The notes under the pieces were generated by a model. It was not told the DNA's origin. It did not search any database and saw nothing but the letters and a program-made list of their open reading frames with translations. Shown here piece by piece: positions 1 through 64,000 of a stretch of 64,000 bases of DNA. Source of the stretch: Treponema primitia ZAS-2 (GTDB lineage: Bacteria > Spirochaetota > Spirochaetia > Treponematales > Breznakiellaceae); assembly GCF_000214375.1 (NCBI RefSeq), contig NC_015578.1, forward strand, positions 620,001 to 684,000. The letters are read 5' to 3'. The position numbers and the translations under genes were made by a program. The first letter of the stretch is position 1. Every line of letters starts with the position of its first letter.

Positions 1-1621
1 CCACCTTGCCCGCAGCGGTGGCTACCAGGAGTACCGCCAGGGCATCCGGGCAGGGGATGATCCCCCCGGTGATGCCCAGGGAGATCACCCTTCCCCAGGA
101 AAGCTGGGTTTTCGGCATGGTAATCGCCCCCCGGGAAGCGTAGTTGCGGACCGCGCTGAAAAGAAGTTCCCGGGGCTCCTGGACAACGGCGTCGCTTTTT
201 TGGATGAAAGTTTTTTCGCCGAGCTTTCCTATATATTTGATAGTTCTCTCCGACTGGGCCACCACCGCATCCACTGCTCCGGTTTTTATGGCCATTCTGA
301 AAAACTCAGAACGCTGCCGTTCCTGGATAGCCCCGGGAAGCCTGACATGGGCGGAGCAGCCCGGAGAGCAGAGGGTAAAATTTTCCGCCCCCGCAGCCTT
401 AAGGGATTCCTGAAGCTCACTGTCATCCTGGGCAATCATGAGGGCCTCATTCGCCTCCGCCGCCTGTCCGTCAATCAGAATATTCACCGTATCCCGTTCC
501 AGTATCCTGAGGTTGGGGAGCAGGTGCGCATGATCCGTCTCCTTTCCCAGGATCCTTCTGATAAAGCTCCGTATGCCTATACCAATGATGAAAATACCGC
601 AAGCCACGCTTAAGACCGGGACAAACTCCCCGGGTAGAAAAACTTTGGCCGCCGTGGAGGCCAGGAGGCCGAAGCCGTAGATACTTATGGTGTGGGTCAG
701 GGTAAGGACTATACCCAAGCAGAAGGCGTGCAGCACCGTTCCCTGGTTGGCGATCAGGAAGGCCCCCACCAGGGCCTTGCCATGGCCGGGGGTAAAGGCG
801 TGGAGGAAGCCTACACCCAGGGCGAGGATCAAAAGCAGCACAGGAATCCTACGGGATCCCGTGCCCCGGATAAAGTCCATGATCCCGGAACGTTCAAATC
901 CGCTGCGGATAAATTCCCTGATGGCGGCTGTGGATAGGGGGGGCTTCTTTTTTTCAGGGGCCGCGGAGATCGGGAGCAAAGCCGCCGCCCTAGTCCGTTC
1001 AGCAGCCATGGCCGCCGCAAGGGCCGGGTCCAGGGCATACTGCAGCTCAAGTACGTCCTGAAGGAATTCATGCCGCTTTTCGCTCAGGAAAGCTATTTCT
1101 TCCGGGGCATTGTTTACGAGGCTTAAGGAATATACCGCGATTTCCGGGTAAAAAGAAAATTCATAACGCAAATTGCAACGAAGGTATCCGCCCTGATCCA
1201 TTTCTGCTTCCGTGGTTTCTGCCCTGCCTTTTTTAGTAACTAGTGCATATTCCAGGATTATGGTAGAAACTCCGGCGGCGAAATAATCCCATTCAGAGGC
1301 GGTGAAATTTTCAAATGACAGTTTTTCTGTCTTGCCGTCAAAGTCAACCTTCAGGGTTTTCAAAAAAAATTCAGAAAACGCCAGGATATCCTTTTCTTCA
1401 AAAATTTTGTTTTTATCAGGATCCAGAGTTTTTAGAAAGGCTGTACTGAACAGAACCCCGGATGAAATATCAAATTTAAAGTTGACAGTATCCTTGTTTA
1501 CTTCGACCGTGGTTTTTACGGCGATCTCGTCGGCAATGTGCGCAAACAGGGGGAGGGGAAAGGAAATAAACAGCAGCCCAAGAAGGGCCGCAAGTTTTGC
1601 CGAGGGGATCATTTTGTTCAT
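1..1621 (-). CDS. NicO/RcnA-type nickel-cobalt transporter, C-terminus cut by window edge
   Basis: At least 540 residues are visible and the gene runs off the left edge. A signal peptide (about 1-27, ending FPLPLFA) is followed by an extracytoplasmic domain of some 220 residues that carries an EF-hand-like loop (D67-P-D69-K-N71...E75..D78). The NicO signature HAFTPGHGKA begins at residue 274 at the first membrane helix, and the second family motif GGIIPCPDAL starts near residue 519. Known NicO/RcnA proteins move Ni2+ or Co2+ across the inner membrane; direction cannot be read from sequence. A large loop between the helix groups holds a C-x3-C (CSPGC) rather than the His-rich stretch of RcnA. 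The ATG at 1621 overlaps the stop of the ABC fusion gene by 4 bp (ATGA), so it is translationally coupled to it, which supports a metal substrate for the whole operon. Confidence 0.88.
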   Translation of the reverse strand, partial: MNKMIPSAKLAALLGLLFISFPLPLFAHIADEIAVKTTVEVNKDTVNFKFDISSGVLFSTAFLKTLDPDKNKIFEEKDILAFSEFFLKTLKVDFDGKTEKLSFENFTASEWDYFAAGVSTIILEYALVTKKGRAETTEAEMDQGGYLRCNLRYEFSFYPEIAVYSLSLVNNAPEEIAFLSEKRHEFLQDVLELQYALDPALAAAMAAERTRAAALLPISAAPEKKKPPLSTAAIREFIRSGFERSGIMDFIRGTGSRRIPVLLLILALGVGFLHAFTPGHGKALVGAFLIANQGTVLHAFCLGIVLTLTHTISIYGFGLLASTAAKVFLPGEFVPVLSVACGIFIIGIGIRSFIRRILGKETDHAHLLPNLRILERDTVNILIDGQAAEANEALMIAQDDSELQESLKAAGAENFTLCSPGCSAHVRLPGAIQERQRSEFFRMAIKTGAVDAVVAQSERTIKYIGKLGEKTFIQKSDAVVQEPRELLFSAVRNYASRGAITMPKTQLSWGRVISLGITGGIIPCPDALAVLLVATAAGKV

Positions 1622-4248
1622 ACAGTCAGGGCATAACCCGAATCATCCGGTGCAGCCGCAGGAAGCGTCGGGGTCTCCACAGCGGAGATCAATTCTCTGG
1701 TATACCCATGGACGGGATGATGGATTAACTTGTGGGCGTCCGCCTCTTCCACCACCGCCCCTTCATGCATCACCATCAGGCGGTCGCAGAAATGGTAGGC
1801 CAGGGAAAGGTCGTGGGTAATGAAGATGTACCCCATATTGTAACGGCTCCGCAGCTCTTCCATGAGCTTTAACAGTTCCTTGCGCAGGGAAGCGTCCAGC
1901 ATGGAGCTGGGTTCATCGGCTATGATGTACCGGGGTTTGGCCACCACTGCCCGGGCAAAGGAGAGACGCTGCCGCTGTCCTCCGGAAAGCTCATTTGGGG
2001 TCCGCCTCAGGAAGGCGTCGCTATAGGGAAGATGCACATCCTGCAATGCGGCGTGGACCCGCTCCTTCATCTCCTCCTGGGTGTATCCTCCCTCAATAAC
2101 CATGGGTTCCGCCGCAATATCGAAGAGAGTTTTATTATTATGCAGGGACTGATAGGGATCCTGAAAAACCAGGTGTATCTTCCGGGCTGCCCTTGCGCGT
2201 TCCGCTCCCTTCATCAGGTGCAGGGCTTCTCCGTTCAGGAATATTTCCCCGCCATCGGGCTTTTCCAGGCCCATGATGAGCCGGCTTACAGTGGTCTTGC
2301 CTGAGCCGCTGCCCCCTATGAGACCCAGAACTTCTCCGGGCCGCAGGGTAAAGGAAACATCCTGTACCGCATGGATGGGCGCAGAAGCCTTCTTGAAGAG
2401 CCCCTGCCTTGAGTAAAAGGTTTTGGAAAGGGATCGGACTACCAAGGCCTCCTTTAGAAGCCCGGCCTCTTTCAGAGGTCCGGTTTCTGAAGGAATATCG
2501 GATTCCACAGAAAGTTTTACTGTCGTAGCTATTCTTTCTGTTCCGAAATTCTGATCCCGTACCCAGGTCTTGGGCTGATCCAGCCGAGGGAAGTTGTTGA
2601 AAAGACTGGCGGTGTGGAAATGACGGTGATGCTGATAGACCTCAGCCATGGAACCGTAGTCAACAAACTCTCCTTTGTACATCACTGCTAGGCTGTCGCT
2701 GTAGTTCATTGCCAGGGGCAGATCGTGGGTGATGAGGATGATGGAAATGGATAGCCGATCCTTCAGTTCCATCAGTAGATCCAGGATGCTTTTTTGGACC
2801 AGCACATCCAGCCCTGTGGTGGGTTCATCCGCAATGAGGATGTCCGGGTTATTCGCCAGGGCCATGGCGATTACAATCCGCTGCTTCATGCCCCCGGAAA
2901 GCTCATGGTTATAGCAATCCTGCCGGGACTGGTCTATCCCCACAAAGTCCAGGAGCCGGGCTACCTGGGCATTTTCTTCCTGGCGGGGTACTTTCCGGTG
3001 TATCCTGATGGCTTCGATTAACTGCTTTCGCAGGGAAACTACCGGGTTCAGAGTATTCATGGCGTTCTGGGGCACATAGGCGATGGTTTTTCCCCGGATG
3101 GTGAGGATCTTCATCTTTCCTGCCAGGAGCATATTTTCCCCGTGGATAAAGACCGATCCGCCGGTAAGTTCCGCAGGGTGGCGCAGGAGCCCTAGGATGG
3201 TCATGGCCAGGGTCGTCTTGCCGCACCCCGATTCCCCCACGATCCCCAGCACTTCTTTTTTTCGCAGGGTCAGGGAGGTCCCGGAAACGGCGAGGTATTC
3301 ATCATGACCGGTGTTGTAGCACACACTAATATTGTTCAGAACTAAGGGTAGTGATTCTGCGGTTCTTTCACCGGCATCCTGTTCCCGGGATTTTTTGAAG
3401 GAACCGTAGGAAGAGTACAGAGTCCCCCGCTTCCCGGCCAGGGAAAACCCGATCAGGGAAAAGGAAAGGCAGGAAAGGCTTATGAGGAGCCCTGGGGGGA
3501 GTACCCAGTAAACCCATGCGCCGGTGAGGAAGGCTGCCCGGGTATTGGCAAAGAAGAGCATACTCCCCCAGCTTTTGGAAATCGGGTCCCCCAAGCCAAG
3601 AAAGCTCAGGGATGATTCGATCAGGATGGCGCTCTGGGCCACCAGGACGAACTGGGGCACTATGAGGGGCATCAGATCCGGCAGGGTATGGCGCAAAATT
3701 ATCTTCCAGGACTTTTCCCCCATGGCCCGGGCGGCGTCTATATAGCCGCAGTTCCGGGTTTTCATAACCTGGGACCGCAGTTCCCGGCAGGGATGGGCCC
3801 ACATGACCAGGGAAATTACCAGGATCTGGGTTCCCATGCCCGGGCCGAGGAACACTCCCAGGACTATGACCAGGGGGAGGAAGGGCAGGGACATGATCAA
3901 GTCCACCACCCGCATGATGATCCGGTCCAGGCCGCCCCCGAAGTAACCGGAAGCCAGGGCGGCGATCACCGCCACCGCGGTGGCGTAAAAGGCGGCGAAA
4001 AGGCCCACGGAAAGGGAGATTCTGCCTCCGTACATCAGCTCGGAAAGGAGATCGTGCCCCACATCGTTACAGCCCAGGATGTGGGCGGAATCGGGTTTTT
4101 CAAAGGGAGTGCCGCTGCGCTCAAAGGGATTGTAAGGCGCCACTATCGGCGCAAGGATACTGACTCCGCCTATGATCGACAGGAGCAGGGCTCCCAAAAG
4201 GCCTAAACGGTATTCGGGGCGGCATAAACGAAGAAGGAACTTTTTCAT
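1618..4248 (-). CDS. Fused Dpp/Opp/Nik-type ABC importer: permease (DppC) + two ATPases (DppD, DppF)
   Basis: An 876-residue protein joins three subunits that are normally separate. Residues 1-275 are a DppC/NikC permease with the EAA loop (YIDAARAMGEKSW, about 169-181). Residues 300-560 are an ATPase with Walker A GESGCGKTT, signature LSGGMKQR and Walker B ILIADEPTTGLD. After a 40-residue linker, residues 601-876 are a second ATPase (GGSGSGKTT, LSGGQRQR, YIIADEPSSMLD). All catalytic motifs are intact. The start at 4248 is chosen over an upstream in-frame ATG because MKKFLLRL begins the permease and overlaps the DppB stop by 4 bp (ATGA). The family imports peptides, nickel or metal-metallophore complexes; neighbours (NicO, nitrogenase-like genes) favour a metal or metal chelate, by inference. 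No solute-binding protein is present here. Confidence 0.93.
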   Translation of the reverse strand: MKKFLLRLCRPEYRLGLLGALLLSIIGGVSILAPIVAPYNPFERSGTPFEKPDSAHILGCNDVGHDLLSELMYGGRISLSVGLFAAFYATAVAVIAALASGYFGGGLDRIIMRVVDLIMSLPFLPLVIVLGVFLGPGMGTQILVISLVMWAHPCRELRSQVMKTRNCGYIDAARAMGEKSWKIILRHTLPDLMPLIVPQFVLVAQSAILIESSLSFLGLGDPISKSWGSMLFFANTRAAFLTGAWVYWVLPPGLLISLSCLSFSLIGFSLAGKRGTLYSSYGSFKKSREQDAGERTAESLPLVLNNISVCYNTGHDEYLAVSGTSLTLRKKEVLGIVGESGCGKTTLAMTILGLLRHPAELTGGSVFIHGENMLLAGKMKILTIRGKTIAYVPQNAMNTLNPVVSLRKQLIEAIRIHRKVPRQEENAQVARLLDFVGIDQSRQDCYNHELSGGMKQRIVIAMALANNPDILIADEPTTGLDVLVQKSILDLLMELKDRLSISIILITHDLPLAMNYSDSLAVMYKGEFVDYGSMAEVYQHHRHFHTASLFNNFPRLDQPKTWVRDQNFGTERIATTVKLSVESDIPSETGPLKEAGLLKEALVVRSLSKTFYSRQGLFKKASAPIHAVQDVSFTLRPGEVLGLIGGSGSGKTTVSRLIMGLEKPDGGEIFLNGEALHLMKGAERARAARKIHLVFQDPYQSLHNNKTLFDIAAEPMVIEGGYTQEEMKERVHAALQDVHLPYSDAFLRRTPNELSGGQRQRLSFARAVVAKPRYIIADEPSSMLDASLRKELLKLMEELRSRYNMGYIFITHDLSLAYHFCDRLMVMHEGAVVEEADAHKLIHHPVHGYTRELISAVETPTLPAAAPDDSGYALTV

Positions 4249-5225
4249 GCTTCCACCACCTGGCGCCTGACCCGGGGGTCCAGCAGGGGATACCCCAAAT
4301 CGGCTATGAGGTTGCAAATCAGGATACTTACCGAAATGACCAGGAAACTGCCCTGCAAAAGGTTGTAGTCCCGGGCTCGGACGCTTTCATAGATGGTGTT
4401 CCCAATGCCGGGATAGGAAAACACGGTTTCCACCACCGCGGCGCCCCCTACCATAGCCCCGAGCCCGGACATCAGGTTGGTGTAAATGGGGAGTATGGCG
4501 TTTCTCAGGGCGTGGGTAAAGAGTATCTTCTTTTCCCTGAGCCCCTTGGCGTGGGCCAGGAGTATATAATCATCCTCCATGGCGATGACCATGGCAGACC
4601 GGGTGGTCAGGTACATGGACCCGGTCTTGGCGATGGTCAGGGTCATCACCGGCATGATCAGGTGGCGTATCACCTCTATCAGGTACTTCCCCGTGCCGGG
4701 AACCGCCCCGATAGAGTAGGCCCCGAAGGAAGGCAGCCAGCCCAGGGCAGCGGAAAACAGGGTGATCAGGAGCATGGCCACCCAGAAGGGGGGCACGGAT
4801 CCCAAGAGCATCACCACAAACAGGGACCCCAGATCGCGGGATCCTCCCCGTTTCCAGGCGCCTATAACCCCGATTACCACCCCCAAGGTCGCGCTGATCA
4901 GGAGGGATATCCCCATGAGGAGTAGGGTCCAGGGCAGCCGATATTTCAGTATGTCCCATACCGGGCGGCCGTAAATCACCGAAAGCCCCAAATTTCCCCG
5001 GAAAACGCCCAGAATATAGTTTTTAAACTGGGTCATGACCGGGAGATCAAGCTCAAATTCGTGGAGTACCTGCTGAATCTGCTCCTGGGACATGGACTGT
5101 ATATCCGCACCAACAATCAGATAGTTCGCCGGGCTTCCCGGGGCTATTCGGGGAAGGGCGAAATTCAGAACCAATATACAGGCCAGTACCACTAGGTACT
5201 GGCAAATGGTTTTAACGTAGACCAT
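4245..5225 (-). CDS. ABC importer permease, DppB/NikB type
   Basis: 326 residues, about six membrane helices, with the conserved N-terminal motif PRIAPGSPANYL and a C-terminal EAA loop (LLAHAKGLREKK...HALRNAILP). It forms the transmembrane dimer with the permease half of the following fusion protein in the inner membrane. The start at 5225 is preferred to an upstream ATG (5261) because an AGGA ribosome site lies just before it and MVYVKTICQYLVVL starts the first helix. It is the first gene of a coupled operon (DppB, DppC-D-F fusion, NicO) read away from the nitrogenase-like operon. The 185-bp divergent spacer carries TTAG/CTAA dyads. Confidence 0.93.
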   Translation of the reverse strand: MVYVKTICQYLVVLACILVLNFALPRIAPGSPANYLIVGADIQSMSQEQIQQVLHEFELDLPVMTQFKNYILGVFRGNLGLSVIYGRPVWDILKYRLPWTLLLMGISLLISATLGVVIGVIGAWKRGGSRDLGSLFVVMLLGSVPPFWVAMLLITLFSAALGWLPSFGAYSIGAVPGTGKYLIEVIRHLIMPVMTLTIAKTGSMYLTTRSAMVIAMEDDYILLAHAKGLREKKILFTHALRNAILPIYTNLMSGLGAMVGGAAVVETVFSYPGIGNTIYESVRARDYNLLQGSFLVISVSILICNLIADLGYPLLDPRVRRQVVEA

Positions 5226-5240
5226 AATACATCCTTTTAT

Positions 5241-5400
5241 GTTAGTAATTTCTAACAACAAAGTACTTTATACAGAATAATATTAGTTGTCAATAACATA
5301 ATTAGCTAAAACTAACTATTTTTGCCAAAATCGGTAAAAAGCCCTTGCGCTAATAGAAACAATATATTACTGTAGTCTAACAAAATTAACTTAGACTAAC
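5241..5400. promoter_or_regulatory. Divergent promoter region with TTAG/CTAA dyads (putative metalloregulator operators)
   Basis: The AT-rich spacer between the ABC operon and the nitrogenase-like operon holds TTAG-N6-CTAA at 5242-5255 and again at 5302-5315, TTAG-A-CTAA at 5391-5399, and an inverted repeat AGTCTAA/TTAGACT (5374-5380, 5391-5397). The TTAG-N1-CTAA core resembles the centre of DtxR/IdeR-type boxes, and treponemes have a DtxR-family regulator (TroR). The last site abuts the ribosome site of the H gene, as expected of a repressor site. The regulator assignment is inference. Confidence 0.5.
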
Positions 5401-5410
5401 AGGAGAGGCG

Positions 5411-6178
5411 ATGAAAAAGATAGCTATATATGGAAAGGGAGGAATAGGTAAATCCACCACGGTTTCCAACCTTTCGGCGGCCCTTTCTATGGAAGGGTTT
5501 AGGGTTATGCAGATAGGCTGCGACCCCAAGGCGGATTCCACCAGGAATCTTACGGGCGGGAAAAGCATCCCCACGGTTTTGGATGTGCTGCGGGGAAAAA
5601 AAGATTCCATAGTCCTGGAGGACTTGGTCCACCCGGGGTTTAACGGGATCTTCTGCGTGGAGGCCGGCGGCCCGACCCCCGGTATAGGCTGTGCCGGACG
5701 GGGCATCATCGCCGCCTTTGAAAAACTGGAAGAGCTTAAAGCCTACGAAATCTGCAAACCCGATATCGTACTCTACGATGTCCTGGGGGATGTGGTCTGC
5801 GGGGGCTTTGCCATGCCCATGCGGGAAGGCTACGCTGACGAAGTACTTATCGTAAGTTCCGGGGAGATGATGGCCCTCTATGCGGCCTACAACATTGCCC
5901 AGGCGGTAAAGAATTTCGCCGGCCGCAGTTATGCTACCCTGACCGGCATCATCCTGAACCGGCGTAACATCGAAAATGAACGGGCCCTGGTAGAAAAAGC
6001 CGCCGGGGAAATCGGCACGGACATTATCGGGGAGATCCCCCGGTGTTCCCTGGTGCAGGACGCGGAAGCCCAGGGGAAAACAGTGCTGGAACTCTTTCCT
6101 GAGAGCGAAATGAGCGGGACCTACCGTTCCCTGGGGATACTCCTTGCGGGAGAAACCCTTCAGGCGGCGGCATCATGA
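5411..6178 (+). CDS. Nitrogenase iron-protein-like ATPase (NifH-like, Nfl type)
   Basis: 255 residues, slightly shorter than NifH. It has the P-loop GKGGIGKST (about 9-17), switch residues CDPKADST, and both cluster cysteines in family context: [13 protein letters not shown] and [14 protein letters not shown], so a homodimer should hold one bridging [4Fe-4S] cluster and pass electrons with ATP hydrolysis. The Arg of CAGRG, ADP-ribosylated in NifH, is kept. NifH-like proteins also serve dark-operative tetrapyrrole reductases, Ni-sirohydrochlorin cyclase (CfbC) and methylthio-alkane reductase. The ATG at 5411 follows AGGAG. The stop overlaps the next ATG by 4 bp (ATGA). The absence of nifB/E/N nearby and the partner subunits below argue against N2 fixation by this operon. 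Confidence 0.92.
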
Positions 6179-7572
6179 CCGATGCATTGTTCAATGGCTC
6201 TTCCGCAGCCAATTTTTATACCGACGAACTTCCCATTTCGGAACTTGTCGCCGATGCCGATCGGGTTTTAGGGACCGACGCATCCCGGGCGACCCTGCAT
6301 TATTGTTCCCCCGCCCACGGCGGTTGGGGGGTGGTGAAGGTCGCCCTTACGGTTCCCGAAACCTTTTTGCTCTTTGTCTGCCCTGCTGCCTGCGGCCGCC
6401 ATGGCGCAATCGCTTCCATAGAACAGGGGTACCGGAAAAAGATAGGTTACCTCTGCATCACTGACAATGAAATTGTTCTGGGGGGCTACGAGGAGGAAAT
6501 CGAACGGGCTGTGCGGGAGCTGATGGAAAGGGTGAAGCCCCGGCCAAGGGCGCTTATTATCTTTGTAAGCTGCATTGACGATCTCCTGGGAACCGATTAT
6601 ACCACTGCCCTGGCGCGGATGGAAGCGGAACACCACATTCCTGTTAAGCTTGCCCGGATGAACCCCATCAGCATGGACAGTAAACTGCCCCCGGGAATAC
6701 GGGTACAGAAATCAATGTACGAACTGCTCCCTTCCCCTGTGGAAAAAGACCGGAGCATCCTTCTTATGGGTGCTTACCGGCCCCCTACCCAAACATCGGA
6801 ACTGGCGAAGCTTCTGAAACACTACGGCTTCGGCCCCATCCGGCACCCCGAATACTGCACGGATTTTGATTCCTTTACGGAATTTTCCCGAAGCGCAGCA
6901 TCCCTCGTCGTGAGGCCCGAAGGCAGGGCCGCCGCAGAGGATCTCCGGGAAAGGCTGGGCATACCTGAGTTCAGGGCTTTCATGGCCTTTGACAGGGAAA
7001 CTATTTTTGAACGCTACCGGGGCATCATTGCCTTTCTGGAATCCCTGAACCATCCCGGGGAAACGAAGGATTATTCCCCAAGCCGGGAATCTATGGAAGC
7101 CTGGTTCAAACCCTTTATCGAAGCCCTGGAAGCCAGGGAAGCCGAAGCCCGAACTGCCCTGGCCGGCGCAAGCATCGCCCTTGACACCTCAGTAACCATA
7201 GCTCCCTTCAGTCTGGCCTTAGCTTTGGTCAAGAGCGGCCTTAATGTTACCCGGATCTATACCAGCCAGCTCCCGGGGTTTGAAAAGCCCCATCTGGAGG
7301 AACTGGCCCGGATCAAGGGTGATATTATGGTGGCCAGCCCCAACCATGTACGGAAGTACGGCCTCCGCTCCACCACCGCCCGGGCGGATATAGCCCTGGG
7401 CTTTGAGGCGGGGTACGCTACTTCCGCCCCCATCACTGTTCCTGTCGCTTTTGATGAACAGTTATACGGTTTTGAAGGCTATACCATGGTTCTGGAAGCA
7501 ATACTCAAAAGTGTTGCTGTGGGCAAATCGGATCTGCGTCAGCAGGTCAAGGATTACGGTCTGGTGGTGTAA
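6175..7572 (+). CDS. Nitrogenase component 1 alpha-like subunit (NflD type)
   Basis: 465 residues of the oxidoreductase/nitrogenase component 1 family. Three cysteines fit the NifD positions that hold the bridging cluster: Cys44 (HYCSPAHGG), Cys69 or Cys73 ([11 protein letters not shown]) and Cys133 ([11 protein letters not shown]). The regions where NifD carries the FeMo-cofactor ligands Cys275 and His442 show neither residue (SLVVRPEG and YGFEGY instead), so the active site should differ from N2-reducing enzymes. This ligand pattern is like that of protochlorophyllide reductase and other [4Fe-4S] homologues. It is translationally coupled to the H gene (ATGA overlap). The substrate is unknown; options are a tetrapyrrole, a thio-organic compound or a novel metallocofactor. 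Confidence 0.88.
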
Positions 7573-7671
7573 GCCACCGCATATAGCACATATCATAGTG
7601 GAGTTATGCGAAACTTTGTTTCGCTTCGATTAGACTGTGCGGCATTCGCCGCACTAGGACAGGAGTTATTT
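7573..7671 (+). promoter_or_regulatory. D-K spacer with two strong hairpins
   Basis: The 99-bp gap inside an otherwise coupled operon contains GCGAAAC-TTT-GTTTCGC (7608-7624) and GTGCGGC-ATTC-GCCGCAC (7637-7654), each a perfect 7-bp stem. The AGGAG site of the K gene follows at about 7661-7665. Neither hairpin has a U-tract, so RNA stability or differential expression of D and K is more likely than termination. An alternative start at 7606 would place both hairpins in coding sequence but has a poorly spaced ribosome site. Confidence 0.5.
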
Positions 7672-8895
7672 ATGGCGCAGATGTTGTATTCATTGCCTCC
7701 CCTGGCCCCGGATTATTCCGGTGTGGCTTCGATTTTTCATGACCTGGGGGCTCTCACTATTATCCACGATGCATCGGGCTGTACCGGCACCTATACTGGG
7801 TACGATGAACCCCGCTGGTTCGGCAGCACGAGTCCTACCTTCAGTTCCGGCCTTCGGGATATGGACGCCATCATGGGGGAAGATGAAAAACTTCTGGAGA
7901 AGATAGAGGCAGCGCTAAAGACAACCGGGGCGCCCTGGGTAGTAATAGTGGGGAGTCCCGTACCCATGGTGGTCGGATTTGATTTCAGGGGCTTCGCTTC
8001 CCTGATTGAACATCGGCTCGGGGTTCCGGCCTTTGGGTTTCCTACCAACGGACTTGGGTATTATGACAAGGGGCAGCGTGACGCCTACCTTGCCATCGCA
8101 GGACGGTTTCTGAAGGACGCCCCGGTAAAAAATCCCCGGAGGGTCAACATTCTTGGCGCCTCGGTCTTGGACGGTTTTGATGATGCCACCCTGGATATGA
8201 TGGAAGGTTTTCTTAATGACGCCGGATTGGAGCTGGGCGCGATCTGGGGCGCCCGATCCGGTCGGGAAGCTCTTGGGGATTCCGGCGGAGCCGGGGCTAA
8301 CTGGGTGGTAAGCGCCGCCGCCCTTCCCCTGGCCCGGTTTTTACAGACCCGGTTCGGTACTCCTTTTACCATGGGCTTTCCCGTGGGAAAACAGGAGAGC
8401 AGCCGTATTCTTTCTGCTCTTAGTAATTATATCGATGGAAAGACCGTTGACCCTAAAAACAGTATCCCTGATACGTCAAAACAAACCAGTGAAGCCGGCA
8501 CAATAATTATCGGGGAACCTGTATTTTGCAGTTCCCTCCGGGTATATCTGGAGGATGAATACGGCGGCGAGCCGGTTCGGATAGGGACCTTCTTTGAGGA
8601 AGGAAAAGAACTGCTCGGTCCGGGGGACTGTTTTTTTGGGGGTGAACTTGAGGCAGAACAATTCTTTGCCAAGCCGGGGCTTAAACGGGTGATTGCCGAT
8701 CCGATCATAGAGGATCTTCTGCCGGGAAATGCTTCCATTGAATTTATTCCACTTCCCCATCGGGCGATCTCAGGCCGTATTTACGAAGAAAGCCGGTCCC
8801 TGTGGGCACTACTTGCAACGCCGACTTTAGTCGGAAAGTTCCCCGCGCAGTGCAAGTCATTGGCGGTCACGGATTGTTTGGCAGTTCCAGGGTAA
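7672..8895 (+). CDS. Nitrogenase component 1 beta-like subunit (NflK type), C-terminal tail encoded by a repeat
   Basis: 407 residues from the ATG at 7672 (AGGAG six bases upstream; an earlier in-frame ATG at 7606 is less likely). Only one cysteine, Cys37 in HDASGCTGTY, matches a NifK cluster ligand; the positions of beta-Cys70 and beta-Cys153 have none (PVPMVVGFDF at the latter). With the D subunit this gives three plus one Cys, enough for a [4Fe-4S] cluster but not for an eight-iron P-cluster. The natural end seems to be near IYEESRSLW; the last 29 residues come from a palindromic repeat (8808-8857) and its flank, and the stop overlaps the convergent HMA-like gene by 29 bp. Confidence 0.85.
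   Translation: MAQMLYSLPPLAPDYSGVASIFHDLGALTIIHDASGCTGTYTGYDEPRWFGSTSPTFSSGLRDMDAIMGEDEKLLEKIEAALKTTGAPWVVIVGSPVPMVVGFDFRGFASLIEHRLGVPAFGFPTNGLGYYDKGQRDAYLAIAGRFLKDAPVKNPRRVNILGASVLDGFDDATLDMMEGFLNDAGLELGAIWGARSGREALGDSGGAGANWVVSAAALPLARFLQTRFGTPFTMGFPVGKQESSRILSALSNYIDGKTVDPKNSIPDTSKQTSEAGTIIIGEPVFCSSLRVYLEDEYGGEPVRIGTFFEEGKELLGPGDCFFGGELEAEQFFAKPGLKRVIADPIIEDLLPGNASIEFIPLPHRAISGRIYEESRSLWALLATPTLVGKFPAQCKSLAVTDCLAVPG
8808..8857. repeat. Dispersed palindromic repeat, long form, inside the NflK reading frame
   Basis: The ends ACTTGCA (8811-8817) and TGCAAGT (8851-8857) are inverted, and the centre is a hairpin CCGACT-TT-AGTCGG (8821-8834) followed by AGTTCCCCGCGCAG. The same sequence, with or without the central hairpin, recurs at 19401-19425, 42685-42712 and 54527-54574. 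The element adds an LATPTLVGKFPAQ peptide to the K subunit. Confidence 0.75.
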
Positions 8896-9118
8896 TATTA
8901 AACTTTGCCAGTTCCCGTTTACCTGTTTCAAATAGTTTTTCCGGGGGTAGTGTTTTTATATCAAACTCAATGAGCAGGCTTCCGGTCAGGGGTTTAAGCT
9001 CCACCCGGGTGATTCCCGGCACGGCCTGAATCCGGGCGAGGGCCTGTTCTCCAACAACGGGGTTTTTCAATTCATTGAACCGGAGCCGTATACGGCCGGG
9101 AAAGTAGCTTACGATCAT
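8867..9118 (-). CDS. Small HMA-like (heavy-metal-associated fold) protein
   Basis: 83 residues starting MIVSYFPGRIRLRFNEL, with the beta-alpha-beta pattern of HMA domains (AVPGITRVELKPLTGSLLIEF) but no CxxC metal site. The same PGRIRLR start opens the N-terminal domain of the adjacent P-type ATPase, so the two probably share ancestry. It could act as a partner or regulator of that pump. It is the last gene of a three-gene minus-strand operon (small membrane protein, ATPase, this), 12 bp behind the ATPase, with AAGGG before its ATG. Its end overlaps the end of the convergent NflK gene. Confidence 0.78.
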   Translation of the reverse strand: MIVSYFPGRIRLRFNELKNPVVGEQALARIQAVPGITRVELKPLTGSLLIEFDIKTLPPEKLFETGKRELAKFNITLELPNNP

Positions 9119-9130
9119 AGTGCCCTTTAC

Positions 9131-11215
9131 CTACCGCTTTCCCTCTGGTAAAAGGGGCCGCATACTGTTCATGCTGACCCCCAGGGTGGTGAGGTTATGG
9201 AGCCACACCGAATTGGTGGTGGTGAAATTACCAAAGATGCTCATCAGTATAAGGGCGCTATTGATACTAATCGCAGTAACCGTGTTGTCATGTATACGCT
9301 TCATTGCCCGCTGGGACATCAGCCTGGCTATAACTAGGGGGTACAGTGAGGGGTCCCGGAGGGTGATGTCCGCCACACTACGGGCAAGATCCGCTCCGTC
9401 CTTCATGGCTATGCCCACATCGGCGGCGGACATGGCCGGGGAATCGTTCATCCCGTCCCCCACCACTGCCACGGCGCAGCCCAGTTTTTTGAGAGCCTTG
9501 ACCAGATCGGTCTTCTCCTGGGGCAGCAGTTCCCCCCGGAAACCATCGGCCCCCAGTTTGCGGGCAATCCGTTCGGTGGTTCGCTTGTTATCCCCTGAAA
9601 GCAGGTAGATCCGCTTTATCCCCAGTTTTCGCAGCATGGCGATAACTTCCATCGCCTCTTCCCGAAGGGGATCGTCGATCACCAGAAGCCCTGCCAGTTT
9701 ACCTTCCCGGGCCAGGTACAATACGGAACGCCCCTCACCGGCGGCGGCGGCTTCATCGGCGGCGGCAATAGAGATATCGATCCCTTCGTCATCGCTGACA
9801 AAATGCCGGGAGCCTATAAGGGTAAGCTGCCCGTCGTATTCGGTGGCTATGCCGTGGGCGGCGATGTACTTGACCGTGGTGTGCTTTTCCCGGTGTTCCA
9901 CCCCCATTTCCAGGGCGTGCTTCACCACAGCCTTCGCCACAGGGTGGGGAAAGTGCTCTTCGAGGCAGGCGGCGATCTTCAGGACCTCGGTCTCCTTGTA
10001 CCCGTTATAGGGGATGATCCGCTCCAGGGCAGGGGCCGCCTTGGTGAGGGTACCGGTTTTGTCAAAGACTATGGTGTCCACCCTGGCGAAATCCTCCATG
10101 GGGGCACCGCCTTTGAAAAATACCCCGTTGTTAAGGCCTTCACGCATGGCCGAGATAAACACCAGAGGTGTTGATAGTTTTATTGCACATGAAAAATCAA
10201 CTGAAAGTACAACCTGGGCTTTTTGGAAATTACCGTTGAGCAGTGCGGTGAGCCCTGCAGCAATAAAACTGAAGGGGACCGCCTTGTTGGCCAGTTCATT
10301 GGCCCGGCTTTCAGTTTTTGCCTTAGCAGCTTCCGAGTCTTCTATGAGCTGGATGATCTTCTGAAACCGGGTATCATCACCTTTTCTGAGGACCTCAACA
10401 ATAAGTTCACCTTCTTCAATGACCGTTCCCGCATGGACCGATGCGCCTGCGGTTCTGGAAACCGCCAGGGGTTCCCCGGTCATGGAGCTTTCATTGACCG
10501 TGGCATTGCCCTCAATAACCTTTCCGTCCACAGGGATCAGGGTTCCTGCCCGGAGTACCACCTGATCCCCCGGCTCAAGCAGGGAGTAGGGAATCTGTTC
10601 GTCCTGACCGTCTCGGCGGACCCAGACCTGCCCTACCTTCAGGGAAATAGCCGCCGCCAGGTTTTCCCGTGAACGGCGCCGGGCCCACTGTTCCAGGTAC
10701 TGCCCGGTTCGGAGTAGCATCATCAGAGTAGAGGCGGAGCTGTAGTTTTTCTGGGCCAGGGAAAGGGAAATGACCGAAGCGTCCAGCAGGGATACATCCA
10801 TTTTCATGCCCCCAAGGGAACGCAAGCCTTCGGCTATATAGGGAATGGCGCCTAATATGGTAAACAGGGGTTTCAGTGCCGGGGGCCTGAAAAGGCGGAA
10901 GAGCTGGTAAGCGATATAGGCCCAGCCCGGGGATGACTCTTCTTTTTCCTCTGTCCTAGGAACGGAAGCAATCAGGGCTTCCAGATCGATCTGTCCTAGA
11001 ATTCCGCAGAGACCTTTTTCATCCAGAAGGCCCGTATCGTAATGGAGAAGGATACTGCCGGTTCTGGGATTAAGGGCCGCGCTCCGTACCCCGGGGATCT
11101 CCGAAAGTTCCCGGGCCATCCCCGCCATGGCCGGGGACCCGCATGCCCTGAGGGTATCGGGGTTGGTACGGAGCCTGATCCGACCGGGGAGGGAGTGTAC
11201 AACTGCGGCACGCAC
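9131..11215 (-). CDS. P1B-type metal-transporting ATPase, CtpC-like
   Basis: 694 residues from a GTG start. An N-terminal HMA-like domain without CxxC (LPGRIRLRTN...) is followed by transmembrane helices, the actuator motif NESSMTGEP, phosphorylation site FDKTGTLT, HP motif (EHFPHPVAKA) and GDGMNDSPAMSAADVG. The transmembrane metal motif is DFSCAIKLSTP, not CPC; this SCxxK form is what I recall for CtpC-like pumps linked to Mn2+ or Zn2+. P1B ATPases export metal from the cytoplasm. It lies three bases behind a small membrane protein gene, an arrangement known for PacL-CtpC. Proximity to NicO and the nitrogenase-like genes points to tight control of one metal. Confidence 0.93.
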   Translation of the reverse strand: MRAAVVHSLPGRIRLRTNPDTLRACGSPAMAGMARELSEIPGVRSAALNPRTGSILLHYDTGLLDEKGLCGILGQIDLEALIASVPRTEEKEESSPGWAYIAYQLFRLFRPPALKPLFTILGAIPYIAEGLRSLGGMKMDVSLLDASVISLSLAQKNYSSASTLMMLLRTGQYLEQWARRRSRENLAAAISLKVGQVWVRRDGQDEQIPYSLLEPGDQVVLRAGTLIPVDGKVIEGNATVNESSMTGEPLAVSRTAGASVHAGTVIEEGELIVEVLRKGDDTRFQKIIQLIEDSEAAKAKTESRANELANKAVPFSFIAAGLTALLNGNFQKAQVVLSVDFSCAIKLSTPLVFISAMREGLNNGVFFKGGAPMEDFARVDTIVFDKTGTLTKAAPALERIIPYNGYKETEVLKIAACLEEHFPHPVAKAVVKHALEMGVEHREKHTTVKYIAAHGIATEYDGQLTLIGSRHFVSDDEGIDISIAAADEAAAAGEGRSVLYLAREGKLAGLLVIDDPLREEAMEVIAMLRKLGIKRIYLLSGDNKRTTERIARKLGADGFRGELLPQEKTDLVKALKKLGCAVAVVGDGMNDSPAMSAADVGIAMKDGADLARSVADITLRDPSLYPLVIARLMSQRAMKRIHDNTVTAISINSALILMSIFGNFTTTNSVWLHNLTTLGVSMNSMRPLLPEGKR

Positions 11216-11218
11216 GGC

Positions 11219-11452
11219 TTAGGCCTTGGCGGCTTCCGGGGTCGCCTTACGTTGGGCATCCGCCTCGGCCAGTATATCCTCGGCACTTTCCTTAACGGTT
11301 TCTACCGTTTCCATGGCCTTATCCTTCAGGTCCATAAGCCCGCCCAGGGCCTTGGTACAAACCGACCGGATCTCCTTGCTGTTTTTATACACCAGGGCGC
11401 CCACCACCGCCCCTCCCACAAAGACCAGTCCATACTTCCACCAATTGTTCAT
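11219..11452 (-). CDS. Small membrane-anchored protein, PacL/DUF6110-like, paired with metal ATPase
   Basis: 77 residues: a short basic start, one glycine-rich membrane helix (about 6-22), a basic stretch, then a long amphipathic helix rich in K, E and A (about 30-75). One cysteine lies in RSVCTKALGG. The layout matches PacL proteins, membrane-bound chaperones of CtpC-type pumps, and small proteins placed before heavy-metal ATPases in Firmicutes; I name the family from architecture only. It leads the operon with the ATPase, and AGGAG stands before its ATG. The upstream spacer carries an AACTAA-G-TTAGTT palindrome similar to the sites before the nitrogenase-like genes. Confidence 0.75.
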   Translation of the reverse strand: MNNWWKYGLVFVGGAVVGALVYKNSKEIRSVCTKALGGLMDLKDKAMETVETVKESAEDILAEADAQRKATPEAAKA

Positions 11453-11487
11453 ACAAACACCTCCTTATTGAACATTGAGTAAGAGTA

Positions 11488-11537
11488 AACTAAGTTAGTT
11501 AGCTCTTTATAACCCTTAAAAGTTATCATTAGATAAC
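11488..11537 (-). promoter_or_regulatory. Palindromes before the P-ATPase operon
   Basis: AACTAA-G-TTAGTT (11488-11500, followed by another TTAG) and GTTATC-ATTA-GATAAC (11522-11537) lie 36-85 bp upstream of the first ATG. The TTAG/CTAA units are the same as those in the 5241-5400 spacer, which suggests one regulator for both loci (inference). Confidence 0.45.
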
Positions 11538-11609
11538 AGTCATGTCAATAGATAGTTTGGGGTATTTAAACTATACAAACATGTAGCTGTTTATATTCTT
11601 ATACATTGG

Positions 11610-11615
11610 TATAAT
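11610..11615 (+). promoter_or_regulatory. -10 element (TATAAT) for the EamA gene
   Basis: A consensus TATAAT lies 27 bp before the ATG, and GGAGGG stands at the proper ribosome-site distance. No clear -35 hexamer is seen 17 bp upstream. Confidence 0.5.
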
Positions 11616-11641
11616 ATCCCAATAATTACGGAGGGAAATAT

Positions 11642-12055
11642 ATGTGGGTATTTTTCGCATTATCCTCGGCTGTTTTTGCGGCTTTAACTTCAATTTTAGC
11701 AAAAGTTGGTATTGCAAATATAAATTCAAATTTGGCAACAGCTATTCGGACAGTTGTGGTTTTAATATTTTCATGGGGAATTGTTTTTATAACCGGAAAA
11801 CAAAATGATATTGTAAATATAGGACATAAAAATCTATTATTTTTAATACTTTCAGGTGTTGCGACGGGAATATCATGGCTTTGTTATTATAGGGCTTTAC
11901 AAATAGGAGAAGCATCAAAAGTAATACCCATTGATAAATTTAGCGTTGTTATTGGAATGGTGATGGCGTTTATTGTATTAAAAGAAACAATAACTATTAA
12001 GTCAATTATTGGTGGAATATTAATTACTGCCGGAACATTCGTTCTGATACTTTAG
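11642..12055 (+). CDS. Half-size EamA/DMT-family transporter
   Basis: 137 residues with four or five predicted helices and a single EamA repeat (FALSSAVFAALTSILAKVG at the start, GIMLA-like ending). Usual EamA proteins have two repeats (about 300 residues), so this unit should work as a dimer in the way of EmrE; the substrate is unknown. The gene is strikingly AT-rich with A/T third positions, unlike everything around it, and it has its own promoter and ribosome site, so it was probably acquired. It sits alone between two minus-strand operons. Confidence 0.85.
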   Translation: MWVFFALSSAVFAALTSILAKVGIANINSNLATAIRTVVVLIFSWGIVFITGKQNDIVNIGHKNLLFLILSGVATGISWLCYYRALQIGEASKVIPIDKFSVVIGMVMAFIVLKETITIKSIIGGILITAGTFVLIL

Positions 12056-12073
12056 AGGAACTATATTCAATAA

Positions 12074-13018
12074 TTAGCCCCCCGCAGGGTCATAGATCTT
12101 CCCGCTGGCCGCAGGCGCATGGCTGCGTCCGATGAAGAGCAGCACCAGCAAGGTGATGATGTAGGGGATCATGTTCAACAAATGGGTAGAAACACTGAAG
12201 CCGAATTTGGGGTTCCCCAGGGTGAGGGAAAGGGATTTGCAAAAGCCGAAGAGCAGGCAGGCCAGGACCGTGTTCTTAGGTTTGAATTTGCCAAAGATAA
12301 CCGCCGCAATGGCGATGAAGCCCTGGCCTGAAATGATCGACGGGAAAAAGTAGGAAACCGTAGACAAGGGGATCACCGCACCGCCCAGGGCGGCGAGTAT
12401 TCCTGAGAGGATCACGCAGAAGTAGCGTACCCGGAAGACGCTGATGCCCAGGGTGGCCGCCGCACGGGGGTGTTCCCCCACGGAGCGGATCCGCAGGCCC
12501 AGGCGGGTTTTGAAAAGCAGAAACCAGATGAACACAGCTAAAAGTATGCAAAAGTATACTGAGACGTAGTTTTTTAGGGTGTAGTTCAGGAAGGATTCGG
12601 CGGGGAAGAGTTTTCCCAGCACCACGGGCAGCTTGCCCGAAAGTTCCACCGGCCGGGTCTGGGTGGACCCTGTGAAGATGGCCTTGCAAAAGTAGATCGA
12701 TGCCCCCGGGGCCAGGAGGTTGATGGCGATTCCGGAAATGGTCTGGTCCGCCTTAAAGGTGATGGAGGCCAGGGCGTGGAGACAGCCGAAGAAGGCTCCT
12801 GCCAGGGCGCCGCCAAGCAAGCCGATCCAGGGGCTGCCGGTTAGCACTGATACTGCGGCGCAGGTAAAGGCGCCGATGGTCATCTGCCCTTCAATGCCGA
12901 TGTTCACCACCCCGGAGGTTTCACTCATGATACTGCCCATACCCGCTATGATTAGCGGGGCGGCGTAGGTCAGGGTAGAGCTGATGAGCAGCCCTATATC
13001 GGAAGCGCTGAGTATCAT
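12074..13018 (-). CDS. Nucleoside ABC importer permease 2 (BmpA-system, YufQ-like)
   Basis: 314 residues, about eight to nine membrane helices, of the branched-chain/ribose/nucleoside permease family. Motifs GVVNIGIEGQMTIGA (about 36-50) and PLSTVSYFFPSIISGQGFIAIA are typical of YufQ-type subunits. It ends the four-gene nucleoside uptake system (lipoprotein, ATPase, permease 1, permease 2), overlapping permease 1 by 4 bp (ATGA). The system imports purine or other nucleosides in Borrelia, Treponema and Bacillus relatives. Confidence 0.93.
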   Translation of the reverse strand: MILSASDIGLLISSTLTYAAPLIIAGMGSIMSETSGVVNIGIEGQMTIGAFTCAAVSVLTGSPWIGLLGGALAGAFFGCLHALASITFKADQTISGIAINLLAPGASIYFCKAIFTGSTQTRPVELSGKLPVVLGKLFPAESFLNYTLKNYVSVYFCILLAVFIWFLLFKTRLGLRIRSVGEHPRAAATLGISVFRVRYFCVILSGILAALGGAVIPLSTVSYFFPSIISGQGFIAIAAVIFGKFKPKNTVLACLLFGFCKSLSLTLGNPKFGFSVSTHLLNMIPYIITLLVLLFIGRSHAPAASGKIYDPAGG

Positions 13019-14151
13019 AGGGGCCTCCCTTCTTTTTTTGCTTTGATGAATTTTATCAGCACCCGGAAGGCGCCCATGATGGCAATGGAATAGATGATCA
13101 CCCCGATGATCACGTTCACCAGTTCGCTGGGGGCGCCTATGGTGTTAAGTTTACTGCTCCCGTATTTCATTCCTCCATAGAAGAGCCCCGCGAAGAGGGC
13201 GCCTATGGGGTTGATGCCCCCGATCATGGACACCGATATGCCATCGAAGCCGTAGCCTTCCTGTGCGGCAAGCTGGGTGATCCGTCCCACCACTCCCAGG
13301 ACCTGGGTGGCCCCGCCCAGCCCGGCCAGAAGACCGGAGATGCCCATGCTGGTTACTATGGACCGGGCAACCGGGATGCCCCCGTACTCCGCAGCGTTTC
13401 TGTTGAACCCCACTGCCCGCAGCCTGTAGCCCAGGGTGGTTTTGTTCAGGATGAGCCAGCAGAGGAATACCGCAGCCAATGCCAGGAGCATCCCCCAGTG
13501 AACCTTGACGGTACCCAGGGTTTCCCGGAAGGCATCGGTGTAGATACGGGATGTTTCGGCAATATCCTGGGAGGCGGTGGAACTGGGTTTTTTGAAAGCC
13601 GGGGACATGACCAGAAAGTTGGAAAGGTAAAAGGCTATCCAGTTGAGCATGATGGTTACGATAACTTCATGGATACCCTTGTAGGCCTTCAGAAACCCTG
13701 CGATACCTCCTAAGCAGGCCCCTGCAAGGCCCCCGGCCAACACACAAACTATACCGTGGATACCCGCAGGCAGGGGCAGGAGCAGGCTTACTGCCAGAGC
13801 GGAGATGCCCCCCATGATATATTGCCCCTCGGCCCCGATGTTGAAGAGTCCGGTCTTAAAAGCAAAGGTAACCGCCAGGCCGGTAAAGATGATAGGCGTG
13901 GCGTACTGTACCGAGTACATGATCGTTTTGAAGGAGCCGAAAATGCCCAGGAACAGGGTGGCGTAGGCGCTGATGGGGTTAAACCCCGTGATGAGCAGTA
14001 TCAGGGATCCCGCCAGGAGGCCGATAAAAATTGCCAGGAGGGTATAGAGGAAGGTATCGTTCCATATACGGGTTACTATCCGGGGCCGTTTGAGAGCCGG
14101 GCCGGATTGTTCGGGCCCCTTTGCCGGATCGGATTGTTCAGACCGCTTCAT
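13015..14151 (-). CDS. Nucleoside ABC importer permease 1 (YufP-like)
   Basis: 378 residues with a short charged cytoplasmic N-terminus, partly made of an imperfect repeat (SEQSDPAKGPEQSGPA), followed by some ten helices. The family motif FNIGAEGQYIMGG and the loop GYGFDGISVSMIGGINPIGALFAG are present. It pairs with the next permease and lies 14 bp inside the end of the ATPase gene. The AEGQ motif matches the GIEGQ motif of the partner, as in other BmpA-type systems. Confidence 0.93.
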   Translation of the reverse strand: MKRSEQSDPAKGPEQSGPALKRPRIVTRIWNDTFLYTLLAIFIGLLAGSLILLITGFNPISAYATLFLGIFGSFKTIMYSVQYATPIIFTGLAVTFAFKTGLFNIGAEGQYIMGGISALAVSLLLPLPAGIHGIVCVLAGGLAGACLGGIAGFLKAYKGIHEVIVTIMLNWIAFYLSNFLVMSPAFKKPSSTASQDIAETSRIYTDAFRETLGTVKVHWGMLLALAAVFLCWLILNKTTLGYRLRAVGFNRNAAEYGGIPVARSIVTSMGISGLLAGLGGATQVLGVVGRITQLAAQEGYGFDGISVSMIGGINPIGALFAGLFYGGMKYGSSKLNTIGAPSELVNVIIGVIIYSIAIMGAFRVLIKFIKAKKEGRPL

Positions 14152-15718
14152 TTGCCGTTCCTCCCGCCATCATAAGTCCCAGGGTAGATTGATCCGCCCT
14201 GTCCCCGGACATACTGCCGACGATCTTCCCCCGGAACATCACGTCAATGCGATCCGATAGGTTCATGATTTCACTCAATTCAAAGGAAACTAAAAGCACC
14301 GCCTTTCCCGCGTCCCGCTGGGCTACGATGTAACGGTGCACATATTCAATGGCCCCCACATCAAGGCCCCGGGTGGGGTTGACGCAGATGAGCAGCTTTT
14401 TGTCGTTGGTCACTTCCCGGGCGATGATAAGCTTCTGCTGGTTTCCCCCGGAAAGGCTGCCCGCCCTGTGTTCCGCGCAATCTTCGGGCCGGATGTCGAA
14501 TTTTTCGATCAACTGTTTTGCATGGGCAGTGATACTGTTTTTTTGCAAAAAGCCGTGGCTGGAAAATTCCTGCTCCTTCACATTCTGGAGCACCAGGTTC
14601 TCCGCCACCGAAAAATCCAGCACCAGACCGTGTTTCTGCCGGTCTTCCGGGATGGATGAAACTCCACTATCAAAGATCATCCTGGGTGACTTGTTGAAAA
14701 TATCTGTCCCGGAAATGGTGATCGATCCGGACTGGGCTTTTCGGAGCCCTGTCAGGGCGGAGACCAATTCGGACTGGCCGTTACCGTCTACCCCGGCTAT
14801 ACCCACGATCTCCCCGGCCCGCACCGAAACGGAAAGGCCGTTTACCGCAGGGTGGTCCCAGTAATCCCTGACCACCAGATTTTCTACTTTTAGCGTTACA
14901 TCACCGGGATGGGCAGTTTTTTTATGGGTTGAAAATTCTACTGCCCGGCCCACCATCATGGAGGCAAGATCCTGTTCGCTCACTTCTGATACCGTAACCG
15001 TATCGATGGTCTTCCCGGAACGGATGATGGTACAGCGATCCGCCATGGATTTAATTTCCGCCAGTTTATGGGTGATGATGATCACCGTCTTTCCTTCGCT
15101 TACCAGGTTCTTCATGATTATCCCCAGTTCTTCTATTTCCTGGGGGGTAAGGGAGGCAGTGGGTTCGTCGAGGATCAGTATTTCTGCGCCCCGGTAGAGG
15201 ACCTTGAGGATCTCTACCCGCTGCTGCATACTCACCGAGATGTCTTCCACCTTCGCATTGGGGTCCACTTTCAGCTCATAGCGCTCGATCAGGGCCTGCA
15301 CGTCCGAGCGGGCTTTTGCGGCGTCTACCACCCCAATAGCCTTTACCGGTTCCCTGCCCAAAATAATGTTTTCCGTAACCGTAAAGGGCGGTACCAGCAT
15401 AAAATGCTGGTGCACCATGCCGATGCCGTATTCAATCGCCCGTGAAGGGGAGTCAATGGTTACCTTTTCGCCTTTAATAAAGATGTCTCCGGAATCCGGC
15501 TGGAGAAGCCCGTAGAGTACATTCATCAGGGTGCTTTTGCCTGCACCGTTTTCACCAAGGATCGCGTGGATAGAGCGCTGGGGGACCGTCAGGCATACAT
15601 TGTCGTTGGCTTTGAAGGAGCCAAACATCATGGTGATGTTCCGCATGTCCACTGCCACTTGCAACGTAGTTTCCTGCGCAGGGGGCAATTCCTCGACCTT
15701 AGTATTGCTTAAAGCCAT
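14138..15718 (-). CDS. Nucleoside ABC importer ATPase (YufO-like, two nucleotide-binding domains)
   Basis: 526 residues with tandem ATPase domains. The first has Walker A GENGAGKST, Walker B ILILDEPTASLT and a degenerate signature (ISVSMQQRVEI). The second has a degenerate Walker A (GVDGNGQSEL) but a good signature LSGGNQQK and LLICVNPTRGLD in the Walker B place, as is usual for ribose/nucleoside-type ATPases. It drives nucleoside uptake through the two permeases that follow. It starts 128 bp after the binding-protein gene, with a terminator-like hairpin between them that probably lowers its expression relative to the lipoprotein. Confidence 0.94.
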   Translation of the reverse strand: MALSNTKVEELPPAQETTLQVAVDMRNITMMFGSFKANDNVCLTVPQRSIHAILGENGAGKSTLMNVLYGLLQPDSGDIFIKGEKVTIDSPSRAIEYGIGMVHQHFMLVPPFTVTENIILGREPVKAIGVVDAAKARSDVQALIERYELKVDPNAKVEDISVSMQQRVEILKVLYRGAEILILDEPTASLTPQEIEELGIIMKNLVSEGKTVIIITHKLAEIKSMADRCTIIRSGKTIDTVTVSEVSEQDLASMMVGRAVEFSTHKKTAHPGDVTLKVENLVVRDYWDHPAVNGLSVSVRAGEIVGIAGVDGNGQSELVSALTGLRKAQSGSITISGTDIFNKSPRMIFDSGVSSIPEDRQKHGLVLDFSVAENLVLQNVKEQEFSSHGFLQKNSITAHAKQLIEKFDIRPEDCAEHRAGSLSGGNQQKLIIAREVTNDKKLLICVNPTRGLDVGAIEYVHRYIVAQRDAGKAVLLVSFELSEIMNLSDRIDVMFRGKIVGSMSGDRADQSTLGLMMAGGTANEAV

Positions 15719-15796
15719 AACGACTCCTTCAAATTCTTTTTGACGGAATATCCGTATAGTATAGCATTTTTTTTAAAATATTGAAACCGGTAAACA

Positions 15797-15835
15797 AAAA
15801 AAACGGCAACGGAATCTCCGCTGCCGTTTTTAAAA
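15797..15835 (-). terminator. Terminator between bmpA-like gene and ATPase gene
   Basis: Stem AAAAACGGCA / TGCCGTTTTT with an inner GGA-ATC-TCC pairing and a U-rich tail on the minus strand (AAAAA at 15796-15803 on plus). Its location between binding protein and transporter genes fits partial termination that favours the binding protein. Confidence 0.75.
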
Positions 15836-15846
15836 ACAGGCTTTGT

Positions 15847-16929
15847 TTAGTTAACCGCGGGTAAATTGTATTTGCCCGGGAAGAGGGCGTTAATTTCCGC
15901 GGCCGTGGCCGGGACTTTCTGCTCTCCGGAAATGATCTTTGCCTTGATGGCTTCCACATCCCGGATAACATCCGCCGGAATATGATTGCCCGTGGTGGCA
16001 TAGCCGACGCCGTTGTTTTTCAGATTGTACAGCAGGGTACTGCCGGGAACATAGGTGCCTTTCCGTAAAGAATCGGAAACATCGTAGAGGGCATTATCAA
16101 CCCGCTTGAGTGCGCTGGTGAGCACATTGTTGGGGGCTATGTAGTTCTGGTCCATATCGACCCCGATTGCCCACTTGTTCTGTTCCCTGGCGGCCTCAAT
16201 GACCCCCGCGCCGGTACCACCCGCAGCGTGGTACACAATATCCGCGCCCGCAGCAAAGTACTGGTTGGCGATATTCTTACCCGCAGCAGGATCACCGAAG
16301 GAACCGGAATACTGACCCATTATCTGTGCATTGGGATTGGCGGTAAGAACCCCCGCATAATAGCCGACCGCGAAGGTTTCCATGGTGGGGGATGAAATCC
16401 CGTTGACATGGCCCACCTTCCCGGTCTTGGTGACCTTACCGGCAATGTAGCCCACCAGGAAAGAACATTCTTCGGCGGAGAACACTATCCCGGTGACGTT
16501 CTTGTTGGGAACATCAGAGGCAGCGTAGGCATAGTCTACGATGGCAAACTGCTGGTTCGGATAATCTTTGCCGGCCTGGGCAAAAGCATCCCCAAGCATG
16601 AAGCCAACGCCCCAGATAAGATCGCTTTTCTGATCCACAAAGGTGTCAATATTTGGGGTATAGTTGCTTTCATCCTTGGATTCAATATAGCTCACATTGG
16701 CGCCGGTTTCGGTGCGGAGCCGCTGCAACCCTTCCCAGGCACTCTGGTTAAAGGACTGGTCATTGACCCCGCCCACATCGGTTACCAGGCCGATCTTTGT
16801 AATCTTCTCACTGCTCTGTGCAGCTTGCGGCGCTTGGGTCGTTTTTTTCTGACAACCCGTAAAGATAAGCGCAAAGGCTAAAAAAACGGCTGCCACTAAA
16901 AGGAAGCCTCTATTTTTTCCATATATCAT
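15847..16929 (-). CDS. BmpA/PnrA-family nucleoside-binding lipoprotein
   Basis: 360 residues. A signal peptide ends in the lipobox IFTGC (Cys near residue 25). The mature protein has the family signatures KIGLVTDVGGVNDQSFNQSAWEGL, SFLVGYIAGKVTKTGKVGHV and a C-terminal GKYNLPAV. PnrA/TmpC of T. pallidum and BmpA relatives bind purine nucleosides on the periplasmic face and deliver them to the YufOPQ-type transporter encoded downstream. The start at 16929 is chosen because GGAGG lies seven bases before it; an upstream in-frame ATG at 16944 has none. Confidence 0.94.
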   Translation of the reverse strand: MIYGKNRGFLLVAAVFLAFALIFTGCQKKTTQAPQAAQSSEKITKIGLVTDVGGVNDQSFNQSAWEGLQRLRTETGANVSYIESKDESNYTPNIDTFVDQKSDLIWGVGFMLGDAFAQAGKDYPNQQFAIVDYAYAASDVPNKNVTGIVFSAEECSFLVGYIAGKVTKTGKVGHVNGISSPTMETFAVGYYAGVLTANPNAQIMGQYSGSFGDPAAGKNIANQYFAAGADIVYHAAGGTGAGVIEAAREQNKWAIGVDMDQNYIAPNNVLTSALKRVDNALYDVSDSLRKGTYVPGSTLLYNLKNNGVGYATTGNHIPADVIRDVEAIKAKIISGEQKVPATAAEINALFPGKYNLPAVN

Positions 16930-16960
16930 TTCTGTTTCCTCCAATAAGATGGTAATAGAA

Positions 16961-16995
16961 GGGGAAACCCCCTGTCAAGCATTATGCCAGGGGGT
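16961..16995 (-). promoter_or_regulatory. Hairpin leader before the binding-protein gene
   Basis: ACCCCCTG (16967-16974) pairs with CAGGGGGT (16988-16995). GGGG (16961-16964) can instead pair with the CCCCC, so two exclusive folds exist just upstream of the start codon. It may end the nucleotidase transcript or tune the binding-protein gene. Confidence 0.45.
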
Positions 16996-17012
16996 AACTG
17001 AACTTAGGTGAA

Positions 17013-18941
17013 TTAGGGCGCCTTTGAGGGCGACACGGTCCACTTGGTATAATTGCCGCTGACGTTCTTATCCAGCCGCGGGGGTTTGACCGATTCCCCC
17101 TTTGCGGTCCTGGCCTTCAGGTATTCCCCGATGATCAGGGTTGCGGAACCGCCCACAGGGCCGAATTCCGGGGTTTCTGCGGCCACAAAGTAAACCCGGT
17201 CCTTGCTGTCCGTGTTGACTCCGGTAGCTTTGAACCAGCCGTAGCTGTCATTTTCCGCGCTGGCGCTGAGGCGGTAGCTATTCAGGGCTACCTTGATGTC
17301 CGGTGCTGTGTGCTCCGCCAGGGGCCGTCCCTTGTACACCGCATTCTTTATCCGCTGGCCCACAGGATTCCCCGCGTATACCTCGTAGCTCACCCCGTAG
17401 ACATGGTCCAGGCCGTAGCCGCTTCCTTCTACGGCATTCCCGTTTACGGTGTAGTATTTTGCCGTTTCCTCCATCCAGGCCAACAGTTCCGGCCCGCTCA
17501 ATTTGATGCCGTAGAGCAGGTTGTTATCGAATTGATAGAGATCGTAGATGTTCTTCAGGCTGATGCTGGCGGTCTTTGCGCTCCCTTCAAAGAGGACCGA
17601 GGGGATCCAGTTGTTCCGGTGAACATCTGCGGTGATGGAAACATCCGCCCCGCCGGCGGCCCAAAGCTGGGCTTCGGAAACCAGATCGTAGGCATCACCC
17701 TGGGTGATGAAGAAATTGTTCACTTTGTCCCAGGCGCCGTCTTCGGCGGACAGGGTGGCGATGGGCACCTGCACAAAGGCGTCGGCCTTGGTGTAGTAGG
17801 TTTCCATCAGGGCTTTCAGGCCCTCGTCATCGGCCACATCTGCGTTAAGGGCAATTTGTTCGCTTTCCAGGGCCACAGCATAGGTACCGTCCTTGTTAAG
17901 GGTGACAATGTTTTTGGTAACATTATTGCACCCTGCATTCAGGTAGGGAACGTCCTTGCCGTCCTTGTTTTTGACAAGCTCGGTTCTTGGGGTATGGTCA
18001 TGCCCGCCGATTACCAGATCAATGCCTGTGGTGTTTTCGATAAGGTGACGCATCTGGTTTTCTTTGTTGCTGTTGTTTACCTCGGAAACCCCGAAGCCGG
18101 AATGGGCTGCTGCAATGACGATATCGCATTTTTCAACGTTCTTAAGCTGCTTGCTCCAGTATTGGGTCCACTCGTAGGCATAGGTCTGGGCGGTGTTGTC
18201 ACTGTGGGAAAACAGGGTGTCTGGGTAATGGCTGCGGGGATCCCAGTTGGGGACATTCACGTTTTCAAAACCCAGGATGCCAACCTTAAAGGTTTTGCGC
18301 CCAACCTTAAAGGTTTTGACCACATAGGGCACAAAGTTGCTCTTTGGGGTACCGTCGGGATTGAGGATATTGGCCGCCACTGCGGGAACCGCCGGGGAAG
18401 AATTGAGCACCGCGTCGATTCCCGGGGGCATGGCGTTTTTCATCCTGGCGGATTCGGGAACCGCCGCAAGCTGGGTAGTGTTCATGCGCAGCATGTTGTA
18501 GAACTTCTGCTGAATGTCCACGGTGTAGTTGTACTCATGGTTGCCCGGTACAAAGGCGTCATACCCTATATAACGCAGGCTGATGGCCATGGGGTTCCAG
18601 TCGCCCCCCTCGGAGTTGACATTGAAACTGGTCATGGCAGAGCCCTGAATGATGTCCCCGGCATCAATAAGCAAGGTATTGGCACCGTATTGGGCGCGCT
18701 GTTCCTTGATTACCGTTGCTGTTTTCAGATAGGTGTTGTTAACACTGCGGCCGTTCAGGGGGTTGATGTTGTAGATCCTGCCGTGCATATCCGTGGTGGT
18801 CAGAATGGCCAGTTCCACTGAATCGGGGCCGTCCCCTGTACCCGGTCCTGAAAGACAGGACGACATCATTACTAAAGGCGCCAGTAATACTGCTGATAGT
18901 ATTGCCGGGCCTTTCCATTTTTTAGAAAATCCTTTGAACAT
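17013..18941 (-). CDS. Secreted 5'-nucleotidase / 2',3'-cyclic phosphodiesterase family lipoprotein (UshA/CpdB type)
   Basis: 642 residues. The N-terminus has a signal peptide with lipobox MMSSC. The metallophosphatase domain shows all metal motifs: TTDMHGR, LIDAGDIIQGS, PGNHEYNY, AAAHSGFG and GGHDHTPR; the C-terminal 5_nucleotid_C domain ends near VYFVAAETPEFG. Such enzymes strip phosphate from extracytoplasmic nucleotides. Its position next to the nucleoside ABC system suggests that the released nucleosides are taken up by it. The start at 18941 is set by GGAGGAG; an ATG at 18968 lacks a site. A 20-bp palindrome lies 30 bp upstream. Confidence 0.92.
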   Translation of the reverse strand: MFKGFSKKWKGPAILSAVLLAPLVMMSSCLSGPGTGDGPDSVELAILTTTDMHGRIYNINPLNGRSVNNTYLKTATVIKEQRAQYGANTLLIDAGDIIQGSAMTSFNVNSEGGDWNPMAISLRYIGYDAFVPGNHEYNYTVDIQQKFYNMLRMNTTQLAAVPESARMKNAMPPGIDAVLNSSPAVPAVAANILNPDGTPKSNFVPYVVKTFKVGRKTFKVGILGFENVNVPNWDPRSHYPDTLFSHSDNTAQTYAYEWTQYWSKQLKNVEKCDIVIAAAHSGFGVSEVNNSNKENQMRHLIENTTGIDLVIGGHDHTPRTELVKNKDGKDVPYLNAGCNNVTKNIVTLNKDGTYAVALESEQIALNADVADDEGLKALMETYYTKADAFVQVPIATLSAEDGAWDKVNNFFITQGDAYDLVSEAQLWAAGGADVSITADVHRNNWIPSVLFEGSAKTASISLKNIYDLYQFDNNLLYGIKLSGPELLAWMEETAKYYTVNGNAVEGSGYGLDHVYGVSYEVYAGNPVGQRIKNAVYKGRPLAEHTAPDIKVALNSYRLSASAENDSYGWFKATGVNTDSKDRVYFVAAETPEFGPVGGSATLIIGEYLKARTAKGESVKPPRLDKNVSGNYTKWTVSPSKAP

Positions 18942-18971
18942 AAAAACTCCTCCATAAATAATATTCATAAT

Positions 18972-18991
18972 AGTATTAGTATACTAATACT
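18972..18991. promoter_or_regulatory. Perfect 20-bp palindrome, probable operator
   Basis: AGTATTAGTA joined directly to its reverse complement, 31 bp upstream of the nucleotidase start. A perfect dyad of this length next to a start codon is typical of a dimeric repressor site. No regulator gene is adjacent. Confidence 0.6.
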
Positions 18992-19011
18992 TAATATGCT
19001 GTTTAAACCCA

Positions 19012-19641
19012 TCAGGCCCCGCTGTCTGTTATATGTTCCGCACCCCGCTGGTCAAGTACCTTTAATGAACTAAGTATCAGGTGAAGAAAGGTGCGGCCAT
19101 TTTCTTCATAGGAATCGAGGCGGCCTGTGACTTCCACCCAGCTATGGGCTGCGGGGTAGGGGTCGTCCCAGGAAACCTCAAACCCAAGCCTGTTATCCGC
19201 GCCCTCATGGCAGGCCGGGCCAATCCGGTCCACATAGTAGTAGCTCAGGCCCAGGGCCGGGTAGTCTTCCTTTTCAAGAGACCCTTCGTAGCGTATGGTC
19301 TTACCCAAATACTTGTTTCTGTTAACATAAATATCAATAACCTGGGGGAGAAAAACAGATTCCGTGATTTCAACCACATCCTCTGGCTGCTCGTATTTCT
19401 GCGCGGGGAACTGCGTTGCAAGTGGTTCCAAAGGGTGGGCCGCCGCCGCCGCCAGGAGACCCGGTTCGGGCTCCTCTGTAAGCTCCTCCTCATCCGGCTC
19501 TATCTTTTCTGCGGCCCCTGTTAACCCGACACCGGATTTTCCCCGGCTGTTACAACCCGGGACAGAGACGAGGATGAAAAAAAAGCATAGGCCAATGGTA
19601 ATGGCTTTTTGAATGGCAATCCCTCCCGGAATGTAGCACAC
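19012..19641 (-). CDS. Lipoprotein with C-terminal DUF1980/TIGR03943-like domain; contains a palindromic repeat
   Basis: 209 residues as the longest frame. A hydrophobic signal peptide ends in lipobox VSVPGC; an acidic linker follows (EPDEEELTEEPEP), then a domain resembling the OB-like end of DUF1980 proteins (KYLGKTIRYEGSLEK...YYYVDRIGPACHEGADNRLGFEV...WVEVTGRL). Function unknown. The GGGAGGG ribosome site lies inside the first codons, and a normal 21-residue signal peptide would begin at an ATT codon at 19614, so translation may start there rather than at the ATG at 19641. Residues LATQFPAQ come from a short-form palindromic repeat. Confidence 0.75.
   Translation of the reverse strand: MCYIPGGIAIQKAITIGLCFFFILVSVPGCNSRGKSGVGLTGAAEKIEPDEEELTEEPEPGLLAAAAAHPLEPLATQFPAQKYEQPEDVVEITESVFLPQVIDIYVNRNKYLGKTIRYEGSLEKEDYPALGLSYYYVDRIGPACHEGADNRLGFEVSWDDPYPAAHSWVEVTGRLDSYEENGRTFLHLILSSLKVLDQRGAEHITDSGA
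19401..19425. repeat. Dispersed palindromic repeat, short form, inside the lipoprotein gene
   Basis: GCGCGGGGAACTGCGTTGCA plus AGTGG matches the repeat of 8808-8857 without its central hairpin. On the coding (minus) strand it gives the peptide LATQFPAQ, in the same reading frame as in NflK. Confidence 0.7.
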
Positions 19642-19827
19642 TAAAGACTACAAGCTAGTCGGCATATTGTCAAGGGGAAAAATATGCCCGAAGATTTTAG
19701 GTTTTGTTTTTACTACTAAAATCCATGTTTCACCAACAGAATACAATACTCTTTTACAAAACTATTTGATACTAAAATTGAATTTCGGAAAAAGGAATAT
19801 TTCAAAATTTCTCTGGAGAGGATTAAC

Positions 19828-20247
19828 GTGGTAAAAGGAAAGTGGATAATCAATGTAGAAGAGATGCGGTGTAAAAATTGGGCCAACGGTTTTGAAATGA
19901 TTTTCCATCTGGATGAAAACAGGACGCTGGTTGGTAAAATCATGCCCCTTCCAAGGGGATTAGCCGCCAGTATTTCCCAGCCCCATGATTTGGTTATTTT
20001 TTTATACCGCCTTTGGCGAAGGGCAACCCGTCTTTTTTATAAAGCTTATTACCGGCGTTTACCCGGGCTGGAGTATAAGTGGGCCTCATATACGGGACAG
20101 GTGGAAACCGAAAAGTTTTTCAATGTTCTCTGCGATCTGCTCTCCCATTACCCGGATGGCTGTTCCCCGGAGTTCCGCCGCCAAAGTATAATTTTCCGCC
20201 ACCATTCCTGGATCAGCCGCTTTGCCTCGATGAGGGACCGGCGCTAG
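19828..20247 (+). CDS. Hypothetical protein, GTG start, end overlaps tatD
   Basis: 139 residues that I do not recognise. The N-terminal 60 residues (KWIINVEEMRCKNWANGFEM..LVGKIMPLPRGLAASI) look like real protein, and GGAGAGG stands six bases before the GTG. The last 54 codons lie antisense to the conserved 3' end of tatD and are rich in R, H and W, so the natural C-terminus may have been lost and the frame may simply read on. No membrane segment or signal peptide is seen. Confidence 0.5.
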   Translation: MVKGKWIINVEEMRCKNWANGFEMIFHLDENRTLVGKIMPLPRGLAASISQPHDLVIFLYRLWRRATRLFYKAYYRRLPGLEYKWASYTGQVETEKFFNVLCDLLSHYPDGCSPEFRRQSIIFRHHSWISRFASMRDRR

Positions 20248-20946
20248 CCAGGGTGAGTCGGTTTCCAGGAGCAGCCGATCCTGGGGCACAAAGGGCAGGG
20301 CTTCCCGCAGATTAGGGGCGTTTTTGTAAGTAAGGTTTCCTGCAAAGGAAATATAGTACCCCAGGTCCAGAAAGGTCCGGACTTCTTCTTTGCCATAGGA
20401 AAAACAATGTATCACCCCAATCACATCAGGCCGCCTTGCCAGGATCGCCGCAGTTTCCTTAGGGGCGTCCCGGGAGTGTATGATAATGGGAAGGTTCCGC
20501 CGCTTTGCCAGATCCAGCAGCATCTCCAGCAGTTCCTCCTCCCCGGCCTTGTCCAGCTCTGTCCCTGGGGGCAGTTCCTGATGATGGTCCAGCCCGCATT
20601 CCCCTACAGCAAGCACCAGTCCCGGCGGGGCTGCGGCGATGCAGGCTTCCAACTGGGGAACCAGTTCCCCCCTGCCCGCAATAGCCTCCGGGGTAGGCCA
20701 GAGCCCCCCGCTGAACCGCACCCGCTCAAACCGGGAAAAGGCCCCTATACGCCCGCTCAGGTCATCCGCCTCGGTCCCAATGTCGATGATACCTCCGAAT
20801 CCCCCTGCAAAGAGCTCCCGTATCCGGGTTTCTGTGTCTATTATGGGGCCCTTTTGGGCGGGGAGATCCAGCTTGTCCAGCATGGAAAGGTGGGCGTGGG
20901 AATCGATTAACAGGGGCTTATCTGCGGGAAGTTCCGGAATGCTCAT
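20086..20946 (-). CDS. tatD: TatD-family metal-dependent DNase
   Basis: 286 residues, TIM-barrel hydrolase of the TatD family. Metal ligands are visible in DSHAHL (15-20), GECGLDHH, IHSRDAPKET, HCFSYG and LLETDSPWLAP. The family acts as a cytoplasmic 3'-5' exonuclease or D-aminoacyl-tRNA deacylase-like enzyme; which applies here cannot be told. It is a single gene convergent with the hypothetical gene at 19828 and divergent from the tRNA. Confidence 0.93.
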   Translation of the reverse strand: MSIPELPADKPLLIDSHAHLSMLDKLDLPAQKGPIIDTETRIRELFAGGFGGIIDIGTEADDLSGRIGAFSRFERVRFSGGLWPTPEAIAGRGELVPQLEACIAAAPPGLVLAVGECGLDHHQELPPGTELDKAGEEELLEMLLDLAKRRNLPIIIHSRDAPKETAAILARRPDVIGVIHCFSYGKEEVRTFLDLGYYISFAGNLTYKNAPNLREALPFVPQDRLLLETDSPWLAPVPHRGKAADPGMVAENYTLAAELRGTAIRVMGEQIAENIEKLFGFHLSRI

Positions 20947-20993
20947 AGTTCTTGACCATAGCGAAGAGCTTTGGTAGTATCAAGGGGTAAAAT

Positions 20994-21076
20994 GCCGGGG
21001 TGTTGGAATGGTAGACAACGGGGACTTAAAATCCCCTCCCCGCAAGGGGGTACGAGTTCGAGTCTCGTCCCCGGCA
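20994..21076 (+). tRNA. tRNA-Leu (UAA)
   Basis: Acceptor stem GCCGGGG (20994-21000) pairs with CCCCGGC (21069-21075), discriminator A at 21076, CCA not encoded. Anticodon loop reads CTTAAAA with anticodon TAA, and the TpsiC arm has GTTCGAG. A long variable arm (CCTCCCCGCAAGGGGGT region) is as expected for a class II leucine tRNA. Confidence 0.95.
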
Positions 21077-21081
21077 AAAAA

Positions 21082-21115
21082 AAGAGCGGCAAAGCCCAGT
21101 GGCCTTACCGCTCTT
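21082..21115 (-). terminator. Terminator after glnN, shared with the tRNA
   Basis: AAGAGCGG (21082-21089) pairs with CCGCTCTT (21108-21115), with further pairing inside. A run of A on plus (21076-21083) gives a U-tract for minus transcripts, so it ends glnN; it also lies directly behind the tRNA. Confidence 0.75.
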
Positions 21116-21147
21116 CACTTCCTTTTTAATATGTAACCAGATTCCGC

Positions 21148-23292
21148 TTACAGCTTAAACAGCAATTCCTCAAATCCCGGGAAGGGCCAGGCGTTCTTGG
21201 CCACCAGCTTCTCCAGGGCGTCACCCTTGGAGCGCAGGGTCTCCATGGCGGGGCGGACCTTTTCAAAGTAAGCCTTGGCCTGGGCAAAGTTTTCTTCGGC
21301 GCCCTGGGCTTCCGAGAGGACCGTCTCCAGTTTGGCCGCATCGTCGAAGAGTTCCGCCGACAGCTCGGCGATTTTCTTGGCCCGTTTTTCCTGGGAGGCG
21401 CTGGCGGCGCCTATGGCTGCCAGGGAGGATGCGTCCCGGGCCAGGGAGGCGGCATAGGAGGTGACCGCCGGGAAGATGGATCGGCGGGCCATTTCGATCA
21501 TGACCCCCGCTTCGATGTTGATCTGCTTGGAGTATTTCTCCAGGTAGATATGGTAGCGGCTTTCGGACTCTTCCTTGGTAAAGACCTTGTGGGTCTCAAA
21601 GAGGGAAATAGTTTCGCTGCGAGTGAGCACCGAAAGGGCGTCCACAGCATTTTTAACATTTGGGAGACCCCGGCGCTCGGCTTCCCGGACCCATTCGTCG
21701 GAGTAGCCATTGCCGTTGAATACCACCCGGCGGTGCTTGGAGTAGGATTCTTTGATGACCGCTTGCAGGCCATCAATTTTGTTGGAAGCTTTTTCCAGTT
21801 TGTCGGCGAATTCCGAAAGCACCTGGGCCACCGCTACGTTAAGGTAGGTGTTGGGGGTGGCTATGGACTGGGAGGAGCCCACCATGCGGAATTCAAATTT
21901 GTTTCCCGTAAAGGCGAAGGGGCTGGTCCGGTTCCGGTCGGAAACATCCTTGGGAAGGTTGGGGAGGCTGGTAACCCCCAGCTTGACCTTCACCCCGGAT
22001 TCGGATTTGCCCGAGACCTTACCCTCGGCAATATTGTCCAGGATTTCTGTTAAGGGGCCGCCAAAGAAAATCGACACGATGGCCGGGGGAGCCTCGTTGG
22101 CGCCCAGGCGGTGGTCGTTGGCGGCAGTGGCCACAGAGGATCGGATCAGCAGGGCGTAACGGTCCACCGCTTCCACCACCGCAGTGGCGAAGAGGAGGAA
22201 CCGGGCGTTGGACTCCGGATTTTCCCCGGGCTCAAAGAGGTTGATCCCGTCGTCGGTAGCCATGGACCAGTTATTGTGCTTCCCCGATCCGTTTACCCCC
22301 GCAAAGGGTTTTTCGTGGAGCAGCCCCTCCATGCCGTGACGGCGGGCTACGCTCCGGATAGTTTCCATCACCATCTGGTTCCCGTCCACCGCAGCAGTGC
22401 TGTTGGCGTATACCGGGGCAATTTCAAACTGGTTAGGCGCCACTTCGTTATGCTGGGTTTTGGCGGGGATCCCGATTTTCCACAGCTCGTAGTTTAATTC
22501 GCGCATAAAATCTGCGACCCGTTCCTTGAGGGCGCCAAAATAGTGATCCTCCATTTCCTGGCCCTTGGCAGGGAGGGCCCCAAAAACGGTCCTGCCCGTA
22601 AGCATGAGGTCCGGGCGCTGGTCGTAGAATTTTTTGTCCACCAGAAAGTATTCCTGTTCGGGGCCAACGGTGGTGTATACCCGTTTGGCAGTTTCGTTCC
22701 CCAGGGCGCGGAGTACCCGCAGCGCCTGTTTGTTCAGGGCGTCGATGGATTTGAGCAGGGGCACCTTTTTGTCCAGGGCCTGGCCGTAGTAGCTGATGAA
22801 GGCCGTGGGTATGCACAGGGTGGTGCCTGTGCGGTCCTGTTTGAGGAAAGCCGGGCTGGTCACATCCCAGGCAGTATAGCCCCGGGCTTCAAAGGTGGCG
22901 CGGAGGCCGCCGGAGGGAAAGCTCGACGCATCGGGTTCGCCCTTGATAAGTTCTTTGCCGGAAAATTCCATGATCACCCGGCCGTCTCCGGTGGGGGAAA
23001 TAAAGGAATCGTGTTTTTCCGCAGTCAGCCCGGTTAAAGGATGGAACCAGTGGGTAAAGTGGCTGGCCCCTTTTTCTATGGCCCAGTCCCGCATAGAGGC
23101 GGCTACAACCTCCGCCGCTTCCAGGGTCAATTCCTTTTCGCCCTCCTGGACCGCCAGGATTTCCTTGTAAATATTCTTGGGCAGCCGCTCGCGCATGACT
23201 GCATTAGAAAAACTGTTGGAGCCGAACAATTCGGCTACCGGGGTCTTGGTAAAATCAATGCCGCCTTCGCAGCAAGGATCGGAACAACTCAT
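21148..23292 (-). CDS. glnN: Glutamine synthetase type III
   Basis: 714 residues, the size of GSIII and about 250 longer than GSI. Characteristic stretches are GASHFTHWFHPLTGLTAEKHDSF, the ATP/glutamate region NEVAPNQFEIAPVY, GSGKHNNWSM and the GANEAPPAIVSIFFG segment. It makes glutamine from glutamate, ammonia and ATP in the cytoplasm. The start at 23292 is preferred to 23298, because the GGAGG site overlaps the first ATG but is six bases from the second. A sigma54-type promoter lies 42-57 bp upstream, linking it to nitrogen control with amtB and the NifA-like activator. Confidence 0.95.
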   Translation of the reverse strand: MSCSDPCCEGGIDFTKTPVAELFGSNSFSNAVMRERLPKNIYKEILAVQEGEKELTLEAAEVVAASMRDWAIEKGASHFTHWFHPLTGLTAEKHDSFISPTGDGRVIMEFSGKELIKGEPDASSFPSGGLRATFEARGYTAWDVTSPAFLKQDRTGTTLCIPTAFISYYGQALDKKVPLLKSIDALNKQALRVLRALGNETAKRVYTTVGPEQEYFLVDKKFYDQRPDLMLTGRTVFGALPAKGQEMEDHYFGALKERVADFMRELNYELWKIGIPAKTQHNEVAPNQFEIAPVYANSTAAVDGNQMVMETIRSVARRHGMEGLLHEKPFAGVNGSGKHNNWSMATDDGINLFEPGENPESNARFLLFATAVVEAVDRYALLIRSSVATAANDHRLGANEAPPAIVSIFFGGPLTEILDNIAEGKVSGKSESGVKVKLGVTSLPNLPKDVSDRNRTSPFAFTGNKFEFRMVGSSQSIATPNTYLNVAVAQVLSEFADKLEKASNKIDGLQAVIKESYSKHRRVVFNGNGYSDEWVREAERRGLPNVKNAVDALSVLTRSETISLFETHKVFTKEESESRYHIYLEKYSKQINIEAGVMIEMARRSIFPAVTSYAASLARDASSLAAIGAASASQEKRAKKIAELSAELFDDAAKLETVLSEAQGAEENFAQAKAYFEKVRPAMETLRSKGDALEKLVAKNAWPFPGFEELLFKL

Positions 23293-23333
23293 ATACATCC
23301 TCCGTTATTAGAATTTCATTTGTATTATTATGT

Positions 23334-23349
23334 AGCAAGAAATATGCCA
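23334..23349 (-). promoter_or_regulatory. Sigma54 promoter of glnN
   Basis: The minus strand reads TGGCATATTTCTTGCT: GG and GC are ten bases apart as in the -24/-12 consensus, with TGGCA and TTGCT nearly exact. The predicted start of transcription is some 30 bases before the ATG at 23292. The remaining spacer up to 23588 shows no other gene. Confidence 0.75.
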
Positions 23350-23588
23350 AGTCAATGAAATTGCCCGGAATAGTATACGATTTTTACATCCTCAGGGGTC
23401 TAATCTAATTAATTGTGATAAAAGGAATTATGAGGCGGCGCATTTCTGCGGGATTTCTCTTGCAGGGGGTGTGATAGGGGAGGGGGGAAGCAAAATATGA
23501 TAAAGATACAGAAATGTAGTTTTTGGGGTAAAACATACATTTGTGTAGGGTTTGTTTTGTGCATTGATGGGGAAAACTTCTTGGCGCC

Positions 23589-24818
23589 TCACCCGCCAAC
23601 CGGAATCTCTACCTTCACTATGGTACCTTCGCCCCTCTCGCTCTCAATCGCCAGGCGTCCCCGCAAAATTGCCGCACGCTCATACATACCCCGAATCCCC
23701 AACTGGGCCGAAGCTGACCCGCCGGCAAACCCCTCGGCTCCAGGGCGGTAAACCGGCGGGTCAAAGCCCTTCCCGTCATCAGAAACACTGATGCACAGAC
23801 CGGCGCCATCTTCTCTGTATTGCACATTCCGCATGGCCCGCACAACTACTACGATTTCCGAAGCATTCGCGTGTTTTTCAATATTGGTCAGGGCCTCCTG
23901 GACAATTCGGAAACACTGTAACTGCATTTCTTCACTCATCGGATCAAGCCGCAGGGTATCCTCTATATCGATACGGCAATCAATCCCTGTGCGCTTGCCG
24001 TAATCGTAGCAAAGCCGCCGCAGCGCGTCGGGCAAACCCTGAAAGATGAAGTCCGGGGGTACCAGGGTGTCGCAGATAGACCGCACCCGCCTGATAAGCC
24101 CCTCCAGGGCCGCCGCGATTTCCGCGCAAATATCATTACGCTCCCGGGCATCGGAAACCCGCTCTATCTTCCCAACCCGCAAGGCCAGGTAATGCAGGTC
24201 CTGGGCCACCGTGTCGTGGAGTTCCCGGGCAATCCGGGACCGCTCCTGTTCCAGAGCCAGCATCATTTCCCGGGAAAAAACCTGTCCGTGCTGTTCCCGT
24301 TTGCGGGCATGGCCCAGGGCCCGGTAGAGCTGCCATACCGCCAGGGTCGCCACGGCCATTAAAAAAGTAAAAATCAGGAATAGATGAAGATACGTTTCGT
24401 TAATGGAATCCGCCAATTCCCCGTCCACCATCTGCCACCGGATCAATGCCCGGCGAATCTCCATAACCAGGGCCAGCGCATCCTCCCGCCGCCCTGCTTC
24501 CAAAGCCGCCGTAAAGGAAGCGGTCAAATCCTTCAGCTCCCGGACCTCGGTCTCCTGGGAAAAGGGAAATATCCGGTTGACCGGGGAAGCTAAAAAACCA
24601 CCCACGTAGGCGGTGAAATCATCCATGGATCGGCGAAACTGCCCGCCGGCTTCCAATTCCTGCTCCACCGCCAGCCACAGTTCCGCAGCCCTATGGGCCG
24701 TATACTTCCCATCGGAATGCCCGCCGGTTTTGCCCTCTGCTCCGGGGGTTTTCAGGGGAACCAGGAGCCCGTACAGAGGAATAAGCATACATACTAAAAG
24801 CCATTTTTTTGATCCCAT
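23589..24818 (-). CDS. NarL-type sensor histidine kinase (HisKA_3)
   Basis: 409 residues. An N-terminal membrane segment (about 4-22) and a second (about 190-212) bound an extracytoplasmic helical sensor domain. The dimerisation/phosphorylation helix has EQERSRIARELHDTVAQDLH with the His, then the ATPase motifs NIEKHANAS (N box), DDGKGFDP and GIRGMYERA. The start at 24818 is the only sensible one (GGAGG 12 bases upstream); longer frames run antisense through the neighbour. The response regulator at 28537-29157, beyond a lipoprotein gene, is the likely partner. Confidence 0.9.
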   Translation of the reverse strand: MGSKKWLLVCMLIPLYGLLVPLKTPGAEGKTGGHSDGKYTAHRAAELWLAVEQELEAGGQFRRSMDDFTAYVGGFLASPVNRIFPFSQETEVRELKDLTASFTAALEAGRREDALALVMEIRRALIRWQMVDGELADSINETYLHLFLIFTFLMAVATLAVWQLYRALGHARKREQHGQVFSREMMLALEQERSRIARELHDTVAQDLHYLALRVGKIERVSDARERNDICAEIAAALEGLIRRVRSICDTLVPPDFIFQGLPDALRRLCYDYGKRTGIDCRIDIEDTLRLDPMSEEMQLQCFRIVQEALTNIEKHANASEIVVVVRAMRNVQYREDGAGLCISVSDDGKGFDPPVYRPGAEGFAGGSASAQLGIRGMYERAAILRGRLAIESERGEGTIVKVEIPVGG

Positions 24819-24882
24819 AGACTCGCTAAACCTCCTGTTCCGCCGATAGCCAATAAGTGCGGTATGGATTATAGTGTAAACC

Positions 24883-25503
24883 ATGGGGACAAATTCATCC
24901 ACCATATACAGGGTAAAGCTCGTTTTATGCTGCCTCTTTGCGGTGGGGGCCAACTTTTTATTAACCCGCTTTAAGGGGGATGTACTCGCCCTGCCCCTGT
25001 ACCTGGACACCCTGTTTACCTGTGCCGTCACCTTTGCTGCGGGCCTTTTACCCGGTATCTGTACCGCAGTGCTCACCGCTACCACATTCCCCTACATTTT
25101 CTATGGGGTCCACAAGGATACCCTGTTTGTCCTCTGTTCCATCGCAGAAGTTCTGTTGATATGGAGCTTCCGCCGCCGTCTTTCAGAAGAGAAGGGCGCT
25201 CCGGTCCAGGTCTCTTTTGTCAACAAAGTTGCAGTCCTGTTTATCCTGGCAGTTTTCGCCTGCCTCATGGAAAGCCTTTTGGGCGGGGTGATTGATTATT
25301 TTCTTTTTAATTTTTGGGGTGAAACAAAATTCAGGTATTCCCCGGAGGATCGGTTCAAGCTGGGGCTTCTGCGGAATAATATGCCCCTGCTCTGGGCGAG
25401 CATCATTTCCCGGCTCCCCATCAACATAGTGGACCGGTTTATCGTGATTTTTGGCGGGTATAGCGTGTCATTGGGGATTAGGAAATTTTTCAGGGGGCGC
25501 TAG
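24883..25503 (+). CDS. Integral membrane protein, ECF S-component-like
   Basis: 206 residues, five to six hydrophobic helices, resembling substrate-binding S components of energy-coupling-factor transporters (TRFKGDVLALPLYLDTLFT; FAAGLLPGICTAVLTATTFPYIFYG). The substrate cannot be assigned and no EcfA/T genes are here. It is divergent from the histidine kinase with 64 bp between starts, so the two may be co-regulated, or the protein may be a membrane sensor partner. No clear ribosome site stands before the ATG. Confidence 0.65.
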   Translation: MGTNSSTIYRVKLVLCCLFAVGANFLLTRFKGDVLALPLYLDTLFTCAVTFAAGLLPGICTAVLTATTFPYIFYGVHKDTLFVLCSIAEVLLIWSFRRRLSEEKGAPVQVSFVNKVAVLFILAVFACLMESLLGGVIDYFLFNFWGETKFRYSPEDRFKLGLLRNNMPLLWASIISRLPINIVDRFIVIFGGYSVSLGIRKFFRGR

Positions 25504-25531
25504 GCGGCTTCACCGGAAAGAGTAAAGCCGC
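25504..25531 (+). terminator. Weak terminator after the membrane protein gene
   Basis: GCGGCTT (25504-25510) pairs with AAGCCGC (25525-25531) just behind the stop codon; the tail ATTCTTGTA is only moderately U-rich. Confidence 0.5.
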
Positions 25532-25606
25532 ATTCTTGTACTACGCTGTTAATGCCACGGCGAATCATTTTAACATCTGGAATAACAAAAACAGCGGGAT
25601 TATTTT

Positions 25607-25801
25607 TCAAGGTACGGTCTCCCGTACCCTGAGCCGGGCGGGGAAGGGCTTATCCCGCTTGGTTAGCCGGGATAAGCCCTTGAGATCGTCTATTTGCCTG
25701 ACCCTGTAATTAAGGGCGTACTGGATACGGCGGAGCTTTTCGGCCTTTTTAGCGCCCTTGTGGGCAAGGCCCCGGGCCGGTTCCGCTGTCGCCGTATCCA
25801 T
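25607..25801 (-). CDS. Small basic protein of unknown function
   Basis: 64 residues, rich in K and R, with a predicted helix AHKGAKKAEKLRRIQYALNYRVRQIDDL; no membrane segment. AGGA stands seven bases before the ATG, and the gene begins 11 bp after the large lipoprotein, so it may be co-transcribed. A perfect 13-bp inverted repeat (25645-25657 and 25668-25680, ten-base loop) lies within it, so the region may instead be, or also be, a structured 3' end of the lipoprotein mRNA. Confidence 0.45.
   Translation of the reverse strand: MDTATAEPARGLAHKGAKKAEKLRRIQYALNYRVRQIDDLKGLSRLTKRDKPFPARLRVRETVP
25645..25680. repeat. Perfect 13-bp inverted repeat
   Basis: AGGGCTTATCCCG pairs with CGGGATAAGCCCT across a ten-base loop. 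There is no U-tract on either side. Confidence 0.7.
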
Positions 25802-25812
25802 ACTAGCGTCCT

Positions 25813-28035
25813 TTATTCTGCTGCAACGTCAAGATAGGCTATATGGGCGCTGGTGGTGCTGCCGCCTCCGTTGAGGAAGGTGCTGCCGCTTCCAACGGCG
25901 ATAAACCGATTGTTCCCAAAGGCTATGCTGTAAATCTCATGGGTTCTGAGGAATGTGCTATCGGATGACAAGGTCCAGGTTGCGCCATCGTCCTTGGAGG
26001 TAGCAATCTTGCCGCCTATGCCGCCGGCGACCCAGGTGCCGTTCCCATAGGCTATGGCTCGGACCCCAGAGATCCAGCCTGAGGTGTAATCAAATGGGTT
26101 GTTCGTTACCTTCGTCCAGGTTGCGCCGTCGTCCGTGGAGGTAGCTATATCGCGGGAGCCGACGGCGATCCAGGTGCCGTTCCCATAGGCTATGCTTCTG
26201 AAATCGTTGTCGATGCCGGAGGCGCTGCTGAATATGCTCTGCTCTATCTTGACCCACGTGCTGCCATTGTTTATGGACTTTGCCATAGAGCCGCCTGAGC
26301 CGCCGCCGATCCAGATGCCACCCCCATAAGCCATGGCGCTCATGTAGGTGCTGGCTGCTGATGTCTGCGTCCAGGTTCCGCTATGACTAGAGTAAGCTAC
26401 CTTGTTGTTCCCGGCGGCGACAAACCTGTTGTTCCCATTGGCTATGCCCGAGATAGCGGTGGTACCGAATGAGCTATTCGCTGCCAGCGTCCAGGTTCCG
26501 TTTTCGCCAGTGTCGGAGCTGGCTATCTCGCCGTTAGAGCCGACGGCGACCCATTTGCTGTCCTCGATTGAGTCGGCTTTGCCATAGGCTATGCCGTTGA
26601 TGTTATAGCTAAATGGGCTCACTGCACCTGCCCAGGTTATGCCATCGTCTGTAGAGTAACGTATCCTACCGGCTTGGCTGACAGCGACCCATTTGTCGGT
26701 CCCATTATAGGCTATGCCTGTTATCCGAGACCCGAAAGCATCTAAGTCAGAGTTTGACATCGGCGGCGCCGTCCAGGCGGGGCCTGTGTAGGGATCGCTC
26801 ACGGTTATCGTAAAGTCCTTGATGTAGTCGGTGGAAGGCGTCTTTCCGTTGGCAATGGTGGCGGTTATGGTAAGGGTTCCCCCTTCGCTGGGGGTAAAGC
26901 TGGTTCCGGTTATTGCGGTAACGCCCGCGCCCGCCGTTTTGACGCTCCACACGATGTCCTGGTTGGTGGCGTTATCAGGCGTCACGGTTGTGTAGGGCGC
27001 TTGGTAGCCGCCGTTTGAGTAATAGTTGTTTAAACCGATCAACGTATTTTTGATGGCGGTTTCAGGGACGCCTGAAATGTCTGTTACCGGCACGAAAGCG
27101 GCGGCAACGCTTATCGAGAATTCCTGGGTGTAGTTGGAGGACTCCGTCAGTCCGTTAGTAATGGTTGCGGTGAGGGCAACGGTTCCTTCTGCGGAAGGGG
27201 TAAAGGTGTTTCCGCTTATGGTTCCTTTGCCTTCGGGGACGGTCCATACGATGGTTTTGTTGGTGGCACTAGCAGGAGCCACGGTTACGGCGCTTAAATC
27301 AAGCGGAGCATCCACATACCATGCTGTGGGGACCTCTGAAATGTTTGTAACGGCTGTAAAAGTGGCGGTGTCATTAATGGTTATCGTAAAACTCTCGGTA
27401 TAATTCGAGGATAACGTCAGCCCGTTGGTAATGGTACCGGTTATAGTAACGGTTCCAGCTGCGGCAGGGGTAAAGGTGCTTCCGCTTATACTGCCCGCGC
27501 TTGCAGGGACGCTCCACACGATAGTCCTGAAGGTGGCGTTATCAGGAGCCACGGTTACGGTGCTTAAATCAAGCGCTGTATTTATGGTTCCCGTTGTGGG
27601 TACGTTGGTAATGCCCGTTACCGCTACAAAATTGTCGGGGTCAATAATGGTAATAGTAAAGCTCTGGGTGTAATCGGAGGAAACCGCCGCCCCGTTAGTA
27701 ATGGTGGCGGCTATGATTACGTTTCCTTCTGCGGTAGGGGTAAATTTACCTCCGCTTATGTCGGTAACGCCCGCGGTGGAAGAGGTGAGGCTCCACACTA
27801 TGGTCTGGTTGGTGGCGTCAGCAGGATCCACGGTTGCGCCGCTTAATGAAAACTCCACGTCTTTGACTCCGGTTGAGGATACCCCTGAAATGCCGGTTAC
27901 CCCTACGAAGGGAGGGGTGTAGGGGTAGTTAGGAGGGCTGGTAGGGTCGCCGCTGCTATCATCACCGCACGCGGTAAACGCCAAACCCAATGCCAGCACG
28001 GCTGCCAGCAAACTAAAGAATCGAAGCTTTTTCAT
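25813..28035 (-). CDS. Large surface lipoprotein: Ig-like repeats plus propeller repeats
   Basis: 740 residues. Signal peptide with lipobox LAFTAC, then a Pro/Ser linker. From about 45 to 430 there are four to five tandem Ig-like domains of 80-90 residues with shared phrases (VTGITNVPTTGTI, SATNKTIVWTVP, GTVTITGTITNG). From about 445 to 740 some seven propeller-type repeats follow (YGNGTWIAVGSRDIATSTDDGATWTKV-like, each with a W and a DDG turn). Probably anchored at the cell surface for binding or adhesion; function unknown. GGAGG precedes the ATG at 28035. The upstream region holds a 19-base G tract and hairpins, so expression may vary. Confidence 0.88.
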   Translation of the reverse strand: MKKLRFFSLLAAVLALGLAFTACGDDSSGDPTSPPNYPYTPPFVGVTGISGVSSTGVKDVEFSLSGATVDPADATNQTIVWSLTSSTAGVTDISGGKFTPTAEGNVIIAATITNGAAVSSDYTQSFTITIIDPDNFVAVTGITNVPTTGTINTALDLSTVTVAPDNATFRTIVWSVPASAGSISGSTFTPAAAGTVTITGTITNGLTLSSNYTESFTITINDTATFTAVTNISEVPTAWYVDAPLDLSAVTVAPASATNKTIVWTVPEGKGTISGNTFTPSAEGTVALTATITNGLTESSNYTQEFSISVAAAFVPVTDISGVPETAIKNTLIGLNNYYSNGGYQAPYTTVTPDNATNQDIVWSVKTAGAGVTAITGTSFTPSEGGTLTITATIANGKTPSTDYIKDFTITVSDPYTGPAWTAPPMSNSDLDAFGSRITGIAYNGTDKWVAVSQAGRIRYSTDDGITWAGAVSPFSYNINGIAYGKADSIEDSKWVAVGSNGEIASSDTGENGTWTLAANSSFGTTAISGIANGNNRFVAAGNNKVAYSSHSGTWTQTSAASTYMSAMAYGGGIWIGGGSGGSMAKSINNGSTWVKIEQSIFSSASGIDNDFRSIAYGNGTWIAVGSRDIATSTDDGATWTKVTNNPFDYTSGWISGVRAIAYGNGTWVAGGIGGKIATSKDDGATWTLSSDSTFLRTHEIYSIAFGNNRFIAVGSGSTFLNGGGSTTSAHIAYLDVAAE

Positions 28036-28122
28036 AGAAAAGCCTCCTTTTTGTCTATGAACCGCCCCATAGGGGGCAGCTTCTTTCATGCCGCACAAGC
28101 GGCGCGAAATACAGGGGACATG

Positions 28123-28171
28123 AAAACGCCGCTTTTTTGTCCCCGGGGCGGAACAATAAAAGCGGCGTTTT
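28123..28171 (-). terminator. Strong hairpin upstream of the lipoprotein gene
   Basis: AAAACGCCGCTTTT and AAAAGCGGCGTTTT are exact reverse complements 21 bases apart; both strands have U-tracts. It lies between the poly-G tract and the lipoprotein start, so it could act as an attenuator in a long leader. Confidence 0.65.
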
Positions 28172-28216
28172 TTCGTGAAGATATAAGTTGTAACGTTTGT
28201 AAATTCGAAATTACAT

Positions 28217-28235
28217 GGGGGGGGGGGGGGGGGGG
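28217..28235. repeat. Homopolymer tract, 19 G
   Basis: Nineteen consecutive G on plus (C on the lipoprotein coding strand), about 180 bp before the lipoprotein ATG. Tracts of this length usually change length by slipped-strand mispairing. Confidence 0.9.
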
Positions 28236-28456
28236 TAATAGTAACAGTAATACTGCTTTTTTATTAAACAGTAAATTCAGAAAAATGTAGATAATCGGCA
28301 AAAACGCATAGACCATTAGTACCCCCTTTGTTTTTTGCGGTTTACACCCCAAAAAACCATTTTGGTAAAAGGTACTATGAAAAAACCATTTTGTCTCGAA
28401 AATTTGGATAATTCTTTCAGAAAAAAGCAATTTTACTAAAAATATTTTTTTAGAAC

Positions 28457-28505
28457 CGGGAGTCAACTCCCGACTTTTGATAAAACAGGGAGTTTGCTCC
28501 CGGTT
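28457..28505 (-). terminator. Tandem-stem terminator after the response regulator
   Basis: Two small GC stems share sequence so that AACCGGGAG (28454-28462) can also pair with CTCCCGGTT (28496-28504). Located 30 bp behind the response regulator stop. Confidence 0.5.
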
Positions 28506-28536
28506 TGTAGGATCGCACTATTACTGTGCGGTGTCT

Positions 28537-29157
28537 CTACAGGCTCCCTAATTCTTCCCGCTTTGTAAGCCCTGTCTTAAAGTAAATATGGCTGATATGG
28601 TTTTCCACAGTATGCAAACCAAGGGAGAGCGCCGCAGCAATCCGCGGATTATCATAGTTCTGTTTAACCAGGGCCAGTACATCCCGTTCCCGCTTGGTAA
28701 ATTTGGCGTACGCATCGGTCTGGGCATTGATTTTAATCTCCAGCCGGGGATCGATAAACAGCTCCCCCCGCATCACCGTATCAATGGCCTGTAAAAGTTC
28801 TTTTTCGCTGGCCGATTTTGGCACATAGCCCATGGCCCCGCTGTCCATAGCTGACCTGATCCGGAAGGGGTCTTCATACACCGAACACACCAACACTGCG
28901 GGTATTTTGGCTTTCCGCAGTTCGCAGTATTTTTTCAGGTGCCCAATAAAATCAAGCCCGTTCTCCTCTCCCAGCGAAATGTCCAGAATCACCACATCCA
29001 CCGGGAAATGAAGCTCCATAACCCGCCGGGCTCCCTCCAGGGAAGGCGCCTCCCCCACAATGGCACAACGCCCCGTATCGGTCAGGCAGGAGGCCAAACC
29101 CCGCCGGGTCAGGGGATGGTCGTCAATCAGCAAAACTTTGATTTTATCTTTAGTCAT
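28537..29157 (-). CDS. NarL/LuxR-type response regulator
   Basis: 206 residues. Receiver domain with acidic pair (LLIDDHPLTRRG), phospho-acceptor in VVILDISLGE and Lys in VPKSASEKE; C-terminal LuxR helix-turn-helix (FTKRERDVLALVKQNY...SLGLHTVENHISHIYFKTG). The start at 29157 follows GAGG. It is the likely partner of the HisKA_3 kinase at 23589-24818; the large lipoprotein gene lies between them and is a possible target. Confidence 0.9.
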   Translation of the reverse strand: MTKDKIKVLLIDDHPLTRRGLASCLTDTGRCAIVGEAPSLEGARRVMELHFPVDVVILDISLGEENGLDFIGHLKKYCELRKAKIPAVLVCSVYEDPFRIRSAMDSGAMGYVPKSASEKELLQAIDTVMRGELFIDPRLEIKINAQTDAYAKFTKRERDVLALVKQNYDNPRIAAALSLGLHTVENHISHIYFKTGLTKREELGSL

Positions 29158-29253
29158 ACTTCTAACCTCAGATCGGCAAATTAAGTTGACTATAAACAAT
29201 CACTGAAAAAGAAACAAGCCGTGGGAAATTTACAAAAAAATGTAGAGACAGAA

Positions 29254-29282
29254 TTGACAAATACGCATAAATATGATATATT
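29254..29282 (+). promoter_or_regulatory. Sigma70 promoter of the small antitoxin-like gene
   Basis: TTGACA (29254-29259), 17-bp spacer, TATATT (29277-29282). The start of transcription would fall at about 29289, the A of the ATG, so the message may be leaderless. Confidence 0.7.
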
Positions 29283-29288
29283 GTACGT

Positions 29289-29465
29289 ATGGGGGATTTT
29301 ACGAATAGAAAATTGACATTGAGCCTTGATTCAAATGTTATAGATTTTGCACATGATTTTTCCAGAAAAACTAATAAACCAATTTCGAAAATTGTTGAAA
29401 TTTTTTTTTTGGAATTAAGAAATAGTAATACTTCCGGTTTATCTACATACTCACCGTTTCTTTGA
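29289..29465 (+). CDS. Short antitoxin-like protein (DUF6364/RHH type), possibly truncated
   Basis: 58 residues: KLTLSLDSNVIDFAHDFSRKTNKPISKIVEIFFLEL, the pattern of small ribbon-helix-helix antitoxins of DUF6364 type, which are usually 75-80 residues. The end (RNSNTSGLSTYSPFL) departs from the family, and the tail overlaps the hicB remnant on the other strand, so the natural C-terminus and the cognate PIN toxin appear lost. It has a good promoter but no ribosome site. Confidence 0.55.
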   Translation: MGDFTNRKLTLSLDSNVIDFAHDFSRKTNKPISKIVEIFFLELRNSNTSGLSTYSPFL

Positions 29466-29643
29466 TAGCATTTTCGACAAGCATATTGAGAGAGATACCG
29501 CGTGCGGAAGCGGTGAGTACCGCTTTTCGGTGAAGGTCGGTACTTATCCGCACGTTAAACGACCCCTTGAACGGTTTTTCCGGTTCTTTGCCCTTTCCGG
29601 CACAAAATGCCAAATAGTCGTCAACAAAACCTTGTATAAATAG
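29443..29643 (-). pseudogene. hicB antitoxin remnant
   Basis: Minus-strand frame LFIQGFVDDYLAFCAGKG...KPFKGSFNVRISTDLH...ASARGISLNMLVENAIKETV is the C-terminal half of a HicB antitoxin (linker plus ribbon-helix-helix DNA-binding part). An in-frame stop lies just upstream at 29644-29646, and neither the N-terminal half nor a hicA toxin gene is present. Confidence 0.75.
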
Positions 29644-29677
29644 TCAAAAAAGACTAATTTAGGGTTAAGGTGGTTTT

Positions 29678-29911
29678 ATGAGGACGGTCCAATTGAATAT
29701 CGAACTCCCCAATCTGGTTAATTCAACCGAATTTGAGCTTAAAGCCCTGTTAGCTTCAAAATTATACGAAAGGGAAGAGCTATCCCTTGGCCAGGCGGCG
29801 AAGGTAGCAGGTTTGTCTAAACGGGCTTTTATAGAAATACTGGGGAATTATGACGTTTCGCTATTCTCCGAAAGCGAAGAAGATATACGCGCCGATATAG
29901 CAAATGCCTAG
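29678..29911 (+). CDS. UPF0175-family antitoxin
   Basis: 77 residues: VQLNIELPNLVNSTEFELKALLASKLYEREELSLGQAAKVAGLSKRAFIEIL, the UPF0175 pattern with a DNA-binding helix pair (LGQAAKVAGLSKRAF). It should neutralise and co-repress the toxin that overlaps it by 8 bp. AAGGTGG precedes the ATG. Confidence 0.85.
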   Translation: MRTVQLNIELPNLVNSTEFELKALLASKLYEREELSLGQAAKVAGLSKRAFIEILGNYDVSLFSESEEDIRADIANA

Positions 29912-30362
29912 TATCATTTCTAATGCCAGTTGCTTGATTGTTTTATCCAATGTAGGGCAGTTGGATATTTTGCCCGGACTTTATGAAACCATCATTATCA
30001 CCCCGGAAGTAACACAGGAATTTGGTATGCCCTTACCTAAATGGGTACAGGTGATCCCAGTCTCCGATTCCTATAAAATCCAAATGCTTCAAGGTTCACT
30101 TGATTTGTGTGAGGCAAGTACCATCGCGTTGGCTATTGAAACACAAAATTCCTTGATGATCCTGGATGATAAAAAAGCCCGGCGTGTCGCTCGGGATTTG
30201 AACCTTCAATTAACCGGTACTCTAGGGGTAGTTGCTAAGGCTTATAAAGCCGGATTGATTTCAGATATTTCAAAACTTATTGAGAATTTACGAAATAGTA
30301 ATTTCCGTGTTCCCCGTAATTTTGAAACGATAATCCTTAACAAGGATATGAGTAGAGAGTAG
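29904..30362 (+). CDS. DUF3368 PIN-like toxin
   Basis: 152 residues of the DUF3368 PIN-domain group, which pairs with UPF0175 antitoxins. Acidic residues of the PIN fold are visible: the start SNASCLIVLSNVG (first Asp replaced by Asn, as is common in DUF3368), E in LDLCEASTIALA and D in LMILDDKKARRVA. Predicted RNase of a type II toxin-antitoxin pair. Genes here are AT-richer than their surroundings. Confidence 0.85.
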   Translation: MPSIISNASCLIVLSNVGQLDILPGLYETIIITPEVTQEFGMPLPKWVQVIPVSDSYKIQMLQGSLDLCEASTIALAIETQNSLMILDDKKARRVARDLNLQLTGTLGVVAKAYKAGLISDISKLIENLRNSNFRVPRNFETIILNKDMSRE

Positions 30363-30658
30363 TGAGCCAGGCGGTGCCAGGCACACTTTTGCCTGTTCGC
30401 TCTCTTGATAACCCATGTGGTATCTTGTTCCTTCTTAGTAATATTGAAAGGGGTAATAAATGGCCCTATCCGGAGACCTTAAATAAGCTTGCAAACGCTC
30501 TGGGGATTGAAGTTTTTGAACTTTTCAGACCGGAGAAAGCGCTTACTGAGGATATAAAGGCTTTGATGGACCGTCTTGTCCAGGATATATCAACATCCGT
30601 AAATAATTCCATAGAAAGTACCTATCAGCAGTACCGCCAGGAACCCCGGAAGAAATAA
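30362..30658 (+). pseudogene. XRE-type regulator remnant
   Basis: The frame ends with SNIERGNKWPYPETLNKLANALGIEVFELFRPE and a coiled tail, the C-terminal half of a Cro/CI helix-turn-helix domain. The helix-turn-helix start is missing; the first 25 residues (SQAVPGTLLPVRSLDN..) do not fit the family. It is probably a decayed gene fused to unrelated sequence; a short product from the GTG at 30362 is possible. Confidence 0.6.
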
Positions 30659-30660
30659 AA

Positions 30661-30702
30661 AGGCGGCACAGCCTGCGGGCTAAAACCCGTGCCATGCCGC
30701 CC
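30661..30702. terminator. Bidirectional terminator between regulator remnant and PII gene
   Basis: GGCGGCA pairs with TGCCGCC and a second stem (GCGGG-CTAAAA-CCCG) lies inside; A-rich on the left and T-rich (CTTTTTTA) on the right. Confidence 0.75.
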
Positions 30703-30760
30703 TCATCGCTTTTTTACATACCCCCCAAGGGGGCTGACCTTCTTTTTACTGGCAGCCGTC

Positions 30761-31102
30761 TTATCCGATGGCCGCAGAGCCGGTTTCACCGGTACGGATC
30801 CGTATGCATTCCTCCACAGGTAGGATGAATATTTTTCCGTCCCCAATTTCCCCGCTCCGGGCGCCCCGGATTATGGCGTCTACCGTGGGTTTTACAAAGT
30901 TGTCATTCACCGCAATTTCGATGCGGACTTTCTTTAAAAGGTTCACCTCAATCTCAATACCGCGATACTGCTCAGTATAGCCTTTCTGTTGGCCGCAGCC
31001 CATGGCATTGGTAACCGAAATTTTGTAAACTTCGGACTTGTACAATTCCTGCTTAACTTCGTTCAGCACATGGGGCTGTATATATGCAATAATTAGTTTC
31101 AT
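30761..31102 (-). CDS. PII signalling protein (GlnB/GlnK family), Tyr51 replaced
   Basis: 113 residues. PII motifs: [10 protein letters not shown] start, T-loop [24 protein letters not shown] and the C-terminal RIRTGETG. Residue 51, the uridylylated tyrosine of enteric GlnB/GlnK, is isoleucine here (RG-IEI), while Tyr46 is kept. Control by uridylylation at that site is therefore not possible; ATP/ADP/2-oxoglutarate binding should remain. It is 11 bp behind amtB, the usual arrangement for a PII that gates the ammonium channel. Confidence 0.94.
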
Positions 31103-31113
31103 TCTACTCCTCC

Positions 31114-32475
31114 TTACATGTTACTGAAAATCTGGAAGCCTGCGTAAGCTTCCGACTTGTGTTCGCTGCGATCGAGCCCTATGGCTTCTTCTTTTACACT
31201 GACCCGCAGTCCTACTGTCGCCTTAATCAGGAGGAAGAGGATAAGACTGGTAACAGCCGCCCAGGCGCCTACGGCAAGAATGCCCAGGGCCTGAATTCCC
31301 AGCTGGGTGAATCCGCCGCCATGGAGTACCCCCACCGCAACGCCGTCCACCTGGCCCCAAATACCGACTGCTAGGGTACCAAAGATACCGCAGACCAGGT
31401 GTACCGATGAGGCGCCGACCGGGTCATCGATCTTGAGGACCTTGTCAATAAACTCGACCGACAGAACCACGAGCACACCGGCGATAAGGCCGATGGCAAC
31501 CGAGGCCCCGGGACTTACCACAGCGCAGGGAGCGGTAATGCCTACAAGTCCTGCCAGAAGACCGTTCAGGGTCATGGAAGCATCGGGTTTCTTAAACCAG
31601 ATCCAGGAGAAAAACAGCGCCCCTACCGCCCCCGCAGAAGCTGCCAGAAGTGTGGTAACGCAGACCCGGGCAATATTAAGGCCGCTCCAGATTCCGCCAT
31701 CACCCACGGTGGCTATGCCGGTTGAAGCACCGTTAAAGCCGAACCAGCCGAAGAACAGAAGAAGTACGCCCAGGGCCGCATAGGGGATATTATGTCCCGG
31801 AAACGCTTTAACCGAAACTTTTCCGTCCGCCCCTTTGGTATATTTCCCGATACGAGGGCCAAGGACCGCAGCGCCAATGAGAGCTGCCCAGCCACCCACG
31901 GAGTGAACTACTGTGGAACCGGCAAAGTCGTGGAAGCCAAGCTGAGCCAGCCAGCCGTCGCCGCTCCATATCCAGTGGCCGGAAATGGGGTAAATAAACG
32001 CCGAAATAAAACAGGTATAAATCAGGTAGGATTTAAATTTGGTCCGTTCCGCCATGGCGCCTGAAACGATGGTCGCCGCAGTAGCGGCAAAAACCACCTG
32101 GAAAAACCAGGATTTGTAAAAGCCGCCGGAATCGAAGTTCAGTTCCATGGGACCATGGAAAAATTCCGAAGTGCCAATAAACCCGCCCTTATCCTGGCCG
32201 TACATGAACGCCCAACCTATGGCCCAATACACAAGCGCACCAAGACAGAAGTCCATCACATTTTTCATGGTAATGTTGGTGGCATTTTTTGCCTGGGTAA
32301 GCCCGGTTTCAACCAGGGCAAATCCGGCCTGCATGATAAAGACCAGGATGGCCCCTAAAAACAACCAAACCACATCCAGGGAAAACCCCAAGGATTCGAT
32401 ACTTTCCTCGGCAAAGAGGGAAACACCCCCCATACACAGGACAAGTATCCCCAAAATAATTAACCTTTTTCGCAC
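31114..32475 (-). CDS. amtB: Ammonium channel
   Basis: 453 residues with a cleavable signal sequence (ends [10 protein letters not shown]) and eleven helices. Amt signatures include [16 protein letters not shown], the pore histidines in [12 protein letters not shown] and [12 protein letters not shown], and the [10 protein letters not shown] region. The GTG at 32475 is taken as start since GGAGG is eight bases before it. It conducts ammonium into the cell and is gated by PII, encoded next. Transcription should depend on sigma54. Confidence 0.95.
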
Positions 32476-32512
32476 CTTTTTGTCCTCCAATAAGTCGTAT
32501 TAAAATAGAGGT

Positions 32513-32528
32513 TGCAAGAATCGTGCCA
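32513..32528 (-). promoter_or_regulatory. Sigma54 promoter of amtB-PII
   Basis: The minus strand reads TGGCACG-ATTC-TTGCA, an exact match to the -24/-12 consensus, 38 bases upstream of the amtB start. The NifA-like activator gene begins beyond the AT-rich spacer at 32707. Confidence 0.9.
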
Positions 32529-32706
32529 TATTTTGAGAAAAGAGTTTAATTTTCGAGAAAAATTTGAAAATAGAAAAAAATTTAAAAATTAAGAATTAGA
32601 AGTAATAGATAAGAAAAGAAATTAGGGATTGTACATTCCTAATTTCTTACCCCAAATTTCTCATTGTAATAATTTCCTACCTTTTCGTACCCTTATTTTT
32701 AAATAC

Positions 32707-34314
32707 CTACATTTTTGTTGCTCTATAAGAGCGCCAGTTGATGCCGTAGTGGTGGACCCGGAGGCCCATCTGCCGCTCGGTGATGCCCAGGCGGCGGGCA
32801 GCGGCGGCCATGTTACCGTCGGCGATTTTCAGGGCCTCCACGATAAGTTCCTTTTCCAGACGGGAAAGGGCCGCTTCCAGGGTGGTGGTGGGCTCCGTGT
32901 TGGTGGATACTGCGGACTGGAGGCTGGGGGGGAGGTCGTAGGAGTGGATCACCTGATCCTTGGAGAGGATTACCGCCCGCTCAATGGCGTTTTCCAGTTC
33001 CCGGACATTACCCGGCCAGGAATAGCTGGTCAGCAGGTCGATGGCGGGGGTGGAGATGCGCTTGATCAGTTTGCCGTTTTTGTCGGCGTATTTTTCCGCG
33101 AAGTAGTCTGCCAGGAGGACTATATCGCTCTTCCGCTCCCGCAGGGGGGGAATCTGCACGGGGAATACGTTGAGCCGGTAATAAAGGTCTTCCCGGAAAC
33201 GGCCTGTCTTGACCTCCTCCTCCAGGTTACGGTTGGTGGCGGCTATGAGTCGGACATCAACCCGTATGGTAGAGTTCCCCCCCACCCGTTCCAGTTCCCG
33301 TTCCTGGAGCACCCGCAGGAGCTTTACCTGGACCTGGGGGGATAGCTCTCCCACCTCGTCCAGAAACAGGGTACCCTTGTGGGCCAGTTCGAAGCGACCC
33401 TTGCGCTGCTTGTCCGCCCCGGTAAAGGCCCCCTTTTCGTGGCCAAAGAGTTCGCTTTCAATGAGGCTTTCCGGTATGGCCGCGCAATTTACCTTGACCA
33501 GGGGGGCGCCGACCCGCTTGGAGAGCCGGTGGATTTCTGCAGCGATTAACTCTTTGCCGGTGCCGCTTTCCCCGGAGATGAGTACCGTGGCATCGCTGGG
33601 AGCCACCCGGAAGAGCATCTCGTAGACCCCCCGCATGGGGTTGCTGGTGCCGATGATCTCGCTCCCGGACATGACCCGGCCGCCCTGATCCCGGTTTACC
33701 CTCTCGTCGCTTGCCGTAAGCCCACTGTTCCGGTGCAGCCGGAACTGTTCTTCCATAATCCGTTCCCGGAGTTTGGCGGAGTCTGCAATTATAGAAGAAA
33801 CCTTTTCCATAAAGGTCCGGTCCCAGATCATCTGGGCATCAATATCCTCGCTGCGAATGCGCCGTTCCGCGCTGAGGGTGCCGATTACATTGCCCCCGGA
33901 CCGTATGGGGACGCAGTAATAGCTGAGCCCCGCCATATCTTCCTTGGTACGGGTTTTCGCCCGGTTGAGGAAGTGGGTTTCCCGGGAAAGATCCGGGACC
34001 ATAATGGCGATCCCCGACTCAAACACCCGGCCCACCAGGCCTTCCCCCAGCCTATAGACCCCCCGGCCTTTTTGCTCGGCGCTTAAACCGTAGGCTTCTT
34101 CGACTTTCAGCAGCCCCGTGGCCCGGTCCAGCAGGGTCACCATGCCCCAGGACAGGCCCGCCCGTACTTCCAGGAGGCTGAGCAGGGGCCCCAGGGCGGT
34201 CCTCAGCTCTACATGCTTGTCAAAGGTACGGGCAATATCAAAGAGGAGCTCCAGCTCTTCCCGCTCCCGGTCCGCCCCGATGGCCTCAGAAATAATTTCA
34301 GATTTCGGCGTCAT
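32707..34314 (-). CDS. NifA-like sigma54-dependent activator (GAF-AAA+-Fis)
   Basis: 535 residues. N-terminal GAF domain (about 20-190), AAA+ domain with Walker A GESGTGKE, the sigma54-contacting GAFTGA in [16 protein letters not shown], Walker [12 protein letters not shown] and the R-finger region; C-terminal Fis-type helix-turn-helix ([23 protein letters not shown]) of the NifA kind. There is no receiver domain, so it is not a standard NtrC. Its place next to a sigma54 promoter for amtB-PII makes that operon and glnN the likely targets. No good ribosome site precedes the ATG at 34314. Confidence 0.88.
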
Positions 34315-34393
34315 GGAAAGACAATACTACGAATATGTAGGTTTTGCTATAGGGCATTCCTTAAAATGTGTAAAAAGCATCCCATCCCGCTGT

Positions 34394-34552
34394 GTATAGC
34401 AATCGCTTTAAGGCAGCTATACCAGGATAAAGGCCGGGGCGGGCGGGCAAATCCCCCCGGCCCGTCTTTGGAATTCCCTGCCGGAGGAGACCTACTGGGC
34501 TCCGTAGGCAGACTCTACAAGTTAGGGCTGGGGGGATTTGCCCGCCCGTCCC
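34394..34552. repeat. Long inverted-repeat element in the nifA-like upstream gap
   Basis: Arms of 28 bp at 34436-34463 and 34525-34552 are reverse complements with two mismatches, around a 61-base middle that holds its own stem (CCTAC...GTAGG, 34491-34508). To the left, GTATAGC/GCTATAC (34394-34422) forms another stem. The gap 34315-34648 otherwise has no gene. It may be a structured RNA, a miniature mobile element or a double terminator. Confidence 0.7.
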
Positions 34553-34648
34553 GATCATCACCCAGTATATCCTCCATAAAATGATAATTGCTATCCAAAA
34601 GCTCAAGCCCTGGGGTATTTCTCCGATATTAGTAATGAGGAGACTCCT

Positions 34649-35356
34649 ATGTTGGTAAGAAAATCGTTCTATCTTGTAGCAGCCGCCCTGATTATCGGCG
34701 GCATACACCTCTGGGCGGGGGATAATGCCTCTTTTGTTGATCTCGGCTTTTCCCCGGATGGTACGATATATATGTTCGGCCAGTATGGGGTGGAATCACC
34801 GACCCTCCGGCCCTGGGCGAGTTTAGGGGTTGTGGATGTCCCCCGGAATAACTATGTGCCTGAAGGCAGGGTTTCCTATACCCATACTGATCCGGTGGTG
34901 GCCGGCCAGGATGGTTCCGGGGCGCTCTACCGGCTTTTGACCCGGAATACAACTCTGGCGAACCGGTATGGGATCAGTTTTCTCCACCAGGGGCAGCCCC
35001 TCTATATTTCCCTGGACACCCCAAGCGGCTCCGGGAATGGAGGGGAACTAATTGAATTTCGGGATTTTGAGAAAAATCTGGCTTACCGGGCGACTCTTGT
35101 CCCCACTTTTGATGGGTATGGCAACAATCTGAAATCATCCTTTATCATTAATCTGGAAAGGACCGGCAGGGATGGGACTAAGCGGAACTATATCGTGGGC
35201 AGCCCCCAGATAAAACGGCCCCTGATTACGGGCTACCGCATACGAAAAGTCATGGTGGCCCCCCAGGACGGTTCTTTGATCTTCGTGATCGAGATGAAGA
35301 AACCCGGTGACGGAGGCTTCGATGTCCGTTATATGGTCGAAGCAATAAAACTCTAA
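34649..35356 (+). CDS. Secreted protein, DUF2259-like
   Basis: 235 residues with a signal peptide (about 1-23, ending GGIHLWAG) and the DUF2259 opening DNASFVDLGFSPDGTIYMFGQYGVE, found in secreted proteins of treponemes and some other bacteria. The rest is predicted beta-rich. Function unknown; it should be periplasmic. The ribosome site AGGAG lies in a small dyad AGGAG-A-CTCCT that touches the ATG, which may dampen translation. A lipoprotein gene follows after 61 bp. Confidence 0.8.
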   Translation: MLVRKSFYLVAAALIIGGIHLWAGDNASFVDLGFSPDGTIYMFGQYGVESPTLRPWASLGVVDVPRNNYVPEGRVSYTHTDPVVAGQDGSGALYRLLTRNTTLANRYGISFLHQGQPLYISLDTPSGSGNGGELIEFRDFEKNLAYRATLVPTFDGYGNNLKSSFIINLERTGRDGTKRNYIVGSPQIKRPLITGYRIRKVMVAPQDGSLIFVIEMKKPGDGGFDVRYMVEAIKL

Positions 35357-35417
35357 GTTTTTTTCAACCCCCTAAAGTGTATTTTACCTCCGCCGCATAA
35401 CTCAGGCGGAGGTTATT

Positions 35418-36443
35418 ATGTCAAAGTACTATCGTTCTTTTTTTTGGGGTCTCTTCCTGCCCCTCCTGGGATTCAGTGCCTGTACCTGTTCCAACGAGCA
35501 GGCCATACAGCAGGTATTGGGGGCTAACGCGGAGACTCCCGTGTTTCTGGGGATCAAAGCAGTATCCCCTCAGGAAGTTCTGTTCGAATTTTCCCAGCCG
35601 GTTAGAGTTAGCTCCCTCTATTTCAATCCTTCCCTGGAGATCCAGTCCATTGGTGAGGGAAGCTCGGTGCAGGTGCAATTAAAAGAGGCCATGCATGGGG
35701 GAGAACGGATTATGGCGGATATCCTGGTGGAGGATGGGCGGGGGAACACCCTGGGGGTGCTGATCCCCTTCCGTTCCAAAAATGATCGTATCCCCAAACT
35801 GGTGATCACGGAACTGCGTACGGAATACGCAAACCCCAAGGCGGAATTTGTGGAGTTCCGGACCCTCAGCGCCGGTAACCTGGGGGCCCTCCGGCTTTTT
35901 ATTGCCGGGACAGGCATGGCGGAACCGGTGTTCGAGTTTCCCCCGGTGGAGGTGGCAGCAGGTGAATACCTGGTCCTGCACCTGCGGACCATTGACCCCG
36001 CCAGTGTCAATGAAACAGACGGGGACCGAGGGCTCTCCCCGGGAACCGAGGCCTTTCCGGATGCCCGGGATTTCTGGGTCCCCGGATCGGTCAAGCGGCT
36101 GAGAAAAACCGACGTGGTCCTGCTTTTGGATCAGGATGACAAGGTGCTGGACGGGGTGCTGCTCAGCGAAAACCCCGATGCAGCCTGGGCGAAGGATGAT
36201 TTGAGCCGGGCCGCAGAAATCCTGGGTTCCCAGGGCGCATGGCTAGGTCCCGCAGGGGAAAAGCTGAAGAAGCCGGGTCCCCGGGACGCCTTCCCAAGCA
36301 AGGGGGCCACCGCCACCCGGACCATCTGCCGGGAAGAGGCCTCAGCGGACAGTAATACCCTCCAGGACTGGTACATCTGCGACAGCAGCCAGGCCAGTCC
36401 GGGAAAGCCCAATAGCGACAAACGGTACCAGCCGAAGCCTTAG
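35418..36443 (+). CDS. Lipoprotein with lamin-tail-like domain
   Basis: 341 residues, signal peptide with lipobox LGFSAC. Residues 120-340 resemble the lamin-tail (LTD) fold: VITELRTEYANPKAEFVEFRTL..., a beta-hairpin with EYLVLHLR, and the end TICREEASADSNTLQDWYICDSSQASPGKPN, typical of LTD repeats in bacterial surface proteins. Probably attached to a membrane on the outer face. Function unknown. It shares orientation with the preceding secreted protein. Confidence 0.8.
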   Translation: MSKYYRSFFWGLFLPLLGFSACTCSNEQAIQQVLGANAETPVFLGIKAVSPQEVLFEFSQPVRVSSLYFNPSLEIQSIGEGSSVQVQLKEAMHGGERIMADILVEDGRGNTLGVLIPFRSKNDRIPKLVITELRTEYANPKAEFVEFRTLSAGNLGALRLFIAGTGMAEPVFEFPPVEVAAGEYLVLHLRTIDPASVNETDGDRGLSPGTEAFPDARDFWVPGSVKRLRKTDVVLLLDQDDKVLDGVLLSENPDAAWAKDDLSRAAEILGSQGAWLGPAGEKLKKPGPRDAFPSKGATATRTICREEASADSNTLQDWYICDSSQASPGKPNSDKRYQPKP

Positions 36444-36451
36444 TGTTTGAA

Positions 36452-36486
36452 GCCCCGCGCCTTGCCGTTTGGCTTGCCTGCGGGGC
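36452..36486. terminator. Hairpin between the lipoprotein gene and trxA
   Basis: GCCCCGC (36452-36458) pairs with GCGGGGC (36480-36486). It separates two convergent genes; U-tracts are weak. Confidence 0.5.
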
Positions 36487-36498
36487 AACGGCGGATAC

Positions 36499-36822
36499 TT
36501 AGATATAGTCTTTAAAAAAGTTAACGATCTCGTACTTGGGCAGGGCGCCGGTCCGCTGGGTTTGCAGTTGGCCGCCCTTGTAAAGAGCCAGGGTGGGGAC
36601 GGACACCACATTATGCTGCTCCGCCAGATCCCCCTGGGCGTCCACATCGACCTTGACTATCTTCAAGCGCCCGAGATATTCCTCTGCAATATCATCCAGC
36701 ATGGGGGCCATCATCTTGCAGGGGCCGCACCAGGTGGCCCAAAAATCAACCAATACCGGGATCGGGGACTTAAGGACCTCCCCCTCAAAATTTTCTTTGG
36801 TTATCGCAATTCCGTTACTCAT
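36499..36822 (-). CDS. trxA: Thioredoxin
   Basis: 107 residues, full length. Active site in DFWATWCGPCKMMAP; cis-Pro in SVPTLALYKGG. It is the cytoplasmic disulfide reductant for enzymes such as ribonucleotide reductase. AGGAG precedes the ATG. Single gene with no operon partner; the 94-bp spacer upstream shows nothing further. Confidence 0.96.
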   Translation of the reverse strand: MSNGIAITKENFEGEVLKSPIPVLVDFWATWCGPCKMMAPMLDDIAEEYLGRLKIVKVDVDAQGDLAEQHNVVSVPTLALYKGGQLQTQRTGALPKYEIVNFFKDYI

Positions 36823-36916
36823 GGAAGACTCCTAATAAGTGATATCTAAAGTTTACTGAATATAGCAGTTTTATACAATAATTTGTGGCAGTCTTACTCC
36901 GCTGGTGTTAAAAAAC

Positions 36917-37585
36917 TTACCGTTTTGACAACAAACTTCGGCTTACCGCAGTTCCTGCAAGCTGTACAATTTCTACCAGGATCAGGATGATGATCACCGC
37001 CGCAATGGTCACATCGGTTCTGAACCGGTAGTAGCCGTACCGTATGGCCAGATCGCCCAGCCCGCCGCCGCCTATGGCGCCTGCCATGGCGGAATAACCG
37101 ATCAGGTTGATGATGGACAGGGCCAGGCCGGAAATTAGGGCGGGCATAGCTTCGGGGATTAGCACCTTCCGGATGATCTGTATATTGGTGGACCCCATGG
37201 CCCGGGCTGCCACCAGTACGCCGCTATCCACCTCTGATAAAGCAGCCTCAGCGATACGGGCCACAAAGGGGGCCGCCGCAATAGACAGGGGGATGATCAC
37301 CGCCGTAGGCCCGATACTGGTTCGGATGATCAACCGGGTCAGGGGGATCAGCAGGATCATCAGGATGATGAAGGGGAGGGAACGGAACAGGTTCACGATT
37401 CGGGAAAGGGCATTGTAGAGCAGCCCCTGGGGGTTAAGCCCTACTGGGGAGGCATAATAGAGGAAGGCCCCCAAGGGAAAGCCCATGAGGCAGGCAAAAA
37501 AGGCCGAAGCCAGGGTCATAAAGACCGTTTCCCAGGTTGCCTGGGGAAGCATCTTTAGAATGGGTAAAAATTTATTCCAATCCAT
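36917..37585 (-). CDS. metI: Methionine ABC importer permease
   Basis: 222 residues, five to six helices, MetI type: TWETVFMTLASAFFACLMGFPLG near the start and the EAA loop VLVAARAMGSTNIQIIRKVLIPEAMP. It forms the inner-membrane channel for D/L-methionine with MetN. Its start lies 14 bp inside the end of metN. The binding lipoprotein MetQ is not in the window. Confidence 0.93.
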   Translation of the reverse strand: MDWNKFLPILKMLPQATWETVFMTLASAFFACLMGFPLGAFLYYASPVGLNPQGLLYNALSRIVNLFRSLPFIILMILLIPLTRLIIRTSIGPTAVIIPLSIAAAPFVARIAEAALSEVDSGVLVAARAMGSTNIQIIRKVLIPEAMPALISGLALSIINLIGYSAMAGAIGGGGLGDLAIRYGYYRFRTDVTIAAVIIILILVEIVQLAGTAVSRSLLSKR

Positions 37586-38297
37586 GGATCAGCTCCTTTG
37601 CCGCCTGGGTCGCGGGGGTATCAAACACCACCTGCACCGTACCGGTCTCCACAATATGCCCACCATCCATCACCGCCACCTCCTGGCACACCCCCCGGAT
37701 AACTTCCATCTGGTGGGTGATCATCACCACCGAAAGCCCCAGCTTTTCATGGAGTTCCCGGATAAGGGCCAGTATGGACCGGGTCGTCTGGGGGTCCAGG
37801 GCGCTGGTTGCCTCGTCGCAGAACAGCACATCCGGCTTTGCTGCCAGGGCCCGGGCAATGGCCACCCGCTGCTTCTGCCCCCCGGAAAGTTCCCGGAGCC
37901 GCGCCTTACGCTTATCCTTGATATCCACCAGTTCTAACAGTTCGTCTACCCGTTCCAGGATCTGTTTTTTGTGCAGCCCTGAAATTTCCAGGGGGTAGGC
38001 AATATTGCCTGTCACATTCCGGGACCCCAGGAGGTTAAAATTCTGAAAAATCATGCCCATGCGCCGCCGCCGTTCCAACAGGTCCCGGCCCTTCAGGGTA
38101 TCCACCCGTTCATCCCCGAAAAGCACCTCCCCGGCGTCCGGCGTCTCCAGCAAGCTCATCACCCGGAGCAGGGATGATTTCCCGGCCCCGCTCCTGCCGA
38201 TGATCCCGTAAATGCTTCCCCCGGGGATAGTCAAATCCACATTCTCAACAGCGGTTACGTCGGCATATCGTTTTGACACACCCCTAAGAACTATCAT
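37572..38297 (-). CDS. metN: Methionine ABC importer ATPase, short form without NIL domain
   Basis: 241 residues. Walker A GRSGAGKSS, signature LSGGQKQR, Walker B VLFCDEATSALD, and the MetN-like start MIVLRGVSKRYADVTAVENVDL. E. coli MetN has about 100 further residues forming the NIL domain that binds methionine and shuts the transporter; here the protein ends directly after the ATPase domain and the gene is fused by overlap to metI. The feedback lock is therefore missing, or the transporter is a relative with another substrate. Start 38297 follows GGAG. Confidence 0.9.
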   Translation of the reverse strand: MIVLRGVSKRYADVTAVENVDLTIPGGSIYGIIGRSGAGKSSLLRVMSLLETPDAGEVLFGDERVDTLKGRDLLERRRRMGMIFQNFNLLGSRNVTGNIAYPLEISGLHKKQILERVDELLELVDIKDKRKARLRELSGGQKQRVAIARALAAKPDVLFCDEATSALDPQTTRSILALIRELHEKLGLSVVMITHQMEVIRGVCQEVAVMDGGHIVETGTVQVVFDTPATQAAKELIHGLE

Positions 38298-38310
38298 CAA
38301 CCGCTCCCCC

Positions 38311-38329
38311 AAGGAGCGAAGCGCTCCTT
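38311..38329 (-). promoter_or_regulatory. Leader hairpin before metN
   Basis: AAGGAGCG-AAG-CGCTCCTT forms a perfect 8-bp stem a few bases before the GGGGGAG ribosome site. No SAM riboswitch motif was recognised in the roughly 70-base leader. Confidence 0.55.
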
Positions 38330-38373
38330 TCTATGCAATATTTATATCATATAAATTCTATCGGAATACCTGT

Positions 38374-38402
38374 AAAATACCAAGGAATAAAAATCATGTC
38401 AA
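38374..38402 (-). promoter_or_regulatory. Sigma70 promoter of metN-metI
   Basis: The minus strand has TTGACA, a 17-bp spacer and TATTTT. The transcript would start near 38366. Confidence 0.75.
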
Positions 38403-38472
38403 GGCAAATACCCTGATAAGGGATGGTGAAGCCCATGGGCCACGCTGAGCAGGCCCCTGCGGGAGTTTTGCA

Positions 38473-39561
38473 TCAAGCTTCCCCGCCCCGGTTTTTCTCC
38501 GCCACTTCGGCAAACTTATCCTTCAGGGACCCAAACAAATCAACCAGGACCGGATCGAAGTGTACCCCCCTGCCCTCCATAATGATGCTGTTGGCCTGCT
38601 CGGTACTCATGGGGGCCTTGTAGGGGCGCAGGGCAATGAGGGCGTCATAAACATCCGCAATGGCCATGATCCGGCCCTGGAGGGGGATGGCTTCGCCCTT
38701 AAGGCCCCGGGGATAGCCTGAGCCGTCCCATTTTTCATGGTGAGCTCCAGCGAATATCTTTGCGTGAATGAGGAAGTCATGTTCCTTGGTTGTTTTCATG
38801 ATCCCCTCAATGGCCCGTTCCCCGATTTCAGCATGCTTCTTCATTATCTCAAATTCTTCCGATGTCAGCTTGCCGGGCTTGTTCAAAATAGTATCACTGA
38901 TTCCGATCTTGCCCACATCGTGAAGCTGGGCCGAGGGGATGAGAAATTCCTGGTTCCATGTTGAGGTTTCCTCCCAGTAGACCCGCTTTTCCAGTATTTT
39001 CTCCATCAGGAGCTTCAGGTAACGCTGGGTCCGCATTATATGCCCTCCGGTCACGTCGTCCCGAAATTCAACCAGTTCCGCCACCGAGGCAAGGACGGCG
39101 TTCTGCAGATCAAATACCTGTTCGGTCCGTTTGCGGACCATCTCCTGGAGGTTGTCGTTAAAGTCCTTCAACTCTGCCTGCTGGGATTGCAGGAGCAGGT
39201 GGTTTTCTATGCGCTTGATCAGCAGGGGAGGGGAGAAAGGTTTGAACACATAATCTATGGCGCCCAGGGAGAGCCCCTCCAACTCGCTGCCTGTATCGCT
39301 TTTTGCAGTGAGGAAGATTACCGGAATGTCTTTTGTTTCGGTATCGCTTTTAAGTTTTTTTATAGTCTCATAACCGTCCATACCCGGCATTTCCACGTCC
39401 AGGAGGATAAGATCAGGCTTAACCTTCCCAAGGATAGCGAACAGTTTTTCTGCAGAGGGGATAGGGAACACGTCGTAGTGCTCTTTGAGCATATCCTTCC
39501 CAATGGAGAGGTTTGTCAAATTGTCATCCACCAGCATGATGACATGCCGTTTAGTTTCCAT
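38473..39561 (-). CDS. Response regulator with HD-GYP domain (c-di-GMP phosphodiesterase)
   Basis: 362 residues. Receiver domain: [13 protein letters not shown], phospho-acceptor in [13 protein letters not shown], Lys in YVFKPF. A coiled segment leads to an HD-GYP domain with [30 protein letters not shown] and [12 protein letters not shown], complete for c-di-GMP hydrolysis. The start at 39561 follows AGGAGG and overlaps the kinase gene by 11 bp. It is the cytoplasmic output of the hybrid kinase before it and may affect motility via c-di-GMP (see the PilZ protein at 60639). Confidence 0.93.
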
Positions 39562-42514
39562 TATTATCCTCCTTCTGTTTTTCCAGCCGTTTCTTAATCG
39601 TCTCAAATTCCGATTGGTTGCTCTGTTCCCGCAGCCAGGGTACAAGGTCCTGATCTGATTCGTAGGAATACTGTTCTAATTCTTCCAGTGCATTATCCAA
39701 TGCTCCGATATTGTAATTTTCCGCCGCCTCCCGTATACGGTCCAACACATTTTGGTCCGGCTCTGGTTTCAGGGGTTTTTTGTTTTCTTCGCCCAGGGCT
39801 TGAAGCAGGGCGTTCAGATCCCGGATAAGCGTTTCTCCCTGATGTATGAAAGTCTCTGTATGGGTTTCCACAAAATTCTTATCACCGGCCTTTGCGGCCA
39901 GCTCCAATTCTTCTGCCAATTTCCCCAGGGGGTCGGCGCAGATGCCGTAACTGGATCCCTTAATGCCGTGGACAGTGATGGCATAATCCCCCAGAGCGCC
40001 GGGAATCCGCAGTGTGTCAAGCAAGGCGGGAGTATGGACCGCGTAGGATCGGAGGGTTTCAATATACCCCTCTTCACCGCCGAAACGTTCAATAGCCTTG
40101 TCAATATCAAGGCCCGGAATATTTTTGTCTGCCAGTAGTTTTGCTGCAGGGTTTGCCGTATTGCCGACAGTCGGTTCAGGGGCGGTTGCCGGTTCACCCT
40201 GTTCAAGCCGCAGTTCCTTTTCTTTGTCCTTATCACGGACCCAGTGGTTGATAACTTCGTTCAGGCGCATGATGTCGATGGGCTTGGAGAGGAAGGCTTG
40301 GAATCCGTTGGACAGGAACATCTCTTCGTTGCCCATGATGGCGTTAGCGGTTAAGGCGATGATGGGCACGGTTTTGGCGTATTCGCCGTCTATTTCGCTG
40401 CGAATGATCCGGGTTGCTTCAATGCCGTCCATGTCGGGCATCATGTGATCCATGAAAATGGCGTTGTACCGGAGCTCCCCGGCACGGATCAGGTCAATGG
40501 CCTTTGGGCCGCTTGAAACGCAGTCTACGGTCATTCCGTAGGGCTTAAGCATACCCTTGGCAACATCCAGGTTGGTGGCCACATCGTCCACTACCAGGAC
40601 CTTGGCGTAGGGAATGTAGGCCCGGATCAGGTTCTTGTTCCGTTCATGCCGGCTTACGGAGTATTTGAAGTCCCGCAGGCGGCCTGCCACGATCTGGCCT
40701 ATGGGGGTTTCGCTTACAAATCCCTGAAGAAGCGTAAGGGAGAAGGTGCTGCCCTTACCATATTCGCTTTCCACAGTAATAGTACCGCCCATCATTTCTA
40801 TCATCCGTTTGGTGATGGAAAGCCCAAGCCCGGTCCCTTCAATCTTACGGTTACTTTTGGTGTCAACCTGCTGATAGTCATGGAAAAGCTTTTCTATATC
40901 TTCATGCTTTATGCCTATCCCGGTGTCCTTGACCTTTACCTTAAGCCGGACAAAATCCCCCTCCCGTTCACTGGAGATTCCCAGGGTTACGGACCCTTCG
41001 GTGGTATACTTAAAGGCGTTGCTCAGAAGGTTGTTGAAGATTTGCTTGATCCGCAGCTCGTCCCCGAGAAGTTTGCCGGGCAGGGTTTCATCAATGTCCA
41101 GTTTGAGGATGATGGGCTTGCTGCCGATGCGGACAATGTTCAAAGTGATAGTATCGTTGATAAGGCTGGGGATATCATATTCCACCGGGACAAGCTCAAA
41201 GCGGCCCGATTCGATTTTGGAAATATCCAGGATATCGTTGATGATCCCCAGGAGGGTCACACCGGAGCTGTAAATTTTTTCAAGGTTTTCACGGGCTTCG
41301 GTATTTATCTCATCTGTTTCTTTATCCAATTCCAGTTCCGAAAGGCCGATGATGGCGTTCATGGGGGTACGCATTTCATGGCTCATGTTGGCAAGAAAGC
41401 TGCTCTTTGCTTCCGATGCGGCTTCTGCGGCTTTCTTCAGTTCCTCAAGCCGCACTTTTTGCTCATTTATTTCCTTTATCATAAAGCGGTAGGCGCTGAC
41501 ATCAGAGAAGATCATGGTGTACCCGTAGAAACGTTTTCCCTCGTATAGTTCCTCGCGGCTGGTAGTAAAGGTACGGTCCCCCTTGGGGGTGCGAATAGTT
41601 ATTTCGCCGCCCTGGAAAGGTTTTGAAAAATCCGTCAGATCCGTAAAAAAAGTAGCGGGCTCCATGTTTACCGTAAGAGGGTATATCTGGCTGATCACCG
41701 ATGCTGTGTCGATTTTTCCGGGTACTAATTCTATGGGCACCGAAAGCCGTTCATGGGTCATGTTGGTGTCGATGACCGCATTATTACTGTTTATAACCAG
41801 GTAGAAATCCGTGTGGGAGGAAAGGATATTGCTGATAGCCATGGTTTGAATGCTGAACTGTTCCATGGGGTTGGAGAGCAGGGCAAAGGCGATAAACATA
41901 ACGAAGTAGCTTAAGGGGACTATGTCGTAATTCATCCCAAAGATGCGCCCGGTAAACAATATATTGAGGATCAGGGGAGCAACTGTCGCCAGGGTCAGAA
42001 GCAGCTTATGGGAGGCCTTGGGAGCCGTCTTTACAACATTGTGGAGCAGGAGGCTTATCCCCACGACCCAGGCCAGGGCCATGAAGGCGTAGTGTATCCA
42101 GAAGCCCCCGGCGTATTCCGGCCGGGGATAATCGTAGTTACCGTAGTACCGCCAATGCAGGGGATTGGTAAGGATAACGATACAATCTATGACCGGCACC
42201 AGGAAGTTCAGCCTGGAGACGGGCTTTGATTTGAACAATTTGATGTCCGTGAGGCCCCGGGCAAACCAGAGCACGCAGTAGGGGTTCACCGCCAGGGCTA
42301 TAGATCGCAGGGTAAACACAAAAGGAAACAGTTCGCCTCTGGTAACAATGTCTATGGCATTGAAAAAGAGCCACAGGGCGGTGGAAGCCCCCAGGGCAAA
42401 GAGCCCCTTCATCCGGCGGTTCCGTTTATCCGTAAACCACAGTAAGGCGAGTATGTAGGCTATAGCAAAAAATATGACAATGAAAAGAAAGAAAATCAGT
42501 ATCGTTCCAACCAT
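39551..42514 (-). CDS. Hybrid sensor histidine kinase (7TM, HisKA, ATPase, receiver, Hpt)
   Basis: 987 residues. Seven N-terminal helices (about 1-225), a PAS-like linker, a coiled segment, HisKA with [20 protein letters not shown], ATPase with the G boxes ([16 protein letters not shown]), a receiver domain ([14 protein letters not shown], phospho-acceptor in [13 protein letters not shown]) and an Hpt domain with [14 protein letters not shown]. It begins at 42514 rather than at the longer ATG (42670), because a TTACCA-17-TATACT promoter at 42555-42583 would start transcription near 42548. It is coupled to the HD-GYP regulator. Confidence 0.92.
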
Positions 42515-42554
42515 ACCTACGCCCCCGTTTTTTAGTTTTCCATAGCCTAACCCT

Positions 42555-42583
42555 AGTATATTATTTGTCAATTGGGTTGGTAA
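42555..42583 (-). promoter_or_regulatory. Promoter of the hybrid kinase operon
   Basis: Minus strand TTACCA, 17-bp spacer, TATACT. It supports the start of the kinase at 42514. Confidence 0.55.
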
Positions 42584-42606
42584 ATACCCGGCGATTCCCG
42601 GGCCCC

Positions 42607-42635
42607 TTGCCCTTTCGTCCCAACTATAGTAGAAT
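42607..42635 (+). promoter_or_regulatory. Promoter of the pyrimidine operon
   Basis: TTGCCC (42607-42612), 17-bp spacer, TAGAAT (42630-42635). The transcript would start near 42642, twelve bases before the leader ORF and about 185 bases before pyrB. Confidence 0.7.
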
Positions 42636-42653
42636 AGAGCAAGTAGGGGAATG

Positions 42654-42770
42654 ATGAACGTCAAGCTCATGAAAAGCCAGTTTTGCGCGGGGAACTGCGT
42701 TGCAAGTAGCGCCTGTTTTTACGGACCCCGCCGGGAATTCCTGGATGGCCCTATTTTTAGTATTCGTTGA
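42654..42770 (+). CDS. pyrL: Leader peptide of pyrBICKD (pyrL-like)
   Basis: 38 codons, ATG preceded by AGGGGA, too short for most gene finders. The frame reads [15 protein letters not shown]..., crosses a short palindromic repeat (42685-42712) and two T5 runs (42716-42720 and 42754-42758), and stops at TGA 42768-42770, two bases before the terminator stem. This is the layout of the E. coli pyrBI leader, in which low UTP stalls polymerase in the U-rich stretch so that the following ribosome blocks the terminator. The peptide itself need have no function. Confidence 0.65.
42685..42712. repeat. Dispersed palindromic repeat, short form, in the pyr leader
   Basis: GCGCGGGGAACTGCGTTGCA plus AGTAGCGC; ends GCGC/GCGC are inverted. 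It is followed by TGTTTTTAC, so its RNA hairpin could act as the pause signal of the attenuator. Confidence 0.75.
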
Positions 42771-42772
42771 AT

Positions 42773-42798
42773 AACCGCCTGTATGGCGGTTTTTTTTT
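42773..42798 (+). terminator. Attenuator (rho-independent terminator) upstream of pyrB
   Basis: AACCGCC-TGTAT-GGCGGTT followed by a T-run up to 42798, on the plus strand and 30 bp before pyrB. No plus-strand gene other than the leader ORF precedes it. Confidence 0.88.
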
Positions 42799-42827
42799 GC
42801 TTATTTACACTTTTGTGAGGAGGGGGA

Positions 42828-43751
42828 ATGTTAAAGGGACGACATCTGATTGAGCCGGGGGATTTTACCATTGAGGAGCTGGATGGGCTGTTTAGCCTGG
42901 CGGAGCGGATCGAGGCGGACCCGGCCTATCTAAGGGAGAGCTGCCGGGGCAAACTGCTGGCGACCCTGTTTTTTGAGCCCAGTACCCGGACCCGCTTGAG
43001 TTTCGAGGCGGCTATGCTACGCCTGGGGGGGAGCTGCCTGGGCTTTGCCGAGCCGGGATCCAGTTCTGCGGTCAAGGGGGAGAGCCTGGCGGATACCATA
43101 CGCACCGTGGCCTGCTATGCGGACGCCATCGTCATGCGGAACCCTAAGGAGGGGGCGGCCCTGGTGGCTTCCCGGTGCTCGGAGATACCGGTGGTCAATG
43201 CCGGCGACGGGGGGCACCATCACCCCACCCAGACTTTGACAGACCTGTTGACCATACGGCGGCTCCGGGGGGGCTTTAACGGGCTGACCGTGGGCTTCTG
43301 CGGGGACCTCAAGTTTGGCCGCACGGTCCATTCCCTGGCCATGGCCCTGGCGCGGTATGCGGGGATACGGATGATCTTCATCTCCCCGCCGGAACTTTCG
43401 GCGCCGGAATATATCACCCGGGGGGCCTTGGCAAAGGCCGGGGTGGAGTATCAGGAAACAGACCGGCTGGAAAAAGTGATGCCCAGCCTGGATGTGCTCT
43501 ACATGACCCGGGTCCAGCGGGAGCGCTTCTTTAACGAGGAAGACTATATTCGCCTCAAGGACAGTTATATTCTCACCGCAGAAAAGATGGAGGCCGCCAA
43601 AAAGGATATGATCATCCTCCACCCCCTGCCCAGGGTCAATGAGATTTCCCTGGAAGTGGACGCCGACCCCCGGGCCGCTTACTTTAAGCAGGCCAAGTAC
43701 GGCATGTACGTGCGCATGGCCCTGTTATCATCAGTATTAGGAGTTTTGTAA
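42828..43751 (+). CDS. pyrB: Aspartate carbamoyltransferase catalytic subunit
   Basis: 307 residues, full length. Carbamoyl-phosphate site [12 protein letters not shown] (about 46-57) and aspartate-side motif [24 protein letters not shown] near the end. It catalyses the first committed step of pyrimidine synthesis with the PyrI regulatory chain encoded next. GGAGGGGG precedes the ATG. Expression is probably set by the attenuator upstream. Confidence 0.97.
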
Positions 43752-43752
43752 T

Positions 43753-44187
43753 ATGCTTAACATTGCGAAAATAAAGAATGGTATCGTGATCGATCATATA
43801 AAAGCAGGCCAGGGCATCAGGATTTTTAACTGGCTGGGCCTGGGCAAGGCGCCTTATAATGTGGCCTTTGTGGTAAACGCCAGTTCCAAACACATGGAGT
43901 TGAAGGACATTATTAAAATCGATAACACCATTGCTATCAATTATGAATTGCTGGGGCTCATCGATCCGGATATTACCATTAATATTATTGAGAATGAGAT
44001 AATCACCGAAAAGATAAAGCTCCAGCTTCCCCAGCGGGTAGAAGATATCATCCTGTGCAAAAATCCCCGCTGCGTTACCTCCACGGAAACCTATGTGCCC
44101 CACATCTTCCACCTGGAGGACCCGGCCCTGGGAACCTACCGCTGTGAATACTGCGACGAGATACGCTCCGCCGGGGATTTCCGGTAA
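43753..44187 (+). CDS. pyrI: Aspartate carbamoyltransferase regulatory subunit
   Basis: 144 residues. Nucleotide-binding N-terminal domain ([21 protein letters not shown]) and C-terminal zinc domain with four cysteines, C-x4-C (CKNPRC) and C-x2-C (CEYCDE). It binds CTP/ATP and zinc and gives the enzyme allosteric control. It begins one base after the pyrB stop. A separate PyrI together with a pyrB attenuator is the enterobacterial type of design. Confidence 0.96.
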
Positions 44188-44229
44188 GATGATGTTGGGC
44201 AAATCTTCAGGGTATGCTATATTTCCGGC

Positions 44230-45525
44230 ATGATCCTAATTACCGGCGGCCGCCTGATCGATCCTAAATCCGGAACCGATGATTTTCTGGATATAGCCCT
44301 GGAGGGCGGCCGGATCGCCCGCATCGGCAAGGCACTTCCGCGAACTGACTGCCAAGTCATCGACGCCAGGGGTTTGATCGTGGTCCCCGGGCTGGTTGAT
44401 GTGCATGTCCATTTCCGCGATCCCGGTTTAACTTATAAAGAAGATATTCAATCCGGCGCGGCCGCTGCGGCTCATGGCGGTTTTACTGCCGTGGTCTGCA
44501 TGGCCAATACCAAGCCGCCGGTGGATAACGCCGAAACCCTGGGGGAAGTCCTGGCAAAGGCCGCAAGGGCTAAAATCCGGGTCTATACGGTGGCTGCGGT
44601 GAGCCGGGGCATGGAGGGCAGGGAATTGACCGATATGGGGGCCCTTAAAAAGCTCGGCGCCCTGGGGTTCAGCGATGACGGCTTTCCCATCAAAGACCCG
44701 GCGTTTCTGCAAAAAGCCCTGCTGGCGGTCCGGGAACTGGATGTCCCCATCAGCCTCCACGAAGAGGAAGGCGCCTTGATCGGCCTTCCCGGAATAAACG
44801 AAGGGAAGGTTTCTGCCGCCCTGGGCCTGAGCGGGGCTCCGGGGGTTTCGGAAAGCTCTATAATTGCCCGGGACTGTATGATTGCCCTGGCAACAGGCGC
44901 CCGGGTCCACATACAGCATGTCAGCGCCGCTGAATCCCTGGATCTGATTCGGCTGGCTAAAGAACTCGGCGCCCGGCGCTTTCCGGGAAGCCCCCCTCGG
45001 ATCAGCGCCGAACTGACCCCCCAGCATTTTTCCCTCACCGAGGATGCGGTCCTGGCCCAGGGGACCCTGGCCAAGCTGAACCCGCCCCTGCGTACCGAAC
45101 ATGACCGCCAAGCCCTTATTGGGGGCCTCAAAGATGGAACCATCGACATGATAGCCACTGACCACGCCCCCCACAGTACCGAGGAAAAGTCCCGGCCCTT
45201 TGCGGAGGCCCCCAGCGGGCTCATCGGTCTGGAAACCGCCCTGGCTCTGGGTATCACGAAACTGGTCCTTCCGGGGCATCTGAGCCTGCTGGAACTTATC
45301 GGGAAAATGACCGAGGCCCCGGCAAAGCTCTACGGGCTTGAGGCCGGGTTTCTGGCGGAAGGGGGGCCGGCGGATCTTACCCTCTTTGATGATAAGGAAA
45401 CTTGGACCGTTTCCGGGTTTGCCTCCAAGTCCTCAAACTCACCTTTTATTGGACAGCCTCTGACGGGGAAGGTTAAATATACTATCTGTAGAGGGAAACT
45501 TGTATATCAGGACGGGGAGGTCTAG
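44230..45525 (+). CDS. pyrC: Dihydroorotase
   Basis: 431 residues, class I dihydroorotase. Metal motif DVHVHFRDPG, further ligands in CMANTKPP, SLHEEEG and IQHVSA, and the catalytic Asp in TDHAPHS. It closes carbamoyl-aspartate to dihydroorotate. It follows pyrI by 42 bp and leads into pyrK with 3 bp between. Confidence 0.96.
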   Translation: MILITGGRLIDPKSGTDDFLDIALEGGRIARIGKALPRTDCQVIDARGLIVVPGLVDVHVHFRDPGLTYKEDIQSGAAAAAHGGFTAVVCMANTKPPVDNAETLGEVLAKAARAKIRVYTVAAVSRGMEGRELTDMGALKKLGALGFSDDGFPIKDPAFLQKALLAVRELDVPISLHEEEGALIGLPGINEGKVSAALGLSGAPGVSESSIIARDCMIALATGARVHIQHVSAAESLDLIRLAKELGARRFPGSPPRISAELTPQHFSLTEDAVLAQGTLAKLNPPLRTEHDRQALIGGLKDGTIDMIATDHAPHSTEEKSRPFAEAPSGLIGLETALALGITKLVLPGHLSLLELIGKMTEAPAKLYGLEAGFLAEGGPADLTLFDDKETWTVSGFASKSSNSPFIGQPLTGKVKYTICRGKLVYQDGEV

Positions 45526-45528
45526 GCT

Positions 45529-46371
45529 GTGGCACAGGTGATTTCTAACCGGGCTTTACCGGGCGGGTTTTACCTGCTTGAGGCGGATATATCCGGCGGT
45601 GCTGGTAGTAGTGATAATTTTAATCAAAAAGTAGTTGTACAAAATGACAACTATCTACAAAAAGTAGATGATCAATACGTCAACTTTTCCCATTCGGCAC
45701 CGGAGTTTCGGTCCGGGCAGTTCTGTATGCTCCGCGCTTGGGATACGGTGCCGGTGCTTTCCCGGCCTATCAGCGTGTTTGACGCCCAGGGGCCGAGGGT
45801 TTCCTTTTTGTATAAAACCCTGGGGCAGGGGACGGTTCTCTTTTCCCGGCTCAAGCCCGGAGACGCCCTCTCCATCCAGGGGCCCTTGGGGAGGGGGTTC
45901 CCTGAACTGTCCGGGCGTATCGCCATGGTGGGGGGCGGCGCGGGGATCGCCCCCTTCTACCTGGGGGCCAGGCAGTTTAGGGCTGCGGGCTGTACGGTGG
46001 ACCTTTATCTGGGCTTCAGCGGCGAACCCTTTCTGGCTGAGGAATACCGGGGCCTGGCAAACCGGGTTACCGTGAACGTCGGGGGCTTTATCACCGATGC
46101 GATTGACCCGGCGGAATACGACTTTGTTTTCACTTGTGGCCCGGAGATCATGATGAGGGTCCTCTATGATAAGTGCAAAAAAGCCGGGGTTGAGGACAGG
46201 CTTTCCGTGTCCCTGGAGAGCCGTATGGCCTGCGGGGTGGGAGCCTGTTTTGGGTGCAGCAGAAAAACTACCCGGGGGAACAAAAAGGTCTGCAAGGACG
46301 GGCCGGTGTTCCCCGCAGCGGATGTGTTCGCCACAGGGGATGTTCCTGCCCGGATAGGGGGCGAGATATGA
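45529..46371 (+). CDS. pyrK: Dihydroorotate dehydrogenase electron-transfer subunit, with an insertion
   Basis: 280 residues from a GTG. FAD site ([10 protein letters not shown]), NAD site ([12 protein letters not shown]), and a [2Fe-2S] cluster from CGVGACFGC and the later Cys in KKVCKDG. It passes electrons from PyrD to NAD. Between the first strand (residues 1-23) and SGQFCML there is an extra stretch of about 35 residues rich in N, Q, V and D, encoded by AT-rich DNA with small inverted repeats (45631-45667); normal PyrK proteins have a short loop here. The frame is intact. Confidence 0.93.
45610..45685. repeat. AT-rich palindromic insertion inside pyrK
   Basis: TAGTTGT (45632-45638) pairs with ACAACTA (45647-45653), then CTAC-AAAAA-GTAG (45655-45667); AAAAGTAG is also repeated directly. 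Base use is unlike the rest of pyrK. Confidence 0.55.
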
Positions 46372-47273
46372 AGCCTTCTTTAGAAACCGATTTTGCCGGG
46401 GTCTCCCTGAAAAACCCCCTGGTCCTGGCCTCGGGAACCTGCGGCTTCGGCAGGGAATTTGATGAAATTTTTGAGATAAGCCGCTTGGGGGGCATCTGCT
46501 CCAAGGGGCTCACTCTGAAGGCCAGGCCGGGCAATGAGGGCATACGGATCTGGGAGACCAGCGCGGGGGTCATGAACAGCGTGGGCCTGGAAAACCCCGG
46601 GGTCCCGGGCTTTATCGCAGAAGAGTACCCCCTGATGCGGCGCTTGGGGCCGGCAGTGATCGTGAACCTTGGGGGGCACAGCATTGATGATTACCTACAG
46701 GGGGTGGAACTCCTTAACGCCGTGGAATTTGATATCCTGGAACTGAATATCTCCTGCCCTAATGTTAAAGCTGGGGGTATGGCCTTTGGGGTTAAAACTG
46801 AAATTGCCCGGGATGTGGTGCGCCGGGTCCGCAGTATTTGTAAGCACAGACTTATGGTCAAGCTTTCCCCCAATGCAGAGGACATAGTTGCCCTGGCCCG
46901 GTGCTGCCAGGAGGAGGGGGCCGACGGGGTTTCCCTGGTGAACACCTTTCTTGCCATGGCTATTGATGTTCAAAAACGAAAGCCGGTCTTTGAGAATACC
47001 TATGCAGGGCTTTCCGGCCCGGCTATAAAGCCCATTGCCCTGCGCATGGTACACCAGGTTGCCAAGGTCCTCACTATTCCTGTGATGGGGGTCGGAGGCA
47101 TCACCACCTGGCAGGATGCGGCAGAATTTATCATGGCCGGGGCAAGGGCGGTACAGATAGGGACCGCTAGTTTTATTAACCCCGCCATATCCCTGGAGAT
47201 ACTGGAGGGCCTGGAATCCTGGATGGAGTCCCAGGGGATCGCGGATATTAATGAGATACGGGGTATTGTGTAG
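46368..47273 (+). CDS. pyrD: Dihydroorotate dehydrogenase, class 1B
   Basis: 301 residues. FMN barrel with [12 protein letters not shown], the motif [15 protein letters not shown], Lys in [20 protein letters not shown], and the FMN phosphate loops [14 protein letters not shown] and [13 protein letters not shown]. Pairing with PyrK marks it as the NAD-linked class 1B enzyme. The ATG at 46368 overlaps the pyrK stop by 4 bp (ATGA); the longer frame from 46254 is antecedent read-through. Confidence 0.96.
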
Positions 47274-47349
47274 GGGTATTATTACTTGGATTTATGCAAC
47301 ATTCTCTTTTGTTCTTGCACCTCATCCTGAAATTATGATGACTCCTGGG

Positions 47350-47940
47350 TTATCGCTTTTCAAAAGCATAACCAACGCCGAAGGATACAACAACGGAAGG
47401 GTATACACCCTGACCAAGCCCTATATCTTTAGACTCTGAACTGATGATAAAAGGAGCCTTTACGCTGGGGGATATAAAAAGGCCGCCGGCTCTACCGATG
47501 TCAATCGTCCAGCCAAACCCGGGAGCAATACTAAAGCCGGAGAAGTGATCCGACTCCGGATGATCATTATCCTTATAAGGAGTATAGGTGTACCCGTTCC
47601 ACGAATAATGATACCCCCCCTCTTCGGTACGCTGGTTCTCAAAAAAAACATACCCTAAACCAAGTTCCGCAAAAAACCTCCGCCCTGCCGGATACCATCG
47701 CCCGGCTATGCTTGTTCCGGCAATCCAATGATTTTCGCTATCATATTTATCCATAAAAGGCGTAGGCAAATAGTTATAGTAAGCGTACCCGCCAACGGTA
47801 AAGTAGGGGGTAATCACATATTCATACCTGGAGCCGCCGCCAAGGAAGCTTGCTTCGGCGGAAACAAAATGGGTCTGCGCGAAAACCCCGACCTCGATAA
47901 GCACCGCAAGCGCCAAAAAAAGAAAAATGCGCTTTTTCAT
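47350..47940 (-). CDS. Outer-membrane beta-barrel protein
   Basis: 196 residues with a signal peptide ending VGVFAQ and alternating, aromatic-rich strands (YEYVITPYFTVGGYAYYNYLP, WYPAGRRFFAELGLGYVFFEN) ending in FGVGYAFEKR. This is the pattern of small eight-stranded barrels such as OmpW/OprG-like or Tp0453-unrelated porins; the exact family is not clear. It interrupts the pyr genes on the opposite strand, followed upstream by a small lipoprotein gene. Confidence 0.75.
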   Translation of the reverse strand: MKKRIFLFLALAVLIEVGVFAQTHFVSAEASFLGGGSRYEYVITPYFTVGGYAYYNYLPTPFMDKYDSENHWIAGTSIAGRWYPAGRRFFAELGLGYVFFENQRTEEGGYHYSWNGYTYTPYKDNDHPESDHFSGFSIAPGFGWTIDIGRAGGLFISPSVKAPFIISSESKDIGLGQGVYPSVVVSFGVGYAFEKR

Positions 47941-47971
47941 AGTACGCTCCTTATCACAAACCGAAAGCGGT

Positions 47972-48526
47972 TCATTGCCTTATGCCTTTTTTGGGCGCCG
48001 GCGCTTGCTCCCCAGCAGATTGTTCCGCCGCCGTACTGCCGGCGTATATAGGACCGCCATCGTTAAAATATACCGATGTTGTTACGGTAGTAGCGGTGGC
48101 GCCATCGGCTGTTACCGTTACGCTTCCGGTTTCCGTTAATGTGTCCGTATATTTAATGGCAAGCGCCGAACCATACCATGTTGTAACATGGCTATTGGGC
48201 AGGGGAACAGTGCTGCCGGGAAGCGTCGTAACTTGACTCCTTTTGTCAATTGACACATTGATAATAGCGTCCGCCCCAAGCTCTTGCGCTTGTTTCAGCA
48301 ATGCCTGGTAGGTGAATATCTGGCCGTTGGCAGTCACGCTGTCGTAAGTCGCAAGCCGGGTTTCGGTAAATACAAGCCCCATAGGTTGAAAATCTTTTAC
48401 AGGAGTACGGATATGCTCGCCAAAATGGCCGGTATTCGTATTCTCAGTGCTGACACATCCGGTAAGCGCCAAAGTTACAGTGGCAGCCAGGGTAAACAAT
48501 GTCCAAACAAACAATTTGCTTTTCAT
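47972..48526 (-). CDS. Small lipoprotein
   Basis: 184 residues, lipobox LALTGC. A central part (FQPMGLVFTETRLATYDSVTANGQIFTYQALLKQAQELGADAIINVSIDKR) has the shape of YbjQ/DUF4156-type domains in which a strand and an ALLKQAQELGADAI-type helix form a small alpha/beta fold. The C-terminus is Thr/Ala-rich. Function unknown. It may be co-transcribed with the barrel protein gene 31 bp downstream. A TGGAAT-AAAC-ATTCCA dyad lies 24 bp upstream (48551-48566). Confidence 0.75.
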   Translation of the reverse strand: MKSKLFVWTLFTLAATVTLALTGCVSTENTNTGHFGEHIRTPVKDFQPMGLVFTETRLATYDSVTANGQIFTYQALLKQAQELGADAIINVSIDKRSQVTTLPGSTVPLPNSHVTTWYGSALAIKYTDTLTETGSVTVTADGATATTVTTSVYFNDGGPIYAGSTAAEQSAGEQAPAPKKGIRQ

Positions 48527-48550
48527 AAAAAACTCCTTACGTTATTTTTG

Positions 48551-48566
48551 TGGAATAAACATTCCA
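48551..48566. promoter_or_regulatory. Dyad upstream of the lipoprotein gene
   Basis: TGGAAT-AAAC-ATTCCA, 24 bp before the lipoprotein start. The remaining spacer up to pyrF (48754) holds only short AT-rich stems such as ATAGGC...GCCTAT (48651-48677). Confidence 0.4.
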
Positions 48567-48753
48567 TAATTTACCGGAAAATAAATTTAATACAATATAA
48601 TTGTATAGTATTTACAATATCATATCTAATAACACGGTGTCAAGGGTTATTTTATAGGCTAATAACATAAGGCCTATGGCGACAGGCGTTCAAGTTGCCT
48701 CTTTTTTGCTTGCCAAAGAGCTAAAAACTTCATAAAATTACACAGAGGATAGA

Positions 48754-49677
48754 ATGATTTACAATATGGACAAGTTGTACGAGGCGGTGGAGGCTAAAGG
48801 CCCGGTGTGCGTGGGGCTGGATACTTCCGCCGAATATATTCCCCCTGGGGAGTTGAAACGGGCCGCTTCGGAGACAGAGGCGATACTGGCCTACAACAAA
48901 GCTCTGGTTGACGCGACCATGGACGCCGCGGCCTGCTTTAAGGTGCAGATCGCCTGCTATGAAGAGCGGGGCCTTGCGGGGCTGGGGGTATACGCAGAAA
49001 CACTGCGGTACATCCGGGAACGGGGCGCCTTGGTCATCGCCGACATCAAGCGGGGGGATATTGCGGACACGGCTCTGCGCTATGCCAAGGCCCACTTTGA
49101 GGGGGACTTTGAGGCGGATTTTGTCACCCTCTCCCCCTATATGGGGATGGATTCTGTCGAGCCCTGGCTAAGCTATGCGGACAGTAAAGGTAAGGGAGCT
49201 TTTGTGCTCATGCGTACCAGTAATAAGGGTATGCGTGACTTTGAATACCGGGAACTGAAAGACGGGGGCCGGCTCTACGATGCTGTGGGGGATCGGCTTT
49301 CGGAGCTGGCCGCTGCCCGGTCCGGCGCTCACGGCTACGGCGCCTTTGGGGCGGTTGTCGGGGCAGATCCAAAATCCGGCGCCGAACGGGACGAGGCAGC
49401 TTCCATACGGGAACAGCGGTCCAACCTGTTCTTTCTCATCCCCGGTTACGGCGCTCAGGGCGGTGCGGCAGATGACGCAGCATTGCTGCTCAGGAAGGGC
49501 AACGGCGGGGTGGTCAACGCTTCCCGGTCCATACTCAAGGCCTGGATGTCAGGCGGCGGTGGAGGCACTGCTTCTGCCGAAACGGTTGCCGTCGCGGATA
49601 ATCGCTTTGCGGCGGAGGCGGCCCACCGGGCGGCGGTGGAGATGCGGGATGCGATCAGGACGGCGGCGAAGGGATAG
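48754..49677 (+). CDS. pyrF: Orotidine-5'-phosphate decarboxylase, type 2
   Basis: 307 residues. Catalytic motif VIADIKRGDIADTA and phosphate site near GGVVNASRSI, with GYGAQGG. The length and the long insert (AAARSGAHGYGAFGAVVGADPK) mark the type 2 family. It makes UMP from OMP. GAGG precedes the ATG. It belongs to the same pathway as pyrBICKD 1.5 kb upstream but has its own transcription unit; pyrE is not in the window. Confidence 0.95.
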   Translation: MIYNMDKLYEAVEAKGPVCVGLDTSAEYIPPGELKRAASETEAILAYNKALVDATMDAAACFKVQIACYEERGLAGLGVYAETLRYIRERGALVIADIKRGDIADTALRYAKAHFEGDFEADFVTLSPYMGMDSVEPWLSYADSKGKGAFVLMRTSNKGMRDFEYRELKDGGRLYDAVGDRLSELAAARSGAHGYGAFGAVVGADPKSGAERDEAASIREQRSNLFFLIPGYGAQGGAADDAALLLRKGNGGVVNASRSILKAWMSGGGGGTASAETVAVADNRFAAEAAHRAAVEMRDAIRTAAKG

Positions 49678-49716
49678 GCGCCGGGGTGGATAGACGCCGG
49701 GCTCTGCCTACGCCTG

Positions 49717-50583
49717 CTAAGCCGTTTTGAGCTTTTTGCCCCAGGGTATCGATGATAGGACCACTGCAGCCACGATGATTCCCCCTCCCAGGAGGGCCGC
49801 GACCGTGGGCCGTTCCCCGGTGGCCAGGAGGACCCAGACAGGGTTAAACACCGGCTCTATCCCCGCGATGAGCATGGCCTGGACCGCGGAAACCCGCTGT
49901 ATCCCGTAGCTGAAAAGGGTACAGGCGGCGCCGCTCTGGATCAGCCCCAGGAACAGAATCGCCAGGATGTTTGGGGTACTAAGAGCTGGCGGGGCGGCAA
50001 AAATGAAGGGAACCCCCACTGCAGCGGCGAGAAGATGGGACAGGATCATGGGGTTATTGGGATTTCCCCCCTGAATGCGGGCCAGTACCGAATACAGGCC
50101 GAAGGTAATCCCTGAAATGATCGCCAAAAGGTCCCCGGTAAAGGCGCCGCCCCCTAATCCGTCCTTGAAAATGAGCAGCATCCCCAGGATCACCGCCCCA
50201 AGGGCGAGCCAGTGCCGCCGTAGGGGCTTTTCGCCTGCCAGGATCCACCCGAAGATCGCCGCCCAGATGGGGGCGCTGTACTGTAACAGGATGGCGTTAG
50301 CCGAAGTGGTGAGTTTATTGGCCAGGGTGAAGAAGGTCATGGTGATGGCGTAGCAGGCTCCGGCGCCCAGGAAGGGCAGCAACCGGGGTTTTCCCCAAGT
50401 TTTCCGGCCCCCCAGAGAGGCGCCCAGGGAGTTTAGGATGATCATAAAAAGGGCGGCGAAAAGGCTTCTGAATCCGGCTATGACCATGGGATGCCAGGGG
50501 ATGATTTTGATGAACAAACCCGAAGTGCTCCAGAGAATAGAGCAGGCTGCGATGGATACTTGACCTTTTCCATTTTGATTCAT
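49717..50583 (-). CDS. EamA-family (DMT) transporter
   Basis: 288 residues, ten helices in two EamA repeats (SIAACSILWSTSGLFIKIIPWHP...; GDLLAIISGITFGLYSVLARI...). The substrate is unknown; relatives export amino acids or metabolites. The start at 50583 is used because the frame to 50625 overlaps the divergent pncA; no good ribosome site is seen for either. Confidence 0.9.
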   Translation of the reverse strand: MNQNGKGQVSIAACSILWSTSGLFIKIIPWHPMVIAGFRSLFAALFMIILNSLGASLGGRKTWGKPRLLPFLGAGACYAITMTFFTLANKLTTSANAILLQYSAPIWAAIFGWILAGEKPLRRHWLALGAVILGMLLIFKDGLGGGAFTGDLLAIISGITFGLYSVLARIQGGNPNNPMILSHLLAAAVGVPFIFAAPPALSTPNILAILFLGLIQSGAACTLFSYGIQRVSAVQAMLIAGIEPVFNPVWVLLATGERPTVAALLGGGIIVAAVVLSSIPWGKKLKTA

Positions 50584-50611
50584 TGGTATACTATAAATTA
50601 AAGGAGTACCC

Positions 50612-51352
50612 ATGGCTATCGACATTAGGGAATCCGCTCTGATTATCGTAGATGTGCAGAATGATTTTTGCCCTGCCTATACCGGAAAAGATGGGAAGAC
50701 CCAGCCAACCGGGGCTCTGGCAGTGGCCCGGGGCTGTGATGTGGTTGAACCCCTTAACCTGGCGGCGGAAAAGTTTTATTTCGGACAGGGAAAGATCGTC
50801 GTCTCCCAAGACTGGCATCCGGCCCATCATAGTTCCTTCGCCTCCTCCCATCCGGGCAAAAAAGTGAACGAGTCTATACTCCTTCCTGTACCGGAACCCT
50901 TCCGGGGGGAACATGAACGGGATGCTAAAAATGAATATGTCCCTGCGGCAATCCAGCAGATTCTGTGGCCGGATCACTGTGTCCAGGGCAGCCAGGGCGC
51001 CATGTTGCACCCTGATCTCGACCTGGACCACGTTGATCTGATCATCCGTAAGGGCTGCCGCAAGGACCTGGATTCCTATTCGGTATTTTTTGAAAATGAC
51101 CGGTACACCCCCACAGGCCTGGACGGGTTTTTGAAAGGCCTGGGAATTACCCAGGTCTTTATCGGGGGGCTGGCCACAGACTACTGCGTTCTCTACAGTG
51201 TCATGGATGCAATACGCTTGGGGTACAGGACGGTGATCCTTTCCGATGCGGTGAGCGGGGTAGGCGTACCCGAAGGTTCGGTGGAACAGGCCTTTAGCCT
51301 GATGAAGGGGGCAGGAGTCTCCTTTATTACTACCAAGGAGATACCAGGATGA
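50612..51352 (+). CDS. pncA: Nicotinamidase
   Basis: 246 residues. Catalytic Asp in IIVDVQNDFCP, metal ligands in SQDWHPAHH, oxyanion Cys loop GLATDYCVLYSVMDA, and WPDHCVQGSQGA. It converts nicotinamide to nicotinate in the NAD salvage pathway. AGGAG precedes the ATG. It is coupled to pncB by a 4-bp overlap (ATGA). Confidence 0.95.
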   Translation: MAIDIRESALIIVDVQNDFCPAYTGKDGKTQPTGALAVARGCDVVEPLNLAAEKFYFGQGKIVVSQDWHPAHHSSFASSHPGKKVNESILLPVPEPFRGEHERDAKNEYVPAAIQQILWPDHCVQGSQGAMLHPDLDLDHVDLIIRKGCRKDLDSYSVFFENDRYTPTGLDGFLKGLGITQVFIGGLATDYCVLYSVMDAIRLGYRTVILSDAVSGVGVPEGSVEQAFSLMKGAGVSFITTKEIPG

Positions 51353-52797
51353 TACATTCAGCGCTTCTTACGGATTTTTATGCACTGACTATGGCTCAAG
51401 GCTATTGGAAAAACAACATGAACAAGCGGGCGATCTTCGAAGTGTTCTTCCGCCGCCAGCCTTTTGGCGGGGGCTTTTCCATCTTTGCCGGTCTGGGGCC
51501 CTTGCTGGATACCATCCGGGATTTTTCTTTTTCCGATGATGATCTTGCCTACTTGGAGAGCCTTAAATTTTTTGAAAAACCCTTCCTGAACTACCTTCGG
51601 GATTTTCATTTTACCGGTTCCCTCTGGGCCATGGACGAGGGAACGGTGATCTTCCCCCAGGAGCCCTTGATACGTCTTTCCGGTAATCTTATTGAGTGTC
51701 AGATCGCCGAAGGGATGCTCCTCAATATTATTAACTTTCAGAGCCTTATCGCCACCAAAACTGCCCGGGTCTGGCTTGCCACGGGCAAAGGCTCGGTGAT
51801 GGAATTCGGCCTCCGCCGCGCCCAGGGGCCCGATGGGGCCATGAGCGCTTCCCGGGCGGCCTTCATCGGCGGCGCTGCCGGGACCTCCAATGTGCTGGCC
51901 GGTAAGGAGTACGGCATTCCCGTGCTGGGGACCATGGCCCATTCCTGGATCATGGCCTATCCCAGTGAGGAGGAAGCTTTTCAGGCCTATGCGGATATCT
52001 ACCCCGAATTTCCGGTATTTCTTATTGATACCTACGATACATTGAAAAGCGGAACCCGCAACGCCATTAAGGTGGGCAAGCGGGTGGTGGAACGGGGAAA
52101 GAATTTCGGGGTTCGCCTGGACTCCGGGGACATGCACTACCTTTCGGTTCAGGTACGGAAGCTTCTGGATGACGCAGGTTTCCCCAATGCGAAAATTTCT
52201 GTTTCCAATGATCTGGACGAAAGTATTATTGAGACTCTCACCAATACCGGGGCGCCTATCGACTCCTGGGGGGTGGGGACCCGGATGGTCACCGGCGGGG
52301 ATGAGTCGGCCTTTACGGGGGTGTATAAACTCACTGCCCGGGAGGATGCTTCGGGGAAACTCATACCCACTATCAAATTTTCCGACAACCCCGAAAAGAC
52401 CACCAACCCGGGGCTTAAGCAGGTGTGGCGGCTCAAGGATTCCCAGGGTATGGCGGTGGCGGATATCCTGGGCCTGGAGGAAAGCCCCTCGGGGCCGGAT
52501 ACCCTGGAGCAGGGTTCCCGGTATATTTTCTGGCACCCCTCGGCGGATTACCGTCATTTTTATCACACCCTGGAGGGCAGCGCAGAACCGCTGCTCAAGC
52601 TCCGGCTGGATAAGGGCAGCCTGGTTTCCCCCCAGCCTTCCCTTGAAGAGATACGCCGGCATACCAAGGCAGAACTGGAACTCTTTGACAACAGTTACAA
52701 ACGGCTCCTCAATCCCCATGTCTACAAAGTATCGGTTACAGAAAAACTACGTCAGCTCAAGTTGAATCTGATCAAGGACTATTTGGGGGATCTGTAA
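51349..52797 (+). CDS. pncB: Nicotinate phosphoribosyltransferase
   Basis: 482 residues. Start LLTDFYALTMAQGYW, the autophosphorylated-His region GTMAHSWIMAYPSEEEAF and phosphate loops VRLDSGDMHYLS and WGVGTRMVTGGD. It turns nicotinate, PRPP and ATP into nicotinate mononucleotide, using the product of pncA. One base separates it from the kinase gene that follows. Confidence 0.95.
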   Translation: MIHSALLTDFYALTMAQGYWKNNMNKRAIFEVFFRRQPFGGGFSIFAGLGPLLDTIRDFSFSDDDLAYLESLKFFEKPFLNYLRDFHFTGSLWAMDEGTVIFPQEPLIRLSGNLIECQIAEGMLLNIINFQSLIATKTARVWLATGKGSVMEFGLRRAQGPDGAMSASRAAFIGGAAGTSNVLAGKEYGIPVLGTMAHSWIMAYPSEEEAFQAYADIYPEFPVFLIDTYDTLKSGTRNAIKVGKRVVERGKNFGVRLDSGDMHYLSVQVRKLLDDAGFPNAKISVSNDLDESIIETLTNTGAPIDSWGVGTRMVTGGDESAFTGVYKLTAREDASGKLIPTIKFSDNPEKTTNPGLKQVWRLKDSQGMAVADILGLEESPSGPDTLEQGSRYIFWHPSADYRHFYHTLEGSAEPLLKLRLDKGSLVSPQPSLEEIRRHTKAELELFDNSYKRLLNPHVYKVSVTEKLRQLKLNLIKDYLGDL

Positions 52798-52798
52798 T

Positions 52799-54508
52799 AT
52801 GCCGGAAGGATCCATGGACGGAATAAAACTGCGGTTGATTGATCCGGGAAAAGATAGTTCGGTATCTTCCGCCACCGACAATACTATTACTGTTCAATCT
52901 GGAATAAGCGTAGAAGAATTGCTGGATAAATTTTCCATGCCCGCCGAAATGATCGCTGCAGTAAAAATAAACAACCAGGTGCTTCCACTGTCCACCCGGA
53001 TCGAGGTGAATGCCGCCCTGGAGCCGGTTGCCCTGGACAGCCCTGACGGAGCCATGATCTACCGCCGTTCCCTGGCCTTTATTCTGGCCCTGGCGGGGTG
53101 GGAACTTTTTCCGGATCGCAGCCTCCGGGTAGGCCATTCCCTGGGGAACAGTTATTACTATACCTTTGCGGATGAAAAGAAACCAGAGAGCGGGGATATA
53201 AAGGCACTGGAAGAAAAAATGAAGGCCCTGGCGGCGGAGGATGTTCCCATACGTTTCCGGTACATGGCCTATACGGATGCCTTGGAACTCTTTGAAAAGA
53301 ACCGCCAGAACGACACCAGACTGCTCCTGGAGCAGCGCAGTGAAGCCATGGTAATGATCAACGAATGCAAGGGGTTTACGGATCTGTATATCGAACCTCT
53401 GGTTAGCCGGACAGGGATACTGTCGGCCTTTGAGCTTATGGCTTACCAGGAAGGTTTTCTGCTGCGCTTCCCCGGGGCAGGTCTCGGAACCGTGATAGAG
53501 CCCTTTGAGGACAGCCCGGGCTTGTTTTCGGTTTACCGTGAATACAAACAGTGGGGCCGCATTATTGGTGTTCATTCGGTGGGGCAGCTTAACCGGCTGG
53601 TGGCTGAGCGGACCATCAGGGATTATATCCGCATTGCCGAAACCTTTCAGGAAAAGAAGCTCGCCGCCATCGCCGATCAGATCTACGCCCGCCGGGACTC
53701 GGTTAAGGCGGTGCTTATCGCCGGGCCCTCCAGCTCCGGCAAGACCACCACCGCCAAGCGGCTTTCGATACAGCTCAAGGTTATAGGCCTGGAACCTGTG
53801 GCTATCAGCCTGGATGATTACTATGTGGGTACCGACAAGACTCCTTTGGATGAAAACGGCCAGCCTGATTTTGAGTGCCTGGAAGCCCTGGATATCCCCT
53901 ACTTGAATGAGCAGCTTCTTACCCTTTTTAAGGGCGGGGAAGTGGAACTCCCGGTTTTCGATTTTGTTTCAGGCAGCCGCCGGGAAGCGGGGAAGGGTAA
54001 ACGTTTGCGCATGGGCAGCCGGTCCGTACTGGTCATTGAGGGTATCCATGGTCTGAACGATGCCTTGACTTCTCAAATTGATCGGGACAAAAAGTTCAAG
54101 GTCTACGTGTCCGCCCTGACCCAGCTGAACCTGGACGATCACAACCGTATCCCCACCAGCGACAACCGGCTGCTGCGGCGCATAGTCCGGGACTACCAGT
54201 TCCGGGGCAAGGATGCCGCCGCCACCATCAGGATGTGGCCCAGCGTACAGCAGGGCGCCAGGAAATACATTTTCCGTTTCCAGGAAGGCGCGGATGCCGC
54301 ATTCAACTCCGCCCTGGACTATGAGCTGGCGGCCCTGAAATTTATCGCCGAACCCCAGCTCCGTTTGGTAAAGCCCACCATGCCGGAATATGCCGAGGCG
54401 TCCCGGCTCCTGGCTTTTCTGGGAAACTTCGCCCCCATCCCGCCCCAGTACGTGCCCGGCACCAGCATACTCAGGGAGTTTATCGGGGACAGCGAGTTTG
54501 ATTACTGA
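52799..54508 (+). CDS. Uridine-kinase-like protein with N-terminal TGS and ThrRS-like domains
   Basis: 569 residues. An N-terminal TGS-like domain (about 20-85), a segment like the second additional domain of threonyl-tRNA synthetase (to about 190), a linker, and from about 300 a kinase of the uridine kinase/phosphoribulokinase family: Walker A AGPSSSGKTTTAKRL, substrate Asp region ISLDDYYVGTDKTP, VIEGIHGLND. Such fusions are known in anaerobes as putative uridine kinases. Being the third gene of a pncA-pncB operon, it could phosphorylate nicotinamide or nicotinic acid riboside instead; that is inference. Confidence 0.88.
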   Translation: MPEGSMDGIKLRLIDPGKDSSVSSATDNTITVQSGISVEELLDKFSMPAEMIAAVKINNQVLPLSTRIEVNAALEPVALDSPDGAMIYRRSLAFILALAGWELFPDRSLRVGHSLGNSYYYTFADEKKPESGDIKALEEKMKALAAEDVPIRFRYMAYTDALELFEKNRQNDTRLLLEQRSEAMVMINECKGFTDLYIEPLVSRTGILSAFELMAYQEGFLLRFPGAGLGTVIEPFEDSPGLFSVYREYKQWGRIIGVHSVGQLNRLVAERTIRDYIRIAETFQEKKLAAIADQIYARRDSVKAVLIAGPSSSGKTTTAKRLSIQLKVIGLEPVAISLDDYYVGTDKTPLDENGQPDFECLEALDIPYLNEQLLTLFKGGEVELPVFDFVSGSRREAGKGKRLRMGSRSVLVIEGIHGLNDALTSQIDRDKKFKVYVSALTQLNLDDHNRIPTSDNRLLRRIVRDYQFRGKDAAATIRMWPSVQQGARKYIFRFQEGADAAFNSALDYELAALKFIAEPQLRLVKPTMPEYAEASRLLAFLGNFAPIPPQYVPGTSILREFIGDSEFDY

Positions 54509-54526
54509 TATACCGGAGAGAATAGC

Positions 54527-54574
54527 TGCGCTACTTGCAACCCGGCTTTAGTCGGCAAGTTCCCCGCGCTGCTC
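54527..54574. repeat. Dispersed palindromic repeat, long form, between convergent genes
   Basis: GCGCTACTTGCAAC..CGGCTTTAGTCGG..AAGTTCCCCGCGC: the same core as at 8808-8857, with the central CGGCTTTAGTCGG hairpin, placed directly after the ATPase gene's stop codon. Confidence 0.75.
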
Positions 54575-55885
54575 TTACATATCCTTCAGGGAGAGCCCTT
54601 TGTATTCGATTTTGTACCCCGATAGTTTTTCTGCGATTTTTTCAGCCTTTGTGATGAGCAAGGGTATGCTGATTTTTTTCAGGTTCCGTTTTACCTCAAT
54701 CACCGTTGCGGTCTTATCAAGATCGTTCAGGGTGACAATATCAATTTCGTTCTCCCCTTTTTTATCCCACCATGCACCCATGCCGCTTACTGCGGAGTTT
54801 TCCATGATTTTATTCCGGAAGTAGTCCTCCAGCACCGGGCCGCTGTAGGTTTCATAATCCTTGAGGATCAGTTTTTTGAGCAAAAGGGATCTGCCCGTTT
54901 CTATGAGGCTTTGATTGGGATAGATAAAACGGAACCAGAATCTCAAATACTGGTCGCTAATCTTCCACCGGGCATTGCGGCTTTCGGGCTTGGAAAAAAG
55001 GGGCCGGTTTTTGGTGATCAGGGAGTATTCCTTTTCAAGGATACTGAGGTATGCCCCGGTGTTTTTCCCGATCACCGAATCTACCTCGCTTTGGGTGGTC
55101 ATGCCCCGGGCAATCAACTGTAATATTGAGAAATAGGTTCCGTATTCTTTGCCAAATTCTGAAATCAGCAGTTCCTTTCCTTCATTCAGAAAGGGCGAAT
55201 CGGGATGTATAATCGCATCAAGCATTTTGCCGGTATCCACAGCCCCGGCGTCCAGAAGCTGGCCTATGTACCGGGGTATGCCCCCGGTGAGCATATAGAG
55301 GCAGAGCATATCCTCCTGAGTATATTCAGGATTGTAATCACCCAGTATTTTTTTTATCACACTGATTGTGAAGGGCCGCAGGGTTATTTTTGAGTTCAGC
55401 CTACCAAATAGAGGTTCCTTGCTGTTTTCAAAGATCCGTATCATCATTGAATAGATGGAGCCGCAGACTAAAAAATTTATTTTTATGCTGTCCTTGTACC
55501 GGTCCCAGAGGTTCTGAATGTCGCTGAATATGGCGGGGTTCACCCTTTCTAATTCCTGGAATTCATCGATGATGAGGGTGTAGTGTTCCTTTTCCGCAAA
55601 GAGCAATAGTTGTTCGAACAGATCTCGGAACCGGCTTATGGCGCCGAAAATGCGCAGCCCCAGGGCGGCCTCGGCCTCCTTCTGGAACTGGGCGCAGAGC
55701 AGGGGTTCCGTGTTCCTGGAAACAAAGAGGTACAGGTGTTTTTGGTTTTTTACGGACCGTAAAAGCAGCGCGGTTTTACCGATACGCCGTCGCCCTATCA
55801 GTACCGTAAAGGAACTGTTTTCCATTGACCGAACCCGGGTAAGATCCAGGTTTTCCAATTCTGTCTTTCTGTCGTAGAATTTCAT
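54575..55885 (-). CDS. AAA ATPase with DUF234 nuclease-like domain
   Basis: 436 residues. Walker A IGRRRIGKTALL, Walker B YTLIIDEFQEL, then a helical/wHTH region and a C-terminal DUF234 domain with the PD-(D/E)XK-like pattern GENEIDIV...ATVIEVKRN. This group is common in archaea and gut bacteria, with no settled role; it often sits alone, as here. A near-perfect dyad upstream (55894-55921) with a further half copy suggests self-repression. The reading ends at the palindromic repeat. Confidence 0.85.
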   Translation of the reverse strand: MKFYDRKTELENLDLTRVRSMENSSFTVLIGRRRIGKTALLLRSVKNQKHLYLFVSRNTEPLLCAQFQKEAEAALGLRIFGAISRFRDLFEQLLLFAEKEHYTLIIDEFQELERVNPAIFSDIQNLWDRYKDSIKINFLVCGSIYSMMIRIFENSKEPLFGRLNSKITLRPFTISVIKKILGDYNPEYTQEDMLCLYMLTGGIPRYIGQLLDAGAVDTGKMLDAIIHPDSPFLNEGKELLISEFGKEYGTYFSILQLIARGMTTQSEVDSVIGKNTGAYLSILEKEYSLITKNRPLFSKPESRNARWKISDQYLRFWFRFIYPNQSLIETGRSLLLKKLILKDYETYSGPVLEDYFRNKIMENSAVSGMGAWWDKKGENEIDIVTLNDLDKTATVIEVKRNLKKISIPLLITKAEKIAEKLSGYKIEYKGLSLKDM

Positions 55886-55893
55886 GTAGGCCT

Positions 55894-55935
55894 CATTAAG
55901 TTAATATGTATTAATTTAATGGTCATTAAGTTAAT
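55894..55935. promoter_or_regulatory. AT-rich operator-like dyad before the ATPase gene
   Basis: CATTAAGTTAATA-TG-TATTAATTTAATG (one mismatch between arms), then CATTAAGTTAAT again from 55924. It covers the region just upstream of the start at 55885. Confidence 0.55.
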
Positions 55936-55952
55936 TGTCAAGAGGGGCGGGG

Positions 55953-56912
55953 TTATTTTCCGGTTGCTGCTTTCCGGATGATTTCCCGGAACCGTTCCGG
56001 CAGGGGGGCCTTAAAGATACTGGGTTCCGCCATGCCGGGCAGGGTGATGGAGAGGGTACGGGCGTGGAGCATCAGGGTTACCCCGGGGAAACGCTTGTCC
56101 GCGGGAAACTTCGTTGGAAGTACCGGGGCGCCGTAGATGGGGTCTCCCAGGATGGGGTGGCCCAGGTGGCGCAGGTGGACCCGGATCTGGTGGGTGCGGC
56201 CGGTTTTGGGCTGGAGGAGCAGCAGGGACCAGGCGCCCCAGGAGCGGATCACCCGGTAGCGGGTCAGGGCGGCTTTGCCCTTGTCAAAGGAAACGGTGAA
56301 GCGCTTGCGGTCCCGGCTGTCCCGGACTATACGGGTTTCAATTACCCCCTGGGTTTCTTTGGGGGTCCCCTGAACCAGGGCGATGTAGGTTTTTTTGACG
56401 GTCCGGGCCTTGAACTGGTCCGCCAGGAAGGCTAGGGCGGCATCGTCCCAGGCTGCGATAATGACCCCGGAGGTGTCCTTGTCCAGGCGGTGGACTATGC
56501 CGGGGCGGAGATTGCCGGGGATGGCGGCGCCAGGGACAGAGCTGCCTGGCCGGGTGAGGCGGCGGTAGAGCAGGGCGTTGGCCAGGGTGCCGCTATGGTT
56601 TCCCGCACCGGGGTGGACCACCATACCCTGGGCCTTGTTGAGAACAATTACCCGGTCATCCTCGTAGAGTAGTTCCAGGGGTATATTCTCCGGGATCAGG
56701 TCCAGAGGCTCGCTTTCGGCCCAGGACAGTTCCAGCAGGTCTCCCGGTTTTACGGGGCGGGAAAGCTTGACCAGCTTGCCGTTCAGGCGGGCCTGGAGGA
56801 GTTTGGTTTTAAGCTGAGAGCGGGTGAGGAGTTTGATTTCCTCCGCCACATAGCGGTCAAGCCTGAGCCCGCCGGGGAAGTCGCCCTCTACCGTGCCAGA
56901 ATAGTCGGGCAT
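55953..56912 (-). CDS. RluD-family pseudouridine synthase
   Basis: 319 residues. S4 RNA-binding domain (about 15-75, RLDRYVAEEIKLLTRSQLKTKL) and the catalytic domain with VHRLDKDTSG holding the Asp, and LLQPKTGRTHQIRVHLRHLGHPILGDPIYG. It makes pseudouridine in rRNA, probably 23S, but RluC/D targets cannot be told apart here. A sequence like the palindromic repeat (GCGGGAAACTTCGTTGGAAG, from 56102) lies in its coding region. Its ATG overlaps the end of the preceding gene by one base. Confidence 0.93.
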   Translation of the reverse strand: MPDYSGTVEGDFPGGLRLDRYVAEEIKLLTRSQLKTKLLQARLNGKLVKLSRPVKPGDLLELSWAESEPLDLIPENIPLELLYEDDRVIVLNKAQGMVVHPGAGNHSGTLANALLYRRLTRPGSSVPGAAIPGNLRPGIVHRLDKDTSGVIIAAWDDAALAFLADQFKARTVKKTYIALVQGTPKETQGVIETRIVRDSRDRKRFTVSFDKGKAALTRYRVIRSWGAWSLLLLQPKTGRTHQIRVHLRHLGHPILGDPIYGAPVLPTKFPADKRFPGVTLMLHARTLSITLPGMAEPSIFKAPLPERFREIIRKAATGK

Positions 56913-57442
56913 CAGGGGACGGCGCCGGTAGCGCCTTCGGCGGAGGCTTCGCTTTCGGCTTCGGGGTCCGGACTTTCCTCATCCTCAGGGTCGGTTTCTT
57001 CCGGGGGCCAGGGTTTGCGGAGTATGATTATATCCCCCTTGGGGAGTGCCAGCAGTTCCCGCTCTGCCTTGGCCCGTTTATGCCGGATTATTAGGTGATC
57101 TGCCAGGGCTATGAGTACGGCGCCGGTGATGGCAGCGCTGAAGGTTATCGCGTATTCGTTGGTGGTCATTTCAACAGCCCCGGCACTTTTGATGGGCCAG
57201 GGGGCGTAGCGGGTATCCCAGTCATGGTTGGCGGCGCGGAAGCTGTCTACCGAAAAGGAGGAAAAAAACACCATAAAAGGAAATGCCCCAAAGGCTATGA
57301 TCTCTGCCCGGCGGAGGTCCCGTGCCCAGAGAGGGAATTCCGGTTTGTCCGTATCTGTGGTGGTGCTTGATGACTGGGCAAAGGCCGTGCCTGAGAGGAT
57401 CGTGAGGAGTACCAGAAGGGCGACGGCTTTGCAGAACTTCAT
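56912..57442 (-). CDS. Conserved membrane protein with signal peptide
   Basis: 176 residues: signal peptide ending SGTAFAQ, a helix around FGAFPFMVFFSSF, a second near AITFSAAITGAVLIALADHLI, and an acidic E/D/P-rich tail. It is like unnamed membrane proteins found in treponemes between yggS and rluD. Function unknown. It overlaps the yggS-type gene by 4 bp (ATGA), so it is part of the comEC-rsmA-yggS run. Confidence 0.75.
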   Translation of the reverse strand: MKFCKAVALLVLLTILSGTAFAQSSSTTTDTDKPEFPLWARDLRRAEIIAFGAFPFMVFFSSFSVDSFRAANHDWDTRYAPWPIKSAGAVEMTTNEYAITFSAAITGAVLIALADHLIIRHKRAKAERELLALPKGDIIILRKPWPPEETDPEDEESPDPEAESEASAEGATGAVP

Positions 57443-58134
57443 GGGGCCCGTTCCCCGAAGATGGCGGTACCTATTCTGACCAGGGTAGAACCCTCCTCTA
57501 TGGCAATCTCAAAATCATTGGACATGCCCATGGAAAGACAGGCCAAATTGAAGGCCGGAAACCGGGCTGCCAGGGCATTCCGGGCGGCGGCTAAAGCCCG
57601 GAAAGAGGCGCGGACCGGGGCTTCCTCCTCCGTAAAAGGGGCCATGGTCATAAGCCCCCCCAGGCTGAGGCCTGAAAATTCCAGGGCCCTCTCTGCCGCC
57701 CGGCAGAGGCTGTCCAAATCACGATATCCGGATTTGGAATCCTCCGCAGTATGGTATTCCAGCAGGATCATTAAAGGGTTTTTCCGGTCTCCGGTCAAGT
57801 TCCCCAGTTCGGCGATGAGTTCATCCCGGTCCACGGACTGGATGACGTCAAAAAGACCGGCGGCTATTTTTGCCTTATTGCGCTGGAGGGAGCCTATCAG
57901 GTGCAGTTCCGTCCCCGGGTGGGCTTCTTTAAAACCGGCAAATTTCCCGGCCGCCTCCTGGACCCGGCTTTCCCCAAAGAGGCGTATACCGGCCTGCCAC
58001 GCCTGGTCTATGAGAGGGGCATCCTGGAATTTTGATACCCCCATGAGCCTGACCTCTTCCGCCTTCCGGCCGGCCCGGGCGCAGGCCTTCTGGATGCGTT
58101 CCTGTATCTCCTCAACTGCCCCGGCGATCGCCAT
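57439..58134 (-). CDS. PLP homeostasis protein, YggS family
   Basis: 231 residues. PLP lysine in RLMGVSKFQ, family motifs FGESRVQEA, LHLIGSLQRNK, and the C-terminal SMGMSNDFEIAIEEGSTLVRIGTAIFG. It binds pyridoxal phosphate and keeps vitamin B6 and amino acid pools balanced. The gene overlaps rsmA by 23 bp. Confidence 0.94.
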   Translation of the reverse strand: MAIAGAVEEIQERIQKACARAGRKAEEVRLMGVSKFQDAPLIDQAWQAGIRLFGESRVQEAAGKFAGFKEAHPGTELHLIGSLQRNKAKIAAGLFDVIQSVDRDELIAELGNLTGDRKNPLMILLEYHTAEDSKSGYRDLDSLCRAAERALEFSGLSLGGLMTMAPFTEEEAPVRASFRALAAARNALAARFPAFNLACLSMGMSNDFEIAIEEGSTLVRIGTAIFGERAP

Positions 58135-59050
58135 CGTTTCCTCCCGGTATCTCCTGTGTCAAAGCCGCAGCCAGGGCTGAGAATTCGCTGATACCCAGAT
58201 TTTCCGCCCGTTCATTGGGATCGATACCGCATGTTTCAAGAAGCCCCAGGGCAAGTTCCTGAACCGGCTTTTTCCCGGCGCCCTGAAACTCCTTAGGGTG
58301 AATTATACCGGAAAGGATAAAACTTTGCAGGTTGTTTTTCACCGTTTTCCGCCGGGATGCAAAGAGCCCCCGTACCAGGGGCCTAAAAAGGGGCGGGTAG
58401 GCTTGTGGGGCGATATCGGTTCGGATATCGAAACGGATCCCCTGGGAATCCACCCTGGGGGCAGGGTAAAAGGAGGCCCCCTTGAGGACCATCAGGGGTT
58501 TTATGGTGTAGGCGGAAGCGCAGAGCACGGAAATGGAGGAATAGTCCTCGCTTCCCGCTGAAGCGCAGATACGCCGGGCGACTTCACGCTGGACGGTGAC
58601 CACCATGCGGGTAAAGAGGCGGTTTTTTTCGATGAGGTCCGCCAGGAGGGCCGCAGCGATGTTGTAGGGGAGATTGCCCAGGAAATTGGCGGCCTGGTTT
58701 GCCGGTCCGGCGGGGGTTTCGGGCCAGGTCTTGAACACATCCCCGGGTATGAGGGTGAAGTCCGGGTTATCACCGAAGAATTCCCCCAGAGCTTTGATAA
58801 ACCCTGTATCGATCTCGAAGGCCCTGACCTTTGCCCCCCGTTCCAGGAGTCCTGCGGTCATGGCCCCCAGTCCGGGGCCGACTTCCCAGACCGGATCACC
58901 GGGCACTATCTCCAGGGCATCCAGGAGCCGGCTGCGGGCCCCTGGGTTTATGAGAAAATTCTGCCCAAAGTGCTTGCGCATGCCCAGGCCGTTTTTTTCC
59001 AGGAAGGCCCGGATTTCCTGGGGCGAATCGTAATTAATTGAAGGGGGCAA
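58112..59050 (-). CDS. rsmA: 16S rRNA dimethyladenosine transferase
   Basis: 312 residues. HFGQNFLIN start, SAM motif WEVGPGLGAMT, and NLPYNIAAALL with the catalytic NLPY. It dimethylates two adenosines in helix 45 of 16S rRNA. It is within a tight operon, overlapping comEC by 17 bp and yggS by 23 bp. Confidence 0.95.
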   Translation of the reverse strand: MPPSINYDSPQEIRAFLEKNGLGMRKHFGQNFLINPGARSRLLDALEIVPGDPVWEVGPGLGAMTAGLLERGAKVRAFEIDTGFIKALGEFFGDNPDFTLIPGDVFKTWPETPAGPANQAANFLGNLPYNIAAALLADLIEKNRLFTRMVVTVQREVARRICASAGSEDYSSISVLCASAYTIKPLMVLKGASFYPAPRVDSQGIRFDIRTDIAPQAYPPLFRPLVRGLFASRRKTVKNNLQSFILSGIIHPKEFQGAGKKPVQELALGLLETCGIDPNERAENLGISEFSALAAALTQEIPGGNDGDRRGS

Positions 59051-60590
59051 GGGCTTGCCTCCGTTTGATGTGAATACTCCCCCGGCACAGGCATAGGCTA
59101 GCCAGAGCCAGGGACAGGATCAGTTCCCGTCCCTGGCCGCCGGCGTTGATGCCGGGAACCAGGGCAGCCAGGGAGACCAGCCGGTCCAGCAGGGCGTAAA
59201 GCGCTGAAAGGCCCATACCGACCAGATTGCTCAGGAAGGGGGAGAAGAAGCTCAAGCCCAGGGCGGCAAGGGCGGCTACCATGAAGACCGTGGTCAGGGG
59301 GACGATGATAAGCCCGGCCAAAAGGCCCACGGGCCTCACCATACCGAAAGCCGAGGCGCTTATTGCGGTGGTGGCCAGGTAGGCCCCCAGGGACGCGGAC
59401 AGGGGCTGGGCCAGGGTTTCCGGGAGCCGCCCCCGGAGCAGGCCATGGACGGTTTCACCCACCGTGAGTATCCCTGCCAGGGCCAGGTAGGACAGGGTGA
59501 AGGAGAGGCTGTCCCCGGCTGAGGGGTGGATGAGTAGCTGGATCAGGAAAGCGGCGGCCAGCAGGGACAGGACCTGCCGGGGGAGGAAGCCCAGGATCGC
59601 GGCGGTCCCCAGAAGGTACATGATGGCGGACCGTTCCAGGGAAGGCTGGGCGCCCACCAGGGTAACATAGAGGACTATCAAAGCAGCTCCGGCCAGGGCA
59701 GCGGGCTTGAGCCCCAGGGGCTTACGGAGGAAGAAAGCCGCCAGGGCGGCGACTATGGCCAGGTGCATCCCCGACAGGGCCAGCACATGGGAACAGCCCG
59801 CATGGGTGTAAGCCTGGGCCAAGTCGCTGTCCAGGCTATCCCGGACCCCCAGGATCAGGGCTGCCCCCAGGCCGCCCCAGGGCTGGGCCTCAAGTTTGTC
59901 CAGCAGGGCCAGGCGAATAGCGGTGCGCCTTTGTTCCCAGACCGGGGCGGGCTTTGAGACGTGGACCCCCGATGCCCGGAACAGTGGGGCGGCGGCAAAG
60001 CCCTTGCCGGAACTTTCGGTGAAATTACCTTCCACATAAATCTCCGCTCCCCGGCCAAAGTCCTTGACCCGGGGCAGGGCTTCGCCGGGAAAGAACACCA
60101 GTACCCGGCCTTGGGCGGTGCTCCGCAGTCCCCCGGAACCAACGGCGCTGTTCAGCACCAGGTAGCCCATGCCCTTGCCGGTACTGGTGGACCGGGGGTC
60201 CTCAGCCAGGGTCCCGGTCAGAGCCCGCACCGTTTCCGGGGGCAGCCCCAGGCGGGGCGCCTGGTCAATAGAGCCCCGGGCCGCAATCCCCAGGACAAGC
60301 CCCCCGGTCAGGGCCAGAGCCTGCCGGTGCAAGGCCCGGTAGTTGCGAGAGGACACTTCCCCCGGCAGGCCCCATGCTAGGACATGACGCTGCGTGGACC
60401 GGAAGTTTCCGCTGGGGGACGCCCCCTCCGGCAAGCCGCAGGCCAGGACCCGGCTTAGGGAAACCAGGATGATGGGGATGCACACCAGGATCAGGGTACC
60501 AGGAACGCGGTACCGTCCCGGCAGCCCCCCCAGAGTGTAAAAACTAAGCGCCGCCCCCAGGCCGGCAAGGATAAACGGGGTTCTTTTCAT
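59034..60590 (-). CDS. ComEC/Rec2-type competence membrane protein, short form
   Basis: 518 residues: N-terminal helices, a DUF4131-like OB domain (about 110-215), then the competence channel domain with HVLALSGMHLAIVAAL and GAQPSLERSAIMYLLGTAAI. The metallo-beta-lactamase-type domain of full ComEC (about 750 residues) is absent; the frame ends in a natural stop inside the rsmA start. Residues 48-89 hold two similar 20-residue units (VLACGLPEGAS..., VLAWGLPGEVS...), an apparent tandem duplication. It may still form a DNA channel. Confidence 0.88.
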   Translation of the reverse strand: MKRTPFILAGLGAALSFYTLGGLPGRYRVPGTLILVCIPIILVSLSRVLACGLPEGASPSGNFRSTQRHVLAWGLPGEVSSRNYRALHRQALALTGGLVLGIAARGSIDQAPRLGLPPETVRALTGTLAEDPRSTSTGKGMGYLVLNSAVGSGGLRSTAQGRVLVFFPGEALPRVKDFGRGAEIYVEGNFTESSGKGFAAAPLFRASGVHVSKPAPVWEQRRTAIRLALLDKLEAQPWGGLGAALILGVRDSLDSDLAQAYTHAGCSHVLALSGMHLAIVAALAAFFLRKPLGLKPAALAGAALIVLYVTLVGAQPSLERSAIMYLLGTAAILGFLPRQVLSLLAAAFLIQLLIHPSAGDSLSFTLSYLALAGILTVGETVHGLLRGRLPETLAQPLSASLGAYLATTAISASAFGMVRPVGLLAGLIIVPLTTVFMVAALAALGLSFFSPFLSNLVGMGLSALYALLDRLVSLAALVPGINAGGQGRELILSLALASLCLCRGSIHIKRRQALAPFN

Positions 60591-60638
60591 CGTATAGAAT
60601 ACTCCTGCCCCTGGTATGATCCCCAGGCGGGAAATGCT

Positions 60639-61688
60639 TTAATCGCGCTTCTTTCTCAGTTCCTGTTCCGCCAGATGGAAGGAGATAAAATCCTCATCCT
60701 GGGACCGCACCCCAAACACCTCGCCAAAGATAGCATTTTTCGTTTCCTGCTCTATCGGGTCAGCCTCAATGTGGAGCAGTGAGCGGTTAGTCCCCTCGGT
60801 AAAGTCCACAGAACGTACCACCCCGCTCATGCTCAGGGGCGCCCGGTTCAGGCTGAACTGAAGCTTAACCCGCATCCCCGGATTAGCCTTCCCTCCGATG
60901 GTAACCGCGCAGCCCGTATCGGACAGATCCTCCACAATACTCTTTAGCCCCGGGGCCGCCTCCAGCTTTGTGGACGCTCCACCACCTTTCAGGATGTACA
61001 GGTAGGCCGGCTTATGGGTCTTTGCCCGGATAGATTTTCGCTTCTGGGTCCTGAAAAGGGAGAGCGAATGACTCACCTGGATCGCCGCAATACCCTTAAA
61101 GTACACCTCGTCCAGTACCTCGCAGTCAAACACATACCCCGCATCCTCCTCCCGCCAGAAGTAGATGGCAAGCTTCTGCCCCAGCCAGGAAGGCGCTGTA
61201 GTCAGCTTAGGGTTGGCAGGCCGGGTGATGAGCAGGTAGTCCCAGCCGCTTCTGATAACCTTTGCGTAGTACATAGCGGAATTGCCAATCACTACCCGCA
61301 GGTTCTGACCTTCGCTCATCTGCCGCGAGCTGGTAATACCCTGACCCTGCCCGGCCCCCAGCTCAATCTTCTTCCGGTATTCGTAGAGCCGGGCCAGGAA
61401 ATCCTGCCCCGCCGGGTCCCGGTCTCCCACTGCCCGCATAGTCTGCACCAAAGTGCGGATACAGCGCCCCAGTAACTCCGGGTCCCCAAACACTGCCGTC
61501 TGGTCCCCCATTTCGTCCCGGACCGCAATACGCCTGAGCACCCCAATTTCCTTCCGGGAGAACCCCGCCGCCTTCCCCTTGGCATAGAACAACATCCGGG
61601 AATTCGGAGAGCTCCCCGCCGGCCGATGCAGGATAAACACCACAATTGCCAGAGCCGGGACCAGCGCCATCAGTATATATACCATCAT
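60639..61688 (-). CDS. PilZ-domain protein (c-di-GMP effector), membrane anchored
   Basis: 349 residues. One N-terminal membrane helix (1-20), a cytoplasmic middle domain resembling flagellar brake proteins (VYFKGIAAIQVSHSLSLFR), and a C-terminal PilZ domain with RKSIR and, further on, DLSDTG, the two c-di-GMP-binding motifs. It likely couples c-di-GMP to motility, and flagellar genes lie just 0.9 kb away. Start at the first ATG of MMVYILMAL; the second is one codon later. Confidence 0.87.
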   Translation of the reverse strand: MMVYILMALVPALAIVVFILHRPAGSSPNSRMLFYAKGKAAGFSRKEIGVLRRIAVRDEMGDQTAVFGDPELLGRCIRTLVQTMRAVGDRDPAGQDFLARLYEYRKKIELGAGQGQGITSSRQMSEGQNLRVVIGNSAMYYAKVIRSGWDYLLITRPANPKLTTAPSWLGQKLAIYFWREEDAGYVFDCEVLDEVYFKGIAAIQVSHSLSLFRTQKRKSIRAKTHKPAYLYILKGGGASTKLEAAPGLKSIVEDLSDTGCAVTIGGKANPGMRVKLQFSLNRAPLSMSGVVRSVDFTEGTNRSLLHIEADPIEQETKNAIFGEVFGVRSQDEDFISFHLAEQELRKKRD

Positions 61689-61816
61689 TTCCCCATTCCC
61701 ATAATCGGCCTACCATGCAACTATACAATAGCAGCCCGGTACTGTCAAAAGGAGTCCCCGGCCCCGCCGGAGGGTGTCTGTATGTTCCGTGGTTATTCTT
61801 TGGGAATGGGGCGGGA

Positions 61817-62491
61817 ATGGTATGGAGGTGGCGTATTATCAGCTTTATTGAGCCTTTGATCCTCTATTGGGTCGTTTTTCTCCCGGTTTGGGGGGCGGGG
61901 TTTGCTCCGGAAGCTGTTGCAGGGGCGGTGGAGTACGTCCCCTTTGTCCCGATGGCGGAATTGGGGCGCATTTTTACTTACAATGTCCCGGCCCTGGCCC
62001 TGGTCTGGTACCTGCTTGCCCGTTCCCGGAGCGTTTCTCTGGGCGATCTGGCGCCCCGTCGGCGGGATCTGGGCTGCTTTCTCCTGGCTTTTCCGGGGCT
62101 TTTGGTGCTGGGCAGCTTGGTTGCCCTAGGGGCGTCCCTTTTCCCTGAGCTGCCTTCTCCGCTTATTGGGGCGCCCCGGGGACCCGCCGCCTTTCTGGTC
62201 ATGGCCCTGTCCGCCCTGAGTACGGGCTATCTGGAAGAAAGCTATTTCCGGTTCTACCTGTTTACCCGGTTCAAAGAAGGGGGTGTGGGCCCGGTGAAGG
62301 GGCTGCTGTGTTCCAGCGTCCTTTTTGCCCTTTGCCATCTGTACGAGGGGCCTTTGGGGGTGTTGAATGCCTTTTTAGCCGGGGCGTTTCTGTTTGCGCT
62401 CTTTGCCCGGCGGCGATCCCTACATGGGTTGGCTTGGGCTCACGGGGGGTATAATGCCTTTGTCTATATCTGGACAGCTCTGTCCCTGTAG
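61817..62491 (+). CDS. CPBP-family intramembrane metalloprotease
   Basis: 224 residues from the ATG at 61817, about six helices. CPBP (Abi/CAAX protease) motifs: EESYFRFYLF (E-E-x3-R), FALCHLYEG and HGLAWAHGGYN with the metal-binding residues. Targets unknown. Longer frames (to 61646) read through sequence upstream of the PilZ gene and lack a ribosome site; the chosen start follows a GGGGCGGGA stretch, so this start is only moderately sure. Confidence 0.8.
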   Translation: MVWRWRIISFIEPLILYWVVFLPVWGAGFAPEAVAGAVEYVPFVPMAELGRIFTYNVPALALVWYLLARSRSVSLGDLAPRRRDLGCFLLAFPGLLVLGSLVALGASLFPELPSPLIGAPRGPAAFLVMALSALSTGYLEESYFRFYLFTRFKEGGVGPVKGLLCSSVLFALCHLYEGPLGVLNAFLAGAFLFALFARRRSLHGLAWAHGGYNAFVYIWTALSL

Positions 62492-62542
62492 GATGGCTTA
62501 TAGTTCGCAGAGGGATGGACCCGGCTCGCTGGGGGAGACTTT

Positions 62543-63055
62543 TTAGTTCCGGGTGATTACCTTACCACGCTGTCCGGTCAGTTCCAGGTAAGCCATATCC
62601 GCCAGGCCGAACTTGGCGTTTTTCGTATAGGTCTCGGCGTATTTGTCGTAGAGCATATCTTCGTACATATTTCCCGCAAAGCTGTCGTCCATGAGGCCGC
62701 TTTTTTGGACCGTGCCCCGCATGCCGGTGATGAGGGTTTTTACCAGGAAGGTTTCCAGGGACAGGCACTGTTCGTAGAGCTTGTCCTCCCGGTCTATCAC
62801 AGGCTTGCGGGTCGAAAAGGGGATCGTCCTAGTTTCCGACGCAGCTCTGTCCCCGGCGGCTTCGTCGCCCATAGTGGCGTTGTCCACAGTGGGGACAGAG
62901 CTCAAGATTTCGTCCATCTTTGCCTGTTCCAGGAGCGCTGCGAAGGCATTGTTTCCGCTCTCCGTCCCCGCCGCCGGGGTCGCCGTAGCAGTCGGCGCTT
63001 TCACCTCGAACCGGCTTTCATTCAGATAATAGGAACCCAGGGCGCTGATATCCAT
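62543..63055 (-). CDS. Flagellar rod-binding protein (FlgJ N-terminal domain type)
   Basis: 170 residues. The C-terminal half has the rod-binding domain (LYEQCLSLETFLVKTLITGMRGTV, MYEDMLYDKYAETYTKNAKFGLADMAYLEL). It has no muramidase domain, as is usual outside enterobacteria. It should help rod assembly in the periplasm. It is 12 bp behind flgG. Confidence 0.88.
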   Translation of the reverse strand: MDISALGSYYLNESRFEVKAPTATATPAAGTESGNNAFAALLEQAKMDEILSSVPTVDNATMGDEAAGDRAASETRTIPFSTRKPVIDREDKLYEQCLSLETFLVKTLITGMRGTVQKSGLMDDSFAGNMYEDMLYDKYAETYTKNAKFGLADMAYLELTGQRGKVITRN

Positions 63056-63067
63056 CTACTCCCCCGC

Positions 63068-63865
63068 CTAGCGCTTCAGGCTCGTGGCGGTGCCGAGCAT
63101 GTTGTCGCTGGTCTGTATGGTCTTGGAGTTGAACTCGTAGGCGCGCTGGGCAACGATGAGGTCCACCATCTCCCGCACCACCGACACATTGGACATTTCC
63201 AGGAATTTGTGTTCCAGCCGTCCCATGCCCTCATACCCGGGCTGGCCGGGAATGGGTTCACCGGAGGCCTGGGTCACCTTGTAGAGGTTTTCGCCCACCG
63301 AGTTGAGGCCCACCGGGTTGGGGAAGCGGTAGAGTTCCATCTGGCCCACCTGGACGGTTTCATCCCCGGAGGCGGGGGTCTTCACTTCCACCCGGCCGTC
63401 CCGGGCAATGGTGATGGTCTGGGGCAGGAAGTTTTCGGGCATCACAATATCCGGAAGCACCCAGTAGCCGTTGGAGGTGACCAGCCGGCCGTTTTCGTCC
63501 ACCTTGAAGGCGCCGTCCCGGGTATAGCCGTAGGAGCCGTCGTAGGTCTGGATGCGGAAAAAGCCTTCCCCATTGATTGCCACATCGTAGACGTTCTCCG
63601 TGCTCTGGAGGGAGCCCTGGGTGAACATCCGCTGGGTGGCGGCAAGTTTGACCCCGTGGCCCATCTGGACCCCCACGGGAACCACCGTGTCTTCCGTGGC
63701 AGGGGTGCCGGCGGTTCTCACGGTCTGATAAAGCAGGTCCTCAAAATCAGAGCGGACCTTCTTGAAGCCCGAAGTGTTCACGTTTGCCAGGTTATTGGAA
63801 ATCGTATCAATATTGGCCTGCTGGCCAATCATGCCGGACGCGCCGGTCCATAAACTCCGTACCAT
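63068..63865 (-). CDS. flgG: Flagellar distal rod protein
   Basis: 265 residues. N-terminal rod motif (RSLWTGASGMIGQQANIDTISNNLANVNTSGFKK), the FlgG domain (GEGFFRIQTYDGSYGYTRDGAFKVDENGRLVTSNGYWV) and the C-terminal EMVDLIVAQRAYEFNSKTIQTSDNML. The length matches FlgG. AGGGTAGG precedes the ATG. It is preceded by flgF in the same direction. Confidence 0.95.
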   Translation of the reverse strand: MVRSLWTGASGMIGQQANIDTISNNLANVNTSGFKKVRSDFEDLLYQTVRTAGTPATEDTVVPVGVQMGHGVKLAATQRMFTQGSLQSTENVYDVAINGEGFFRIQTYDGSYGYTRDGAFKVDENGRLVTSNGYWVLPDIVMPENFLPQTITIARDGRVEVKTPASGDETVQVGQMELYRFPNPVGLNSVGENLYKVTQASGEPIPGQPGYEGMGRLEHKFLEMSNVSVVREMVDLIVAQRAYEFNSKTIQTSDNMLGTATSLKR

Positions 63866-63880
63866 CTGTTACCTACCCTT

Positions 63881-64000
63881 TTATCCGAATTTCGCTGTTT
63901 GATTGAGCAAGACCCCGAGCATGGAATCCTCGCTCTGTACCATCTTCTGATTCGCCTCGTAGGCGCGGTTTACTTCTATCATTTGGACCATTTCCATGAC
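63881..64000 (-). CDS. flgF: Flagellar rod protein FlgF-like, C-terminal fragment at window edge
   Basis: Only the last 39 codons are visible: [20 protein letters not shown]...[17 protein letters not shown], the C-terminal helix of flagellar rod/hook proteins. The place directly before flgG identifies it as flgF (inference). The N-terminus lies beyond position 64000. Confidence 0.8.

Follow-up and report, generated by a model that had tools for sequence, protein, structure and literature searches.

Upstream of pyrB in Treponema primitia ZAS-2 lies a short leader region with a promoter, a leader open reading frame (ORF) and an intrinsic terminator, and pyrB is followed by further genes of pyrimidine synthesis (Table 1). 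The locus was analysed within a 64,000-nucleotide stretch of genomic DNA, hereafter the window, and all positions are window coordinates. An earlier note had described a promoter, a ribosome-binding site, two T5 runs and a strong terminator followed by pyrB and pyrI, and each of these was read directly in the sequence. The 38-codon leader ORF that it had proposed was confirmed, with 38 or 39 codons depending on the start, and its stop codon lies 2 nt ahead of the terminator stem. From the promoter, the 5' end of the leader RNA is expected near 42641-42643. The gene upstream of the leader encodes a histidine kinase and, according to Pfam and the ORF list, lies on the opposite strand, divergent from pyrB.

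Table 1. Features of the pyrB leader and operon in window coordinates.
Feature	Position	Strand	Basis
Leader promoter: -35 TTGCCC (42607-42612), 17-nt spacer, -10 TAGAAT (42630-42635)	42607..42635	+	Consensus scan
Ribosome-binding site AGGGG	42645..42649	+	Sequence
Leader ORF: 39 codons from ATG 42651, or 38 from 42654; stop TGA 42768-42770	42651..42770	+	ORF list; ORF to the stem in 52 of 54 pyrB leaders
T5 run, candidate UTP-dependent pause site	42716..42720	+	Sequence
T5 run ending 14 nt upstream of the stem; foremost candidate for a UTP-dependent pause	42754..42758	+	Sequence; U-enrichment in relatives
Intrinsic terminator (putative attenuator): 7-bp stem, 5-nt loop, T9	42773..42798	+	Sequence, folding, comparison of 54 pyrB leaders
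pyrB, aspartate carbamoyltransferase catalytic chain	42828..43751	+	Pfam PF02729, PF00185
pyrI, aspartate carbamoyltransferase regulatory chain	43753..44187	+	Pfam PF01948, PF02748
pyrC, dihydroorotase	44230..45525	+	Pfam amidohydrolase PF01979 and operon position
pyrK, dihydroorotate dehydrogenase electron-transfer subunit	45529..46371	+	Pfam PF10418
pyrD, dihydroorotate dehydrogenase	46368..47273	+	Pfam PF01180

The terminator stem-loop, AACCGCC-TGTAT-GGCGGTT at 42773-42791, has a folding energy of -11.4 kcal/mol, and its T9 run (42790-42798) is separated from the pyrB ATG (42828) by just 29 bases. A consensus scan of these 29 bases revealed no promoter-like site, and pyrB would therefore depend on read-through of the hairpin. 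The window contains the stem pattern a single time, compared to 0 occurrences expected, and the 4.06-Mb genome contains it three times, namely in the pyrB leader, within an open reading frame (L272) and just downstream of an apparent gene end (L273). The hairpin is not the terminator of the histidine kinase gene, since that gene runs the opposite way.

A leader ORF at a single locus is weak evidence because roughly one in two shuffled leaders contains such an ORF too, and we therefore compared 54 pyrB leaders. The pyrB genes and their upstream DNA were taken from genomes of the window's family (Breznakiellaceae) and order, together with named genomes. A terminator was present within 170 nt in 76 of the 168 non-redundant upstream regions and was of the CGCC type in 64 of those 76. 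Hairpins that were unclear or resembled the ends of upstream genes were dropped, which left 54 leaders, nearly all from the window's family. Across the relatives, the outer pairs of the hairpin show compensatory A-T/G-C exchanges and the core shows C-G/T-A exchanges. A leader ORF was scored if it had an ATG start 30-150 nt before the stem and no stop earlier than 15 nt before the stem. Such ORFs, ending at the stem or passing through it, were found in 52 of the 54 leaders compared to 27.0 ± 3.4 in dinucleotide shuffles, and the highest count in 300 shuffles was 35 of 54. Their stops lie at the stem (25 leaders), inside it (4) or beyond it (23). The conservation in other treponemes that the earlier note had suggested looking for was thus seen as architecture, with the ORF and the terminator kept (52 of 54 leaders versus 27 when shuffled), and not as conserved sequence. 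The L003 leader, from the window's genus, does not fit fully, as the hairpin is present and the leader ORF is absent. In place of the leader, L003 has tandem copies of a GCATTGAGYCATTGCCRAGTG-like unit upstream of pyrB, and no ORF there reaches the stem.

Promoters were located relative to both start codons. In 39 of 52 leaders, compared to 6.3 expected by chance, a sigma-70-like promoter preceded the leader ATG at a distance of 4-30 nt, a count biased by the choice, among several candidate ATGs per leader, of the one with the best promoter. Behind the hairpin, a promoter before the pyrB ATG was found in 3 of 54 leaders, below the chance level of 6.5, and the contrary case raised in the earlier note, transcription starting after the terminator, accordingly found no promoter to rest on. 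The gap from the -10 box to the leader ATG was 6-9 nt in 26 of the 52 leaders, compared to 0.9 expected. With such a gap, the RNA probably begins at the ATG or within two or three bases of it, suggesting that half of the leader ORFs in the relatives are probably leaderless. Leaders of 10-13 codons are found among these relatives (for example L049, L057, L126, L134, L143 and L147). The window leader is not of the leaderless type, having a gap of 15 and a ribosome-binding site inside the expected 5' end of ~9 bases. In six Treponemataceae loci that have no attenuator (L157, L158, L159, L163, L170 and L177), a -10-like box ends 6 nt before the pyrB ATG. In such Treponemataceae pyrB itself may be leaderless, judging from 6 of 36 loci with this arrangement compared to 1.5 expected.

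The RNA before the stem is rich in U. Across the 54 leaders, T fractions of 0.51, 0.51 and 0.39 were measured in the three 10-nt bins nearest the stem, compared to 0.21-0.31 farther up, and the enrichment over the far leader region had p=8e-10. This far region was used as the control for U content, as the window offered just three control terminators, which are too few. The T-runs start in all three codon phases (23/21/16), and phenylalanine is not enriched in the leader frame, with an in-frame to out-of-frame ratio of 1.04. Substitutions at codon positions 1, 2 and 3 numbered 31, 25 and 39 in five homologous leader pairs, summed by hand, a bias that is not significant; this count was limited to truly homologous pairs, and comparisons of non-homologous leaders were not used. 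Several indels between homologous leaders preserve the reading frame. Since U-run phase, phenylalanine content and codon positions bear no mark of selection, these results suggest that selection acts on the U-rich RNA and the open frame rather than on the peptide. Some leaders (L143 and L147) lack a clear U-run and do not fit fully.

The pyrBI attenuator is a textbook switch that needs a ribosome keeping pace with RNA polymerase, and it is best known in E. coli and its relatives. In E. coli, the polymerase pauses when UTP is low and the coupled ribosome prevents hairpin formation, an established mechanism (PMC10135430, PMC5021804). The same analysis applied to E. coli MG1655 placed the pyrL hairpin 50 nt before pyrB and a U-rich bin 20-30 nt before the stem, with a pyrL ORF that starts 88 nt ahead of the stem and ends 3 nt short of pyrB. 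The window locus resembles pyrL-pyrBI in its promoter, its leader ORF (translated in E. coli), its U-rich tract before the stem, its G+C-rich hairpin with a T8-T9 tail and the pairing of pyrB with pyrI, and in having no antiterminator, regulator protein or regulatory codons (PMC10135430, PMC5021804). The order promoter-terminator-pyrB, the ORF leading to the stem, the U-rich tract and the lack of antiterminator and regulatory codons are the features by which we assign it to the pyrBI type. The resemblance is one of layout, as neither the leader peptide nor the hairpin has sequence kinship with its E. coli counterpart; three leader peptides had no Pfam match at E<=1, and the leader is not classed as a homologue of enterobacterial PyrL. 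Whereas the E. coli ORF crosses the hairpin, the window ORF stops 2 nt short of the stem, and both arrangements occur among the spirochaete relatives. The spirochaete 5' end before the leader ATG is also much shorter than in E. coli and often absent, some relatives have leaders of merely 10-13 codons, and the window operon, unlike pyrBI, goes on with pyrC, pyrK and pyrD. The match to pyrBI-type coupled attenuation made in the earlier note therefore holds for the layout, the ORF in 52 of 54 leaders, the U-tract and the promoters, but not for the leader sequence, which is unrelated to PyrL, or for the end of the ORF, which stops before the stem.

Other attenuator classes share single elements with these leaders. 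PyrR attenuators (Bacillus, Lactococcus, Clostridium; RF00515) also have a terminator in the pyr operon leader, but PyrR protein (0/150), PyrR RNA (0/60) and an antiterminator are lacking in the spirochaete family, and we do not place the locus in this class. The trp/his-type attenuators likewise have a short leader ORF ahead of a terminator. Assignment to this amino-acid class was rejected, as the spirochaete leaders lack a regulatory codon run and contain no antiterminator that could pair with the terminator arm.

Within the window's family the attenuator has a patchy distribution: in the well-covered set, 46 leaders have it and 47 lack it. About 21 changes are required to explain the trait's distribution on a pyrB tree (rows outside the clostridial family), so it was often gained or lost. 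A long same-strand ORF ends just before pyrB in 20 of the 47 family members without the attenuator, compared to 5 of the 46 with it, suggesting loss when pyrB joins another operon. Outside the window's family, the CGCC hairpin with an ORF was found at two loci (L152 and L211) from another family of the order. It was not seen by eye in the Treponemataceae inspected, where the promoter tends to sit directly before pyrB. Among 31 pyrB upstream regions from the clostridial family that includes Clostridium aminobutyricum, 22 have a terminator with a different sequence, mostly CTTCC..GGAAG. An ATG ORF reaches the stem in 17 of these 22, modestly above the 11.1 ± 2.3 expected by chance. Several further clostridial leaders have GTG or TTG ORFs, and U reaches 51% at the stem. 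No PyrR RNA was found at the gathering threshold in 18 clostridial loci, and the control L181 (Fervidicella) was recognised. Clostridial loci among L274-L304 (for example L276, L284, L286, L288 and L294) have the same layout before pyrB with a different hairpin, and the leaders of L276 and L286 have AYPSVxELICLLPLSG in common, ending exactly at the stem. Inspection by eye of 16 carA loci did not show the attenuator layout ahead of that gene. Upstream of carA in the window's genus (L308, L309, L311 and L313), an AT-rich stretch with a TTTTTCATTTTNNATTCCTAATTTTTC-like sequence looks conserved and is possibly an operator. In one family genome (G096, contig 42, 2971-3736), pyrB is apparently broken by several stop codons, and at L066 an FMN riboswitch (RF00050; 1315-1476) lies near pyrB, outside the pyrB leader. 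No earlier report of such an attenuator in spirochaetes or Clostridia was found in the open-access literature; an earlier prediction elsewhere is possible. Neither pyrB nor spirochaetes are mentioned in the main text of a survey of premature terminators from 2010 (PMC2965389).

The placement of promoters, the open frame to the stem, the U-enrichment and the terminator are all observed in the leader sequences, as is the absence of the alternative elements searched for, and a coupled transcription-translation architecture is strongly supported at this level. We consider that the window locus is probably a pyrBI-type, UTP-sensing coupled attenuator (probability roughly 0.7). The polymerase would start at the leader promoter, and a ribosome would immediately bind the very short 5' end and translate the leader ORF. 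When UTP is plentiful, the polymerase would run ahead through the U-rich stretch, the hairpin would form behind it and transcription would stop ahead of pyrB. Under UTP shortage, the polymerase would pause at the U-runs and the ribosome would catch up; at or near the stop codon it would cover the 5' arm of the hairpin, and the polymerase would continue into pyrBI-C-K-D. The leader peptide would be a by-product, and what would count is an open frame carrying the ribosome to or through the stem. Leader translation, polymerase pausing and blocking of the hairpin are what we infer from this layout, and UTP is the likely signal because of the U-tract, the gene served (pyrB) and the analogy with E. 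coli. Counting against the pyrBI-type reading, leaders of 10-13 codons leave little room for an E. coli-like race, the attenuator is patchy in the family, L143 and L147 have no clear U-run and L003 has no ORF.

Much of this layout would serve equally well if amino-acid supply or general translation speed, rather than UTP, governed the blocking of the hairpin, and such a signal would also suit the shortest leaders and the leaders lacking U-runs. We regard a non-UTP signal as unlikely, because U is strongly and locally enriched, the downstream gene is pyrB and the leaders show no amino-acid enrichment suggestive of regulatory codons, with runs of three nearly absent. Nor is there an alternative hairpin for a stalled ribosome to switch; a search for an antiterminator gave a complementarity to the terminator 5' arm of 4.87, compared to 5.23 by chance. 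The terminator before the pyr operon is also a hallmark of PyrR systems, and the window ORF by itself would lack significance, so attenuation by RNA alone or by a bound protein (PyrR-like, a riboswitch or an unknown binding protein) with a fortuitous ORF was considered. It appears very improbable, as the ORF is conserved well above chance and searches with working controls detected PyrR protein above the cut-off in none of 150 family genomes and PyrR RNA in none of 60. The leader also contained no Rfam family at gathering and permissive thresholds, PyrR RNA was likewise absent from the window, and the upstream folding was unremarkable (mean z -0.21), with no sign of a structured aptamer.

That the promoter, leader and terminator yield a small RNA or form a passive partial terminator, with pyrB unregulated by it, is improbable. 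The leader would give rise to a short transcript under any reading, and some relatives manage without the attenuator, but pyrB needs read-through with no promoter between the hairpin and pyrB (3 of 54 versus 6.5), and a passive terminator leaves the open frame and the U-tract unexplained. Chance, in the form of a random ORF combined with the terminator of a neighbouring gene, is hardly credible even though an ORF to the stem also occurs in about half of shuffled leaders; it is contradicted by the conservation over 54 leaders and by the ORF-to-stem and promoter-placement counts, the neighbouring gene is divergent and the hairpin is almost unique in the genome. More tentatively than for the UTP-sensing attenuator at the window locus, we propose that UTP-sensing coupled attenuation could have arisen repeatedly outside the enterobacteria, in Spirochaetota and in the clostridial family, with a spirochaete form that includes a minimal leaderless version. 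In this version the leader would begin at the first RNA base, maybe with 10-13 codons, and the initiating ribosome, not a fully trailing one, would decide whether transcription terminates or reads through.

The new points are the probably leaderless leader ORFs in half of the set and the same apparent layout, with another hairpin, in the clostridial family. If real, leaders of this leaderless kind would represent a novel, highly compact design. Runaway transcription has been described in Bacillus, and coupling in other phyla has been an open question since. A pyrBI-like layout in spirochaetes and in the clostridial family is sequence evidence for a regulatory use of coupling there, and these leaders could serve as a natural reporter for testing coupling in both groups. 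Together, these results suggest that pyrimidine synthesis in these bacteria is adjusted through a contest of speed between the ribosome and RNA polymerase, which could be how bacteria lacking PyrR control this pathway.
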